Virus record (IMG/VR): IMGVR_UViG_3300044614_001398
Coordinates: 1 to 42,487 of that record
DNA from: a virus
Length of the DNA stretch: 42,487 bases
Direction: 5' to 3' (one strand)
Part shown: one piece after another, positions 1 through 42,487 of the stretch
Layout of the letters: every line of letters starts with the position of its first letter
How positions within the stretch are numbered: the first letter of the stretch is position 1
The notes under the pieces: model-generated
The model's input: only the letters and a program-made list of their open reading frames with translations
What the model was told of the DNA's origin: nothing
The model's database searches: none
Position numbers and translations under genes: made by a program

Positions 1-1
1 T

Positions 2-172
2 GACATCGCGGCCATCGGGATATACGCCAGGAGCGTCACACCCTTGGAAGGGCGCGCGCTCACGGCAAACATCTGGCAACTCTTCCGCCCCCGCACCCTA
101 CGCATCTACTCGCTGCCCGCGAGCGGCCCCACGACGCCGCGCACCCTCGCCTCGATGGGCTGCGGCCGGTAA
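2..172 (+). CDS. C-terminal fragment of a LamG-like phage structural protein
   Basis: The frame is open from the left edge to TAA at 170-172 and gives 56 residues, so the start lies outside the window. The fragment contains IYARSVTP followed by NIWQLFRPRTLRIYS. This resembles the ending of phage concanavalin/LamG-fold proteins, where a last helix (ALS..EI) is followed by an NPWQLF.P.RRRIY strand. Such domains usually bind sugars on head fibres or tail spikes. The family call rests on a short motif only. The gene precedes the tandem-repeat protein and would lie between portal-side virion genes and scaffold on a circular map. Confidence 0.5.
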   Translation, partial: DIAAIGIYARSVTPLEGRALTANIWQLFRPRTLRIYSLPASGPTTPRTLASMGCGR

Positions 173-238
173 ACCATGTCGCTGCTGCTCTACTGGCTGC
201 GGCATCCGTAACTGTCGATGGTGGACGTGGGCTGACCG

Positions 239-1183
239 ATGACGATCCTTTTCTTCATCAAGCCATCACCGGCCGCGGGTGGCGGCGGCACGCAGACGCT
301 TTCGCCGTCGCTCTTGAGCGACGACGACACGCTCTACGCACCTACGGTCACCCCCGGCGCGGTGACGCTTTCGCCGTCGCTCTTGAGCGACGGCGACACG
401 CTCTACGCCCCGATCGTCACGCAGGGCACGACGCTGTTGCCGCCGCTGCTTGACGACGGCGACACGCTCTACGCTCCGACCGTAAGCGTCGGCTCCGTCA
501 CGCTCTCGCCGCCGCTGCTCGACGACGGCGACACGCTCTACACGCCGACCGTCACCAACGGCGGGGCCACGCAGACGCTGTTGCCGCCGCTGCTCGACGA
601 CGGCGACACGCTCTACGCCCCCACGATCAGCGTCGGCTCGGTGACGCTCTCGCCGCCGCTGATCAACGGCGGGAACACGCTCTACCCGCCCACCGTCTAC
701 GACGGCGAGATCCCGCCCGCGCCCGCGGCGCCTACGACAGGTGGTGTGCCCGGCGGTCGGCGTCGCGCGCCTCGCGCCGCAGTACGCATCGACGGCGAGC
801 TGTACGTCGGTACGTACGCCGAAATCAGCGAGCTGGTCGCGAGCCTCGGCGAGCGCGATGCCTACGCCGAGGCCGCGCCCGAGCCCGTCAGCAAGCGCAC
901 CGCTCGCACACGAGCGCGCAAGGCCGCGGGGCGCTTCGACAAGTTGATGCAGGTCATCGACATCGGCCTGCCCGAGGCGATCGACCTGCCGATCGACCCG
1001 GCGCCGGTCGCGCAGCGCGACTTACGCGAGGAATACTTGCGCGCGTACGCAGCGGCGATGCTCGCCGCGCAGCGCGCGTTCGACGAGGCAAGCGCACGCG
1101 CAGCCGAGGAGGCTGCGAGGCGCGAGCAGGAGATCGAGGCGGACGACCTCGACGCGATCAACCGGGCATTGGAGTTGATATGA
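239..1183 (+). CDS. Virion-associated protein with six tandem 22-25 residue repeats
   Basis: 314 residues. Residues 20-158 are six repeats with consensus TLSPPLLDDGDTLYAPTV plus a Gly/Val spacer. The same kind of unit (LSPSLYTNTQTFYAPTV) is known from many phage head or tail proteins, where it probably forms short beta structures. After a Pro/Ala linker and an Arg-rich patch (about 170-180), residues 185-314 are charged and helical with an Ala/Glu/Arg-rich coiled-coil tail. The ATG start has only a weak ribosome site. The TGA overlaps the next ATG (ATGA), and the gene sits just upstream of scaffold. A structural role is inferred; no enzyme motif is visible. Confidence 0.7.
   Translation: MTILFFIKPSPAAGGGGTQTLSPSLLSDDDTLYAPTVTPGAVTLSPSLLSDGDTLYAPIVTQGTTLLPPLLDDGDTLYAPTVSVGSVTLSPPLLDDGDTLYTPTVTNGGATQTLLPPLLDDGDTLYAPTISVGSVTLSPPLINGGNTLYPPTVYDGEIPPAPAAPTTGGVPGGRRRAPRAAVRIDGELYVGTYAEISELVASLGERDAYAEAAPEPVSKRTARTRARKAAGRFDKLMQVIDIGLPEAIDLPIDPAPVAQRDLREEYLRAYAAAMLAAQRAFDEASARAAEEAARREQEIEADDLDAINRALELI
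296..712 (+). repeat. Six-unit in-frame tandem repeat, about 66-75 bp per unit
   Basis: Units begin at codons 20, 43, 65, 88, 113 and 136 of the protein starting at 239. Units 3 and 5 are nearly identical in protein sequence, as are units 4 and 6 in their first half (alternating TLLPP and TLSPP types), which suggests duplication of a two-unit block. It is coding, not a CRISPR array: there are no unique spacers. Confidence 0.85.
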
Positions 1184-1464
1184 CCCCCGACCAGAGGAAG
1201 CAGCTCAACGACGAGTCGAACCGCGGCGCCGCGGCCGACGCGCTGCTGAAGAACCCGATGTTCAACGACGCCTTCATGGCGATCAACCGCACCATCTGGA
1301 GCCAGCTCGTGAAGACGAACGTGCACCAGACGGAGGAGATCAAGGCACTGATCACCCTCCAGAAGGCCAACCAGAAGCTCTACGAGTACTTCAAGCACCA
1401 CGTTCAGACCGGCCGCATGGCCGACATCCAACTGCGCGAGCTTCACTCGCGCGAAAAGAGGTAA
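1180..1464 (+). CDS. Small helical phage protein upstream of scaffold
   Basis: 94 residues, ATG overlapping the previous stop. The sequence is almost all helix-forming, with an Asn/Gln/Lys-rich middle (residues 35-75), and lacks Cys. I do not recognise a named domain. Small helical proteins of this kind commonly sit just before scaffold and capsid genes in SU10-like and related podoviruses. Its tight coupling to both neighbours makes a head-assembly role likely, but this is inferred from position. Confidence 0.6.
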   Translation: MTPDQRKQLNDESNRGAAADALLKNPMFNDAFMAINRTIWSQLVKTNVHQTEEIKALITLQKANQKLYEYFKHHVQTGRMADIQLRELHSREKR

Positions 1465-1470
1465 GACCAC

Positions 1471-2670
1471 ATGTCCACCAACGCGAACATCAGCGGCGCG
1501 CAGGCGCCTTCCGGCCCGCCCGTCGTCAACGGGCGCCAGACCAGCGGCGTCGACCCGATGCCGCAGCTCGACTCCGACGGCTACACCCCCGCGGCGGCCG
1601 AGTCCCGGATCGAGGAGATCCTCAAGCGGCGCTCGGGCGGCAACCGGAGCCAAGACGGCCGGTATGCGAAGGCCCAACAGGCCGCCCAGAACGCCGCGCA
1701 GGGCGACGGCGAGGGTCTGGACGGGGAAACCCCCGTCCGGGCGCGCGCGGACGCCTCCACGGGCCGGGAAACGAGCCAGGACGACGGCTGGGACGATGAG
1801 GACACCGGCCCCGCCGGGATCAGCGCAGGCGACGACGGTGACGAGGGCGGCCAGCAGCTCGCGGACGACGAGGGCGACGAGGGCGGCGTGGGCGAGCTGG
1901 AGGTGGTCGACTTCGACTACGAAGGCCAGCAGTTCAGGGTGCCCAAGCCGCTCGTCGAGGGCGCGATGCGGCAGGCCGACTACACCCGGTCGAAACAGGA
2001 GGTCGCCACCGAGAAGGCCGCAATCGCCGCCGAGCGGAAGGTCTTCACGCACCGGCTCGCCGCCATGCAGGAGCTTGCGCCGGCAATCGCGCAAGTGCAG
2101 AATGTGGAACAGACCATCGAAGCGATGCGGGCGAAGACGCCTGACCCCGCCGTCGATCCGATGGGCTACATCCAGTTCGACAAGCAACTCCGCGACCTTG
2201 AGGTCGGCCTTCAGCAACTGAAGACGTCTGTCGCGCAGAGGGGCACCGAGCTAGCGGCGCAGGAACAAGCGGCCAAGGCCGACCTCATGCGCGCAGGCTT
2301 CCAGCAGATCGCATCGGCGATCCCGAAGTGGACGGACCCTCAGTTCCGCGCCTCGGTGGCCCAGTACGCGCAGCAGCGCGGCTACACCCCCGAGGAGCTG
2401 TCCGAGCTGACCGACCCCAGGATCGTCACCCTGCTGCACGACGCGATGCGGTTCGACCGCCTGCGTCAAGGCCAGCCTGCCGTGCGCAAGAAGATCGCGA
2501 ACGCTGGTCCCGTCGTTCGTCCCACGGGTCAGACCAGTCAGGCGTCGAACACGCGCACCGAGGTGGATTCGCTGAAGGCCCGAGTCAAGAAGACCGGGTC
2601 CACGAAAGACGCCGAGGCCGCAATGCTCGCTCTCCTTCGTGGATCGAAGGGGGCACGCGCACGGAGGTAA
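1471..2670 (+). CDS. Head scaffolding protein
   Basis: 399 residues, directly upstream of the capsid gene. The N-terminal 140 residues are disordered and acidic, with Asp/Glu/Gly runs at about 105-140. Residues 145-190 carry FDYEGQQFRVPKPL followed by MRQADYTRSKQEVATEK, the typical phage scaffold signature (beta hairpin, then 'DYTRK.QE' helix). Helical coiled coil follows to about residue 275, and the C-terminus is basic (KGARARR), as expected for a segment binding the capsid shell. It guides procapsid assembly and is absent from, or lost by, the mature head. The start follows an AGAGGTAA ribosome site. Confidence 0.85.
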   Translation: MSTNANISGAQAPSGPPVVNGRQTSGVDPMPQLDSDGYTPAAAESRIEEILKRRSGGNRSQDGRYAKAQQAAQNAAQGDGEGLDGETPVRARADASTGRETSQDDGWDDEDTGPAGISAGDDGDEGGQQLADDEGDEGGVGELEVVDFDYEGQQFRVPKPLVEGAMRQADYTRSKQEVATEKAAIAAERKVFTHRLAAMQELAPAIAQVQNVEQTIEAMRAKTPDPAVDPMGYIQFDKQLRDLEVGLQQLKTSVAQRGTELAAQEQAAKADLMRAGFQQIASAIPKWTDPQFRASVAQYAQQRGYTPEELSELTDPRIVTLLHDAMRFDRLRQGQPAVRKKIANAGPVVRPTGQTSQASNTRTEVDSLKARVKKTGSTKDAEAAMLALLRGSKGARARR

Positions 2671-2673
2671 GCA

Positions 2674-3660
2674 ATGCCCCAAATCACCGGCACCACCGAC
2701 ACCTACGACCTCGTCGGCATCGCGGAGGACGTCGAGGACGTGATCTTCATGATCTCGCCCACCGAGACGCCGATGCTGACGATGGCCGGCCGCAAGAAGG
2801 CCGACAACACGCTGCACCAGTGGCAGACCGACTCGCTCGCGGCGCCCGCGGCGAACCGCCAGATCGAGGGCGACGACGCGGCGTTCGCGACCGCGACGCC
2901 GACCACGATGCTGTCCAACTACAACCAGATCAGCCGCAAGACGTTGGTCATCTCGCGTACCGCCGAGCGCGTGCGCAAGTACGGGCGGGACAGCGAGAAG
3001 GCCCGCCTGATGGTGAAGTACGGCAAGGAGCTGAAGCGCGACATCGAGCTGGCGCTCGTGACGAACCAAGCTTCCTCGGCCGGCGGCTCGGCGACGGCTC
3101 GTTCGTCGGCCGGCATCGAGTCGATGATCGCGGCCAACCGCATCCTGCCGACCACGTCGAACACCGGCACCACGCCGGGCTACGCCGCGGGTCTGTGGTC
3201 GGCTCCGACCGACGGCACCGCGACCGGCGCGGGTGCGACCCTCACCGAGGACTACCTCAAGTCCGCGCTGGAGGCGTCGTGGGTCGACGGTGGCGACGCG
3301 TCGCTGATCCTGACCAACACGTACCAGAAGAAGCAGATCGCGACCTTCTCGGGCGCGACCAAGTTCGCGGGCAACTACGTGGAAGGCGGGCGGCGTCAGC
3401 AGGGCGTGCTGGTGGCCGGTGTCGACATGTACATCTCCGACGTGGGCGAGCACCGCATCAAGCTCAACCGCTACATGCGGCAGCGCACGCTGCTCGCGCT
3501 GGACCCGGAGTACATCGACGTGGCGTGGATCGACGCGATGAAGGAGGTGCCGCTCGCGAAGACGGGTGACGCCGAGAAGTCCATGCTGATCTGCGAGTTC
3601 TGCCTCGTGGTCGGCAACCCGGACGCTCACGCGAAGATCCAAGACCTCTTCTCGGTGTAA
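2674..3660 (+). CDS. Major capsid protein, SU10 / DUF5309 family
   Basis: 328 residues with the usual length and opening of the SU10 capsid family: GTTDTYDLVGIAEDVEDVIF, then SPTETPMLTMAGRKKA, then HQWQTDSLAAPAANRQIEGDDA. The family has the HK97 fold and builds the icosahedral shell. A very strong ribosome site (GGAGGTAA, five bases before ATG) fits high expression. A terminator lies 39 bases after the stop. Scaffold is immediately upstream. No cleavage site or insertion domain stands out. Family assignment is from remembered N-terminal sequence conservation. Confidence 0.93.
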   Translation: MPQITGTTDTYDLVGIAEDVEDVIFMISPTETPMLTMAGRKKADNTLHQWQTDSLAAPAANRQIEGDDAAFATATPTTMLSNYNQISRKTLVISRTAERVRKYGRDSEKARLMVKYGKELKRDIELALVTNQASSAGGSATARSSAGIESMIAANRILPTTSNTGTTPGYAAGLWSAPTDGTATGAGATLTEDYLKSALEASWVDGGDASLILTNTYQKKQIATFSGATKFAGNYVEGGRRQQGVLVAGVDMYISDVGEHRIKLNRYMRQRTLLALDPEYIDVAWIDAMKEVPLAKTGDAEKSMLICEFCLVVGNPDAHAKIQDLFSV

Positions 3661-3698
3661 TCCGAGGGCGAGTCACACAAGTTCCTTTGGTGGTCTTT

Positions 3699-3734
3699 CG
3701 CCCCGGTCACGTACCAACGTGCCGGGGCGTTTTT
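3699..3734 (+). terminator. Rho-independent terminator after capsid gene
   Basis: CGCCCCGG (3699-3706) pairs with CCGGGGCG (3722-3729). After a single bulged T the stem continues CACGT/ACGTG around the loop ACCA, and five T follow (3730-3734). It sits between the capsid gene and the next gene of the same strand, so it probably trims or attenuates the late transcript rather than ending it completely. Confidence 0.88.
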
Positions 3735-3748
3735 GCAGGAGAACCGAG

Positions 3749-4024
3749 ATGGCGAAGAAAAAATCGTCACCCGAAGCGACGGTCAACGCCGACGCTACCC
3801 CGACCGCCGACGCGCTCGCCGCGTCCATCGCGCGCACCGAACCGGGCACAACACCCGAGCTGAAATCCGACGCGCTCGCGTCCGACCCCGCGCTCGATGG
3901 CGAGAACGCCGTCAGCTTCGCGCTCGCGACGCTGGTGCGTGTGCTGGGCGACTCCAACCACCGCATCATCCGCCGCAAGATCAAGGTGGGTGGGGCTTGG
4001 TACAACGTCGAGGTGTCGCGGTGA
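3749..4024 (+). CDS. Small phage protein after capsid gene
   Basis: 91 residues. I chose ATG 3749, which follows AGGAG with good spacing; an upstream in-frame GTG would lie inside the terminator stem. The N-terminus is Lys-rich (MAKKKSS), followed by an Ala/Thr/Pro-rich disordered stretch. Residues 50-91 look folded and end RRKIKVGGAWYNVEVSR. No family recognised. Its stop overlaps the next GTG. Position suggests a head-completion or accessory role, unproven. Confidence 0.6.
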   Translation: MAKKKSSPEATVNADATPTADALAASIARTEPGTTPELKSDALASDPALDGENAVSFALATLVRVLGDSNHRIIRRKIKVGGAWYNVEVSR

Positions 4025-4356
4025 GCCGCCTCGTCGAGATGATCGACCGCGACCCGGTCACCGGGTTGGAAACGTGGATCGAGTGCGACGAGTCGGCCAA
4101 GAAGTTCCACATCCACCACCGACAAGACGTATCGCAGGCGCTGGAGGACAACAAGCGCCTGCAGATCGTGGACGACTACAAGAAACAGGGCATCAAGCGC
4201 TCGTGGATGCACTACGCGCACATCCCCGACGTGGTCGTCATCGCGTGGATGAAGGAAGGCATCGACGTCTTCAACCCGGACCACCTCCCTGCGGTCAAGC
4301 GCAAGCTGCGCGACCCGGAGTACCGGCATCTCAGGACGACGCTCGGTGCAATCTGA
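4021..4356 (+). CDS. Conserved phage head-module protein of unknown function
   Basis: 111 residues from GTG 4021, which overlaps the previous TGA. The C-terminal half (WMHYAHIPDVVVIAWMKEGIDVF, then VKRKLRDPEYRHLRTT) matches a conserved pattern I know from many podovirus proteins placed after the capsid gene: 'hyArIPnvV...W...GiD.f.....p.v.r.L.dPEY..Lrt'. Its biochemical role is not established. It overlaps the glycosyltransferase start by 11 bases, so translation is likely coupled. Confidence 0.7.
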   Translation: MSRLVEMIDRDPVTGLETWIECDESAKKFHIHHRQDVSQALEDNKRLQIVDDYKKQGIKRSWMHYAHIPDVVVIAWMKEGIDVFNPDHLPAVKRKLRDPEYRHLRTTLGAI

Positions 4357-5740
4357 TCTCGTCCGCGAGGCGATCCGCTGCGCGAAGGCCGGTCGCGAAG
4401 AAGAGGCATTCGCGCTCGTCCAGCGCCGGCTGCGCGAAGAGCGTGACGACATCGACGCGCTCGACATGCTCGGCACGCTACACGCGAAGGCCGAGCACTA
4501 CACGCCCGCGTGGCTGATCTACCGACGCATGCACGAGCTGGCGCCGAAGCGTGACGACGTGATGTCGAACATCGGCATGTCGCTCGATGGTCTGGAGCGC
4601 ACGGGCGAGGCGCGCGACTGGTTCACGCGCGCGATGCGCGCGAACCCCGCGAAGGCCGCCTATCCGGCGAACATCGCGATGACCTACCTGCGCGAGTCGA
4701 ACCCGCGCAAGACGATCGAGTGGGCCGACGTGGCGCTGCGCATCGAGCCCGAGAACCGCGCTGCGCGCACGGCGCACGGCTTCGCGAGCCTCGCGATCGG
4801 AGACTGGGAGCGCGGCTGGGACGGCTACGAGGCCGCGCTCGGCACCGCGCACCGCGCGCACAAGGACTTCGGCCTGCAGGAGTGGCGCGGCGAGACGGAT
4901 GGTGAGCTGGTCGTCTACGGCGAACAGGGCATTGGCGACGAGGTCATGTTCGCCTCGATGCTCGGCGAGTTGCGCGACCGGATGCGTCCGCACACCGTGA
5001 CGGTCGAGTGCGACGCGCGCCTCGCGCGGCTCTTCGCGCGCTCGTTCCCCGGCGTGAACGTCGTCGGCACGCGGCGCGCCGAGCCCACGTGGCTGCAGCC
5101 GTCGATGAAGTACCAAGCCCCCGTGGGCCGGCTGGGCACGTACCTGCGGCCGACACCGCTCGCGTGCCCCGGCACGCCGTACCTCGTGCCCGACCCCGAG
5201 CTGAAGGTCATGTACCGGGCGCTGATCGAGTCGTACGCGCGTGGTCGCCGGGCGGTCGGCATCACGTGGTCGGGCGGGCTCCAGAACACGGGCGCCTCGC
5301 GGCGCTCGCCGGGGCTCGCCACGCTCGCGCCGATCATCCGCGCGAACCCGGACGTCGCGTGGTTCTCGCTGGAGTACAAGCCCGAGACGGCGCGCGAGAT
5401 CGAGGATCTCGACCTGCCCGTCAAGCACGTGCACATGGCGGTCGGCAAGGGCGCCAACTACGACCACACCGCGGCGTTCATCTCGTGCCTCGACGGCGTC
5501 ACGGGCGTCGACACCGCGGCGCACCACTGCGCGGGCGCGCTCGGCGTGCCGGTGCTCACGCTCCTGCACCAGCGGCCCCTGTGGCTCTTCGGTGCCTACC
5601 AGAACGAGCACCTCGTCTGGTATCGCAACACCCGCGTCTTCCGGCCGCTCGATGGCGAGCAGTGGCCGCAGCTCGTCGAGAGACTGCTGACGCGGTATCC
5701 CAACATGCTCGCCCGCCTGACCAAAGGAACCGACGAATGA
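4346..5740 (+). CDS. TPR-repeat glycosyltransferase (GT41/GT9-like, GT-B fold)
   Basis: 464 residues from GTG 4346. Residues 1-165 are about four TPR units (for example 35-68, 69-102, 103-136 and 137-165). From residue 179 the sequence matches bacterial TPR-GT proteins: W180-R-G, EQGIGDE (193-199), GITWSGG (305-311), RRSPGL (319-324), and VDTAAHHCAGALG (388-400), where the nucleotide-sugar binding region lies in related enzymes. The likely reaction is transfer of a sugar to a protein or glycan acceptor, with the TPR part binding the acceptor. It overlaps its upstream neighbour and shares ATGA with the next glycosyltransferase. Donor and acceptor are unknown; virion-protein glycosylation is my inference from position. 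Confidence 0.8.
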   Translation: MQSDLVREAIRCAKAGREEEAFALVQRRLREERDDIDALDMLGTLHAKAEHYTPAWLIYRRMHELAPKRDDVMSNIGMSLDGLERTGEARDWFTRAMRANPAKAAYPANIAMTYLRESNPRKTIEWADVALRIEPENRAARTAHGFASLAIGDWERGWDGYEAALGTAHRAHKDFGLQEWRGETDGELVVYGEQGIGDEVMFASMLGELRDRMRPHTVTVECDARLARLFARSFPGVNVVGTRRAEPTWLQPSMKYQAPVGRLGTYLRPTPLACPGTPYLVPDPELKVMYRALIESYARGRRAVGITWSGGLQNTGASRRSPGLATLAPIIRANPDVAWFSLEYKPETAREIEDLDLPVKHVHMAVGKGANYDHTAAFISCLDGVTGVDTAAHHCAGALGVPVLTLLHQRPLWLFGAYQNEHLVWYRNTRVFRPLDGEQWPQLVERLLTRYPNMLARLTKGTDE

Positions 5741-6414
5741 TCCGCGTCTTCATCGGGTACGACCCGCGACAGCCGCTGGCGTACAACGTCATGCAGCACT
5801 CGATCGTGCGCAACGCGAGCGTACCTGTCGCCATCACGCCGCTGATCCTCAACCAGCTCCCGATCAAGCGTCGTGGGCTGACGGAGTTCACGTACAGCCG
5901 CTTCCTCGTGCCCGCGCTCTGCGACTTCCAAGGGCTCGCCGTCTTCGCCGACGCCGACATGGTCGTGCGCGGCGACATCCGCGAGCTGATCGACGCGGTC
6001 GGCGAGAACCCCGGCCACTCGGTCTACGTGAACAAGCTGCAGGAGCGTTTCGAGTGGCCGAGCGTCATGGTCTTCGACTGCGGTCGCTGCCGTGACCTGA
6101 CGCCCGCCTACATCGACGACGCGAAGAACGCGCTGTTCGACTTCGCGTGGGCCGAGGACGGCGTCGGTGGCTTCCCGGCCGAATGGAACCACTGCGTGGG
6201 CTACGAGGAGCCGCGTGACGACGCGAAGCTCTTCCACTACACGCAGGGCCTGCCCTGCTTCGTCGAGACGGCCGGCCTGCCCGAGGACGCCTACTGGCAC
6301 GACGAGCTGAAGCGCATGAAGCACACCGTGTCGTGGCGCGAGCTGATGGGCAGCTCGATCCACGCCAAGCACGTGCTCAAGCGCTTCCTCTCCCGCTACG
6401 CGACGGGGGCGTGA
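5737..6414 (+). CDS. GT8-like glycosyltransferase (GT-A fold)
   Basis: 225 residues, ATG overlapping the previous stop. The N-terminus MIRVFIGYDPRQPLAYNVMQ is typical of GT8-like enzymes. D72-A73-D74 in VFADADMVV is a DxD metal/nucleotide-sugar motif. Later motifs are FDCGR (about 112-116), EWNHCVGYEEP (about 149-159) and AKLFHYTQGLPCF (about 165-177), where a His often binds the metal. It should transfer a hexose-type sugar with retention of configuration. It is the second of three coupled modification genes. Donor and acceptor cannot be read from sequence. Confidence 0.8.
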   Translation: MIRVFIGYDPRQPLAYNVMQHSIVRNASVPVAITPLILNQLPIKRRGLTEFTYSRFLVPALCDFQGLAVFADADMVVRGDIRELIDAVGENPGHSVYVNKLQERFEWPSVMVFDCGRCRDLTPAYIDDAKNALFDFAWAEDGVGGFPAEWNHCVGYEEPRDDAKLFHYTQGLPCFVETAGLPEDAYWHDELKRMKHTVSWRELMGSSIHAKHVLKRFLSRYATGA

Positions 6415-6415
6415 G

Positions 6416-6961
6416 ATGACCGCATCCCCGAGCTGTGAGCTGATCAGCCCCGAGTACCGGCGCGAGCAGCGGCTGCTGCACGAGACGCGCAACGACTACG
6501 GAGTCGCCAGCCTGCAGTACGCGCCGGTCGTCTCCGCGCTCGTCGCGCGGCTGGAGATCGACACGGTTCTCGACTACGGCTGCGGCAAGGGCCGGCTCGT
6601 CGAGGGTGTCGCGAAGCTGCCGCACGACCGGAGCTTCACGATCGAGCTGTACGACCCCGCGGTGCCCGAGTACGCGGACCCGCCCGAGTGCGCGGAGCTG
6701 GTCGTCTGCATCGACGTGCTGGAGCACATCGAGCCCGAGCTGCTGGAAAACGTGCTCGACGACATCAGGCGGCTCGCGCAGCACTACGTGTTCCTCACGA
6801 TCCACACCGGCCCCGCGGCGAAGACGCTGTCGGACGGCAGGAACGCGCACCTGACGCAGGAGGGCCCTGCGTGGTGGATGCCGAAGCTGCTCGCGCGCTG
6901 GGAGCTGATGGAGGCCAAGTCCGTCGGCCCCGGTTTCATCTTCATCGGCAGGAGCACCTGA
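6416..6961 (+). CDS. Class I SAM-dependent methyltransferase
   Basis: 181 residues starting two bases after the previous stop. Motif I is VLDYGCGKGRL (51-61). YDPAVPEYA (79-87) and LVVCIDVLEHIEPELL (95-110) fit motifs II-IV of small-molecule and sugar methyltransferases. The C-terminal block DGRNAHLTQEGPAWWMPKLL is shared, from memory, with phage and bacterial methyltransferases that travel with glycosyltransferases. No DNA-methylase catalytic motif (NPPY or PCQ) is present, so DNA is an unlikely substrate. It probably caps or modifies the sugar added by the two upstream enzymes; this is inference from gene order. Confidence 0.8.
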   Translation: MTASPSCELISPEYRREQRLLHETRNDYGVASLQYAPVVSALVARLEIDTVLDYGCGKGRLVEGVAKLPHDRSFTIELYDPAVPEYADPPECAELVVCIDVLEHIEPELLENVLDDIRRLAQHYVFLTIHTGPAAKTLSDGRNAHLTQEGPAWWMPKLLARWELMEAKSVGPGFIFIGRST

Positions 6962-6962
6962 C

Positions 6963-7571
6963 GTGGCGATCACCAACTACGGCACGCTGAAGACCACGAT
7001 CGCGTCGCGCATCAACCAGTCGGGGCACGACACGGCCATCGAGGATGCTGTCGCCGCGGCGACGTCGCGTCTGAGCCGAGAGCTGCGTGTCGTCGATCAG
7101 GAGGGCCGCGCGAGCGCCGACCTGACTGCCGAGTACTCCGACCTGCCCGCAGATTTCAACGGCATGCGCAGCCTGCGCACGGCCGACGGTAAGCGGCTGG
7201 AGTACTTCGTGCCCGAGGCTTTCCAGACGATGGTCGAGCGCTTCGCCTACCTCGCGAAGCCGGTCTTCACGATCGAGTACGAGCAGCTTCGCGTGCACCC
7301 CGCGCCGAGCCCCGAGAGCGTGCTGTCGGTGGTCATGCTCTACCACGCGCGCGTCACCGACCTGACGGCAGACACGGACGCCAACTGGGTGATCACCGAT
7401 CACCCCGACCTGTACCTTGCCGCGTCAATGGTCGAGATCCTGCTGCACCTCAAGGACCGCGAAGCCGCTGGCATCTGGGAGGACCGTACCAAGCAGCTCA
7501 TCGAGCAGGTCATCGTGGCTTCCCGGCGACGGCGCTACACGAGCGGACAGCTCGCTATCCGCAACGTCTGA
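6963..7571 (+). CDS. Head-to-tail adaptor protein (SU10/P22 gp4-like)
   Basis: 202 residues from GTG 6963. The pattern is YGTLKTTIASRINQSGHDTAIEDAVAAATSRLSRELR, then LPADFNGMRSLR, then a mixed beta region, then HPDLYLAASMVEILLHLKD and a basic helical end. It matches the adaptor family attached below the portal in SU10-type and related podoviruses. It would connect the portal ring to the tail nozzle. It sits at the start of the tail module, right after the modification genes. The family-level call is good; the exact ring position is inferred. Confidence 0.75.
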   Translation: MAITNYGTLKTTIASRINQSGHDTAIEDAVAAATSRLSRELRVVDQEGRASADLTAEYSDLPADFNGMRSLRTADGKRLEYFVPEAFQTMVERFAYLAKPVFTIEYEQLRVHPAPSPESVLSVVMLYHARVTDLTADTDANWVITDHPDLYLAASMVEILLHLKDREAAGIWEDRTKQLIEQVIVASRRRRYTSGQLAIRNV

Positions 7572-7584
7572 CTAAGGATTCGAC

Positions 7585-8553
7585 ATGGCATACGAAACTC
7601 CTGTTGTCCGGTTGCTCGGCACGACGGGCGTGATCGGCGAGGACGGTACGTTCACGATCAGCAACACGGTCGATGCGGTAGTGGCCGGCGAGCTGCTGGT
7701 GCTTGTCGCTGGGCTCACCGATTCCGCGACGTCGCTCGCGGTGACTCTGACCGGCGTGACGGACAACGACTCCAACACGTGGCAGACGCCCGAGAACGCG
7801 ATGGCGCTCACCGACTACGTGCCCAACGCCGCGCTCGCCTTCGCGTACAACGCGAACGCGCAAGCACAGAGCGCGCTCACCGTCACCGGCACGCTCGGCA
7901 ACAGCGCGAACAACAAGGTGTCCGCGGCACTGCTCGCAGTCTCGGGCGTGCTCTCGGCGAGCAACCCGATCGACCTGCCGATTCTGGAGGGTGTTGGCAC
8001 GGGCGACATCTTCACCGTGACCAACGGCAGCGGTACGCTGGAGCAGGAAGTCTCGGTCGCGATCAAGGTTGCTACCGGGTGGTTCGGCATGCCCGACTAC
8101 ACGAGCGGCTGGAACCCTCTGCATCGCGTCCAGAACGGCTCCGGTGTCGGCCTGATCGGTCTGCTGGTCGAGTCGCTGGTGCTCAACAGCAACGCCGCGA
8201 TCACGGGCCGTGCCGATCACCCGCAGGCAAATACCGCGGGCGTCTCGATGCTAGTCGCCGTCTTCAAGGCGAAGTCAACCGGCAACGTGCGCGTGCGCAT
8301 CGCGGCCGACAGCGGCGCGCTGGTGACCGGCGAGAAGCCCTTCGACGTCCGGCTCTGGCGCAATGGTCTGCCCGAGCAGACGCAGGCCGTGCTCGTGGAG
8401 GTTGCCGACGTCAGCTCGGCCGGCGTCATCCTCATCAACGCGTCCAGCCTGCCAGCGTTCACCGGGCTGGCCACCAGCGACGTCATGTACGCGTGGGTTC
8501 AGGGGCTGACGAGGGACACGTCGGTCATCCCGTGCACGGTGGAGACGTACTGA
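7585..8553 (+). CDS. Beta-rich virion protein of unknown function
   Basis: 322 residues rich in Thr, Val, Ala, Gly and Ser, without Cys, as in phage tail or head decoration proteins. It begins MAYETPVVRLLGTTGV and shows repeated strand-like segments such as LAVTLTGVTDNDSNTW and ALTVTGTLGNSANNKVSAALLAVSG. No catalytic motif is visible. The ribosome site lies in a 20-base leader that also precedes the ejection-protein gene at 13715. Its place between adaptor and tail genes supports a structural role, perhaps a fibre or decoration protein. Confidence 0.6.
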   Translation: MAYETPVVRLLGTTGVIGEDGTFTISNTVDAVVAGELLVLVAGLTDSATSLAVTLTGVTDNDSNTWQTPENAMALTDYVPNAALAFAYNANAQAQSALTVTGTLGNSANNKVSAALLAVSGVLSASNPIDLPILEGVGTGDIFTVTNGSGTLEQEVSVAIKVATGWFGMPDYTSGWNPLHRVQNGSGVGLIGLLVESLVLNSNAAITGRADHPQANTAGVSMLVAVFKAKSTGNVRVRIAADSGALVTGEKPFDVRLWRNGLPEQTQAVLVEVADVSSAGVILINASSLPAFTGLATSDVMYAWVQGLTRDTSVIPCTVETY

Positions 8554-8554
8554 C

Positions 8555-9559
8555 ATGGCGTACATCGACACGATCATCGAGGACATGGCGCTGTTCCACG
8601 ACAACCCGTGCGCGGTGCTGGAGGTGCTCGCGGGCTGGGGCTCTGGTGCCGCGCCCCCGGAGTCCGCGCCGAATCCGTCGGGCTGGACGCACCACATCGC
8701 ATGGACGCACATCGTCCGTGAGGCGCGCACCGGCTTCCTGCAAGCGCAGGACACCAACCGACCGTGGCGGCTGCCCATCAGCGGGCTGGGCAACACCGCG
8801 ACCAACGCGCGCGTCCAGCAGGCCTACATCCAGATGTGGTGGCTGATGACCGACGGCTCGTGGCGGCTCACCTCGTACAACGAGAAGCCGGGGGCCATCG
8901 CGTACCCGTACAACTGGAGCGAGTACGAATTCATCGACGCCTTCCAGTTCTGGCGCAACGAGACGATCGGCACCTCGATGGCCGACATCGGCGCGACCAA
9001 CTTCGACCGGCTCTGGCACGCCTTCGGCGCGGCGCTGCCGAATCCGGTGGGCGCGATCGGCTGTGTGGCGGTGTGCTTCATGCGCAAGATCCTCGACGAT
9101 GCCGGCGGCACCGACGACCGCGCGAACGCGCGCATCCTCGGCGGCCTCGCAGGCGACTGGTACAGGTCCGCAGACACGGCGAACGGCAGCGACGGCGTCA
9201 AGATCCAAGGCGTCAACGTCAACTACATGGGCTTCTCTCGGCTCAAGTACGTGACGAACAACTGGCAACTCTTCGGCTGGTATCAGACGGACCGGCTCAC
9301 GCAGTCGCAGCTTCGCGCCAACCCGCCGCCGATCATCGGGCTCGACCTGATCGGCGGCGGCACCAATCCCGGACCGACGGACCCACCCCCGCCGCTCGTG
9401 CCGGTGTTCAGCAAGCCGATCAAGGTGCCCAACGGCACGGCGCCGTTCTTCGCGCGCACGACCAGCGGCGCCAACACCTTCACCGCGCGTGCCGGCACGA
9501 CCGTCACGCCGGGCACGGCAGGCCGGCCTCGTCGGCCGCGGATCATGTTCGACTACTGA
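8555..9559 (+). CDS. Trp-rich putative tail-associated protein
   Basis: 334 residues, unusually rich in Trp and Tyr (GWTHHIAWTHIV, MWWLMTDGSWRL, PYNWSEYEF, FGWYQTD), which suggests a carbohydrate-binding surface. Residues 1-250 look like one alpha/beta domain. A Pro/Gly linker follows (GGGTNPGPTDPPPPLVPVF), then a short beta-strand tail ending in basic residues. No hydrolase active-site pattern is convincing. Only two Cys occur in the middle of the protein (VAVCF, with IGC close by). A receptor-contact or baseplate-like role is a guess from composition and position. Confidence 0.55.
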   Translation: MAYIDTIIEDMALFHDNPCAVLEVLAGWGSGAAPPESAPNPSGWTHHIAWTHIVREARTGFLQAQDTNRPWRLPISGLGNTATNARVQQAYIQMWWLMTDGSWRLTSYNEKPGAIAYPYNWSEYEFIDAFQFWRNETIGTSMADIGATNFDRLWHAFGAALPNPVGAIGCVAVCFMRKILDDAGGTDDRANARILGGLAGDWYRSADTANGSDGVKIQGVNVNYMGFSRLKYVTNNWQLFGWYQTDRLTQSQLRANPPPIIGLDLIGGGTNPGPTDPPPPLVPVFSKPIKVPNGTAPFFARTTSGANTFTARAGTTVTPGTAGRPRRPRIMFDY

Positions 9560-9568
9560 GGCGGCATC

Positions 9569-10114
9569 ATGTTCAAGATCAAGCAGAACGAAGCGACCGC
9601 GGCCTACCGCACGATCTACTTTCTCGCCACCAACACCGCGGACAACAGCGGCCACACGAGCAACCTGCTCGCGTCCGAGCTGAAGCTGTCGAAGGCCGGG
9701 GGCAGTGAAGCGAACGCCAGCAACGGCTCGACGCATATCGCGAACGGCCTGCACAAGTTCGTCCTGACGCCGACCGAGGTGGACACGTTCGGGTTCCTGT
9801 CGATCCGCATCGCCAAGACCGGCGTCTACGGCGACGTGACTGTGGCGCAGGTCGTCGCCTTCGACGCGTACGACGGAGCGGACCTCGGCATCAGCGGGCT
9901 CGACCCGAGCGCGATGCTGACCACACCCAACGGCGTATTCGTCGGCAAGAGCATGCAGCGCGCGATGCAGTCGATGTACGCGGTGCTGTGCGGCAAGTCG
10001 GCGGGGCGCGGCAGCGCCACCGAGCGCTTCTACAACCCGGCCGACGAGAACGACGAAGTCATCGCGTTCACGTTCCAGACCGACGGCGACCGCAACACCC
10101 CGACGGAGTCCTGA
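9569..10114 (+). CDS. Tail/receptor-binding adaptor protein, BppU-like N-terminus
   Basis: 181 residues. The N-terminal 95 residues follow the pattern of phage proteins that anchor receptor-binding parts: TAAYRTIYFLATNTADNSGHT, LKLSKAGGSEANASN, GLHKFVLTPTEVDTFGFLSIRIAKTG, VAQVVAFDAYDG. A short helical segment (MQRAMQSMYAVLCGK) precedes a C-terminal element, TERFYNPADENDEVIAFTFQTDGDR, often seen at the end of these proteins. It probably forms part of the tail tip or fibre attachment. Recognition is from pattern memory, not a search. Confidence 0.6.
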   Translation: MFKIKQNEATAAYRTIYFLATNTADNSGHTSNLLASELKLSKAGGSEANASNGSTHIANGLHKFVLTPTEVDTFGFLSIRIAKTGVYGDVTVAQVVAFDAYDGADLGISGLDPSAMLTTPNGVFVGKSMQRAMQSMYAVLCGKSAGRGSATERFYNPADENDEVIAFTFQTDGDRNTPTES

Positions 10115-10115
10115 C

Positions 10116-10244
10116 ATGCGCGTGCTCAGTTTCCGCACCTTCGGCCTGCGAGCGTTGAGCTTCCGATCGCTCGACTCGACCGGCACGCTCTCGGGCGTCT
10201 GGGCTGTCATCCCGCGTGGCTCGGCCACGTGGACTCGACTATGA
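10116..10244 (+). CDS. 42-residue tail-module small protein
   Basis: ATG 10116 starts one base after the previous stop, and its TGA overlaps the next gene's ATG at 10241, so it is a coupled small gene rather than a gap. The protein starts MRVLSFRTFGLRALSFRSLD, containing a doubled (V/A)LSFR motif, and ends GSATWTRL. Small proteins with repeated 'SFR.FG' elements occur beside tail genes in other phages. Function unknown. Confidence 0.6.
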   Translation: MRVLSFRTFGLRALSFRSLDSTGTLSGVWAVIPRGSATWTRL

Positions 10245-11770
10245 GCGATTCGCAGCGGCTGTCCTTCGACGTCGGGTTCGCGCCCGACGCGGACCCGCTC
10301 GTGCCCGGCGTCGTGACGAGCTGCGTGAACATGGTCCCCAGCGAGCGCGGTATGCGCACGCTGCGCGGCGTCTACCCGGGCGTAAGCCCGAGCACCGATT
10401 CGCCCACATTCACTGGCGAGTTCATCATCGGGCACGAGTCGTTTGAGCGGACGATCTACGGCACCTGCGACGACTACATCGGCTCGTTCGGAAAAGTCTG
10501 GTACTACAACAGCGACACCGCCTCCTACGCCGACGTCTCGCGCACTGCCGGGTACACCGCAGCGGGTCTTGGTATCTGGTCGTTTGAGCGTTTCGGCATC
10601 GTCGTCATCGGGGCTGCCGGGACCAGCGACTCGGTCAACGACCCGATCGGGGCGACGCTGCTGCAAGCAGGTACCATCACTGGCGGCCAGATTACCGACA
10701 TCGCAGGCGCGCCGACGTGCTGCGTCGTCACGAGCGCCGAGCGGTTCGTGCTCGCGTTCAACGGTCAGGCCGGCAACAAAGACTCCTGGGCGTGCTCTGC
10801 GCGAGACAACCACGCCTCGTGGACCGCAAGCCCGAGCACGCTCGCAAACGCCGGGCGGCTCGTCGACCCGCCGGGTGCCATCATGGCTGCGAAGCCGATG
10901 GGCAACTTCGTAGCTGTCTACAAAGCCGACGCGATCATCATGGGTCGCTTCGTACAGAACGACAACGAGGTCTGGAAGTGGGAGCGGCAGCGCCACAAGG
11001 TCGGCGCCATGAGCGCGCGCTCGGTGTGCGTGCTGGACGATGGTCGCCACGCCTTCATCGGCAAAGAGAGCTGTTATCTGTTTGACGGCACCAACGTAGT
11101 CGACGTGCTCGACGGCAAGGCGCGGCGTTGGTACAAGGCCAACCGGAACCCCAACTACACCGGGTTCAAGTACGCCGCGCTCTACGACAGCGCAACGAAG
11201 AACGTCTGGTTCACGTTCGACCCGTCAGGCGCATCAGGGCTGTCCGGTATCGGCTGCATCGTGATGAACGTGAAAACCGGCAAGCTGGGGTTCTGCCTCG
11301 TGCCGGCCGACATCATGTCGACGATGGTCGACCCGGTGGAGCCGGGCTCGCGCGTCGTCGGCTTCTTCGACGCGACCCAGCACCGACGCTGGACGTTCGG
11401 TTCAGTCTTCGCGGGTAACCTGCCGCACAACACGGGGCACCCGGGCTGGGACACGACAGCGCACAAGCCGACGATCACGAGCGCCGACATCGGCCATCCG
11501 TTCAACGAGGTCGGCGTCGAAGAGCTGCAACTCGACGTCGTCGATGCGGTCGGCTCGGTCAGCCCCAACGTCGTCACGCTGCGTTCGCGCAATGGGCGCC
11601 GGGTGGCGAGCGAGACGTCCACGGTCGGGCAGGTCGTAGGCAGCGACGCCGAGCGCTACACGGCGCGTTACATGAATAACTGGCATAGGGTTACGGTCGA
11701 GCCCGGCTTCGCGCAGGAGTTGTCGGGCATCCACGTCGCCGGCAGCGGCTTCAACGGGAGGCGCAAGTGA
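10241..11770 (+). CDS. Tail nozzle / hub protein (P22 gp10-like beta-propeller)
   Basis: 509 residues from ATG 10241; an upstream GTG at 10229 has no ribosome site. The opening SFDVGFAPDADPLVPGVVTSCVNMVPSERGMRTLRGVYPG is typical of P22 gp10-type packaged-DNA stabilisation and nozzle proteins ('N...p..G.r.rpG'). Repeated beta blades follow, for example ERFVLAFNG, NFVAVYKADAIIMGRF, HAFIGKESCYLFDG, and TKNVWFTFD at about 320-328. It should close the tail tube below the adaptor. A start overlapping a 42-residue gene and a stop overlapping the next GTG mark a tightly packed tail operon. Confidence 0.7.
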   Translation: MSDSQRLSFDVGFAPDADPLVPGVVTSCVNMVPSERGMRTLRGVYPGVSPSTDSPTFTGEFIIGHESFERTIYGTCDDYIGSFGKVWYYNSDTASYADVSRTAGYTAAGLGIWSFERFGIVVIGAAGTSDSVNDPIGATLLQAGTITGGQITDIAGAPTCCVVTSAERFVLAFNGQAGNKDSWACSARDNHASWTASPSTLANAGRLVDPPGAIMAAKPMGNFVAVYKADAIIMGRFVQNDNEVWKWERQRHKVGAMSARSVCVLDDGRHAFIGKESCYLFDGTNVVDVLDGKARRWYKANRNPNYTGFKYAALYDSATKNVWFTFDPSGASGLSGIGCIVMNVKTGKLGFCLVPADIMSTMVDPVEPGSRVVGFFDATQHRRWTFGSVFAGNLPHNTGHPGWDTTAHKPTITSADIGHPFNEVGVEELQLDVVDAVGSVSPNVVTLRSRNGRRVASETSTVGQVVGSDAERYTARYMNNWHRVTVEPGFAQELSGIHVAGSGFNGRRK

Positions 11771-12072
11771 CAGTCCGGGACACCTTCCGCGGCACCGACA
11801 TGCTCGACGCGCGCGACCGCCGCGAGCTGGACGACATCGCGTCGGACCACGCGCGCTGGCTGCGCCTGCTGACCACCGGCCGCGCCGCTGCGCATCCGAC
11901 GTTCACGGCAGCGCCCACGGGCGGCTCGTGGACGCAGGGTGACTTCGTCCGCAACTCGACGCCGACCGAGCTGGGCACGACGCCCAACAAGTACGTGATC
12001 CTCGGATGGAGCTGCATCGCATCCGGCACTCCTGGCACGTGGGTCGCGTGCCGCTGCCTGACGGGAAACTGA
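11767..12072 (+). CDS. Small protein with phage tail-spike C-terminal motif
   Basis: 101 residues from GTG 11767 overlapping the previous stop. The N-terminal 45 residues are charged and helical. Residues 50-98 follow the pattern GGSWTQGDFVRNSTP, then YVILGWSCIASGTPGTWVACR. This is a common C-terminal element of phage fibres and lyases ('G.w..Gd.v.n..p......gW.cta.GtPGtW'), thought to form a small beta fold. Here it stands alone on a helical base, so it may be a small tail-tip accessory. No enzyme activity can be inferred. Confidence 0.65.
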   Translation: MTVRDTFRGTDMLDARDRRELDDIASDHARWLRLLTTGRAAAHPTFTAAPTGGSWTQGDFVRNSTPTELGTTPNKYVILGWSCIASGTPGTWVACRCLTGN

Positions 12073-12075
12073 GAC

Positions 12076-13701
12076 ATGACCTACGACGAGCTGATGGCGA
12101 TCGTCGCCGCCAACAACCAGTACCGCACGAACGAATTCGCGGGGCCGCTGGGTCCGCAGGGCGGCGAAGAGTACTACCTGTCTGATCCCAACAACCCGCT
12201 CGGTACCTCGGTGCAGCGCGGTGAGGACGGCTCGCTCTTCGGGTGGACGCCGCGCGACGCACAGACCGGGCGAGGCGGCGGCGACTTCGTCGCGTACGGC
12301 CCCGACGGACAGCTCGTCAACAGCGGCTTCCGGGAGGACACGCGCGACTGGAAGGACTCTCTCTTCGGCGCGGTCGGCGTGCTCGGAGCCGGTGCGCTCG
12401 CGGGCAACTTCCTCGCGCCCGCGTTGATGAGCGCTGGCAGTGCCGGCACGGGCGGCGCGACGATGGGCCAGACGATCGCGACCGCGGGCGGCAACACCGC
12501 AGGCGTGTCGGCCGGCACCGGCGCAGTGTCCGCGGGACTCGCCCCCGCAGGCGTCACCCCCTACACGATCGGTGCAGGCGCAGCGCCGGCTGTCGGAGCT
12601 ACCGGAGCTGCGGGGGCAGCGGGCCTCGGCGGCGAGTTGGTGAGCGGCGCGGTCGACTACGGCACCGGCTGGGGTCCCGAGCATTTCACCGAGTCGATGT
12701 ACGGCGGCCCAGCGCCCAGCACCGGCATGATGACCGGGCCGATCCCCGGCGACATGCCGCCGGGGGTGGTGACGCCTGACGGCGGCATCGACTGGGCGAA
12801 GCTGTCGCAGGCCGCTGCGAGTGGCTTCGACGTCAGCAAGATCCTGCCGGGCCTGATCGGCGCGGGCGTGGGTGCCGCGGGCTCGGGCCCCCAGACGCTC
12901 ACCGGCACGTCGTCGGAGACGATCAACGACCCGGCGTACGAGACGTTTCGCAACGACACGTTCAACACGACCCGCGACGCCGCGCGCCAGCCGTACGCTG
13001 CGCCGGGCTTCAGCCTCACGCAGGACAACCGGCCCGAGCAGGCGCAGGCGGCGGGTGTCTTCGGTGACTTCGCGAGCGGCGCGCGAGACGTCACGAGCGC
13101 GGTGAACCCGCTGGCCGCAGAGAACAACCCGTACATCACAGGCGTGATCAATGCCGGCGCGCGGGACATGACCGACGCGTACGCGCGCATGGTCGCGCCG
13201 ACGTACGCAGGCACCAGCTCGTTCGGCAACCGCAACATGGGCGAGTACGAGAACGCCGACAGGTCGAACCTGATGATGCGTATCGGTGACCTGTCTGGGA
13301 ATCTGCGCATGCAGGACCACACCCTGCGCGCAAACCTGCTGGAGTCGGGCGCCGGTCGCGCGGACCAGATCGCGAACGCCAACGCCAATCGCGGGCTCGC
13401 GGGCGCGACCGGACTCGCCAACGTCGGCTCGACGCTATTCAATCAAGGCCAGCAGAACATCAACAACCAGTACACCGAGTTCCAGCGTCAGCAGCTCTGG
13501 GGGCGCGACGGTGCAAAGCTCATGCAGGGCGGGCTCAACGCACCGTTCAACGCGACCCGCACCAGCTCGCAGACGCAGCCCGGCAACCGGGCAGCCGGCG
13601 CACTCGGCGGCTTCACGCTCGGCATGCAGGCGGGCAACCTCTTCGGCGGCGCCAACGGCAACCAGCGCACGGCCCGCACCGCCGCGAGCCTCTTTGGCTG
13701 A
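12076..13701 (+). CDS. Internal virion / DNA-ejection protein 1
   Basis: 541 residues. The protein has an N-terminal folded part (to about 95), long Ala/Gly-rich hydrophobic segments (about 95-185), and a helical second half with NPYITGVINAGARDMTDAYARMVAPTYAGTSSFGNR. That block recurs in podovirus internal proteins upstream of the other ejection genes. Such proteins leave the capsid with the DNA and form a channel through the envelope. It is the first of three large consecutive genes of this kind. The role is inferred from order, size and composition. Confidence 0.65.
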   Translation: MTYDELMAIVAANNQYRTNEFAGPLGPQGGEEYYLSDPNNPLGTSVQRGEDGSLFGWTPRDAQTGRGGGDFVAYGPDGQLVNSGFREDTRDWKDSLFGAVGVLGAGALAGNFLAPALMSAGSAGTGGATMGQTIATAGGNTAGVSAGTGAVSAGLAPAGVTPYTIGAGAAPAVGATGAAGAAGLGGELVSGAVDYGTGWGPEHFTESMYGGPAPSTGMMTGPIPGDMPPGVVTPDGGIDWAKLSQAAASGFDVSKILPGLIGAGVGAAGSGPQTLTGTSSETINDPAYETFRNDTFNTTRDAARQPYAAPGFSLTQDNRPEQAQAAGVFGDFASGARDVTSAVNPLAAENNPYITGVINAGARDMTDAYARMVAPTYAGTSSFGNRNMGEYENADRSNLMMRIGDLSGNLRMQDHTLRANLLESGAGRADQIANANANRGLAGATGLANVGSTLFNQGQQNINNQYTEFQRQQLWGRDGAKLMQGGLNAPFNATRTSSQTQPGNRAAGALGGFTLGMQAGNLFGGANGNQRTARTAASLFG

Positions 13702-13714
13702 CTAAGGACTCGAC

Positions 13715-15337
13715 ATGGACATCGGTGGCTTCTTCACCAACTGGGGCAACTGGTCATCGGATCGCGACCGCAACGACGCGATCAACCAAGCCGTCACGCT
13801 CTTCGGCGCGAACATGCTCGCGGGCTCAGGCAGCGGTCGCAACTTCAGCTCGGTCCTCGGGCGCTCGGTCGGGGCCGGTGTCGACGGCTTCAACGAGACG
13901 CAGGACCGCCAGATGAAGCGCGCCCTGACGAAGTCCCAGATCGACGAGAACGCTTCGCAGCAGGAATTCCGCCGCGCGCAGATCGAGGAGCAGCGCAGGA
14001 AAGCCGCGCTCGCCGCGCAGATCCAGCAGATGCGCATGAACATCTTCGCGAAGCCGCCGGGGCAGGCCGCGTTGGAGTCGCAGGCCGCGGCCGGTGGCGC
14101 AGGCCCGACCAAGGCCGCGCAGGCGCAGGCCGAAGGCTTCGCGCAGAACGGCGTGCCGATCTCGTGGGAGAGTCTCGCGCCGCTCGCCGCGATCGGCGGG
14201 CTCGACTCGACCGACGTCGCGTACATGGGCAAGCGGCTCGACCCGAAGACGTTCGCGCCGGGCTCGATGGTCGAGCGCCCCGGCCAGCAGCCGTTCATCG
14301 TGCCGAAGGTGCCGGACAACGTGAACGCGCAGGTCGGACCCGGCGGCAGCATCGCGGGCGTCTCGATGATCCCCGGCGCGTACGGTGCGGTGCAGGCGAA
14401 CGAGGCGGCTAAGTCGGGTGGCGAAGCAGCCGGGAGGCTCCCCTACGTCGGTGTGGAGGCCGAGGCGCGCGCGGCCGGCACGCAGCGCGGCGAGCTGCCC
14501 TACGTCGGACAGCGCGCGTTCGCGCAGAACGCGGGCGAGCAGTCGGCACGCTCGATGTACGAGATGATCGACCTGCCACAGCCCGACGGCACGACGCTGA
14601 AGGTGCCGAAGTCCGCGATCCTCGGGCTTGGTGCGCCGGGCGCGCCCAACAACCTCACGGGCGGCATCCCGATGCCCGGCATGCAGCAGGGCGGCCAGAT
14701 CCCCGGCGTCGCGCCGGGTGCCGGTGCTCGCACCGGCATTCCGACCGACACCGCGGCGCGCACGGCGGCCGGCGCCGAGTTCACCAAGCAGTGGGTGACC
14801 ACGACCTACCCCGAGGTGCAGAAGCAGGGGATGGTCGCAAAGTCGACGATCAACCAGATGGACGCAATCGCCCGGCTCACGCTCACGACCGGCTGGACGA
14901 CGCCCGCCATCGCGAAGCTCGGCTCGGTGCTGGCCGGCTTCGGCATCGCGCCCGACTCGCTCAAGGGCATCGCGACACAGGCGCAGGTCTTCGACAAGTT
15001 CACGAACGACGGCGTGCTCACCGCACAGATCGCACAGGCCGGGCCGCAGACCGAGTCCGACGCGATGCGCATGCGCGCAACGCTGCCGCAGCTCGGCAAC
15101 ACTCCCGCCGCGAATGAGCTGATCTCTTCGTACATCAAGGCCGGCGCTCAGATGCAGGTCGAGAAGGCGAAGTTCTTCACCAACGCGTACCGCATGTACC
15201 AGCAGGGTCAGGGCTCGGTCGAGCAGATCCAGCAGGCGTGGGACCAGAGCGGCCTGAGCCTGTGGTCGATGCCGGCGATGAAGGAGTGGCAGCAGCGATT
15301 CCCGGCTGCACGTCCCACTGCGGAGATCCCCCGATGA
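13715..15337 (+). CDS. Internal virion / DNA-ejection protein 2
   Basis: 540 residues. After a hydrophobic start (residues 1-45), residues 60-112 form a Gln/Arg/Glu coiled coil (SQIDENASQQEFRRAQIEEQ). A Gly/Pro-rich middle and a helical C-terminal domain follow (about 350-530, ending TAEIPR). The ribosome-site leader TGACTAAGGACTCGACATGG is shared with the gene at 7585. The stop overlaps the next ATG. The layout matches the middle one of three ejection proteins in P22-like podoviruses; sequence alone does not prove it. Confidence 0.6.
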   Translation: MDIGGFFTNWGNWSSDRDRNDAINQAVTLFGANMLAGSGSGRNFSSVLGRSVGAGVDGFNETQDRQMKRALTKSQIDENASQQEFRRAQIEEQRRKAALAAQIQQMRMNIFAKPPGQAALESQAAAGGAGPTKAAQAQAEGFAQNGVPISWESLAPLAAIGGLDSTDVAYMGKRLDPKTFAPGSMVERPGQQPFIVPKVPDNVNAQVGPGGSIAGVSMIPGAYGAVQANEAAKSGGEAAGRLPYVGVEAEARAAGTQRGELPYVGQRAFAQNAGEQSARSMYEMIDLPQPDGTTLKVPKSAILGLGAPGAPNNLTGGIPMPGMQQGGQIPGVAPGAGARTGIPTDTAARTAAGAEFTKQWVTTTYPEVQKQGMVAKSTINQMDAIARLTLTTGWTTPAIAKLGSVLAGFGIAPDSLKGIATQAQVFDKFTNDGVLTAQIAQAGPQTESDAMRMRATLPQLGNTPAANELISSYIKAGAQMQVEKAKFFTNAYRMYQQGQGSVEQIQQAWDQSGLSLWSMPAMKEWQQRFPAARPTAEIPR

Positions 15338-17532
15338 ACGTCCCCGGCCTCACCCCCGAGCAGCGCGCCTACGTCGCCGAGATGGAGCGGCGTCAGGACA
15401 TCGAGCGCTACGGCAACACCGGCACGGCCGGCATGGAGCCGGGCTCGACCGACTTCCCGCAAGACCCCCGAGGCGGACTGCCGCGGCGCGTCTCGCCCGC
15501 GGTCGCCGCTGTGGCGCCGCCCCGCCCTGTTGCAGGAGCACAACGGATGGACCCCAACCAGAACCCGTTCCTGTCGCTGCTACCCAAGGTCGACCCTCCC
15601 GATGCCCCGCAGAGCCCCCAGACGGCCTCTAGCGGGCCGCCGCAGGCCCCGGCAGCTACCACCCTACCTGCCCGACCCGCCGAGGCGCCTACGGGCCTGC
15701 AATCGGCTCCCCCCGCCCCGGCGCGCACGCGCGAGCAGGAGCTGCTGCGGCAGGGGCTGGAGCTGGGGCCGGTCGGCAACTTCATGGCGGCGGTGCCGGG
15801 GCGCGCCGCGCAGGTGCTCGGCGGGCTCGGCGCTCGCGCGGCCGACGGGCTGAACATGCCCGGCGTCGCCGAGGGGCTGCGCAAGTTCGGCGCGTTCCGG
15901 CCGACCGGCTTCGACCCCAACAGCGTCGCGGCGAAGGCCGGCGGCATCGCGTCCGACATCGTCACGAGCGGCAAGGCCGCGGAGCTGGCCGGCGCGGGCG
16001 TGCAGGCCGGCGGCATGGCGCTCGGTGCGAGCCGCGTGCCGATGGCCGCGAAGATGCAGCAGGCAATGGACGCCGCGGGCAACGCGATCCGGTCCTTCGG
16101 CGGCTACAGTGGCCTGCCGAAAGGCGCAGTCGACGTCGGGACGCGCATGGCCGGCGGCGCGGTCGCTGGCGGCGTCGGTGCCGCGGTGACGGACCCGGAC
16201 AACATCGGCACGAGCGCAGCGCTCGGCGCTGCGGTGCCGGCGGTCGGTGCAGTCGGCAACGTCGTGGGTGGCGCGCTCGCCGACGTGGCGCGGCCCTTCA
16301 CGCGCGGCGGTCGCGAGCAGATCGCAGGTCAGGTGCTGCGCGACGCCGCGCAGAACCCGCAGCGCGTGCAGCAGCTCCTCGGCCAGCAGAACAACACCGC
16401 GGTCGCGCCGCTGTCGCTCGCCGAGCGCACGATGGACCCCGGCATCGCGCGGCTGATGCACCAGCTCCGCTCCGACCCGCAGATGGGCCCGCGCATCGCC
16501 GCGTTCCAAGAGGGGCAGGCCGCGGCGCGATCGAACGCGCTCACCGGGATGGTGGAAGGCCCCAACAGCGCCGACGCGCTGCGCCGTGCGCGCGAGGCCG
16601 CGGTCGCTCCGCTGTACGCGCAGATCACGCCGCAGACGCTCCAGACGCCGCTCAACACGGGCGGCGTGCGGCGCACCGTCAACAACATCATGTCGACGCC
16701 GCGCTACCGCACGGGCGCGGTCGCCAACGAGGTGCGCGGCGCGGTGACCGACGACGTCGCCAACGGCATCCAGCGCTTCGGCACTGCGCCGACGAAGTCG
16801 GACCCGGTGGGCTCGTGGCGCAAGGAAGCGCCGGCCGTCGACATCTGGGGCGCGCGGCAGAACATCGACCAGCGGCTCTACGGCGGGCAGTCGACCGACG
16901 CGAAGAACACCGCGCTGGAGGCGAGCCGCGAGCTGAACGCGATCCGCCGCTCGCTGTCGACGCAGCTCGCGAAGCTGCCGGGATTCTCGGCAGCCGAGCA
17001 GACCTATGCGAAGGCGAGCAAGCCTGTCGATGCTGCCGACGTGCTGGAGCAGTTCGTCAAGGACGCGACGAACAGCCAGCGCGACATCTTCCGCAACCCG
17101 ATGCTCTCGGCCGCGAAGTTCACCAACGCGATGAAGGGCATGGACCCGAAGGAGTGGGCGAAGCTCACGCCGCAGCAGAAGACGACGCTGATGAACCTCG
17201 GCGCCGAGCTGGCCGACGCGGCGACCGTGCAGCGCGTGGGCATGGGGCCGGGATCGCCGACCGCCGGCCTGCAGCAGGGCCAGAAGTACCTCTCGGGGCT
17301 GATCAACAGCGGCACGCGCAACCTGCCCGGCGCCGGTCTGCTGTCGGGCCACATGGGCACGATCGCGCAGAGGAACGAGAACGCCGTACGCGAGCTGATC
17401 GCTAGCGGTCTTCTCGATCCGGCCACGGGAGCGCAGCTCGCGAACCGGATGCCTCGCGAGATCCTGACGCCGAGCCTGTTCGGTGCGCTGAATCGCGGCG
17501 CGACCGCGGCTCCCAACCTGATCTCTCAATGA
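15334..17532 (+). CDS. Internal virion / DNA-ejection protein 3
   Basis: 732 residues from ATG 15334, which overlaps the previous stop. Residues 1-35 are helical. Residues 80-130 are a Pro/Ala linker, holding a sequence motif found elsewhere in the genome. Residues 150-330 contain Ala/Gly-rich amphipathic or membrane-seeking helices (MAGGAVAGGVGAAV, SAALGAAVPAVGAVGNVVGGAL). Residues 340-730 are helical with TPR-like density but no clear repeats. No peptidoglycan hydrolase motif is visible. Probable channel-forming ejection protein; an exact homologue is not recognised. Confidence 0.6.
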   Translation: MNVPGLTPEQRAYVAEMERRQDIERYGNTGTAGMEPGSTDFPQDPRGGLPRRVSPAVAAVAPPRPVAGAQRMDPNQNPFLSLLPKVDPPDAPQSPQTASSGPPQAPAATTLPARPAEAPTGLQSAPPAPARTREQELLRQGLELGPVGNFMAAVPGRAAQVLGGLGARAADGLNMPGVAEGLRKFGAFRPTGFDPNSVAAKAGGIASDIVTSGKAAELAGAGVQAGGMALGASRVPMAAKMQQAMDAAGNAIRSFGGYSGLPKGAVDVGTRMAGGAVAGGVGAAVTDPDNIGTSAALGAAVPAVGAVGNVVGGALADVARPFTRGGREQIAGQVLRDAAQNPQRVQQLLGQQNNTAVAPLSLAERTMDPGIARLMHQLRSDPQMGPRIAAFQEGQAAARSNALTGMVEGPNSADALRRAREAAVAPLYAQITPQTLQTPLNTGGVRRTVNNIMSTPRYRTGAVANEVRGAVTDDVANGIQRFGTAPTKSDPVGSWRKEAPAVDIWGARQNIDQRLYGGQSTDAKNTALEASRELNAIRRSLSTQLAKLPGFSAAEQTYAKASKPVDAADVLEQFVKDATNSQRDIFRNPMLSAAKFTNAMKGMDPKEWAKLTPQQKTTLMNLGAELADAATVQRVGMGPGSPTAGLQQGQKYLSGLINSGTRNLPGAGLLSGHMGTIAQRNENAVRELIASGLLDPATGAQLANRMPREILTPSLFGALNRGATAAPNLISQ

Positions 17533-17870
17533 ACCCGGCGACGACCCCGCCGATGAACGTAACCAGCAGCTTGATGATGACGACGGACACGAAGAACTCC
17601 AACACCGCGCGAGAGACTCTCTGGGAGAACCGCATCTGGACCGCGACGCAGACCATCATGGTCGCGGCGATGCTGTGGGTCGGGTCGACGCTGCTGACCC
17701 TGTCGAACACGGTAGCACGCATCGAGGAACGACTCTCCCACGCGGTGCTGGCACAGCAGGTCCGAGACAAGCTGCAAGACGAGCGCATCGACAACGTCTC
17801 GCGCCAGATCGACGCGATGCGTTTCATGGTGCCGATGGCACCGCACCCTGCGCAGGAGGCGCGTAAATGA
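17529..17870 (+). CDS. Single-pass membrane protein, likely lysis-associated
   Basis: 113 residues, ATG overlapping the ejection-protein stop. One membrane segment lies at about 36-60 (IWTATQTIMVAAMLWVGSTLLTLS). It is flanked by a 30-residue polar N-terminus and a coiled-coil-like C-terminus (TVARIEERLSHAVLAQQVRDKLQDE). Its position immediately before the endolysin, overlapping it by ATGA, suggests a holin, antiholin or spanin-like partner. No lipobox or signal-peptidase site is seen. Topology cannot be settled from sequence. Confidence 0.65.
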   Translation: MNPATTPPMNVTSSLMMTTDTKNSNTARETLWENRIWTATQTIMVAAMLWVGSTLLTLSNTVARIEERLSHAVLAQQVRDKLQDERIDNVSRQIDAMRFMVPMAPHPAQEARK

Positions 17871-18946
17871 CGCGTGACGAGCTGCTAGCCATCAGCCGCG
17901 AGCCCAACGTCGCGGCGTTCCTGCATGTCCTGCGTTTCTGCGAGGGCACGCTCGGCGAGCGCGGCTACCAGACCATCTTCGGCTACCGCTACTTCGACAG
18001 CTACGACGACCACCCACGCGTGCGCATCCCGTTCGGCACGGGCTACACGACGGCGGCGGGTGCGTTCCAGTTCATCGAGAAGACGTGGGACGAGATGGCG
18101 GCGAAGTACTCGCTGCCGGATTTCTCGCCGGCCTCGCAGATCGCAGCGGCCGTCGGCCTGCTCATCCGCCGCGGCGCGCTCGACGCGATCCGAGCCGGCG
18201 ACCTGCCGACCGCAATCGAGCTGACGAACAGGGAGTGGGCCTCGCTGCCCGGCAGCCCCTACGGTCAGCCGATGCGCAAGATGTCCGAGATCCAGCGCGA
18301 GTGGGACGCGGCGCTCAACCGCGCAGCGCCGATCGAGGACCGCAGCACCGTCGCACAACCCGAGGAGAAACCCGTGGTCGCACCCGTAGCCGTGGCACTG
18401 GGAGTGCCGATCGTCAACGCGCTCATCCAGCAGCTCCTGCCGAAGATCCCCGAGCTGGCGCGCATCTTCACCGACAAGACCACGCCGGTCAGCGAGCGCA
18501 ACGTCGCGGCCGGCATGAAGGTGCTGGAGGCCGTGCAGCAGGCGACCGGAGCCTCGGGGCCGATGGCCGGTGTCGAGCGCGTCATGGCGAACCCCGAGAT
18601 GGTCGCGCCGGCACGCGAAGCCGTGATGCCGATCATCGAGCTGGTGGAGGTCGGCGGTGGCATCCCGGCCGCGAGGAAGCAGCTCGCCGACATGGCTGCG
18701 ATCGGCGGCTGGCCCGCGATCGGCTACGGCGTGCTCATCGGCGGCGTGGCGATCGCGGTGATCGTCGGCGGCGGCGCGTTCATGGGCTGGGTCGTGATGC
18801 AGCAGGAGGCCGACAAGCAGATCACCGCGCAGATCATCGACTACTTCAAGGCGGCCGGCTTCATCGTGCTGGGCTTCCTGTACGGCACCTCGCGCAGCTC
18901 GCAGCGCAAGGACACCGCGATCCTCAACAAGCTGGGGGAGCACTGA
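17867..18946 (+). CDS. Endolysin fused to a C-terminal holin-like membrane domain
   Basis: 359 residues. Residues 1-155 resemble the phage lambda R-type transglycosylase/lysozyme family: AFLHVLRFCEGT with E26 as likely acid, GYQTIFGYRYF, HPRVRI, TTAAGAFQFIEKTWDEM (61-77), and an N-REWASLPGSPYGQP block (121-135). Residues 156-172 are a linker. Residues 173-359 are a second domain with amphipathic helices (LIQQLLPKIPELARIF), a membrane segment at about 283-311, a second hydrophobic segment at about 326-341, and a basic tail. Similar C-terminal domains occur as separate holin-like phage proteins. The fusion would tether or deliver the muralytic domain at the membrane. No signal peptide is visible. 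Confidence 0.75.
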   Translation: MTRDELLAISREPNVAAFLHVLRFCEGTLGERGYQTIFGYRYFDSYDDHPRVRIPFGTGYTTAAGAFQFIEKTWDEMAAKYSLPDFSPASQIAAAVGLLIRRGALDAIRAGDLPTAIELTNREWASLPGSPYGQPMRKMSEIQREWDAALNRAAPIEDRSTVAQPEEKPVVAPVAVALGVPIVNALIQQLLPKIPELARIFTDKTTPVSERNVAAGMKVLEAVQQATGASGPMAGVERVMANPEMVAPAREAVMPIIELVEVGGGIPAARKQLADMAAIGGWPAIGYGVLIGGVAIAVIVGGGAFMGWVVMQQEADKQITAQIIDYFKAAGFIVLGFLYGTSRSSQRKDTAILNKLGEH

Positions 18947-18947
18947 G

Positions 18948-21182
18948 ATGGACCCGATGGCGAAGCTGTGGAGCGACGCCGCTGCGTTCGGCCGCGGCGT
19001 GCGGTCGAACACCGTGCCGATGCTGCTCGGCGGCCCGGTCGACCTGATCTCGATGGGGCTCGGCGCGGCCGGCGTGAACGTCGGCAACGCGCCGGTCGGC
19101 GGGTCCAACTGGATCGCGCAGCAGCTCGCGCGCGCCGGCATGATGCCCGGCATGACCGGCGACCCGCTGGAGCAGTTCGGAGGCATCGTAGGGGGCGCTG
19201 TAGCGCCCGCTGCGGGCCGCGCAGCGGGTCGGGCGGCCTTCACCGCGGAGCAGAACCTCGCGGCCCCTACGGAGGCCCGTAGCGGCCCTCTGGGCACGCA
19301 GCTCGGCGCGGTGAACCCGAAGCGCAAGGCGATCGGTAACCTGTTCGACAGCGTCGACGATCCGGCTGAAGCGATGCGCATGGCGCGACGCGCCGACCAC
19401 ATCAAGCGGGACGCGAACGGCGTACTCGTCGGTGCGCCGGGCGACGTCAACACGCCGGCCGATCTCGTGCGCATGCGACGCGGCGTGGACCGCAAGGCAA
19501 TCGCCGGGGACTGGAACGCGGACTGGTACGACAGGGCGCGTGCGACCGCGCAGGAGCTGTCGCCCGTGCCCGGCGAGCAGAACCTCTTCGCGCGCGGCAC
19601 CGCGGCGTACTCGCCGCAGGCGACGCCGAAGGAAGAGGTCAACTACTTCACGCGCCAGCTCAACGATCGCCGGCTCGGCGGCCCCGGCGTCACGCCGCGC
19701 ACGGGCGACGCAGCGCGCAATGTCGACCGCGGCATCCTGTCCGGTGACGGCGACAAGATCCGGCTCGGCAAGAAGACCGGCCCGTATGCCGACGCGAAGA
19801 ACCCGACGATCCCCGACGAGACACTCTACAAGACCGCAAACGACATCTGGCACGGTCGGGTGTTCGGCTACAAGAACCCCGACGGCTCGCAGTTCGACCG
19901 CGGCTTCACGCCGCAGGAGCACGGCTTCCTGACAGGTGAGAACCTGCTGATGTCGGACCGCCTCACGCGCATGGGCGCGCCGGTCGGCGACATGCCCGCC
20001 GGCACGCCGTGGACGCCGCGGCGCGGGCAGGCCGCGACGTGGGGCGCGGAGCGCTACCAGCAGGAGTACGACAAGCTCGCCGCGAAGCTCGGCAAAGGCA
20101 CCAAGCGCAAGCCCGGCCGCGCGCCGTCGCTCGGCGAGACGGAGCAGCTCCGCAGGGACGCCGCGTACGGCATCGACAACGCCGTCGAACGCAACACCGG
20201 CTACGTGACCGGCGAGTACGTACCGGGGGCGAGCCTCGGCCATCTGGCCGGCGTGAAGGACATGCCCGAGCCGGTGCGACAGCAGTTCAGCGATGCGCGC
20301 TTCGGCGCGATGAGCGACGACGCCGGGCGCAGCCTGCTGCTGCGTGACGCGGGCTTCCTCACGCGGCCGGCGCTGCGCGTGCAAGGCGAGTACACGAACA
20401 GCCTCGGGCAGATCGAGTACAACCCGATGTACGCGGACCGACCGCTACTCGGCATGCAGCCGGCGACTAAGTCGGCAGGCGGCGGGCCGACGGTACAGAC
20501 GCAGGACCGCAAGGTGCTGGACGCGCTTACCAACTTGCAAGGGCTCACAACCGTGCAGGAGGGTCTGCCGTGGCACAAGGTGACGCCGAAGAACAGCTCG
20601 ATGCGCGTGAGCGGGCAGACGGGCGCACGTATCTCCGGGCCGCAGTCCGAGCTGGACGCGCTCGTCACCCGATTGGGTGGTGACTACGGGCTCGTCAACA
20701 CGGGAGACGGCACCACGCTGATGAATTTCGCTGACGCGTCGGGCACCGACGTGCAGAAGGCTTTGAAGGCTGCGATGAAGAAGGAAGCCAGTGCCGGGCC
20801 GACGGGCGTGACGATGACGCCGGGGCGCATGGACAAAGGCTATGCGATGGCATTCCAAGACGACGCCGGCAACTTCTTTGAGCCGGGCAGCGGTGGAGCC
20901 ACGCAGAAGGCACTCGACCTGCTGGGTGGAGTGCCGCGCGTCGAGCAGAACATCGACGCGACCGGCAACTGGCGTGCCGGCCTTGGGAAGCTGAACGCGA
21001 TGGACGAACAGTTCGCGCAGCAGACCGGGCAACCCATCCGGTCGGACATACAGAAGCTGCGCGAGATCCTCTCGACTACTGGCCTTGCCGGTCTTCGGGA
21101 ATGGGTTGCAAGGAACGGCACGAAGGGTCTGCCGGCGGCGCTCCTGCCCCTCGTGGGGCTCGGAGGCCGCGAGGAGCAGTAG
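18948..21182 (+). CDS. Large phage polyvalent-type / internal virion protein
   Basis: 744 residues, last gene of the late operon. The N-terminus (NTVPMLLGGPVDLISMGLGAAG, then PVGGSNWIAQQLARAG) is typical of large podovirus internal proteins. A middle block (about 240-365: NVDRGI, DETLYKTANDIWHGRVFGYKNPDGS, FDRGFTPQEHGFL, WTPRRGQAATWGAERY) resembles domains of phage 'polyvalent' proteins carried into the cell with DNA. Residues 82-113 are a linker encoded by three consecutive DNA hairpins. The C-terminus has AMAFQDDAGNFFEPGSGG. Possible roles are an injected effector or a virion core protein. The enzyme, if any, is not recognised. Confidence 0.6.
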   Translation: MDPMAKLWSDAAAFGRGVRSNTVPMLLGGPVDLISMGLGAAGVNVGNAPVGGSNWIAQQLARAGMMPGMTGDPLEQFGGIVGGAVAPAAGRAAGRAAFTAEQNLAAPTEARSGPLGTQLGAVNPKRKAIGNLFDSVDDPAEAMRMARRADHIKRDANGVLVGAPGDVNTPADLVRMRRGVDRKAIAGDWNADWYDRARATAQELSPVPGEQNLFARGTAAYSPQATPKEEVNYFTRQLNDRRLGGPGVTPRTGDAARNVDRGILSGDGDKIRLGKKTGPYADAKNPTIPDETLYKTANDIWHGRVFGYKNPDGSQFDRGFTPQEHGFLTGENLLMSDRLTRMGAPVGDMPAGTPWTPRRGQAATWGAERYQQEYDKLAAKLGKGTKRKPGRAPSLGETEQLRRDAAYGIDNAVERNTGYVTGEYVPGASLGHLAGVKDMPEPVRQQFSDARFGAMSDDAGRSLLLRDAGFLTRPALRVQGEYTNSLGQIEYNPMYADRPLLGMQPATKSAGGGPTVQTQDRKVLDALTNLQGLTTVQEGLPWHKVTPKNSSMRVSGQTGARISGPQSELDALVTRLGGDYGLVNTGDGTTLMNFADASGTDVQKALKAAMKKEASAGPTGVTMTPGRMDKGYAMAFQDDAGNFFEPGSGGATQKALDLLGGVPRVEQNIDATGNWRAGLGKLNAMDEQFAQQTGQPIRSDIQKLREILSTTGLAGLREWVARNGTKGLPAALLPLVGLGGREEQ
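19193..19287 (+). repeat. Three consecutive inverted repeats inside a linker-coding segment
   Basis: GGGCGCT/AGCGCCC (19193-19208), CCCGCTGCG/CGCAGCGGG (19206-19228, loop GGCCG), and GGCC-C-CTACG/CGTAG-C-GGCC (19262-19287) follow one another within codons 82-113 of the gene at 18948. They encode an Ala/Gly/Arg-rich linker. The density of palindromes in under 100 bases is higher than in flanking coding sequence. Confidence 0.6.
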
Positions 21183-21297
21183 GCGCCAGCACGAGCGGCT
21201 TGGCGTAGACGCCGTCGGGGGGCGCGTTGCGGCGCGCCCACTCGACGCCTTGCCGGTGCTGCTCGACCGCATCGACGTCATGCTTGGTGATGCTCAC
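21076..21297 (-). CDS. Possible small gene overlapping the convergent late gene
   Basis: A 73-codon frame opens with GTG 21297, overlapping the TGA of the HTH gene (GTGA), the same coupling seen elsewhere in this operon. Residues 1-38 (SITKHDVDAVEQHRQGVEWARRN) lie in the gap between convergent genes and look protein-like. The last 35 residues run antisense to the end of the gene at 18948 and are Arg/Pro/Ala-rich, as expected of a shadow frame. Either a real gene with an antisense tail or a chance frame. Confidence 0.35.
   Translation of the reverse strand: MSITKHDVDAVEQHRQGVEWARRNAPPDGVYAKPLVLAPTAPRGLRAPRGAGAPPADPSCRSLQPIPEDRQGQ
21220..21239. other. GC-rich hairpin between convergent operons
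   Basis: GGGCGCG (21220-21226) and CGCGCCC (21233-21239) pair around TTGCGG, between the end of the late operon at 21182 and the HTH gene stop at 21294. No T-run follows on either strand. It is the only candidate barrier between the two converging transcripts, and a weak one. It would fall inside the possible small gene at 21076-21297. Confidence 0.35.
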
Positions 21298-21566
21298 TTC
21301 ACGCTCCCGTCTTGGTTGATCTTCACGCGCTTCGCCGTCCAGTTGGGCAGGAAGACGTCGGGGCGCACCGCGTGCGGTCGAACGCCGAGGAGCTGCGCGA
21401 GTTTCACCGCGTGCCGCAGCGGCGTCTTGTAGCCCGGCTCCTTGCGCGCCTGCGCCAGCATCGTCATGAACGTCTGCCGGCTCACGCCGAGGTAGCGCGA
21501 GATCGCGCTCGCGTTGCCGACCAGCTCGGTCGCGACGACGATCGGGTGGGGTTCCTTCTTGCTCAT
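21294..21566 (-). CDS. Helix-turn-helix DNA-binding protein
   Basis: 90 residues from ATG 21566, which overlaps the helicase stop; longer upstream readings are shadow frame. Residues 12-40 (ATELVGNASAISRYLGVSRQTFMTMLAQA) form a helix-turn-helix of Cro/YdaS type. Residues 48-62 (TPLRHAVKLAQLLGV) are a supporting helix like that of regulators recognising operator DNA. The C-terminus is basic (TAKRVKINQDGSVK). As the last clear gene of the early operon it may act in early-to-late switching. Its target is unknown; the recurring GACTAAGTC motif is one candidate. Confidence 0.75.
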   Translation of the reverse strand: MSKKEPHPIVVATELVGNASAISRYLGVSRQTFMTMLAQARKEPGYKTPLRHAVKLAQLLGVRPHAVRPDVFLPNWTAKRVKINQDGSVK

Positions 21567-22918
21567 AGGATTCTCCGAAGCGCGGCGAGGAACGCGCGTT
21601 GCGATGCGTCCTTGGACGCGAGGGAGTCCACGATCGCCTCGTCGATCGTGTCGGTTGCGATGATGCGGTGAACGACGACGCCGCGGCTCTGGCCCTGCCT
21701 GTACACGCGCGCGACGAATTGATCGTACTCCTCGCGGTTGTACGTGAGGCCGTACCAGCACACCGCGCGCCCGCCGGCCTGGAGGTTCAGACCGTGCGCG
21801 ACGGAGGACGGGTGCGCGAGCAGCACCGGGATCTTGCCCTCGTTCCAGAGCTTGATCAGCTCGGTGACACGCGCAGCCGGCACGCCCCCGCCGATGTACG
21901 GCGCGCCCAGCAGACGCCCGAGCCGCTCGGCCTCCGAGAGGAACGCGACGGCCACGAGCAGCGGGTCGCCCTGCTGCTCGTCGATCAGCTCAACGAGCGC
22001 TTCCAGCTTGCGCGTGTGCACCTCCTCGGTCGCGCCGCGGTCGTCGTACACGAAACCGTTGGCGACCTGCCGCAGCTTGGTGGTCTTCGCCGCTGCGTTC
22101 GCCGCGGTGACGACGCCACCGACCAGCTCCGCGATGAAGTGCCGGTGCAGGTCGTCGTACGTCGTGCGGGCCGCGGGCGGGAGCTGCACGCGGATGTCGT
22201 TGGTGATCAGCTCGGGCATGTCGAGGTAGTCCTCGGCGCGCAGCACGAGGCAGATGTCCTCGATCTTCTGCCGAATCTCGGCCTCGGCCCCGACCACCGG
22301 CACCCACTGCTGGTAGCTCGCGTGCGGCGGCGCGGTGTCGATCATGTAGCGGCGGCGGAAGTGCGTGATGTACGCGCCGAGCCGCTGGCCGCCGTCGAGC
22401 AGGAAGACCTGCGCCCACAAGTCCTGCACGCCGTTGGGGTGCGGCGTGCCGGTCAGGATGTAGCGCCGCCGAAACTTGTCGAGCACGCCGCGCAGACGCT
22501 TGAACCGATCGCTTGCTGGGTTCTTGAATTTCGTCGACTCGTCGACCACGAGCACGTCGAACGGCAGCCGGCCGCGGCGGGCCTGGAACAGCCACGGAAG
22601 GCCCTCGGGGTTGATGAGGTACACGTCGGCCTCGGTCGCGAGCGCGCGCTCCTTTTTCGGGCCGTGCAGGATCTGCATGCGCAGCAGCGCGAAGTCGGAC
22701 CACTTCTCGCGCTCGGCCGGCCAGACGTCGTACAGGGGCCGCAGAGGCGTGATCACGAGCGCCGCTTTCATCTGGCCCGACGCCTTCAACGCGGCGAGCG
22801 CTGCGAGCGTCGTGGAGGTCTTGCCGAGGCCCGGCGCGAGCAGCAGGCCGGCGGCGTTGTTCGTGACCATGCGCTCGGCCGCATGGAGCTGGTAGTGCCG
22901 GGGCGTCCACGGCTTCAT
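21563..22918 (-). CDS. SNF2-family (SF2) DNA helicase/translocase
   Basis: 451 residues. The protein starts MKPWTPRHYQLHAAERM (Q-motif-like), with Walker A APGLGKT (28-34), motif Ia ITPLRPLYDVW, motif II DEST (126-129) in LVVDESTKFKN, motif III LTGTPHPNGVQDLW, motif V SSVAHGLNLQ and motif VI VYRQGQSRGV. These are the hallmarks of compact phage SNF2-like ATPases. It likely remodels replication or recombination intermediates. In other phages and bacteria SNF2 helicases pair with VRR-NUC nucleases; here that nuclease is directly upstream in the operon. An AAAGGAACC ribosome site precedes the ATG. Confidence 0.9.
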   Translation of the reverse strand: MKPWTPRHYQLHAAERMVTNNAAGLLLAPGLGKTSTTLAALAALKASGQMKAALVITPLRPLYDVWPAEREKWSDFALLRMQILHGPKKERALATEADVYLINPEGLPWLFQARRGRLPFDVLVVDESTKFKNPASDRFKRLRGVLDKFRRRYILTGTPHPNGVQDLWAQVFLLDGGQRLGAYITHFRRRYMIDTAPPHASYQQWVPVVGAEAEIRQKIEDICLVLRAEDYLDMPELITNDIRVQLPPAARTTYDDLHRHFIAELVGGVVTAANAAAKTTKLRQVANGFVYDDRGATEEVHTRKLEALVELIDEQQGDPLLVAVAFLSEAERLGRLLGAPYIGGGVPAARVTELIKLWNEGKIPVLLAHPSSVAHGLNLQAGGRAVCWYGLTYNREEYDQFVARVYRQGQSRGVVVHRIIATDTIDEAIVDSLASKDASQRAFLAALRRIL

Positions 22919-22946
22919 GTTGGTTCCTTTGGTGATCTCGGGGAGA

Positions 22947-22969
22947 CGCGCCGGCTCCGAGCCGGCGCG
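22947..22969 (-). terminator. GC-rich hairpin between nuclease and helicase genes
   Basis: CGCGCCGGCT (22947-22956) pairs perfectly with AGCCGGCGCG (22960-22969) around three bases. It lies 12 bases after the VRR-NUC stop in the direction of leftward transcription. The following sequence is TCTCCCC rather than a T-run, so it may be a weak terminator or an RNA processing/stabilising element. Confidence 0.5.
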
Positions 22970-22981
22970 CCGAATTCTACG

Positions 22982-23344
22982 TCACACGTTCAGATCGGAC
23001 CAGTGCGGTTCACGGTCGACACGCTCGGCCCTGCGCAGGCCCCACTCGGCCTCCAGATCGTCCATCAGGTTGTCGAACGCGCCGACGCTGTCGACGACGT
23101 ACACGCGGTGCCCGAGGTCGTTCAGCTCACCGGCCCGGTGCTTCTGTATGCGCGTGAGCTTCTCGCCGACCTGCTTCAGCTCCACGAACGCCACGTGGCC
23201 CCGCGGCAGCACCAGCATGCGGTCGGGGAACCCGATGACGCTGGTGACCTTGACGAACATGTAGCCGCGCGCCGTGGCGTGCTCGCGGCACGTGGCCTCG
23301 ATCGACGCCTCGCGCTGCTCCTTGCGCATCAGCCGGCCGAGCAT
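22982..23344 (-). CDS. VRR-NUC domain nuclease
   Basis: 120 residues from ATG 23344, preceded by AAGGGGGG. Residues 35-60 give SVIGFPDRMLVLPRGHVAFVELKQ, the VRR-NUC signature: G-x-PD with D41, and E55-L-K57 as the PD-(D/E)xK metal-binding core. HRAGELNDLGHRVYVVDS closes the fold as in the family. Phage VRR-NUC proteins are structure-specific nucleases acting on branched DNA. It overlaps the Cas4-like gene by 16 bases and precedes the SNF2 helicase, a known functional partnership. Confidence 0.9.
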   Translation of the reverse strand: MLGRLMRKEQREASIEATCREHATARGYMFVKVTSVIGFPDRMLVLPRGHVAFVELKQVGEKLTRIQKHRAGELNDLGHRVYVVDSVGAFDNLMDDLEAEWGLRRAERVDREPHWSDLNV

Positions 23345-23979
23345 GGTCCCCCCTTCGCCTTGCTGAAGCTGCACCACTTGCACGGCTGGCCGGGGCGCGC
23401 GCGGAAGGTCTTGTCCTCCTCGATGCGGTACGCGCGCCGGTTGAAGTCGCGCTGGATCAGCGGGAAGTGCTCGCGCGTGTAGTCCTCCTCGCGCGCCTCG
23501 CGCGCGTCGAGGTAGACCAGCTCCACGACGACCTTCGCCACCTCCGGGTCGCGCGCGAGCGTGACGCCGGCATAGAGCTTCATCTGGTCGCGGTTGCTGT
23601 CGTAAATCTTGCCCGTCTTCCAATCGAGCACGTGCGCGGTGTCGCCCTCGCGCCAGTACGCATCGAGCTTGCCGCGCCACCACGCGTCGTCGGCGCGCGG
23701 CGTCGTGTTCTGCCACGAACGGTTGAGCGCCCAGAAGTCCTCGACGATGAGCCCGTCCTTACCTTTCACTTCGTCGATCAGGTGCTTGTAGCGGTTGAAG
23801 TCGCTCGGCAGCTCGGGACTAAGTCCCTTGATGTAGTGCTCGATCGTCTCGTGAATCTTGATGCCGCGATCGAGCGCCGGCCCCTTCACTTCGGGCAGTC
23901 TTTCGACGTGCTTGTAGCGGTACAGCGCGGGGCACTTCTCGTAGTCCCCCAGCGCCGAGTAGCTCCATTTGAAACCCAT
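23329..23979 (-). CDS. Cas4/RecB-like PD-(D/E)xK exonuclease with four cysteines
   Basis: 216 residues from ATG 23979 (AGGAGG seven bases upstream); a GTG three bases earlier overlaps the polymerase stop and is an alternative. Motifs: H43 in GIKIHETIEHY, D106 in GKLDAYW, D119-W-K121 in VLDWKTGK, and Q132-MKLY136 (QxxxY). C16 plus C200, C203 and C213 match the 4Fe-4S arrangement of Cas4/AddB nucleases. It probably degrades or resects DNA ends during replication or recombination. No cas1/cas2 or CRISPR is nearby, so this is not an adaptation gene. Confidence 0.88.
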   Translation of the reverse strand: MGFKWSYSALGDYEKCPALYRYKHVERLPEVKGPALDRGIKIHETIEHYIKGLSPELPSDFNRYKHLIDEVKGKDGLIVEDFWALNRSWQNTTPRADDAWWRGKLDAYWREGDTAHVLDWKTGKIYDSNRDQMKLYAGVTLARDPEVAKVVVELVYLDAREAREEDYTREHFPLIQRDFNRRAYRIEEDKTFRARPGQPCKWCSFSKAKGGPCSAG

Positions 23980-25799
23980 CACTCCACCTCCTCAGTGTCG
24001 GCCCACGTGAGGCCCACGTAGCCGTTCGACAGCACCGGGCAGACCATAGCCTCGGCGCAGGGGTTGAGGTGCATCGCGTCGCGCAGCACCGCCATGTTGT
24101 CGCTCGCCCTGATCGCGTCCGAGTAGCAGACGATCTCGTCATGCACCGACATGCGCACGTCGAGCCCGGCGTCGGTCGCGGCGAGCATCGCATCCTTCAT
24201 CAGGTCCGCGGCGCTACCTTGGATCAGGTAGTTGAGCAGCTTGTACTCGAAACTGCGCCACTCGCCGTCCACGATCTTGCGCGGCTCCGCGGTGTAGCGC
24301 CGGCCGCCGAGCGTGGTGATGTAGCCGCCGGCACGCCCACGGTCCTGCACAGCGTTCATCAGGTCGCGCAGCGACGGCAGGGCCTGCAGGTAGACACCCT
24401 TGAACCCGACGGCCTCGTCGTACGTGATGCCGGCCTGCGCACTGATGGCGCGACCACCGGCACCGTACAGGATGCCGAATCCGACGTTCTTCGCGATGCG
24501 CCGCTCGATCTCCATGTCGAAGCGCTCCTTCACCGTGTCGACGACCCACTGGTGCAGGTCGAGCTGCGGGTCTTTCTGGTACGCCGCGAGGATGTCGCCC
24601 TCCTCGTAGTGCGCGGCGATGCGCAGCTCGATCTGCGAGTAGTCCCGGCCGATGATGGTCTGCCCGACCGGCGGCACGAAGTAGGAGCGGATGCGCGGCA
24701 GCTCCCACGCACAGGGGAACAGCTCGTTGAGGCTCTTCAGCAGCCGCGCCTCGCCGTCCTCGGTCTTGAGGTTCTGCATGTTGGGCGAGCTGCTGAAGCG
24801 ACCCGTGCGAGCGCCGCCGCCCTGATCACCGCGCACCGCGTTCCACTGCGCGTGCACGGTGCCGCCGGTCGCCTCGGCCTGCCGCAGGAACGGGCGCATG
24901 TAGGTCGAGAGGTTGTACTGCATCGCGCCCTCCCAGCGCAGCGCGGCGCGGACCTGCGCATCGGGCACCATCGACGCGATGACGTCCTTGGATGTCTTCA
25001 GCTTGCCGGTGCGCGTCAGGGGCAGCACGAGCCCGTAGCGGCGCTCCAGAGCCTCCCCGAGGGACTGATCCTCGGTGAACACCAGCGACGGCGCATCGAG
25101 CGCGTCACGCAGCCAGTCCTGCATGCGCAGATGCAGCCCGCTGAAGCGCGCGACGTCCGACTCCAGCCGCTCCTCGTCGACCAGCACGCCGCGGCGCTCC
25201 ATGTCGATCACGAGACGCGCGATGCGCATCTCGCGCTCGTACGCGCGGCCCTCGACCTTCGGCCGGAAGTGCTCGTAGAGCTGGCGCGTGCGGACCACGT
25301 CGCCGATCGCGTACTTGCCGACCAGCGCGCCCGGCGCCTGCGCGATGTGCGCGCCCCACGTCCTGCTCGCGCTCTTCCTCACGATGCCGTGCTCGATCAG
25401 CCAGTCCCGCACTGCATCGCGCTCCTCGGGTTTCATGCCGAGGTGCCGCTCGGCCTGCGGCTTCAGCGACAGCGACGGCGCGTACGGGTCGACCATGAAC
25501 GCGAGCACGAGCGTGTCGTGCAGCCGCTTGTCACGCAGGTCGATGCCGAGCCGCTCCTCCATCACCGCGACGTCGAACGGCGCGTTGTGGCAGAGCACCG
25601 CGTCGTGCGCCGCGAGGATTCGCGTGATGTCGGCCACGGCGCGCTCGCGCGTGGTGTTGTTCTCGCTGGGGTGACCCCATGCGAGGTAGTGCGGCTCGCC
25701 GTGCTCAGGCATCAGCGCGATGCCGACGGGCTCGGGCGGGTAGTGGTCGGGGCGCTCGCCGATCGCCGCAGTCTCGAAATCAAGTGTGAGGATTTTCAT
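23979..25799 (-). CDS. polA: DNA polymerase I (family A) with 3'-5' exonuclease
   Basis: 606 residues from ATG 25799; an upstream TTG adds four residues and lacks a better ribosome site. Exonuclease motifs are D7-F-E9, N72-x3-D76 (HNAPFD) and Y163-x3-D167. Polymerase motifs are A D386-YSQIELR, B R433-x3-K437-x3-F441-x3-Y445-G, and C V-H553-D554-E555. NMQNLKTEDG (340-349) is the fingers-proximal block. There is no 5' nuclease domain, as in phage T7-type enzymes. The residue matching E. coli F762 is Phe (F441). It is the replicative enzyme of the phage and heads a polymerase, Cas4-like, VRR-NUC, SNF2 run of overlapping or closely spaced genes. Confidence 0.95.
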   Translation of the reverse strand: MKILTLDFETAAIGERPDHYPPEPVGIALMPEHGEPHYLAWGHPSENNTTRERAVADITRILAAHDAVLCHNAPFDVAVMEERLGIDLRDKRLHDTLVLAFMVDPYAPSLSLKPQAERHLGMKPEERDAVRDWLIEHGIVRKSASRTWGAHIAQAPGALVGKYAIGDVVRTRQLYEHFRPKVEGRAYEREMRIARLVIDMERRGVLVDEERLESDVARFSGLHLRMQDWLRDALDAPSLVFTEDQSLGEALERRYGLVLPLTRTGKLKTSKDVIASMVPDAQVRAALRWEGAMQYNLSTYMRPFLRQAEATGGTVHAQWNAVRGDQGGGARTGRFSSSPNMQNLKTEDGEARLLKSLNELFPCAWELPRIRSYFVPPVGQTIIGRDYSQIELRIAAHYEEGDILAAYQKDPQLDLHQWVVDTVKERFDMEIERRIAKNVGFGILYGAGGRAISAQAGITYDEAVGFKGVYLQALPSLRDLMNAVQDRGRAGGYITTLGGRRYTAEPRKIVDGEWRSFEYKLLNYLIQGSAADLMKDAMLAATDAGLDVRMSVHDEIVCYSDAIRASDNMAVLRDAMHLNPCAEAMVCPVLSNGYVGLTWADTEEVE

Positions 25800-25818
25800 C
25801 GGGTGCCCCAAACGGAAA

Positions 25819-25848
25819 GAGCCGGCGACGCTCGCGCGTGGCCGGCTC
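25819..25848 (-). terminator. Hairpin between DNA-binding-type gene and polA
   Basis: GAGCCGGC (25819-25826) pairs with GCCGGCTC (25841-25848). After one mismatch ACGC/GCGT continues the stem to a TCGC loop. On the leftward transcript TTTCCGTTT follows, giving a short U-rich tail. It lies seven bases after the stop at 25856 and just before polA. Confidence 0.65.
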
Positions 25849-25855
25849 GGGTTGA

Positions 25856-26347
25856 TCAGACCTTGATGTTCAGCTCGCGCAGGATCGCGGCGAGCATGTC
25901 CTCGATCGCCATCGTGCGCGTGTTGACGCTGTCGATCGCGACCTGCATCGAGTCGACGCGGGCCTGCAGCGCAGCGACCTGCGCGACGGTGAGCGCGTTG
26001 GTCGGCGCGGGCTCGGCGAGCGTCGCCGGCACGTCGATGCGCGGGTCGACGTCGACCGCCGCGAACCCGTGGCGCTTCGTCTTGCCCGGCGACGGGTACG
26101 TGAACCCGAAGCCCCGGCGGCGGCCGTCGGAGCGCTGCGCGCGGACCAGCTCGGCGAACTTGCGCGCCTCGCCCATCTCCACGTAGTGGAAGAGCTTGCC
26201 GCTGCCCCGGTCGAGCGTGATGGTGGGCAGCCCGGCGCGGTCGGCGTCCTCCTTGGCGTAGCCCTTGGTGATGCCGGCGAGCTTCGCCGCGTGCGACAGC
26301 GGGATGTACTCGTGGCCGTTCATCTGGATCGAGTGGTGTTCAGACAT
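25856..26347 (-). CDS. Putative DNA-binding protein with C-terminal coiled coil
   Basis: 163 residues. The N-terminal part (YIPLSHAAKLAGITKGYAKE, about 14-33) resembles a MerR/excisionase-type helix-turn-helix ('sl.eaAklaGvs...') and leads to a strand-like TITLDRGSGKLFHYVE. Residues 70-90 are basic (RSDGRRRGFGFTYPSPGKTKR). Residues 118-163 form heptad-like helices (VAALQARVDSMQVAIDS), suggesting oligomerisation. It sits between the Cys-cluster protein and polA with a hairpin on each side. A replication or transcription regulator is possible; no homologue is recognised. Confidence 0.55.
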   Translation of the reverse strand: MSEHHSIQMNGHEYIPLSHAAKLAGITKGYAKEDADRAGLPTITLDRGSGKLFHYVEMGEARKFAELVRAQRSDGRRRGFGFTYPSPGKTKRHGFAAVDVDPRIDVPATLAEPAPTNALTVAQVAALQARVDSMQVAIDSVNTRTMAIEDMLAAILRELNIKV

Positions 26348-26393
26348 GACCTTGGTTCCTTCGGTGATGTAGATGCCGCTGGGAGGCGCGAGA

Positions 26394-26422
26394 AGGGCCC
26401 CAGCAGGCGCTGCTGGGGCCCT
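26394..26422 (-). terminator. 13-bp stem hairpin after Cys-cluster protein gene
   Basis: AGGGCCCCAGCAG (26394-26406) pairs perfectly with CTGCTGGGGCCCT (26410-26422) around GCG. Reading leftward, TTCTCG follows, a short pyrimidine tail. It is one of the strongest stems in the window and lies between the stop at 26441 and the ATG at 26347. The 13-mer GCTACCACCCTAC next to it (26426-26438) recurs at 15655-15667. Confidence 0.7.
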
Positions 26423-26440
26423 CTGGCTACCACCCTACGT

Positions 26441-27298
26441 TCAGAACTTGCGGGCGCGCTGTGCGGGCTTCTGGGGCCGCTTGGGCGCGTTCGCTTCCGG
26501 CTCAGGGTACGGCTGGGTCACCAGCTCCTCGGCGGCGGCCAGCCGCGAGACGATCGACTCCTGCCAGTCCTGCTCGATCGGCTCCAGCGGCACGAGGTCG
26601 TTGGCGATCTGGCGCGCCTCGTCCGGGTGGCAGGTCAGGTTGCAGACGACGCCCGCCGGGTGCCCGGCCGTCTCGTAGAGCTTCTGCAGCACCGGCTGCA
26701 CCTGCTGCGTGTTCGTCACCGAGAACTTGGCGACGAGGATCGGCAGGGACTTGATCACGCCGGCATCGAGCGCGCCGTCGGCGCGCAGGAACGCGAGCCG
26801 CATGCCCTCCTTGCAGCCCTTGCCCTTGCCGTTGCTGCCCGAGCCCCACTCGTTGTGCGGGCAGCGCGCGCAGCTCTCGGCCTGCGGGCTCGCCGCCTTC
26901 TCGTGCGGCACCTCGCCGTCGTAGCTGTAGCAGTCGGGCGGGCTCTTGTCCTCGGGGCTGAAGATCCGGTCGTAGAAGGACCGCTCGTACTGCGGGGCCA
27001 GCGCGATGATGCGCAGCTCGTTGCCGATCGCCTGCCCGCCGATGCTGATCTTGCCGCCGCGGAACGAGACGCCGCTGCCGCCCGCGGGCATCTTGGCGAG
27101 CTGCTGCATGCCGCGCGAGGCTGCGGCCTTCAGCAGCTCCATCGGCGAGCCGACGGCGCCCGCCGGCTTCTTCAGCACCGCCGGCACGGCGGCCTTGGTG
27201 GGTGCGGCCTTCGCCGCGGGTGCGGCCTTCGGGGTTGCGGCGGGCTTCGCCGCGGGGGTCTTGCTGGGTGCGGCCTTCGCCGCGGGCTTGGTAGCCAT
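26441..27298 (-). CDS. Four-Cys replication-associated protein with histone H1-like tail
   Basis: 285 residues from ATG 27298. Residues 1-49 consist almost only of Ala, Lys, Pro and Thr (TKPAAKAAPSKTPAAKPA...), like the tails of histone H1 or bacterial H1-like proteins. Residues 75-235 look folded, with C123, C143-x2-C146 and C162 in SCARCPHNEWGSG and GKGKGCKEG, a likely zinc or Fe-S site. Proteins with this Cys pattern are common in phage replication regions and have been suggested to bind ssDNA; I cannot confirm that here. The C-terminus is Pro/Lys/Arg-rich. A DNA-binding role next to polA fits. Confidence 0.65.
   Translation of the reverse strand: MATKPAAKAAPSKTPAAKPAATPKAAPAAKAAPTKAAVPAVLKKPAGAVGSPMELLKAAASRGMQQLAKMPAGGSGVSFRGGKISIGGQAIGNELRIIALAPQYERSFYDRIFSPEDKSPPDCYSYDGEVPHEKAASPQAESCARCPHNEWGSGSNGKGKGCKEGMRLAFLRADGALDAGVIKSLPILVAKFSVTNTQQVQPVLQKLYETAGHPAGVVCNLTCHPDEARQIANDLVPLEPIEQDWQESIVSRLAAAEELVTQPYPEPEANAPKRPQKPAQRARKF
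27200..27286 (-). repeat. Direct repeats coding for the Ala/Lys/Pro tail
   Basis: An identical 21-base unit occurs at 27200-27220 and 27266-27286, with related partial copies between. It encodes the repeated PAAKAAP units of the N-terminal tail. Expansion and contraction of this array would change tail length between relatives. Confidence 0.7.
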
Positions 27299-27327
27299 CT
27301 GAACGCTCCTACGGACCCGTGAAGGAA

Positions 27328-27358
27328 GCACCGCGCGCCGGGTCAGCTCGCGCGGTGC
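27328..27358 (-). terminator. Hairpin upstream of Cys-cluster protein gene
   Basis: GCACCGCGCG (27328-27337) pairs with CGCGCGGTGC (27349-27358) around an 11-base loop, eight bases after the stop at 27366 on the leftward transcript. TTCCTTC follows, a modest U-rich tail. Probable weak terminator or processing site between early genes. Confidence 0.6.
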
Positions 27359-27365
27359 GGTTCTG

Positions 27366-27662
27366 TCACTGCGGTGTCGACGGGGCCGCCGGGTGCGCCG
27401 CGACGACGTCGGCCATGATGCGGCCGAGCATGAGGTGCAGGTCGGCCGCGGCGTGCGCGGGGAACAACAGCGGGCCGCTGACGAGCTTGCCGTCGGCGCA
27501 CGCGATGACGGCGACGACCTCGTTGAACGTCTCGCCGTCGCCCATCGTGAGCAGCGCCGCGCGGAAGCCGTTGGTGCGCTGGCGCCGGGCCTCCTCGATC
27601 AGGTCGTCGATCTCCTGTTGTAGCGGCGAGCGCGGGTCGTCCGCGATGAACGGGTTGGTCAC
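27366..27662 (-). CDS. Small early protein, function unknown
   Basis: 98 residues from GTG 27662. It is acidic at the start (FIADDPRSPLQQEIDDLIEEARRQ), then has a mixed alpha/beta region with VVAVIACADGKLVSGPLLFP and HAAADLHLMLGRIMADVV. No recognised domain or metal motif. It starts three bases after the preceding gene's stop in the leftward operon and ends before a hairpin, so it closes the small-gene cluster 27366-28363. Confidence 0.6.
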   Translation of the reverse strand: MTNPFIADDPRSPLQQEIDDLIEEARRQRTNGFRAALLTMGDGETFNEVVAVIACADGKLVSGPLLFPAHAAADLHLMLGRIMADVVAAHPAAPSTPQ

Positions 27663-27665
27663 GAC

Positions 27666-27965
27666 TCACCCCCCCTTCTTCAGCCACTCGGGCAGCACGC
27701 GGGCGAGCCGCTCGCGCTCATCCCGCCGGGCCGACTCGCGCATGCCGGCGACGACCATGCGGACGTTGTTGATGAACTCGGCCTCGTGCACGGCAAGCGG
27801 CAGCACGACGCCGCTGGCCAAGTCGTAGCCGCTCGCTTGCCGCTCGCCGACGCGGTGCAGCACCTCCTGCTCGATGCGGCGCGCGAGGCCCACGGACAGC
27901 TCGGTGTAGCCATGCGACCGCAGGATCGACAGCAGCTCGTCGTGCGGGATGACGGGCGCGCCCAT
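27666..27965 (-). CDS. Small helical early protein, function unknown
   Basis: 99 residues. ATG 27965 follows AGGAGG by seven bases; a GTG six bases upstream overlaps the previous stop but is too close to that site. The protein is helical: IPHDELLSILRSHGYTELSVGLARRIEQEVLHRV then MVVAGMRESARRDERERLARVLPEW. No known domain is recognised. Strong translation signals and tight coupling argue for a real gene. Confidence 0.65.
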   Translation of the reverse strand: MGAPVIPHDELLSILRSHGYTELSVGLARRIEQEVLHRVGERQASGYDLASGVVLPLAVHEAEFINNVRMVVAGMRESARRDERERLARVLPEWLKKGG

Positions 27966-27967
27966 GC

Positions 27968-28363
27968 TCACCCCTCCTTCGCCGTGCGCCACGCCAGCTC
28001 GACGCGCTCGAACGGCTTCACGCCGGGGACGGCCTTGCCGGCCTCGACGCGCTCGCGCCACGCGGTGATGCTGATGCGCCGTTGCAGCAGGTCGAGCGAC
28101 TTGTGCTTGAGGATGAACGCGTCGAGCGCGTTCCAGTCCTCGACGGTCGGCACCGTCGAGCGCTTGATCGACACCGTCGCGCGGCCCGTGCGGACCGACT
28201 CGACACCGGCGTCGGACATGCTGTTGAGCACCTCCAGCTCCAGCCGGTCGATCGTGATGCCGACGGCGGCGAGCTGGTCGGACAGCTCGGACTTCTTCGC
28301 GCGAGCCTCGGCGAGCTGCGCGACACGCTGCTCCAGCGTGCTGATCTTCTTGACCGTGCCCAT
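27968..28363 (-). CDS. Conserved phage coiled-coil protein
   Basis: 131 residues with a strong ribosome site (AAGGAGGT before ATG 28363). Residues 7-45 are a heptad-rich helix (LEQRVAQLAEARAKKSELSDQL). Residues 50-125 follow a pattern I recall from many phage early proteins: 'sdaGv.sv.t...tvsi....vptv.dW.al..fI......llqrRis..a.re..e.g..vPGv.pf'. That family has no proven function. It lies just downstream of a hairpin and a tiny membrane-peptide gene. Confidence 0.7.
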   Translation of the reverse strand: MGTVKKISTLEQRVAQLAEARAKKSELSDQLAAVGITIDRLELEVLNSMSDAGVESVRTGRATVSIKRSTVPTVEDWNALDAFILKHKSLDLLQRRISITAWRERVEAGKAVPGVKPFERVELAWRTAKEG

Positions 28364-28401
28364 GTGGCACCTCCTTGAACGATTGACGTTGAACGACCCT
28401 A

Positions 28402-28430
28402 CGCCCCCGCCGACTTAGTCGGCAGGGGCG
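28402..28430 (-). terminator. Hairpin centred on the GACTAAGTC motif
   Basis: CGCCCC-C-GCCGAC (28402-28414) pairs with GTCGGC-A-GGGGCG (28418-28430) around TTA, with one opposed mismatch. The apex is one copy of the genome's recurring near-palindrome (GACTTAGTC on the plus strand, 28412-28420). It lies just after the stop of the 28-residue gene. Leftward, GTAGGGTCG follows with no T-run, so a regulator-binding or processing role is as likely as termination. Confidence 0.55.
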
Positions 28431-28431
28431 G

Positions 28432-28518
28432 CTACTCTATCACGCCCGTCACGAGCAGCAGGATCAGGGCGACCCAGCAGGCCACGATCGCCCACGCCGC
28501 TGCGCGGTCCGGGTCCAT
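28432..28518 (-). CDS. 28-residue single-pass membrane peptide
   Basis: ATG at 28518-28516 overlaps the TGA of the preceding gene (ATGA) and TAG lies at 28434-28432. The peptide is MDPDRAAAWAIVACWVALIL followed by LLVTGVIE: a short acidic start and one hydrophobic segment long enough to span the membrane. The coupling and membrane-like content make chance unlikely. Tiny early membrane peptides in other phages modify host envelope functions or exclude superinfection; nothing in this sequence identifies the target. Confidence 0.55.
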   Translation of the reverse strand: MDPDRAAAWAIVACWVALILLLVTGVIE

Positions 28519-28913
28519 CACGGCAGCTCCACCGCGTCGAGGCGCACGATGTCGTCCTCCAGCTCGGTCATCAGCAGGTCGATCTCGGCCGGCTGCTCGG
28601 CGAAGTGCTGCGCGATTGCGGTGTCGACCGTGCCGATGCGGTTGCGCACCGTGCCCAGCACGCGGATCGCGTAATCAATCGACGCCTCGCCGGCACCGCG
28701 CTCCACCGAGCCGCGGTCGATCGCGATGCGCCCGACCCACGACACCGCCAGCTCGGGCAGCGCCACCTCGCGCAGCTCGTGGACGACCTGCATCGCCGGG
28801 TCGTCGATCGCCTGCTCCTCGATGTCCTCGATCGACTCGGCGAGCTGCTGCGTGAGCACGGCGATGGCGCCGTAGGCGAGCCCCAGCGCGCTCGTGATGC
28901 TGATTCGTTGCAT
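28518..28913 (-). CDS. Acidic helical early protein, function unknown
   Basis: 131 residues from ATG 28913. The N-terminus is hydrophobic (ISITSALGLAYGAIAVLTQQL). An acidic helix follows (AESIEDIEEQAIDDPAMQVV), then a helical body and an acidic end (LLMTELEDDIVRLDAVELP). A DNA-mimic or host-inhibitor role could fit such charge but is not supported by any recognised family. Its stop is coupled to the tiny membrane-peptide gene. Confidence 0.6.
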   Translation of the reverse strand: MQRISITSALGLAYGAIAVLTQQLAESIEDIEEQAIDDPAMQVVHELREVALPELAVSWVGRIAIDRGSVERGAGEASIDYAIRVLGTVRNRIGTVDTAIAQHFAEQPAEIDLLMTELEDDIVRLDAVELP

Positions 28914-28915
28914 GG

Positions 28916-29251
28916 TCACTCCTCGGGTTGGTCCGACAGCTCGTCGGCGGTGTTGATCCAGTCCTGCTCCTCCGTCTCGCCCAGCTCCGTCTCGGCGTCG
29001 CCGACGATCGCGTCGATGTCGCCGATCCACTCGGCGACGCTCACCGCGCGCTCGCCCTCCTGCCACTTCTCGGAGCGCTCGTCGAACTCCTCTTGCAGCC
29101 GGTCGCGCACCTCGGACAGCTTGTCGGCGTACTCTTGCCGTTTCTCGTTGAAGACGCGGATCGCGTCGTTCACTGCGTTGTGCAGCTCCTTGGACGCCTG
29201 CAACAGCTCGTCCAGCTCCGCGCGCTCGGCGCGGGTGATTCGGAATGCCAT
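28916..29251 (-). CDS. Acidic coiled-coil early protein, function unknown
   Basis: 111 residues from ATG 29251, preceded by AAAGGAG. Residues 5-70 are a long charged helix (RAERAELDELLQASKELHNAVNDAI, KRQEYADKLSEVRDRLQEEF). The C-terminal 40 residues are strongly acidic (DIDAIVGDAETELGETEEQDW, ELSDQPEE). No Cys or catalytic motif. It is spaced two bases from the next gene. Similar charge patterns occur in phage inhibitors of host DNA-binding enzymes, which is only a compositional hint. Confidence 0.6.
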   Translation of the reverse strand: MAFRITRAERAELDELLQASKELHNAVNDAIRVFNEKRQEYADKLSEVRDRLQEEFDERSEKWQEGERAVSVAEWIGDIDAIVGDAETELGETEEQDWINTADELSDQPEE

Positions 29252-29279
29252 GGTCGTGCTCCTTTGGTTGGTAGACCCG

Positions 29280-29297
29280 ACGCCCCTCGCGGGGCGT
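29280..29297. other. Hairpin between two small early genes
   Basis: ACGCCCC (29280-29286) pairs with GGGGCGT (29291-29297) around TCGC, in the 78-base gap between the stop at 29330 and the ATG at 29251. The T's lie on the plus-strand side (TTTC), so it is not a good leftward terminator. It is probably one of the intercistronic processing or stability hairpins of this operon. Confidence 0.45.
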
Positions 29298-29329
29298 TTC
29301 GGCGCGCACCACCGCGCCATCGTCAGGGG

Positions 29330-29614
29330 TCAGGGCCACTCGCTGGGCGTGCGCCCACGGCAGGCGCGATCGTAGTCCGGGTCGGGCTCGTCGTGCGCAG
29401 CAGTGCAGACTTCGGGGTCGTTACCGCACAGTTGGCAACCTTCGGCCTCGGCGCGCCGCATGGCGCGTTGCGCGCCGGCCCACGTCTTGAAACTCGACGG
29501 CCGGCCGCTCGCGCTCGTCACGTACTCCTTGAGCCACTGGGTGTCGCGCACGACGTAGAAATGCATCTTGTGGTTGCGCTCGATGCGCCACGGGCCGGGG
29601 TACACGGGGCTCAT
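29330..29614 (-). CDS. Small early protein with Cys/His cluster
   Basis: 94 residues from ATG 29614, overlapping the previous stop. The N-terminal part (PGPWRIERNHKMHFYVVRDTQW, FKTWAGAQRAMRRAEAE) looks like a small alpha/beta fold. C60-x2-C63-x6-C70-x3-H74 could bind zinc, and D/E-rich residues follow. No named family recognised. The Cys cluster suggests nucleic-acid or protein binding. Confidence 0.6.
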   Translation of the reverse strand: MSPVYPGPWRIERNHKMHFYVVRDTQWLKEYVTSASGRPSSFKTWAGAQRAMRRAEAEGCQLCGNDPEVCTAAHDEPDPDYDRACRGRTPSEWP

Positions 29615-29997
29615 AGCTCCTCCTCGACGCCCTCGTCCATCAGCCCGCAGGCGCGGCGCACCTGCTGCGTGATGTCGGCGCCGTCGCAGCGCGCCTCGAT
29701 GACGTCGCAGCCCCAGCCGAAGGATGCCCAGCGGGTGACGGTCGGGCCGGCGTAGTGGCCCCAGCCCGACTCGGCGCGCAGGTAGACCGTGCGGAGCTGC
29801 TCGATGGTCACCACGCGGCCGACGCGGTAGTGACCGTCGGGGCCGATGTGGCCGGGCTCGTCTACACGGCTCTTCAGCCTGTTGGTGATCATGCGGGCCG
29901 ATGTGGTGTCGGCCGGCCAGCAGTTGTCGTGCCGCAGCATGTCGGTGGGGAACTCGCCTTTGCCGACGACCTTGAACAGGACGGACGTGATGCTCAT
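29611..29997 (-). CDS. Small early protein, function unknown
   Basis: 128 residues from ATG 29997. It contains FPTDMLRHDNCWPADTTSARMI, a His/Asp-rich stretch (PGHIGPDGHYRVGRVVTIEQL) and a Trp-rich block (ESGWGHYAGPTVTRWASFGWGCDVIEAR), with an acidic C-terminus. No recognised domain. It is the second gene of the leftward operon, separated from the DUF932 gene by a long hairpin. Confidence 0.6.
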   Translation of the reverse strand: MSITSVLFKVVGKGEFPTDMLRHDNCWPADTTSARMITNRLKSRVDEPGHIGPDGHYRVGRVVTIEQLRTVYLRAESGWGHYAGPTVTRWASFGWGCDVIEARCDGADITQQVRRACGLMDEGVEEEL

Positions 29998-30015
29998 CGC
30001 GGATGCTCCTAGAAC

Positions 30016-30047
30016 GCGCGTACAGGCCCGCCAAGGGCCTGCCGCGC
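30016..30047 (-). terminator. Long hairpin after DUF932 gene
   Basis: GCGCG-TA-CAGGCCC (30016-30029) pairs with GGGCCTG-C-CGCGC (30035-30047) around GCCAA, with a small asymmetric internal loop. It lies 26 bases after the DUF932 stop on the leftward transcript; GTTCTAGG follows. Likely partial terminator, attenuator or RNase III type processing site between the first two early genes. Confidence 0.55.
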
Positions 30048-30073
30048 AGTGGGTGGTGGGTAGGTAGCCTGGA

Positions 30074-31075
30074 TCAGGCCGAGGCCGTCACGCGGGCGAT
30101 GAGCAGGTCATACGCGGCCTGCTTCGCGTCGGCCGCCGGGCCGAACCATGCCGAGTCGCGGCGATTGTCGTCGGACTGCGCGCGCACCTCGTGGTCGAAG
30201 TACTGCGTGACGGCGTTGAGCACGCCCCACGCGGTGCCCTTGACGCCCGGCAGCGTCGCGCCGCGGCCATCGCCCGCGAAGAGCTGGAGCACCTTGTTGA
30301 AGCCGGCCGACTTCAGCACCTTCTCGGCGGCGTCGCGGTCGCGCTGCGACTTCACCTCCTCGGGCGCGCCGAAGATCACCGCGATCGTGTCGTGCGCGGC
30401 GCTCGGGCTCATCGTGTAGCGGGACAGCTCCTTCGCGTCGCGCAGGAACTTCTGGAAGCCGTCGACCGCGAGCCCGAGCTTCACCAGCACGCCGTCGGCG
30501 TCGAAGACCGAGCGGTGCGACACCTTCACGGTGCGCTTGCCCTTCTCCGCGAGCGCCATGCCGAGCGTGTTGGCGCACACGACGCGCGTCGCGACGTTGG
30601 TCACGATCGTGTTCATCGAGCCGTCGCACGAGGTCGCGAAGAGCAGGTTCGCCTCGACGCGGTCGCCGGGGACGACGGTGGCGTCGTCGAACTTCGCGGA
30701 GGCGAAGTACTTGCGGCCCTGCTTCAGCGAGCCCGCGGTGTCGATGCGCAGGCCGACGTCCTTGGCCGCGCGCTGGAAGAACGCGAACGCGTCGGCCGGC
30801 TGCACGATCTTGTAGCCGTTGGAGACGACCGCGATCGGCTCCTTGGTGTCGCTGCGGAAGAGCACGTGCTGGTCGTCCCAGACCTTCTGCTGCGCGCCCT
30901 CACCGAAGCGCACGCGGCTGCGGGCGACCTTGAAGTCCAGACCGGAGGCGGCGCGCCACTCCTCGATCGAGGCGTCGGCGTCGACCTCTTGCCCGAGGCC
31001 GTGCCAGATGGCGGCGCGCGAGCCGGTGAACGCGAAGGTGAAGCGGCCGGCGCGGAAGTCGATGTCGTGGCTCAT
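30074..31075 (-). CDS. DUF932 phage/plasmid-like protein
   Basis: 333 residues from ATG 31075, preceded by AAGGAGCTACAAC. Recognised DUF932 features are AIWHGLGQEV near the start, VLFRSDTKEPIAVVSNGYKIVQPADAFAFF (about 70-99), EANLLFATSCDGSMNTIVTNVATRVVCANTLGMAL and the helical C-terminal half. The family is frequent as a first early gene in phages and plasmids and has no settled activity; a role in replication or host takeover is suspected. It is the first gene of the leftward operon, so a promoter should lie in 31076-31573. Confidence 0.85.
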   Translation of the reverse strand: MSHDIDFRAGRFTFAFTGSRAAIWHGLGQEVDADASIEEWRAASGLDFKVARSRVRFGEGAQQKVWDDQHVLFRSDTKEPIAVVSNGYKIVQPADAFAFFQRAAKDVGLRIDTAGSLKQGRKYFASAKFDDATVVPGDRVEANLLFATSCDGSMNTIVTNVATRVVCANTLGMALAEKGKRTVKVSHRSVFDADGVLVKLGLAVDGFQKFLRDAKELSRYTMSPSAAHDTIAVIFGAPEEVKSQRDRDAAEKVLKSAGFNKVLQLFAGDGRGATLPGVKGTAWGVLNAVTQYFDHEVRAQSDDNRRDSAWFGPAADAKQAAYDLLIARVTASA

Positions 31076-31139
31076 GTTGTAGCTCCTTGATGAAAGCGCG
31101 TTGTGCGCTGGGTTGGGTAGAGGTGCTGACCGCACCAGC

Positions 31140-31159
31140 GTGCCCCGCACGCGGGGCAC
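31140..31159. other. Perfect 9-bp palindrome GTGCCCCGC-AC-GCGGGGCAC
   Basis: The arms are directly adjacent with a two-base centre, so the duplex form suits a dimeric DNA-binding protein better than an RNA hairpin. It lies 65 bases upstream of the DUF932 start, where an operator of the leftward promoter would be expected. Confidence 0.5.
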
Positions 31160-31438
31160 TGTGCTGCGCTCTGCGATGTCACTCAGTCAAATGAACAGCA
31201 GGGTGTTGTGCCTGCTAGCTGTCGCACTCGTCCGGGTCGCAAGGCCGCGGAGTCAAAGCGGTCAGGTCTTTTCGCCGTGGTTCGCGTTGCCGTATCCCGT
31301 CCGGGGGCAGAGCGCTACTGAAGCTACTGGACCTGCGGGCTGTCGTCTTTCTCGTCAACCCGCAGACGGAGTCTACACCCGCTCCCAGGATTGTGGGAAT
31401 GATTTTTTAATCACTTCGGGTGAGTGCGACGCAGGACG

Positions 31439-31470
31439 AAAAAAAGGCCCCCCGATTGCTCGGGGGGCCT
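31439..31470 (-). terminator. Strong leftward terminator upstream of the early operon
   Basis: AGGCCCCCCG (31445-31454) pairs perfectly with CGGGGGGCCT (31461-31470) around six bases. On the minus strand it is followed by seven T's (complement of A 31439-31445). It therefore stops transcription that enters leftward from the primase side, before it reaches the DUF932 operon. It could insulate the early promoter or attenuate a leftward transcript that starts between 31470 and 31570. Confidence 0.85.
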
Positions 31471-31474
31471 GCGG

Positions 31475-31564
31475 GTCTACATCAAGGAGACGGTCGAGCT
31501 ACACTCGACGTCCCGCCGGGCCGGTCAGTGCCCGACGGGATGGTCGCGAGTCTACATCAAGGAG
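31475..31564 (+). repeat. Duplicated 15-base leader with ribosome site, hairpins between
   Basis: GTCTACATCAAGGAG occurs at 31475-31489 and again at 31550-31564, where its AGGAG serves ATG 31574. Between them are GTCGAG/CTCGAC (31493-31509) and TCCCG-C-CGGGC / GCCCG-A-CGGGA (31511-31540). The first copy has no start codon at proper distance. A third short copy (GTCTACA) lies at 31371-31377. See the finding on this leader. Confidence 0.8.
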
Positions 31565-31573
31565 CAACACCGA

Positions 31574-34093
31574 ATGGCTTCCCGTACCCAGAAGAAAACC
31601 CCGACAGCCGGCAGCGTCGGCGAACACCTCGCCCAGCTCATGCGCGCCGGCCTGCGCCTGATCCCGCTCGACCGGGGCGCGAAGACGACCCATGAGGCTG
31701 GCTGGGCCGACGTGGGCGAGGCGACCGTCGCCGGGCTCGCCGAGCGCGCGGGCCGGCTCTGGCGCGAGCCCGCCGCCCCCGGTCTGATGGACGTGCCGCT
31801 CGCGGCGTGGATCGACGGACTGCCGTCGACCGGGCTGAACTTCGGCGTGCTGCACAAGCAGAGCGGGACGGTCTGCCTCGACCTCGATCACCCGGACGCG
31901 TTGCGGGCGCTCCAGGCGGGCGTGGAGGCGGTCGGCGGCCCCGCAGGCTACCTCCCCACGTCGGATGCCGCGTGGACGTCCGTACGGGGCCGTAAATGGC
32001 TCTGGAAGGCCCCCAAGGGCATCGCGGGCAGGAGCGTGCGGCTGAACGCGCGGCGGCGCCACCCGGACGGGCGCGTGACGAGCGAGGTGGTGCTGGAGCT
32101 GCGCGGCAGCGGGCAGGACATGATCCCGCCGGGCTACCGCGCCGACGCGAGCCGCGTGCTCGCGTGGGACAGCGTGCCCAGCCGCATCACCGCGGCGCCC
32201 GAGCCCATCGTGCGACTCGTGCAGTCGCTGCTGGGCGAGGACGCGACGGTCGCGGTCGCGATGCAGTCGGCGATCGGCGTGCCGGCCGACCTGCTCGGCA
32301 TCGACGCGACGCACGTGGACGACTACCCGGCGCGGCTCGCCGCCGCGGTGCACGAGCGCTTGTTGGTGAACGCTAACGTAGACCTCGCCAGTCTTCTCGT
32401 GACCCACGGGTTCACGCAGCGCGGCAAGCGCTGGGGCGAGCCGGGCTCGACCCACGCCGACGGCATCACGATGCCCGCCGGCAACCGCGAGCACTGGCAC
32501 TGCTGGCACGAGTCGAGCGTGCTGGCCGGGCAGTTCGACGCGTGGCGCGCCTACGTCGAGCTGGTGCACGGCGGCGACCTCGCCGCGGCGCGGACCGGCG
32601 CGCGGCGCGACTTCAAACCGAAAATCGGACTCGTGGAGGTGCCTCCAACAGCAATTCCGGGGGGTGAGATGAGAACCATTCTCACCGACGTTTCGCATGA
32701 CGAAAAAATGGTGCGACGCACTAAGATTTCGCCATCTGAAATGCCCGCCAAGGGCTCTAAACGGGCCTCCAAGGCGCCCGCGGCGCCCCAAGCCACTACC
32801 CCCCTACCTACCCCGCCCGAAGCGACTGGTGACGATTTCCCCGCCAAGGCCCCTAGAAGGGCCGCCAAGCGCTCGGAAGGGGGGTCAGGTAGGGCGGTGG
32901 CTTCCACCTCGCACGAGGGGCAGGAAGGGGCCTTCTCGCAAGTCGGCGAGGCATCGCCGGGTCCGAGCACCCCGAGCCCCGAGGGGGTCCAGCCCGAGCC
33001 CGCGCAGGCTATCGGCGCCAGCGAGCCGATAGCCGAGGGGGCTATCAGGGTCGCCGGGCTGATCGACATCGACGATCTGGACGAGGAGGTGATCACGCCG
33101 CCGAAGCTCTTCCTGCGCGGCAAGGTCGACGTCCCGGTCGGCACCTACCTGCTCGCGGGCAACCCGAAGGCGGGCAAGAGCTGGCTCGCGATGGGCATGT
33201 CGCTGGTGCTGTCGGGCCGGCTCGACACCGTGATGGGGATGCAGGCCGTCGAGCCCGCGGCGGGGTTGTACATCCTCGTGGACGACGCGACGCGCTCGCG
33301 GCTCAAGGACCGGACCGAGAAGCTGCGGCGCGACGGGCGCGGTCGCAAGGGTGCGCCGTGGTACGCGGCCGATCAGTGGCCGCTGCCCGAGCACGAGGGG
33401 CTCGACCGCATCGACGCGCTCGACACCTTCCTCGGCGAGCACCCCGAGGTGCGGCACGTGGTCATCGACACGCTCGTCGCGTGGCGCGAGGCGGCGCGAG
33501 AGAACGCCGTCGTGCAGCAGGAGTACACCGAGGTGCGCAACCTGCAAGAGGTGGCGAGGAAGCACGGCGTGCTGCTCATCGTGGTGCACTACGTCAACAA
33601 GGCCGGCAACGACAAGAACTTCAACTGGGACGACCCTTTCACCTCGATCGCCGGCACCACGGCGCTGCAAGGCGGCGCCGACGGCATGATGGTGCTGCAC
33701 CGGGTCGCGACGCACGACGGCGCGCAGCACGGCGCGTTCTGGTTCCGCTGCCGCGATCTGGAGGAGCAAGAGGCCGCGGGCGAGCTGACGAGCCCCTCGG
33801 GGCGCTGGGAGTGGCTCGCGGGCAGCGCGGACGCGGTGCGCACGCTCGACGCGAGGCGCGCGACCGTCGAGTGGCTGCTCGCGCAGCCGTCCGAGGCGTA
33901 CCACGAGGCCAAGACGATCCTCGACGGCGTCGCGGGCACGCTCGACTCGATGCCCAAGCTGGACAGCTTCAAGCGCACGCTCAACCGCATGAAGCACGAG
34001 GGCCTCGTCGATGGGAAGCGTGGCAACCCGGGCGGCGGGTTCCGGCTGCATCCCGCCCATCGGGTGGAGCTGGTCGCCAAGCGCAGGTTCTGA
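31574..34093 (+). CDS. Primase-polymerase / RepA-like helicase fusion
   Basis: 839 residues. ATG 31574 is supported by AGGAG ten bases upstream; an open frame extends farther but lacks a start with a ribosome site. Residues 15-215 match bifunctional primase-polymerase domains: GLRLIPLDRGAKT, NFGVLHKQSGTVCLDLDHPDA with catalytic D103-x-D105, KWLWKAPKG and ELRGSGQDMIPPG. Residues 390-490 are a Pro/Ala/Ser linker. Residues 505-780 are a RepA/AAA_25-type ATPase: Walker A GNPKAGKSW (529-537), Walker B HVVIDTL (628-634), sensor LLIVVHYVNKAG. A C-terminal winged-helix-like segment follows. It primes and unwinds DNA for the Pol A enzyme. Confidence 0.9.
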   Translation: MASRTQKKTPTAGSVGEHLAQLMRAGLRLIPLDRGAKTTHEAGWADVGEATVAGLAERAGRLWREPAAPGLMDVPLAAWIDGLPSTGLNFGVLHKQSGTVCLDLDHPDALRALQAGVEAVGGPAGYLPTSDAAWTSVRGRKWLWKAPKGIAGRSVRLNARRRHPDGRVTSEVVLELRGSGQDMIPPGYRADASRVLAWDSVPSRITAAPEPIVRLVQSLLGEDATVAVAMQSAIGVPADLLGIDATHVDDYPARLAAAVHERLLVNANVDLASLLVTHGFTQRGKRWGEPGSTHADGITMPAGNREHWHCWHESSVLAGQFDAWRAYVELVHGGDLAAARTGARRDFKPKIGLVEVPPTAIPGGEMRTILTDVSHDEKMVRRTKISPSEMPAKGSKRASKAPAAPQATTPLPTPPEATGDDFPAKAPRRAAKRSEGGSGRAVASTSHEGQEGAFSQVGEASPGPSTPSPEGVQPEPAQAIGASEPIAEGAIRVAGLIDIDDLDEEVITPPKLFLRGKVDVPVGTYLLAGNPKAGKSWLAMGMSLVLSGRLDTVMGMQAVEPAAGLYILVDDATRSRLKDRTEKLRRDGRGRKGAPWYAADQWPLPEHEGLDRIDALDTFLGEHPEVRHVVIDTLVAWREAARENAVVQQEYTEVRNLQEVARKHGVLLIVVHYVNKAGNDKNFNWDDPFTSIAGTTALQGGADGMMVLHRVATHDGAQHGAFWFRCRDLEEQEAAGELTSPSGRWEWLAGSADAVRTLDARRATVEWLLAQPSEAYHEAKTILDGVAGTLDSMPKLDSFKRTLNRMKHEGLVDGKRGNPGGGFRLHPAHRVELVAKRRF
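32790..32903 (+). repeat. Imperfect inverted repeat inside the primase-helicase linker
   Basis: AAGCCAC...CCCTACCT (32790-32809) is repeated in inverted form as AGGTAGGG...GTGGCTT (32887-32903), enclosing about 77 bases that include a GGCCC/GGGCC stem around CTAGAA (32848-32863). The segment encodes linker residues 405-443. The arm sequence resembles AGCTACCACCCTACCTG at 15654-15670 in another linker. Confidence 0.55.
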
Positions 34094-34149
34094 AGTGGAC
34101 ACCCCACAAGTGGACACGATCCGGTTGTGGGGGCGTCCGGTTGTCCACT
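34094..34149 (+). repeat. Iteron-like cluster after the primase gene
   Basis: AGTGGACA occurs at 34094-34101 and 34109-34116, 15 bases apart, and inverted (TGTCCACT) at 34142-34149. TCCGGTTGT occurs at 34120-34128 and 34136-34144, 16 bases apart. It begins directly after the primase stop. Such spacing on one face of the helix is typical of origin iterons or operators. Confidence 0.65.
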
Positions 34150-34370
34150 ACCTGCGGGGCCGCGCGGGGACTAAGTCGGGGGGCTCCGACAAACATACAA
34201 CTAGACAAGAAGACTACCCGCTGTATGTCCCGCGCGCGTACGCGCGCGAGGAACCGGCGGGAAAAGCACCGGCCCCGAGCAGCGGCAGGCAGTGGCGCGC
34301 CCCGGCCCCCGGCGCTACAGTCACGCCCCAGCGGGACCGCACCGGCCCCGGCACGCGAAGGAGCGGCACG
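34150..34370 (+). promoter_or_regulatory. Probable late-operon promoter/leader region
   Basis: There is no gene here. It holds one GACTAAGTC copy (34169-34177), an AT-richer patch at 34188-34227 that is unusual for this genome, an 18-bp perfect palindrome (34231-34248) and a GC-rich leader. A loose sigma70-like pair, TAGACA and TATGTC with 16 bases between, lies in the AT patch but matches consensus poorly. As the packaging and head genes start at 34371, a promoter here is expected from layout. Confidence 0.4.
34231..34248. other. Perfect 18-bp palindrome CGCGCGCGTACGCGCGCG
   Basis: An alternating CG palindrome around TA, just after the AT-rich patch and about 120 bases before the first late start codon. 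Alternating purine-pyrimidine runs can adopt Z-DNA or cruciform shapes, and the position suits an operator or a transcript-start structure. No role is proven. Confidence 0.5.
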
Positions 34371-34448
34371 ATGGGTGGCACGCATCTGGGCAAGGGCAAG
34401 AAGGGCAAGGGCGGCGGCAAGGGTGGCGGCGGGAAGCGCCCGTGCTGA
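34371..34448 (+). CDS. 25-residue Gly/Lys-rich basic peptide
   Basis: ATG 34371 follows AAGGAG by six bases, a strong ribosome site. The peptide is MGGTHLGKGKKGKGGGKGGG followed by GKRPC: 18 of 25 residues are Gly or Lys. The stop overlaps the GTG of the next gene. It leads the packaging operon. A nucleic-acid-binding peptide is plausible from charge; alternatively it is a leader whose translation opens the next start. Confidence 0.5.
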   Translation: MGGTHLGKGKKGKGGGKGGGGKRPC

Positions 34449-34690
34449 CGATCGCGGACCAGTGGCGCGTGCAGCAGCTCCGCTCGATCATCGGCGCGAC
34501 CGCGGCGTGGCATCGCGACGGCAGGCGCGGCCCCGAGCCGTTCCCCGGCGTGCAGCCGCTGCTCGTGCCGCTCGTGCACAACGCGTGCCGCGAGATCGGC
34601 GAGGCCGAGCGGGCGCGCCAGTGGCGTGAGGGGGGTGCACCGGGGCTCGCCGCGCTCCTCGACGCGCACCCAGAGCTGCGGGGCTCGTAA
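34442..34690 (+). CDS. Small protein before terminase, function unknown
   Basis: 82 residues from GTG 34442, overlapping the basic peptide gene by seven bases. It is helical with Trp and Arg (IADQWRVQQLRSIIGATAAWHRD, PLLVPLVHNACREIGEAERARQW). The C-terminus is GLAALLDAHPELRGS. No recognised family. Position just before the small terminase suggests a packaging-module accessory. Confidence 0.6.
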   Translation: MLTIADQWRVQQLRSIIGATAAWHRDGRRGPEPFPGVQPLLVPLVHNACREIGEAERARQWREGGAPGLAALLDAHPELRGS

Positions 34691-34695
34691 CGACC

Positions 34696-35205
34696 GTGAC
34701 GATCCCAGCGCTCACCGAGGACCAGATGAAGGCGCGCGTCGTCGAGATGCTCGCCGAAGGGCTGCGCCTCGTGGACGTCGCGCGCGTGGGCAACATGCCG
34801 AGCATGAGCGCCATCGCGCGCATGCGGCGTGAGGACGCGGAGTTCGACGCGGACGTGAAGTGGGCGATGCAGGTCCGCGTGCTCGCGCAGGCAGAGGAGA
34901 TCGTCGAGATCGCGGACCGCGCAGGCGACGACGTCGTCGAGATGGTCGAGCACGACGAGGTGGGCAATGAGCGTGCGCGGCGCGTGACCGTCTTCAACAG
35001 CGAGCGCGTGAAGCGCGACGCACTGCGCATCAGCACGCGCCAGTGGATGGCCGAGCGGCTCATCCCGAAGGTCTTCGGTGCGCGCACGGCGCACGAGCAT
35101 GCAGGAGCCGACGGAGGACCGCTGCGCCTCCTCATCGGCCCGACCGCAGAGGCATACGAAGCCTCGCGAGTCACCAACGACCGCAGCGGACCACCGAAGG
35201 ACTAA
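34696..35205 (+). CDS. terS: Terminase small subunit
   Basis: 169 residues from GTG 34696. The N-terminal 45 residues form a DNA-binding helix-turn-helix (EDQMKARVVEMLAEGLRLVDVARVGNMPSMSAIARM). The block RREDAEFDADVKWAMQVRVLAQAEEIVEIADRAGDD and the later SERVKRDALRISTRQWMAERLIPKVFGARTA are typical of phage TerS proteins that oligomerise and recognise packaging sites. The C-terminus is loose and overlaps a GACTAAGTC copy that contains the stop codon. TerL lies two genes downstream. Confidence 0.85.
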   Translation: MTIPALTEDQMKARVVEMLAEGLRLVDVARVGNMPSMSAIARMRREDAEFDADVKWAMQVRVLAQAEEIVEIADRAGDDVVEMVEHDEVGNERARRVTVFNSERVKRDALRISTRQWMAERLIPKVFGARTAHEHAGADGGPLRLLIGPTAEAYEASRVTNDRSGPPKD

Positions 35206-35209
35206 GTCG

Positions 35210-35797
35210 ATGAACCTGACCGACAAGGACATGCACGAGCTGCACGAAGCGCACCGCGACCTGTTCCTGCCCGTCGTCGAGACGGCGCGCATGCGCGCGA
35301 TGCTCACCGACGCCGCGGCGCGCAGCGCGGTGAACGCGAAGCTGGAGCAGCAGCGCAAGCACCACGACGAGACGCAGCGGCGTCGCGACCAACGCGAGCT
35401 GTTCATGCGCGAGATGGGCGCGGACATGCAGCGCGCCGTGCACGCGTGGGAGCGCGAGCTGCTGACGCGCGCGTCCCGCAACCAGTGCGTCGAATGCGGC
35501 GTGCGCGAGGGCGAGCGTCACTCGCTGACGTGCAGCGCGGTGAACACGGCCGAGCAGCCCGAGATGATGTGGCGCTGCGTATGCGGGCAGGAGATGCGTG
35601 TCGAGCGCTGGCAGGCGCACGGCTGCGGGCTCTGCGGTCGCAAGCCCGTGGGCCATCCCGAGCACCCGGCGCCCGAGCCCAACGCGGCGCTGACGATCGA
35701 GCAGTGGCAGCGCGGCGACCTCAGCGCGGCGTGGGCCGAGCCCGAGCTGACGCCCGCGGAGCGCACGTGGCGCGCGCACAAGGGGTTCTCGCGATGA
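35210..35797 (+). CDS. Zinc-ribbon-like protein of the packaging module
   Basis: 195 residues from ATG 35210, four bases after the TerS stop. Residues 1-85 are a charged coiled coil. C93-x2-C96...C108 and C123-x-C125...C139-x2-C142 form two likely zinc-binding knuckles (QCVECGVREGERH, WRCVCGQEM, HGCGLCGRK). The C-terminus is acidic. Its stop overlaps the next ATG. It could bind DNA or an assembly factor between the two terminase subunits. No named family recognised. Confidence 0.65.
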   Translation: MNLTDKDMHELHEAHRDLFLPVVETARMRAMLTDAAARSAVNAKLEQQRKHHDETQRRRDQRELFMREMGADMQRAVHAWERELLTRASRNQCVECGVREGERHSLTCSAVNTAEQPEMMWRCVCGQEMRVERWQAHGCGLCGRKPVGHPEHPAPEPNAALTIEQWQRGDLSAAWAEPELTPAERTWRAHKGFSR

Positions 35798-36039
35798 GTC
35801 GGCTGATCGAGTTCCCCGAGATCGTCGCGATGATGCGTGAGCTGTCCGCGGGGCAGCAGCTCGACGCGCATCGCTTCGCGACGTACCTCGCCGACGAGAT
35901 CGAGCACAGGCGTGCGCAGCGCTACGGTCGCGCGGTCCTGACGACCGGCGAGTACGGCGACTTCGCGTCGGTGCCGCGCATGCCCGCGAAGGTCGTGCCG
36001 CTGCGCCCCGGTCAGTCGACGGAGTACACGCTCCCGTGA
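35794..36039 (+). CDS. Small protein between terminase genes, function unknown
   Basis: 81 residues, ATG overlapping the previous stop and TGA overlapping the GTG of TerL. Residues 1-45 are helical (LIEFPEIVAMMRELSAGQQLDAHRFATYLADEIEHRR). The remainder is loop-rich (GEYGDFASVPRMPAKVVPLRPGQ). No recognised domain. Double coupling makes it a genuine gene, likely co-regulated with packaging. Confidence 0.65.
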   Translation: MSRLIEFPEIVAMMRELSAGQQLDAHRFATYLADEIEHRRAQRYGRAVLTTGEYGDFASVPRMPAKVVPLRPGQSTEYTLP

Positions 36040-37457
36040 GCAGCGTCGCGGAGTACCGCTACCGGCACGTGCCGACGATCGCGCGCTTCAGCGACGCGGC
36101 GACGCAGTACTTCGTGCGCGGCCTCATGGGGCCGTTCGGCAGTGGCAAGAGCGCGGGCTGCGTGATCGAGCTGATCAAGCTCGCCCAGATGCAGCGCCCC
36201 GGCCCCGACGGCAAGCGCCGCGCTCGCTTCGCGATCATCCGCAACACCTACCCGCAGTTGAAGGACACGACGATCCGCACGGTCGAGCAGTGGATTCCGT
36301 TCGGCGTCTTCGGCACGTACACGAGCAGCGACCACAAGCTCGTCGTCGACCAGCTCGCGCCCGACCTTGAGATCGAGTTCCTGTTCCGCGCGCTCGATCA
36401 GCCCAAGCACGTCAGCAACCTGCTGTCGCTGGAGCTGACGGGCGCGTGGGTCAACGAGGCGCGTGAGGTGCCCTGGACGATCATCCAGGCGCTCACGGGG
36501 CGCGTCGGGCGCTACCCGAGCGTCGTGCAGGGCGGCTGCGTGAACCCCTGCATCATCATGGACACGAACCCGCCCGATGACGAGTCGTGGTGGTACAGGG
36601 TCTTTGAGGAGCAGCGGCCCGAGGGGTGGCAGCTTTTTCGTCAGCCCGGTGGTCGGACTAAGTCCGCGGAGAACATTCCGCACCTGCCCGAGCACTACTA
36701 CGAGCGCATGGCCGCGGGCGCGGACCCCGACTTCGTCAAGGTCTACGTGGACGCCGAGTACGGCTACGTGAAGGAGGGCAAGCCCGTCTTCCCGACGTAC
36801 CTCGACAGCATCCACTGCACCGACAGCATCGAGGTCAACCAGAGCAAGCACGACGCGATCTTCTTCGGCTGGGACTTCGGCCTGATGCCGGCGTGGGTCG
36901 CGTGCCAGATCACGCCGCGCGGCCGGCTGCACGTCTTCGACGAGCTGACAGCGGACTCGCTCGGCATCGACGCGTTCGGCGACGCGGTCGCGGAGCACCT
37001 CGCGTTGAAGTGGCCCGAAATCGACCTGCGCAAGGTCATCGGCGTCGGCGACCCGAGCGGCAACAGCACGTCCTCGCTCGCCAAGGAGAACGAGACGAGC
37101 TTCACGATCCTGCGCAGCAAGGGCTTCGTGATGTTCGACGGCGTGCAGGTCATCGAGACGCGCCTGGGCAGCGTCAGGCACGCCCTCAATACGCTTGTGG
37201 ACGGCGTGCCGAAGCTCGCCGTGCACCCGCGCGCCAAGATGATCAGGAAGGGCTTCCAGGGGCGCTACCAGTACCGCAAGCTCCAGATCGCGGGCACCGA
37301 CGAGCGCTTCCACGACGCGCCCGACAAGAACGACTACAGCCACCCGCACGACGCGCTCCAGTACGTCTGCGCGCGGCTGTTCGGCAACATCATCAAGGGC
37401 AAGGACGCCGCCAACCGGCGCGCGCCGATCAAGTACCCGTCACTCGGAATCGTCTGA
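36036..37457 (+). CDS. terL: Terminase large subunit
   Basis: 473 residues from GTG 36036. The ATPase domain has Walker A GPFGSGKS (32-39), the Walker B region LELTGAWVNEA with E141 as likely catalytic Glu, and motif III IIMDTNPP (173-180). The nuclease domain has GWDFG with D280, GVGDPSG with D339, and DYSHPHDALQY with D439 as the third metal ligand. It powers DNA translocation into the head and cuts concatemers. Neighbours are TerS upstream and a small coiled-coil gene and portal downstream. The packaging type cannot be deduced from the sequence alone. Confidence 0.95.
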   Translation: MSSVAEYRYRHVPTIARFSDAATQYFVRGLMGPFGSGKSAGCVIELIKLAQMQRPGPDGKRRARFAIIRNTYPQLKDTTIRTVEQWIPFGVFGTYTSSDHKLVVDQLAPDLEIEFLFRALDQPKHVSNLLSLELTGAWVNEAREVPWTIIQALTGRVGRYPSVVQGGCVNPCIIMDTNPPDDESWWYRVFEEQRPEGWQLFRQPGGRTKSAENIPHLPEHYYERMAAGADPDFVKVYVDAEYGYVKEGKPVFPTYLDSIHCTDSIEVNQSKHDAIFFGWDFGLMPAWVACQITPRGRLHVFDELTADSLGIDAFGDAVAEHLALKWPEIDLRKVIGVGDPSGNSTSSLAKENETSFTILRSKGFVMFDGVQVIETRLGSVRHALNTLVDGVPKLAVHPRAKMIRKGFQGRYQYRKLQIAGTDERFHDAPDKNDYSHPHDALQYVCARLFGNIIKGKDAANRRAPIKYPSLGIV

Positions 37458-37458
37458 C

Positions 37459-37686
37459 ATGTCCATCGCACTCCAGCAGGAAGTCGTCACGCTGCGCGAG
37501 CAGCTCACCGAGACGCGCGCGCAGCTCTCCAAGTTGCAGGCGCAGTACGTTGTGGGCGAGAGCAAGCGCTCCGATCTCGCGACCCGCGTCGCGCAACTGG
37601 AGGACGCGCTCGCCGGCCTCATCAACGGCAAGCAGGCCCCGAAGGAGTCGCAGCATGGCAACGCGCGCACGAAAGCCCGCGCCTAA
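37459..37686 (+). CDS. Small coiled-coil protein before portal
   Basis: 75 residues starting one base after the TerL stop. It is one heptad-rich helix pair (LQQEVVTLREQLTETRAQLSKLQAQY, LATRVAQLEDALAGLING) with a basic end. It overlaps the portal start by 32 bases, so the two are likely co-translated. Short coiled coils here are common in podoviruses; a portal or assembly chaperone role is conjecture. Its TAA lies inside a CTAAGTC copy. Confidence 0.7.
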   Translation: MSIALQQEVVTLREQLTETRAQLSKLQAQYVVGESKRSDLATRVAQLEDALAGLINGKQAPKESQHGNARTKARA

Positions 37687-39931
37687 GTCGAGCGCCGCCC
37701 GCGACCGCGGGCGCGCGCAGCCGATGACCGATCGCCAGATCATCGCGCTCATCGAGGAGCGCGAGAGTCGGGCGAACCAGTCGGGCACATTCCACGAGGA
37801 CACCGCGGAGTCGATCCGCTACTACCTCGGCCTGCCGTTCGGCAACGAGGTGGAGGGCCGCTCGCAGGTCGTGATGCGCGAGGTCTACTCGACCATCGAG
37901 TGGATCAAGCCGATGCTGCTGAAGATGTTCTTCGGCGGCGATCAGGTCGTGAAGTTCGCGCCGAAAGGCCCCGAGGACGTCAAGCAGGCCGAGCAGGAGA
38001 CGGACGTCGTGCACCACGTCGTGGTGAACACGAACGACGGCTTCGCGACGCTGTACACGTGGTTCACCGAGGCGATGCTGACGAGGAATTCGTACGCTGT
38101 CGCCTACTGGGACGAGCGCACCGACGTCACCGAGTCGACCTACGAGGATCTGAGCATCGAGGAGGTCACGCTCCTGATGCAGGACGGCGAGTCCGAGATC
38201 GTGGGCTCCGAGGAGTCGGTGGACGAGCAGACCGGCGAGCCGCGCTTCACGGTGACGATCCGCACCGCGGAGAAGGCCGGCCGCGTGATGATCGACACGA
38301 TCCCGACCGAGCGCGTCTTCGTCGAGGCGGGCTACAAGCACGTCTCACTGTCCCGCTCCACCTTCTGCGGCTACTGGGAGGAGAAGACGCTCTCCCAACT
38401 GCGCGAGGAAGGCTTCGACGTGCCCGACTCGCTGGCCGACGACGAGGAGCAGGACTCGATCGGCGACAGTGGCCGCGACATCGTCGAGAACGCGCGCAAC
38501 ATGCGCGACCTGTCGTGGCGCCGCGACTACCAAGGCGACGAGGAGATGGACGCGGCGAGCCGCAAGGTGAAGGTGCGGACCATCTTCATGCGCGCGGACA
38601 CCGACGGCGACGGCATCGCGGAGATGCGCCGGCTCGTGGTGGTCGGCGACACCATCTTGCAGAACGAGATGTACGACCGCGTGCTGATCGCTGCGCTCAC
38701 CCCGACGATCATGCCGCACCGGCACTACGGCATGTCGATCGCGGACGCGGTGAAGGATCTCCAAGAGATCAAGTCGACGCTGATGCGGGGCATGCTCGAC
38801 GGCATGTACCTATCGCTCAACGGCCGGCACGCGGTGAACGAAGACATCGTCAATCTCGACGATATGCTCGTCAACCGACCCGGTGGCGTCGTGCGTGTGG
38901 CGGGTGACCCCAACAGCGCCATCAGCTCGCTCGTCGTGCCCAACCAAGGCGGCGCGATCATCCAGACGATCGAGTACATGGACAGCGTGCTGGAGAACCG
39001 CACAGGGGCCTCTCCGCGCGTCCTGCAAGGCCAGTCCTTTGACGGCAACGCGATCAACAAGACCGCGACCGGCATCAACGCAATCATGTCGGCCGCGCTC
39101 GCGCGCATCGAGCTGATCGCGCGCGTGTTCGCCGAGACGGGCGTGAAGGAGCTGTTCCAGATCGTCCACACGCTGCTGTTGAAGCACAACCGCAAGCCGA
39201 CCGTGATGCAGCTCCGAAACGAGTTCGTGCCGGTCGACCCGCGGTCGTGGAAGAAGCGCACCGACATGACCGTGGAGGTCGGTCTCGGCACGGGCGACAA
39301 GCAGGCCAAGATCGCGCTCTTGCAGATGCTCGCGACCGCGCAGCAGGGCCTGATGGCGATCGGTCTGGCGAACCCGCAGACGATATACAACACGATGTCG
39401 AAGATCGTCGCTGAGGCGGGCTACAAGAACCCAGAAGACTTCTTCGTCAACCCCAACAAGCCGGGTTACGAGCCTCCGCAGGCGCCGCAAGACCCGAAGG
39501 CGATGGCCGAGCAGGCGAAGACCAGCCTGGAGCAGGAGCGCATGCGCCAGATGATGGTGCTGGAGGCGCAGAAGCTCCAGCACGACGCGCAGAAGACCCA
39601 GACCGGCGCCGATCTGGAGCGCGCCAAGGCGTTCCTCGACGCGCAGGTCAAGCTCGCACAGTCGATTCTCGACAAGGAGGCGCAGGCCGAGCAAGTGCAG
39701 ATGGGTGCCGCGCGCGAGGACGTCGTGCGCCGCGAGACGATGGACCGCGAAGACGCACGCGCGGCCGAGGACCGTCGCACGCGGCTCGCCGAGAAGGGTG
39801 TGGACGAGCGCGGACGGCCCGTCAAGCCTCGCCGCAAGGTCGTGCGGCACCACCGCGGCCCCGACGGCCGCATCGCAGCATCCGAAGTCATCGAGGTTGA
39901 TGACGAAGAAACCAACGCTCAGGAGAGCTGA
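37655..39931 (+). CDS. Portal protein (SU10/P22-like)
   Basis: 758 residues from ATG 37655, preceded by AAGGAG. Portal hallmarks are a helical start with ESRANQSGTFHEDTAESIRYYLGLPFGNEVEGRSQVVMREVYSTIEW, then KPMLLKMFFGGDQVVKFAPKG and ALTPTIMPHRHYGMSIADAVKDLQEIKSTL, then a crown/stem region, then HAVNEDIVNLDDMLVNRPGGVVR. The C-terminal 140 residues are a long Gln/Glu/Ala coiled coil, the barrel helix seen in P22-type portals. It forms the dodecameric entry ring at one head vertex. An internal ATG at 37723 is a less likely start. Confidence 0.92.
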   Translation: MATRARKPAPKSSAARDRGRAQPMTDRQIIALIEERESRANQSGTFHEDTAESIRYYLGLPFGNEVEGRSQVVMREVYSTIEWIKPMLLKMFFGGDQVVKFAPKGPEDVKQAEQETDVVHHVVVNTNDGFATLYTWFTEAMLTRNSYAVAYWDERTDVTESTYEDLSIEEVTLLMQDGESEIVGSEESVDEQTGEPRFTVTIRTAEKAGRVMIDTIPTERVFVEAGYKHVSLSRSTFCGYWEEKTLSQLREEGFDVPDSLADDEEQDSIGDSGRDIVENARNMRDLSWRRDYQGDEEMDAASRKVKVRTIFMRADTDGDGIAEMRRLVVVGDTILQNEMYDRVLIAALTPTIMPHRHYGMSIADAVKDLQEIKSTLMRGMLDGMYLSLNGRHAVNEDIVNLDDMLVNRPGGVVRVAGDPNSAISSLVVPNQGGAIIQTIEYMDSVLENRTGASPRVLQGQSFDGNAINKTATGINAIMSAALARIELIARVFAETGVKELFQIVHTLLLKHNRKPTVMQLRNEFVPVDPRSWKKRTDMTVEVGLGTGDKQAKIALLQMLATAQQGLMAIGLANPQTIYNTMSKIVAEAGYKNPEDFFVNPNKPGYEPPQAPQDPKAMAEQAKTSLEQERMRQMMVLEAQKLQHDAQKTQTGADLERAKAFLDAQVKLAQSILDKEAQAEQVQMGAAREDVVRRETMDREDARAAEDRRTRLAEKGVDERGRPVKPRRKVVRHHRGPDGRIAASEVIEVDDEETNAQES

Positions 39932-39933
39932 AC

Positions 39934-40338
39934 ATGGCAAACGTGATCTACCCCAAGTGGAAGGAAGCCGTCATGCAGGGCGGCGCCAACTCGTCACTCG
40001 CGGGCACTGTGAAGGCGGTGCTGATCGACCTCGCGGACTACACCTACAACGCCGCGCACGACTTCATGGACGACGTCGGCACGACGTGTCAGGTCGGCAC
40101 GCCCGTGACGCTCGGGTCGAAGACCTTCGTCAACGGCCTGTTCGACGCGGCCGACAGCACGCTCACCGCGGTGACGGGCGACGTGTCCGAGGCCATCCTC
40201 ATCTTCATCGACACGGGCACGCCAAGCACCTCGCGGCCCGTGGCGCTGCTCGACACCGGCGTGACCGGCCTGCCGGTGACCCCCAACGGCGGCGACATCG
40301 CCATCGCGTGGAACGCCTCGGGCATCTTCCAGCTCTGA
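39934..40338 (+). CDS. Conserved small phage virion protein
   Basis: 134 residues. The sequence matches a widespread but functionally undefined phage family: NVIYPKWKEAVMQGG, KAVLIDLADYTYNAAHDFMDDV, VNGLFDAADSTLTAVTGD, EAILIFIDTG and the ending VTPNGGDIAIAWNASGIFQL. It is all beta strands. Members sit next to portal and capsid genes and are thought to be virion components. It starts two bases after the portal stop. Confidence 0.75.
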   Translation: MANVIYPKWKEAVMQGGANSSLAGTVKAVLIDLADYTYNAAHDFMDDVGTTCQVGTPVTLGSKTFVNGLFDAADSTLTAVTGDVSEAILIFIDTGTPSTSRPVALLDTGVTGLPVTPNGGDIAIAWNASGIFQL

Positions 40339-40351
40339 TCGGAGCACCACG

Positions 40352-42343
40352 ATGAGCCAAGTTACTGTCGACAACGGGACCGGCACCGACTACGACGTCG
40401 ACACCCTCGACCGTGGTAGTGGCCTGATGGCGCAGGTGGTCGCGCTAGCAGGCATAGAGGCGAGCTTCGGTCCCGGCTACGGGGCCGACGACATCGCCAG
40501 CGTGCTCGATGTGCGTGTCGACCCCGATGGCCATCTGAAGACCCGCGGTGCGGTCTACACCGACGAGGGGACGCTGCGCGTCAACTTCGCGAACAGCTCG
40601 CTCGCAGTCTCGATCGGCACCTGCACGTTCACGAACGCCTCGCTTATCGTCACCGGCACCGGGTTCGCTGCGGTCGACGCGCCGATCAGACCCGGCGACT
40701 ACGTGAAGCGCGACGCCGACGCCGAGTCCGCGTGGGCGCAGATCCAGTCGATCGACTCGGACACCTCGCTGACGCTGGTGGCGGCCTACACCGGCACGGG
40801 CGGCACGGGCGCATCGTCGCGCGTGATCGTGAAGCCGTCCACCGGCACCGGCGGCACCATCGCGGTGGCCTCGGGCGTGGCGACCATCACTGCCGGCACG
40901 ACTGCTGCGGTGACGCACACGCTTGGTCGGAAGGTCGACTACGCTCCGCTGGTTTTCCAGACGGGTCTGACGCTTTCGCAGCGCATCGCCAACCAGACGA
41001 TCTACGCAGGCTGTTGGCACGAGAACGCGACGCCGCGCTGGTTCGCGCGCTTCCAGTTCACCGGCACGACGAACACCACGGTCATCTGCGAGAGCGGGCG
41101 CAACCCGAGCGGCGCGCCGAGCGCCAACGAAATCGAGACGACGACGGTCACGATCCCGGCTGCTGCGACCACCGCGACCGAGCGGCGCTTCCGCACGGAG
41201 CTGCTGGTCGACAAGGTGCGGTTCTACATCGACGGTCTGCTCGTCGCCGAGCACCACAGGTCGATGCCGTCGCCGTACGACGAGATGTTCTGCGGCGTGC
41301 AGTGCGTGAACGGCACGACGCCCGCGAGCGGCACGACGATCACGGTCAACTACATGACCGCGATCAACGTCAACAAGCTGACGATGGCGGTGCTCTCGGA
41401 GGTCGAGAACATCGTCGCGTCGCAGCCGCCGGCCACCGACACCGCGTACAGCGTCGCGGGCGTCATCGCGATCAACACGGTGCTCGTGCAGCTCGACTGC
41501 GCGCAACTGCGCGGCGTGTCGATCCAATGCACGGCGATGGGCACGACGGGTGTCGTCACGCCCGAGTGGTCGAACGACGCGACGAACTGGCAAGCGGCGA
41601 CGATTCTTACGCAAGCGGGCGCCACGGCGGCGACGTTCAACGCGGCGGGCTTGTGGACGACGCGGGTCCTCGCGCGGCACTTCCGCCTGCGGCTGTCGAC
41701 GGCGACGACCGCCGGCACGACGACGCTGCGGTTAGCGGGGTTCGCCGTGCCGATCGGTCCGCAGGTGTCGCAGCCAGTCGCGGGCACGTTGGCGGTGTCG
41801 AGCATCTCGACCTCGGTCGTGCCCGGCACGGCGGCGACCAACCTCGGCAAGGCGCGCGACTCGGCGATCGGCGCGACGGATACGGGCGTTGCCATCCTCG
41901 GCGTGCGCCGCGATGCGCCGACGGCCGAGACGCCGGTTGCGGGCGACTACGTCGTGCCGCAGGTGAGCCAGCAGGGCGCGCAGTATGTGCATCCGACGTT
42001 CAGCGGGTCGGCTGGCGCGACGCCCACCCAGATCATCGGCGCGGCGACCACGAACGCGACCAGCGTGAAGGCGTCGGCGGGCGTGCTGACTGCGCTCGCT
42101 GCGGTCAACAACTCGGCGTCCTGGCGCTATCTGAAGTTCCACAACGTGTCGGCCGCGCCGACCCCCGGCTCGGGCGTCGTGCAGACCTACGGCATTCCGC
42201 CGGGCGGCGGCATCACGCTCAACTTCCCGAGCGGGAAGGGCTTTTCGACCGGAATCGGTGTCACAATCACGGGCGGCATTGCTGCGGCCGACACGACCGC
42301 GATCGGCGCGAACGAGGTCGCGGTGTCGCTCGACTTCCACTGA
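40352..42343 (+). CDS. Large beta-rich fibre/decoration protein
   Basis: 663 residues, rich in Thr, Ala, Gly and Val. Residues 70-170 look like a beta domain (LRVNFANSSLAVSIGTCTFTN, GDYVKRDADAESAWAQIQSIDSDTSLTL). Residues 195-350 may form a lectin-like sandwich (FARFQFTGTTNTTVICESG, RFRTELLVDKVRFYIDGLLVAEHHR). Residues about 395-480 are a further beta domain (VQLDCAQLRGVSIQC, ARHFRLRLSTATTAGTTTLRLAGF). The last 100 residues (ASWRYLKFHNVSAAPTPGSG, IPPGGGITLNFPSGKGFSTGIG) match a terminal domain common in phage head or tail fibres. A receptor or decoration role is likely. Confidence 0.7.
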   Translation: MSQVTVDNGTGTDYDVDTLDRGSGLMAQVVALAGIEASFGPGYGADDIASVLDVRVDPDGHLKTRGAVYTDEGTLRVNFANSSLAVSIGTCTFTNASLIVTGTGFAAVDAPIRPGDYVKRDADAESAWAQIQSIDSDTSLTLVAAYTGTGGTGASSRVIVKPSTGTGGTIAVASGVATITAGTTAAVTHTLGRKVDYAPLVFQTGLTLSQRIANQTIYAGCWHENATPRWFARFQFTGTTNTTVICESGRNPSGAPSANEIETTTVTIPAAATTATERRFRTELLVDKVRFYIDGLLVAEHHRSMPSPYDEMFCGVQCVNGTTPASGTTITVNYMTAINVNKLTMAVLSEVENIVASQPPATDTAYSVAGVIAINTVLVQLDCAQLRGVSIQCTAMGTTGVVTPEWSNDATNWQAATILTQAGATAATFNAAGLWTTRVLARHFRLRLSTATTAGTTTLRLAGFAVPIGPQVSQPVAGTLAVSSISTSVVPGTAATNLGKARDSAIGATDTGVAILGVRRDAPTAETPVAGDYVVPQVSQQGAQYVHPTFSGSAGATPTQIIGAATTNATSVKASAGVLTALAAVNNSASWRYLKFHNVSAAPTPGSGVVQTYGIPPGGGITLNFPSGKGFSTGIGVTITGGIAAADTTAIGANEVAVSLDFH

Positions 42344-42354
42344 GGTATCAGCGA

Positions 42355-42487
42355 ATGGAACTCACCCCCACCCAGCGCGCGACGCTCAAGACCGCGATCC
42401 AGGCCGAGCCGTCGCTTGCGACCGCGCTCGCGCAGGGCAACGATGTGGCGGTCGCGACCTGGTGCAATACGCCGAGCCCGTTCGTCG
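42355..42487 (+). CDS. Conserved phage head-module protein, 5' part only
   Basis: ATG 42355 opens a frame that runs off the right edge after 44 codons. The start MELTPTQRATLKTAIQAEPS and ...NTPSPFV match a conserved small phage protein ('m.LT..Q...Lk..I.adp.l......d....a...N.pa.p...W') found between fibre-like and scaffold genes. Known members are about 130-150 residues. Joining it directly to base 1 does not give a plausible protein, so sequence is probably missing at the junction. Confidence 0.7.
   Translation, partial: MELTPTQRATLKTAIQAEPSLATALAQGNDVAVATWCNTPSPFV

Follow-up and report, generated by a model that had tools for sequence, protein, structure and literature searches.

Mycobacteriophages carry phage-encoded glycosyltransferases and have glycans on capsid and tail-tube subunits (Freeman et al., 2023, as cited in PMC12619734). 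Beyond mycobacteriophages, we found little experimental support for virion glycosylation. In Caulobacter crescentus, FlmG is one soluble protein in which an N-terminal TPR part binds the acceptor, flagellin, and a C-terminal GT-B part transfers the sugar, pseudaminic acid, to it; the reaction takes place in the cytoplasm (PMC7591256). OGT and SPINDLY (GT41), which are protein O-GlcNAc and O-fucosyl transferases, also have a TPR part followed by a GT-B part. GlyE (GT8) and the capsid glycosyltransferase of PBCV-1 have a GT-A fold and are tied to protein-bound glycans by their descriptions.

We analyzed a window of 42,487 bases from an IMG/VR virus record, which contains terminase, portal, scaffold, SU10-type capsid, adaptor and Prim-Pol/AAA replication genes and apparently comes from a podovirus-type phage. 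The original prediction had placed three enzyme genes, which we call A, B and C, between the capsid side and the head-tail adaptor. We found that this arrangement is real: all three genes are intact, with SU10_MCP upstream and the SU10 adaptor downstream (Table 1), and it is not due to chance, as the same gene order was found again in many divergent contigs.

Table 1. Genes of the window from the capsid gene to the head-tail adaptor gene.
Feature	Coordinates	Strand	Matches and remarks
SU10-type major capsid protein (MCP)	2674..3660	+	PF17236 (SU10_MCP) 2.2e-87; phrog_1328 1.1e-90
p3749, small orphan ORF downstream of the capsid gene, N-terminus Ala/Thr/Pro-rich	3749..4024	+	
p4021, conserved backbone gene, upstream edge of slot	4021..4356	+	phrog_3982 2.2e-15
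A, TPR + GT-B (GT9-like) glycosyltransferase	4346..5740	+	GTG start, intact
B, GT-A, GT8-like glycosyltransferase	5737..6414	+	intact
C, class I SAM methyltransferase	6416..6961	+	intact
SU10-type head-tail adaptor, downstream edge of slot	6963..7571	+	PF24175 9.5e-24; phrog_2941 4.1e-38

The genes had been said to share start/stop overlaps with each other and with an upstream head gene. We found overlaps between p4021 and A (11 nt) and between A and B (4 nt, ATGA), whereas B and C, and C and the adaptor gene, are separated by 1-nt spacers; the coupling is still tight. No promoter-like or forward terminator-like match was found within the cassette, and its GC and GC3 are those of the neighboring genes, so it is a fair inference that A, B and C would be co-expressed with the head genes. 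The presumed head gene, p4021, is conserved at the edge of the slot (it is present in most MCP loci and also in PaP3 and phiM5); however, its phiM5 homologue is without the particle-protein mark that the neighbors of that homologue carry.

The predicted identities (TPR glycosyltransferase, GT8-like glycosyltransferase, class I methyltransferase) hold in Pfam, in profile searches and in AlphaFold models of A and B, which were built from alignments of window and viral-contig proteins only. In protein A, TPR matches (Pfam/NCBIfam) are present at the N-terminus and helical repeats are seen in the model (pLDDT 89.6, pTM 0.84). The sole glycosyltransferase match, to Glyco_transf_9, is weak (17.1 bits compared to a Pfam cut-off of 22), and no GT41 family model matched A at E<=0.1. 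In a fold search with the model of A, the best solved structures were Arabidopsis SPINDLY, Xanthomonas OGT and human OGT (5e-13 down), at just 12-15% identity and TM-scores of 0.3-0.43; given these TM-scores, the overall geometry of A differs from that of SPINDLY and OGT. A keeps conserved GT-B residues, including a D-T-x-x-x-H-x-A-G-A-L-G stretch. The protein-binding TPR part named in the original prediction is found within a TPR glycosyltransferase of OGT/SPINDLY-like fold, and the stated lack of membrane genes agrees with the absence of hydrophobic or membrane segments in A, B and C. The predicted N-terminal TPR superhelix and soluble C-terminal GT-B domain of A are those of FlmG- and OGT-like enzymes. 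The likeness to FlmG is one of architecture rather than of compared sequences, and the TPR part of A is shorter (~150 residues compared to 313 in the FlmG construct); unlike OGT and SPINDLY, A has a glycosyltransferase part that is nearest to GT9 in Pfam. The fold, the FlmG-type precedent and the pilin-adjacent relatives described below point to A being a protein glycosyltransferase.

Protein B matches Glyco_transf_8 (PF01501) at 18.0 bits, under the cut-off of 24.3, and hence we call it GT8-like rather than a GT8 member proper. Its AlphaFold model has a GT-A fold (pLDDT 92.5), and its invariant residues include D72 and D74 of a DxD motif and H167, G171 and P173 of a His-x-x-x-Gly-x-Pro-type C-terminal motif. 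Profile matches were found to GlyE (7.8e-7) and WbbM, and fold matches to WbbM, LgtC, GlyE, UGGT and the PBCV-1 capsid glycosyltransferase; identity to GlyE and the PBCV-1 enzyme is ~11-14% in structural alignment.

Protein C matches Methyltransf_23 (PF13489) at 35.4 bits, over the cut-off of 27, and has the SAM motif of a class I SAM methyltransferase (DYGCGKG), with D53/G55, D100, E103, H104, H145 and W154 conserved. Matches to NanM and to a pseudaminic-acid methylase are weak and below cut-off, and the nearest solved structures by profile are bacterial Hen1 (2e-4). Hen1 methylates a ribose diol and has a metal site, which E103-H104 and H145 of C presumably resemble. Our lead is that C may be a metal-dependent sugar O-methyltransferase.

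To survey the slot independently of the cassette, we scanned viral contigs for the capsid protein; an alignment-based query worked and a single-sequence query gave no matches. This capsid-seeded scan returned 80 contigs, of which 67 reach the adaptor. We grouped the genes from capsid to adaptor by similarity. The slot holds an A-led cassette in 18 of the 67, a single GT2-like glycosyltransferase unrelated to A in 32 and no glycosyltransferase in 17, where a pair of small decoration-like genes lies between the capsid gene and p4021 (12 contigs), other genes are present (3) or p4021 stands alone (2). A glycosyltransferase of one of two unrelated kinds is therefore present between p4021 and the adaptor in 50 of the 67, and this gap is, to judge by its gene content, a recurrent sugar-gene slot. 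The late structural location given in the original prediction is borne out and conserved over a large lineage. A search with B only returned 21 viral contigs, most of them ordered MCP-p4021-A-B-adaptor. In isolate PaP3 the slot is empty, with p4021 followed directly by the adaptor and no glycosyltransferase, and in phiM5 a virion SGNH hydrolase lies ahead of p4021.

We then considered 149 loci with capsid and adaptor genes, a set that was partly seeded with A and B and is not a frequency estimate. A is present in 100 of the 149 and leads the slot in 95 of those 100. A-bearing slots contain at least one methyltransferase in 83/100 cases and a second glycosyltransferase in 84/100, in 40 tail arrangements, with tail-gene classes outside A, B and C assigned by inspection of the sequences and by a few model matches. 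The survey that had been proposed, of whether the trio co-occurs beside SU10-type capsid genes, shows that a variable cassette recurs and that the exact trio is found in only a part of the A-bearing slots (A-B-C, the order in the window, in 10 of the 100 and A-C-B in 9; A-C alone is found in 11).

Several smaller observations concern the slot. The GT2-like glycosyltransferase that occupies it alone belongs to a separate capsid clade (L121-L175, L337), and a relative of this enzyme is encoded directly 3' of the capsid gene in the Microcystis phage Mel-JY34 (L338). The decoration-like gene pair between capsid and p4021 is found in L128, L132, L137, L142, L149, L157, L160, L165, L167, L174, L177 and L178. 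We considered whether decoration-like genes and slot glycosyltransferases are mutually exclusive (120 loci with a glycosyltransferase, 14 with decoration-like genes, never both) and dropped this idea, as the tree leaves about two independent contrasts. Radical-SAM-like genes (L194, L196, L232, L314) and DegT-type aminotransferase-like genes (L226, L314) are also present within the slot, which suggests that unusual sugars are made by the phage.

Loci whose capsid proteins are almost the same can have different tails. In L101 and L111, the capsid proteins are 95% identical and the A proteins 78%, and both loci keep a B elsewhere; in L217 and L227, the values are 93% and 63%. When identity was set against MCP identity, rho was 0.55 for p4021, 0.51 for A, 0.47 for the scaffold and 0.21 for B (descriptive values, as pairs are not independent). 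On these comparisons, A is inherited with the head genes as a core, and the tail (B, C and other transferases) is swapped. That A tracks the capsid while the tail varies is as expected if A recognizes something inherited with the head and the later enzymes vary the glycan. Because the A-bearing capsids form one clade, the conservation reflects mostly one lineage rather than many events. The same position is used alongside other types of capsid. The clearest separate case of the cassette is MW202512, which has A-(HNH)-C-B just ahead of the adaptor and whose capsid protein gives no match to the SU10 capsid profile. In CRP-9, C is flanked by the coat gene and by a gene that weakly matches the adaptor; in S20, several glycosyltransferases and C lie between head genes and head closure; and Mel-JY34 has its glycosyltransferase gene next to the capsid gene, as described above. 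In CcrColossus, B, C and a GT9 gene lie between a tail gene and lysis genes. Distant relatives of B or C in DLP_6, HTVC008M and Mosig are found away from structural genes, which counts against the explanation that we favor, as does the B that L101 and L111 keep elsewhere.

When we scanned bacterial genomes with the A profile, we found chromosomal A homologues in clusters with up to six tandem A genes. In the 26 betaproteobacterial loci, B is present in 12 and C in 7. A type IV pilin start (GFTLIELMIVVAIIGILAA...) was found near the A gene in 22 of the 26 and in one Methylococcus locus, at a distance of 119-2,162 bp (mostly ~300 bp), and genomes with a pilin-adjacent A hold just 0-3 PF00114 pilins. 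No pilin start was found near A in 39 alphaproteobacterial, planctomycete, cyanobacterial and unassigned loci. Flagellin was considered as the chromosomal partner of A; 9 of 19 searched genomes gave no flagellin match and pilin starts adjoin A, so pilin is preferred. The chromosomal clusters share homologues with the cassette (A 27-39%, B 36-44% and, in some clusters, C 30-43%); in contrast to the phage cassette, they have several tandem A copies and adjoin pilin rather than capsid genes. Since chromosomal relatives of A adjoin type IV pilin genes, we read A as protein-directed, and such clusters could account for the source of the phage enzymes. The pilin-adjacent tandem loci, often with GT8-like or methyltransferase genes (L033, L034, L037-L045, L047, L051-L054, L056-L058, L060, L062, L092, L097), are a candidate family for cytoplasmic pilin glycosylation and offer a concrete candidate for such a route; we found no report of TPR glycosyltransferases beside pilin genes in the open-access literature.

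We consider it probable, with real room for doubt, that A, B and C together form a cytoplasmic cassette for protein glycosylation, which is expressed late, acts on a virion protein and caps the glycan with methyl. We infer the acceptor, the order of reactions, the methyl site and the purpose as follows. The TPR superhelix of A would bind a virion (or pre-virion) protein and A would attach the first sugar, B would add a second sugar as an extender, and C would O-methylate the glycan and so end or mask the chain. A would be the conserved core, and the swappable tail (B, C and other transferases) would set the final glycan, which may serve to mask the particle surface or to promote stability or adsorption. 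The original prediction of virion-protein glycosylation with methyl capping is plausible and strengthened by comparative evidence (the slot, the TPR glycosyltransferase fold and the methyltransferase in most cassettes), with the acceptor and the methyl site putative. In the capsid protein, which is a candidate acceptor, a loop (159-198) is Thr/Ser/Gly/Pro-rich, and Thr-Thr 166-167 is conserved mainly in the A-bearing clade. Thr/Ser columns specific to this clade (T73, S134, T166, T167) make up 4 of 9 clade-specific conserved columns compared to 6 of the 75 other columns (Fisher p 0.01); because this is one clade, we keep them as candidate glycosylation sites only.

The position of the cassette fits virion expression and, alone, is also compatible with a host acceptor. 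The likeliest would be a type IV pilin (or flagellin), whose glycosylation late in infection would block superinfection or re-adsorption to debris. In Betaproteobacteria and Methylococcus, major pilin genes do lie beside the chromosomal genes closest to A, B and C, and FlmG, a TPR glycosyltransferase, acts on a surface-filament protein. However, the genes hold a constant position in the head module, variation in A follows that of the capsid, many slots use another glycosyltransferase, and in the tree the A proteins of phages group on a branch of their own, with 74 of 75 bacterial sequences split off; we give a host pilin a small chance. Slot position and co-inheritance of A with the capsid favor the virion of the phage itself as the acceptor. 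The one bacterial exception in the tree (L035, 7836-9182) is a phage-type TPR glycosyltransferase on an Aquincola contig, among integrase-like and primase-like genes and without an SU10 capsid gene; this contig is possibly a mobile element or satellite.

Host lipopolysaccharide or O-antigen, as in serotype conversion, is a quite improbable target: although some LPS enzymes (heptosyltransferase, LgtC, WbbM) belong to the GT9 and GT8 families, the cassette is without the membrane or flippase gene of a gtr cassette and A-C without a hydrophobic segment, the N-terminal TPR domain is conserved, and the nearest bacterial relatives adjoin pilin genes. More improbable still is a role in DNA hypermodification, in which the enzymes would add methylated sugars to the bases of the phage genome, as glycosyltransferases of other phages do (work cited in PMC12619734). 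The original prediction disfavored this role. Among the proteins of the window that were scanned, we found none for base hydroxylation, none like thymidylate synthase and no kinase; the genes lie in the late head module, and the TPR domain of A is predicted to bind protein. There is a small but appreciable chance that A, B and C are separate cargo genes at a permissive site, with C methylating something unrelated such as RNA ends, on which Hen1 acts. The profile of C is nearest to bacterial Hen1, the tails vary widely, and HNH genes enter the region too. Yet the cargo is nearly all sugar-active by appearance (glycosyltransferases, FkbM and other methyltransferases, DegT, an acyltransferase), and B occurs together with C in CcrColossus-type phages, DLP_6 and bacterial clusters as well. 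With virion glycosylation as the preferred reading, we tentatively suggest, as an origin that we would not count as established, that a cytoplasmic A-like TPR glycosyltransferase module, kin to those beside pilin genes, was recruited once into the head module of a large phage lineage. There it would have become the core initiator, followed by an exchangeable tail of transferases and methyltransferases, and phage particles would have gained methyl-capped surface glycans that can be switched rapidly.

As in the mycobacteriophages, the glycosyltransferases here are encoded by the phage, and their genes are linked to virion genes; the cassette is set apart by its proposed TPR glycosyltransferase initiator and its usual methyltransferase. 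The system had been called little described. This does not hold for phage virion glycosylation as such, which is published for mycobacteriophages; it does hold for this cassette and slot, of which we found no description in the open-access literature. What appears to be new is the type of initiator, the methyltransferase habit and a well-defined slot for enzyme swapping across a large lineage of uncultured phages. If the reading is right, tail swapping lets phages change the sugar coat of the particle. Because the slot is fixed across a large lineage of environmental phages, one can test which particle protein is glycosylated, what the glycan does and why phages with nearly the same capsid swap enzymes.

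Two further features of the window were observed. Between the adaptor and the next head gene (7585-10114) there are three unassigned genes that are missing at that place in most relatives; L236, L237 and L239 have genes resembling this set close to their cassettes. The products of the three window genes are possible surface proteins and possible acceptors. Upstream of the scaffold gene (239-1183), there is a protein with repeated (L/S)PP/SLL..DGDTLYAPTV units and a weak match to phrog_8501, a minor tail protein family.
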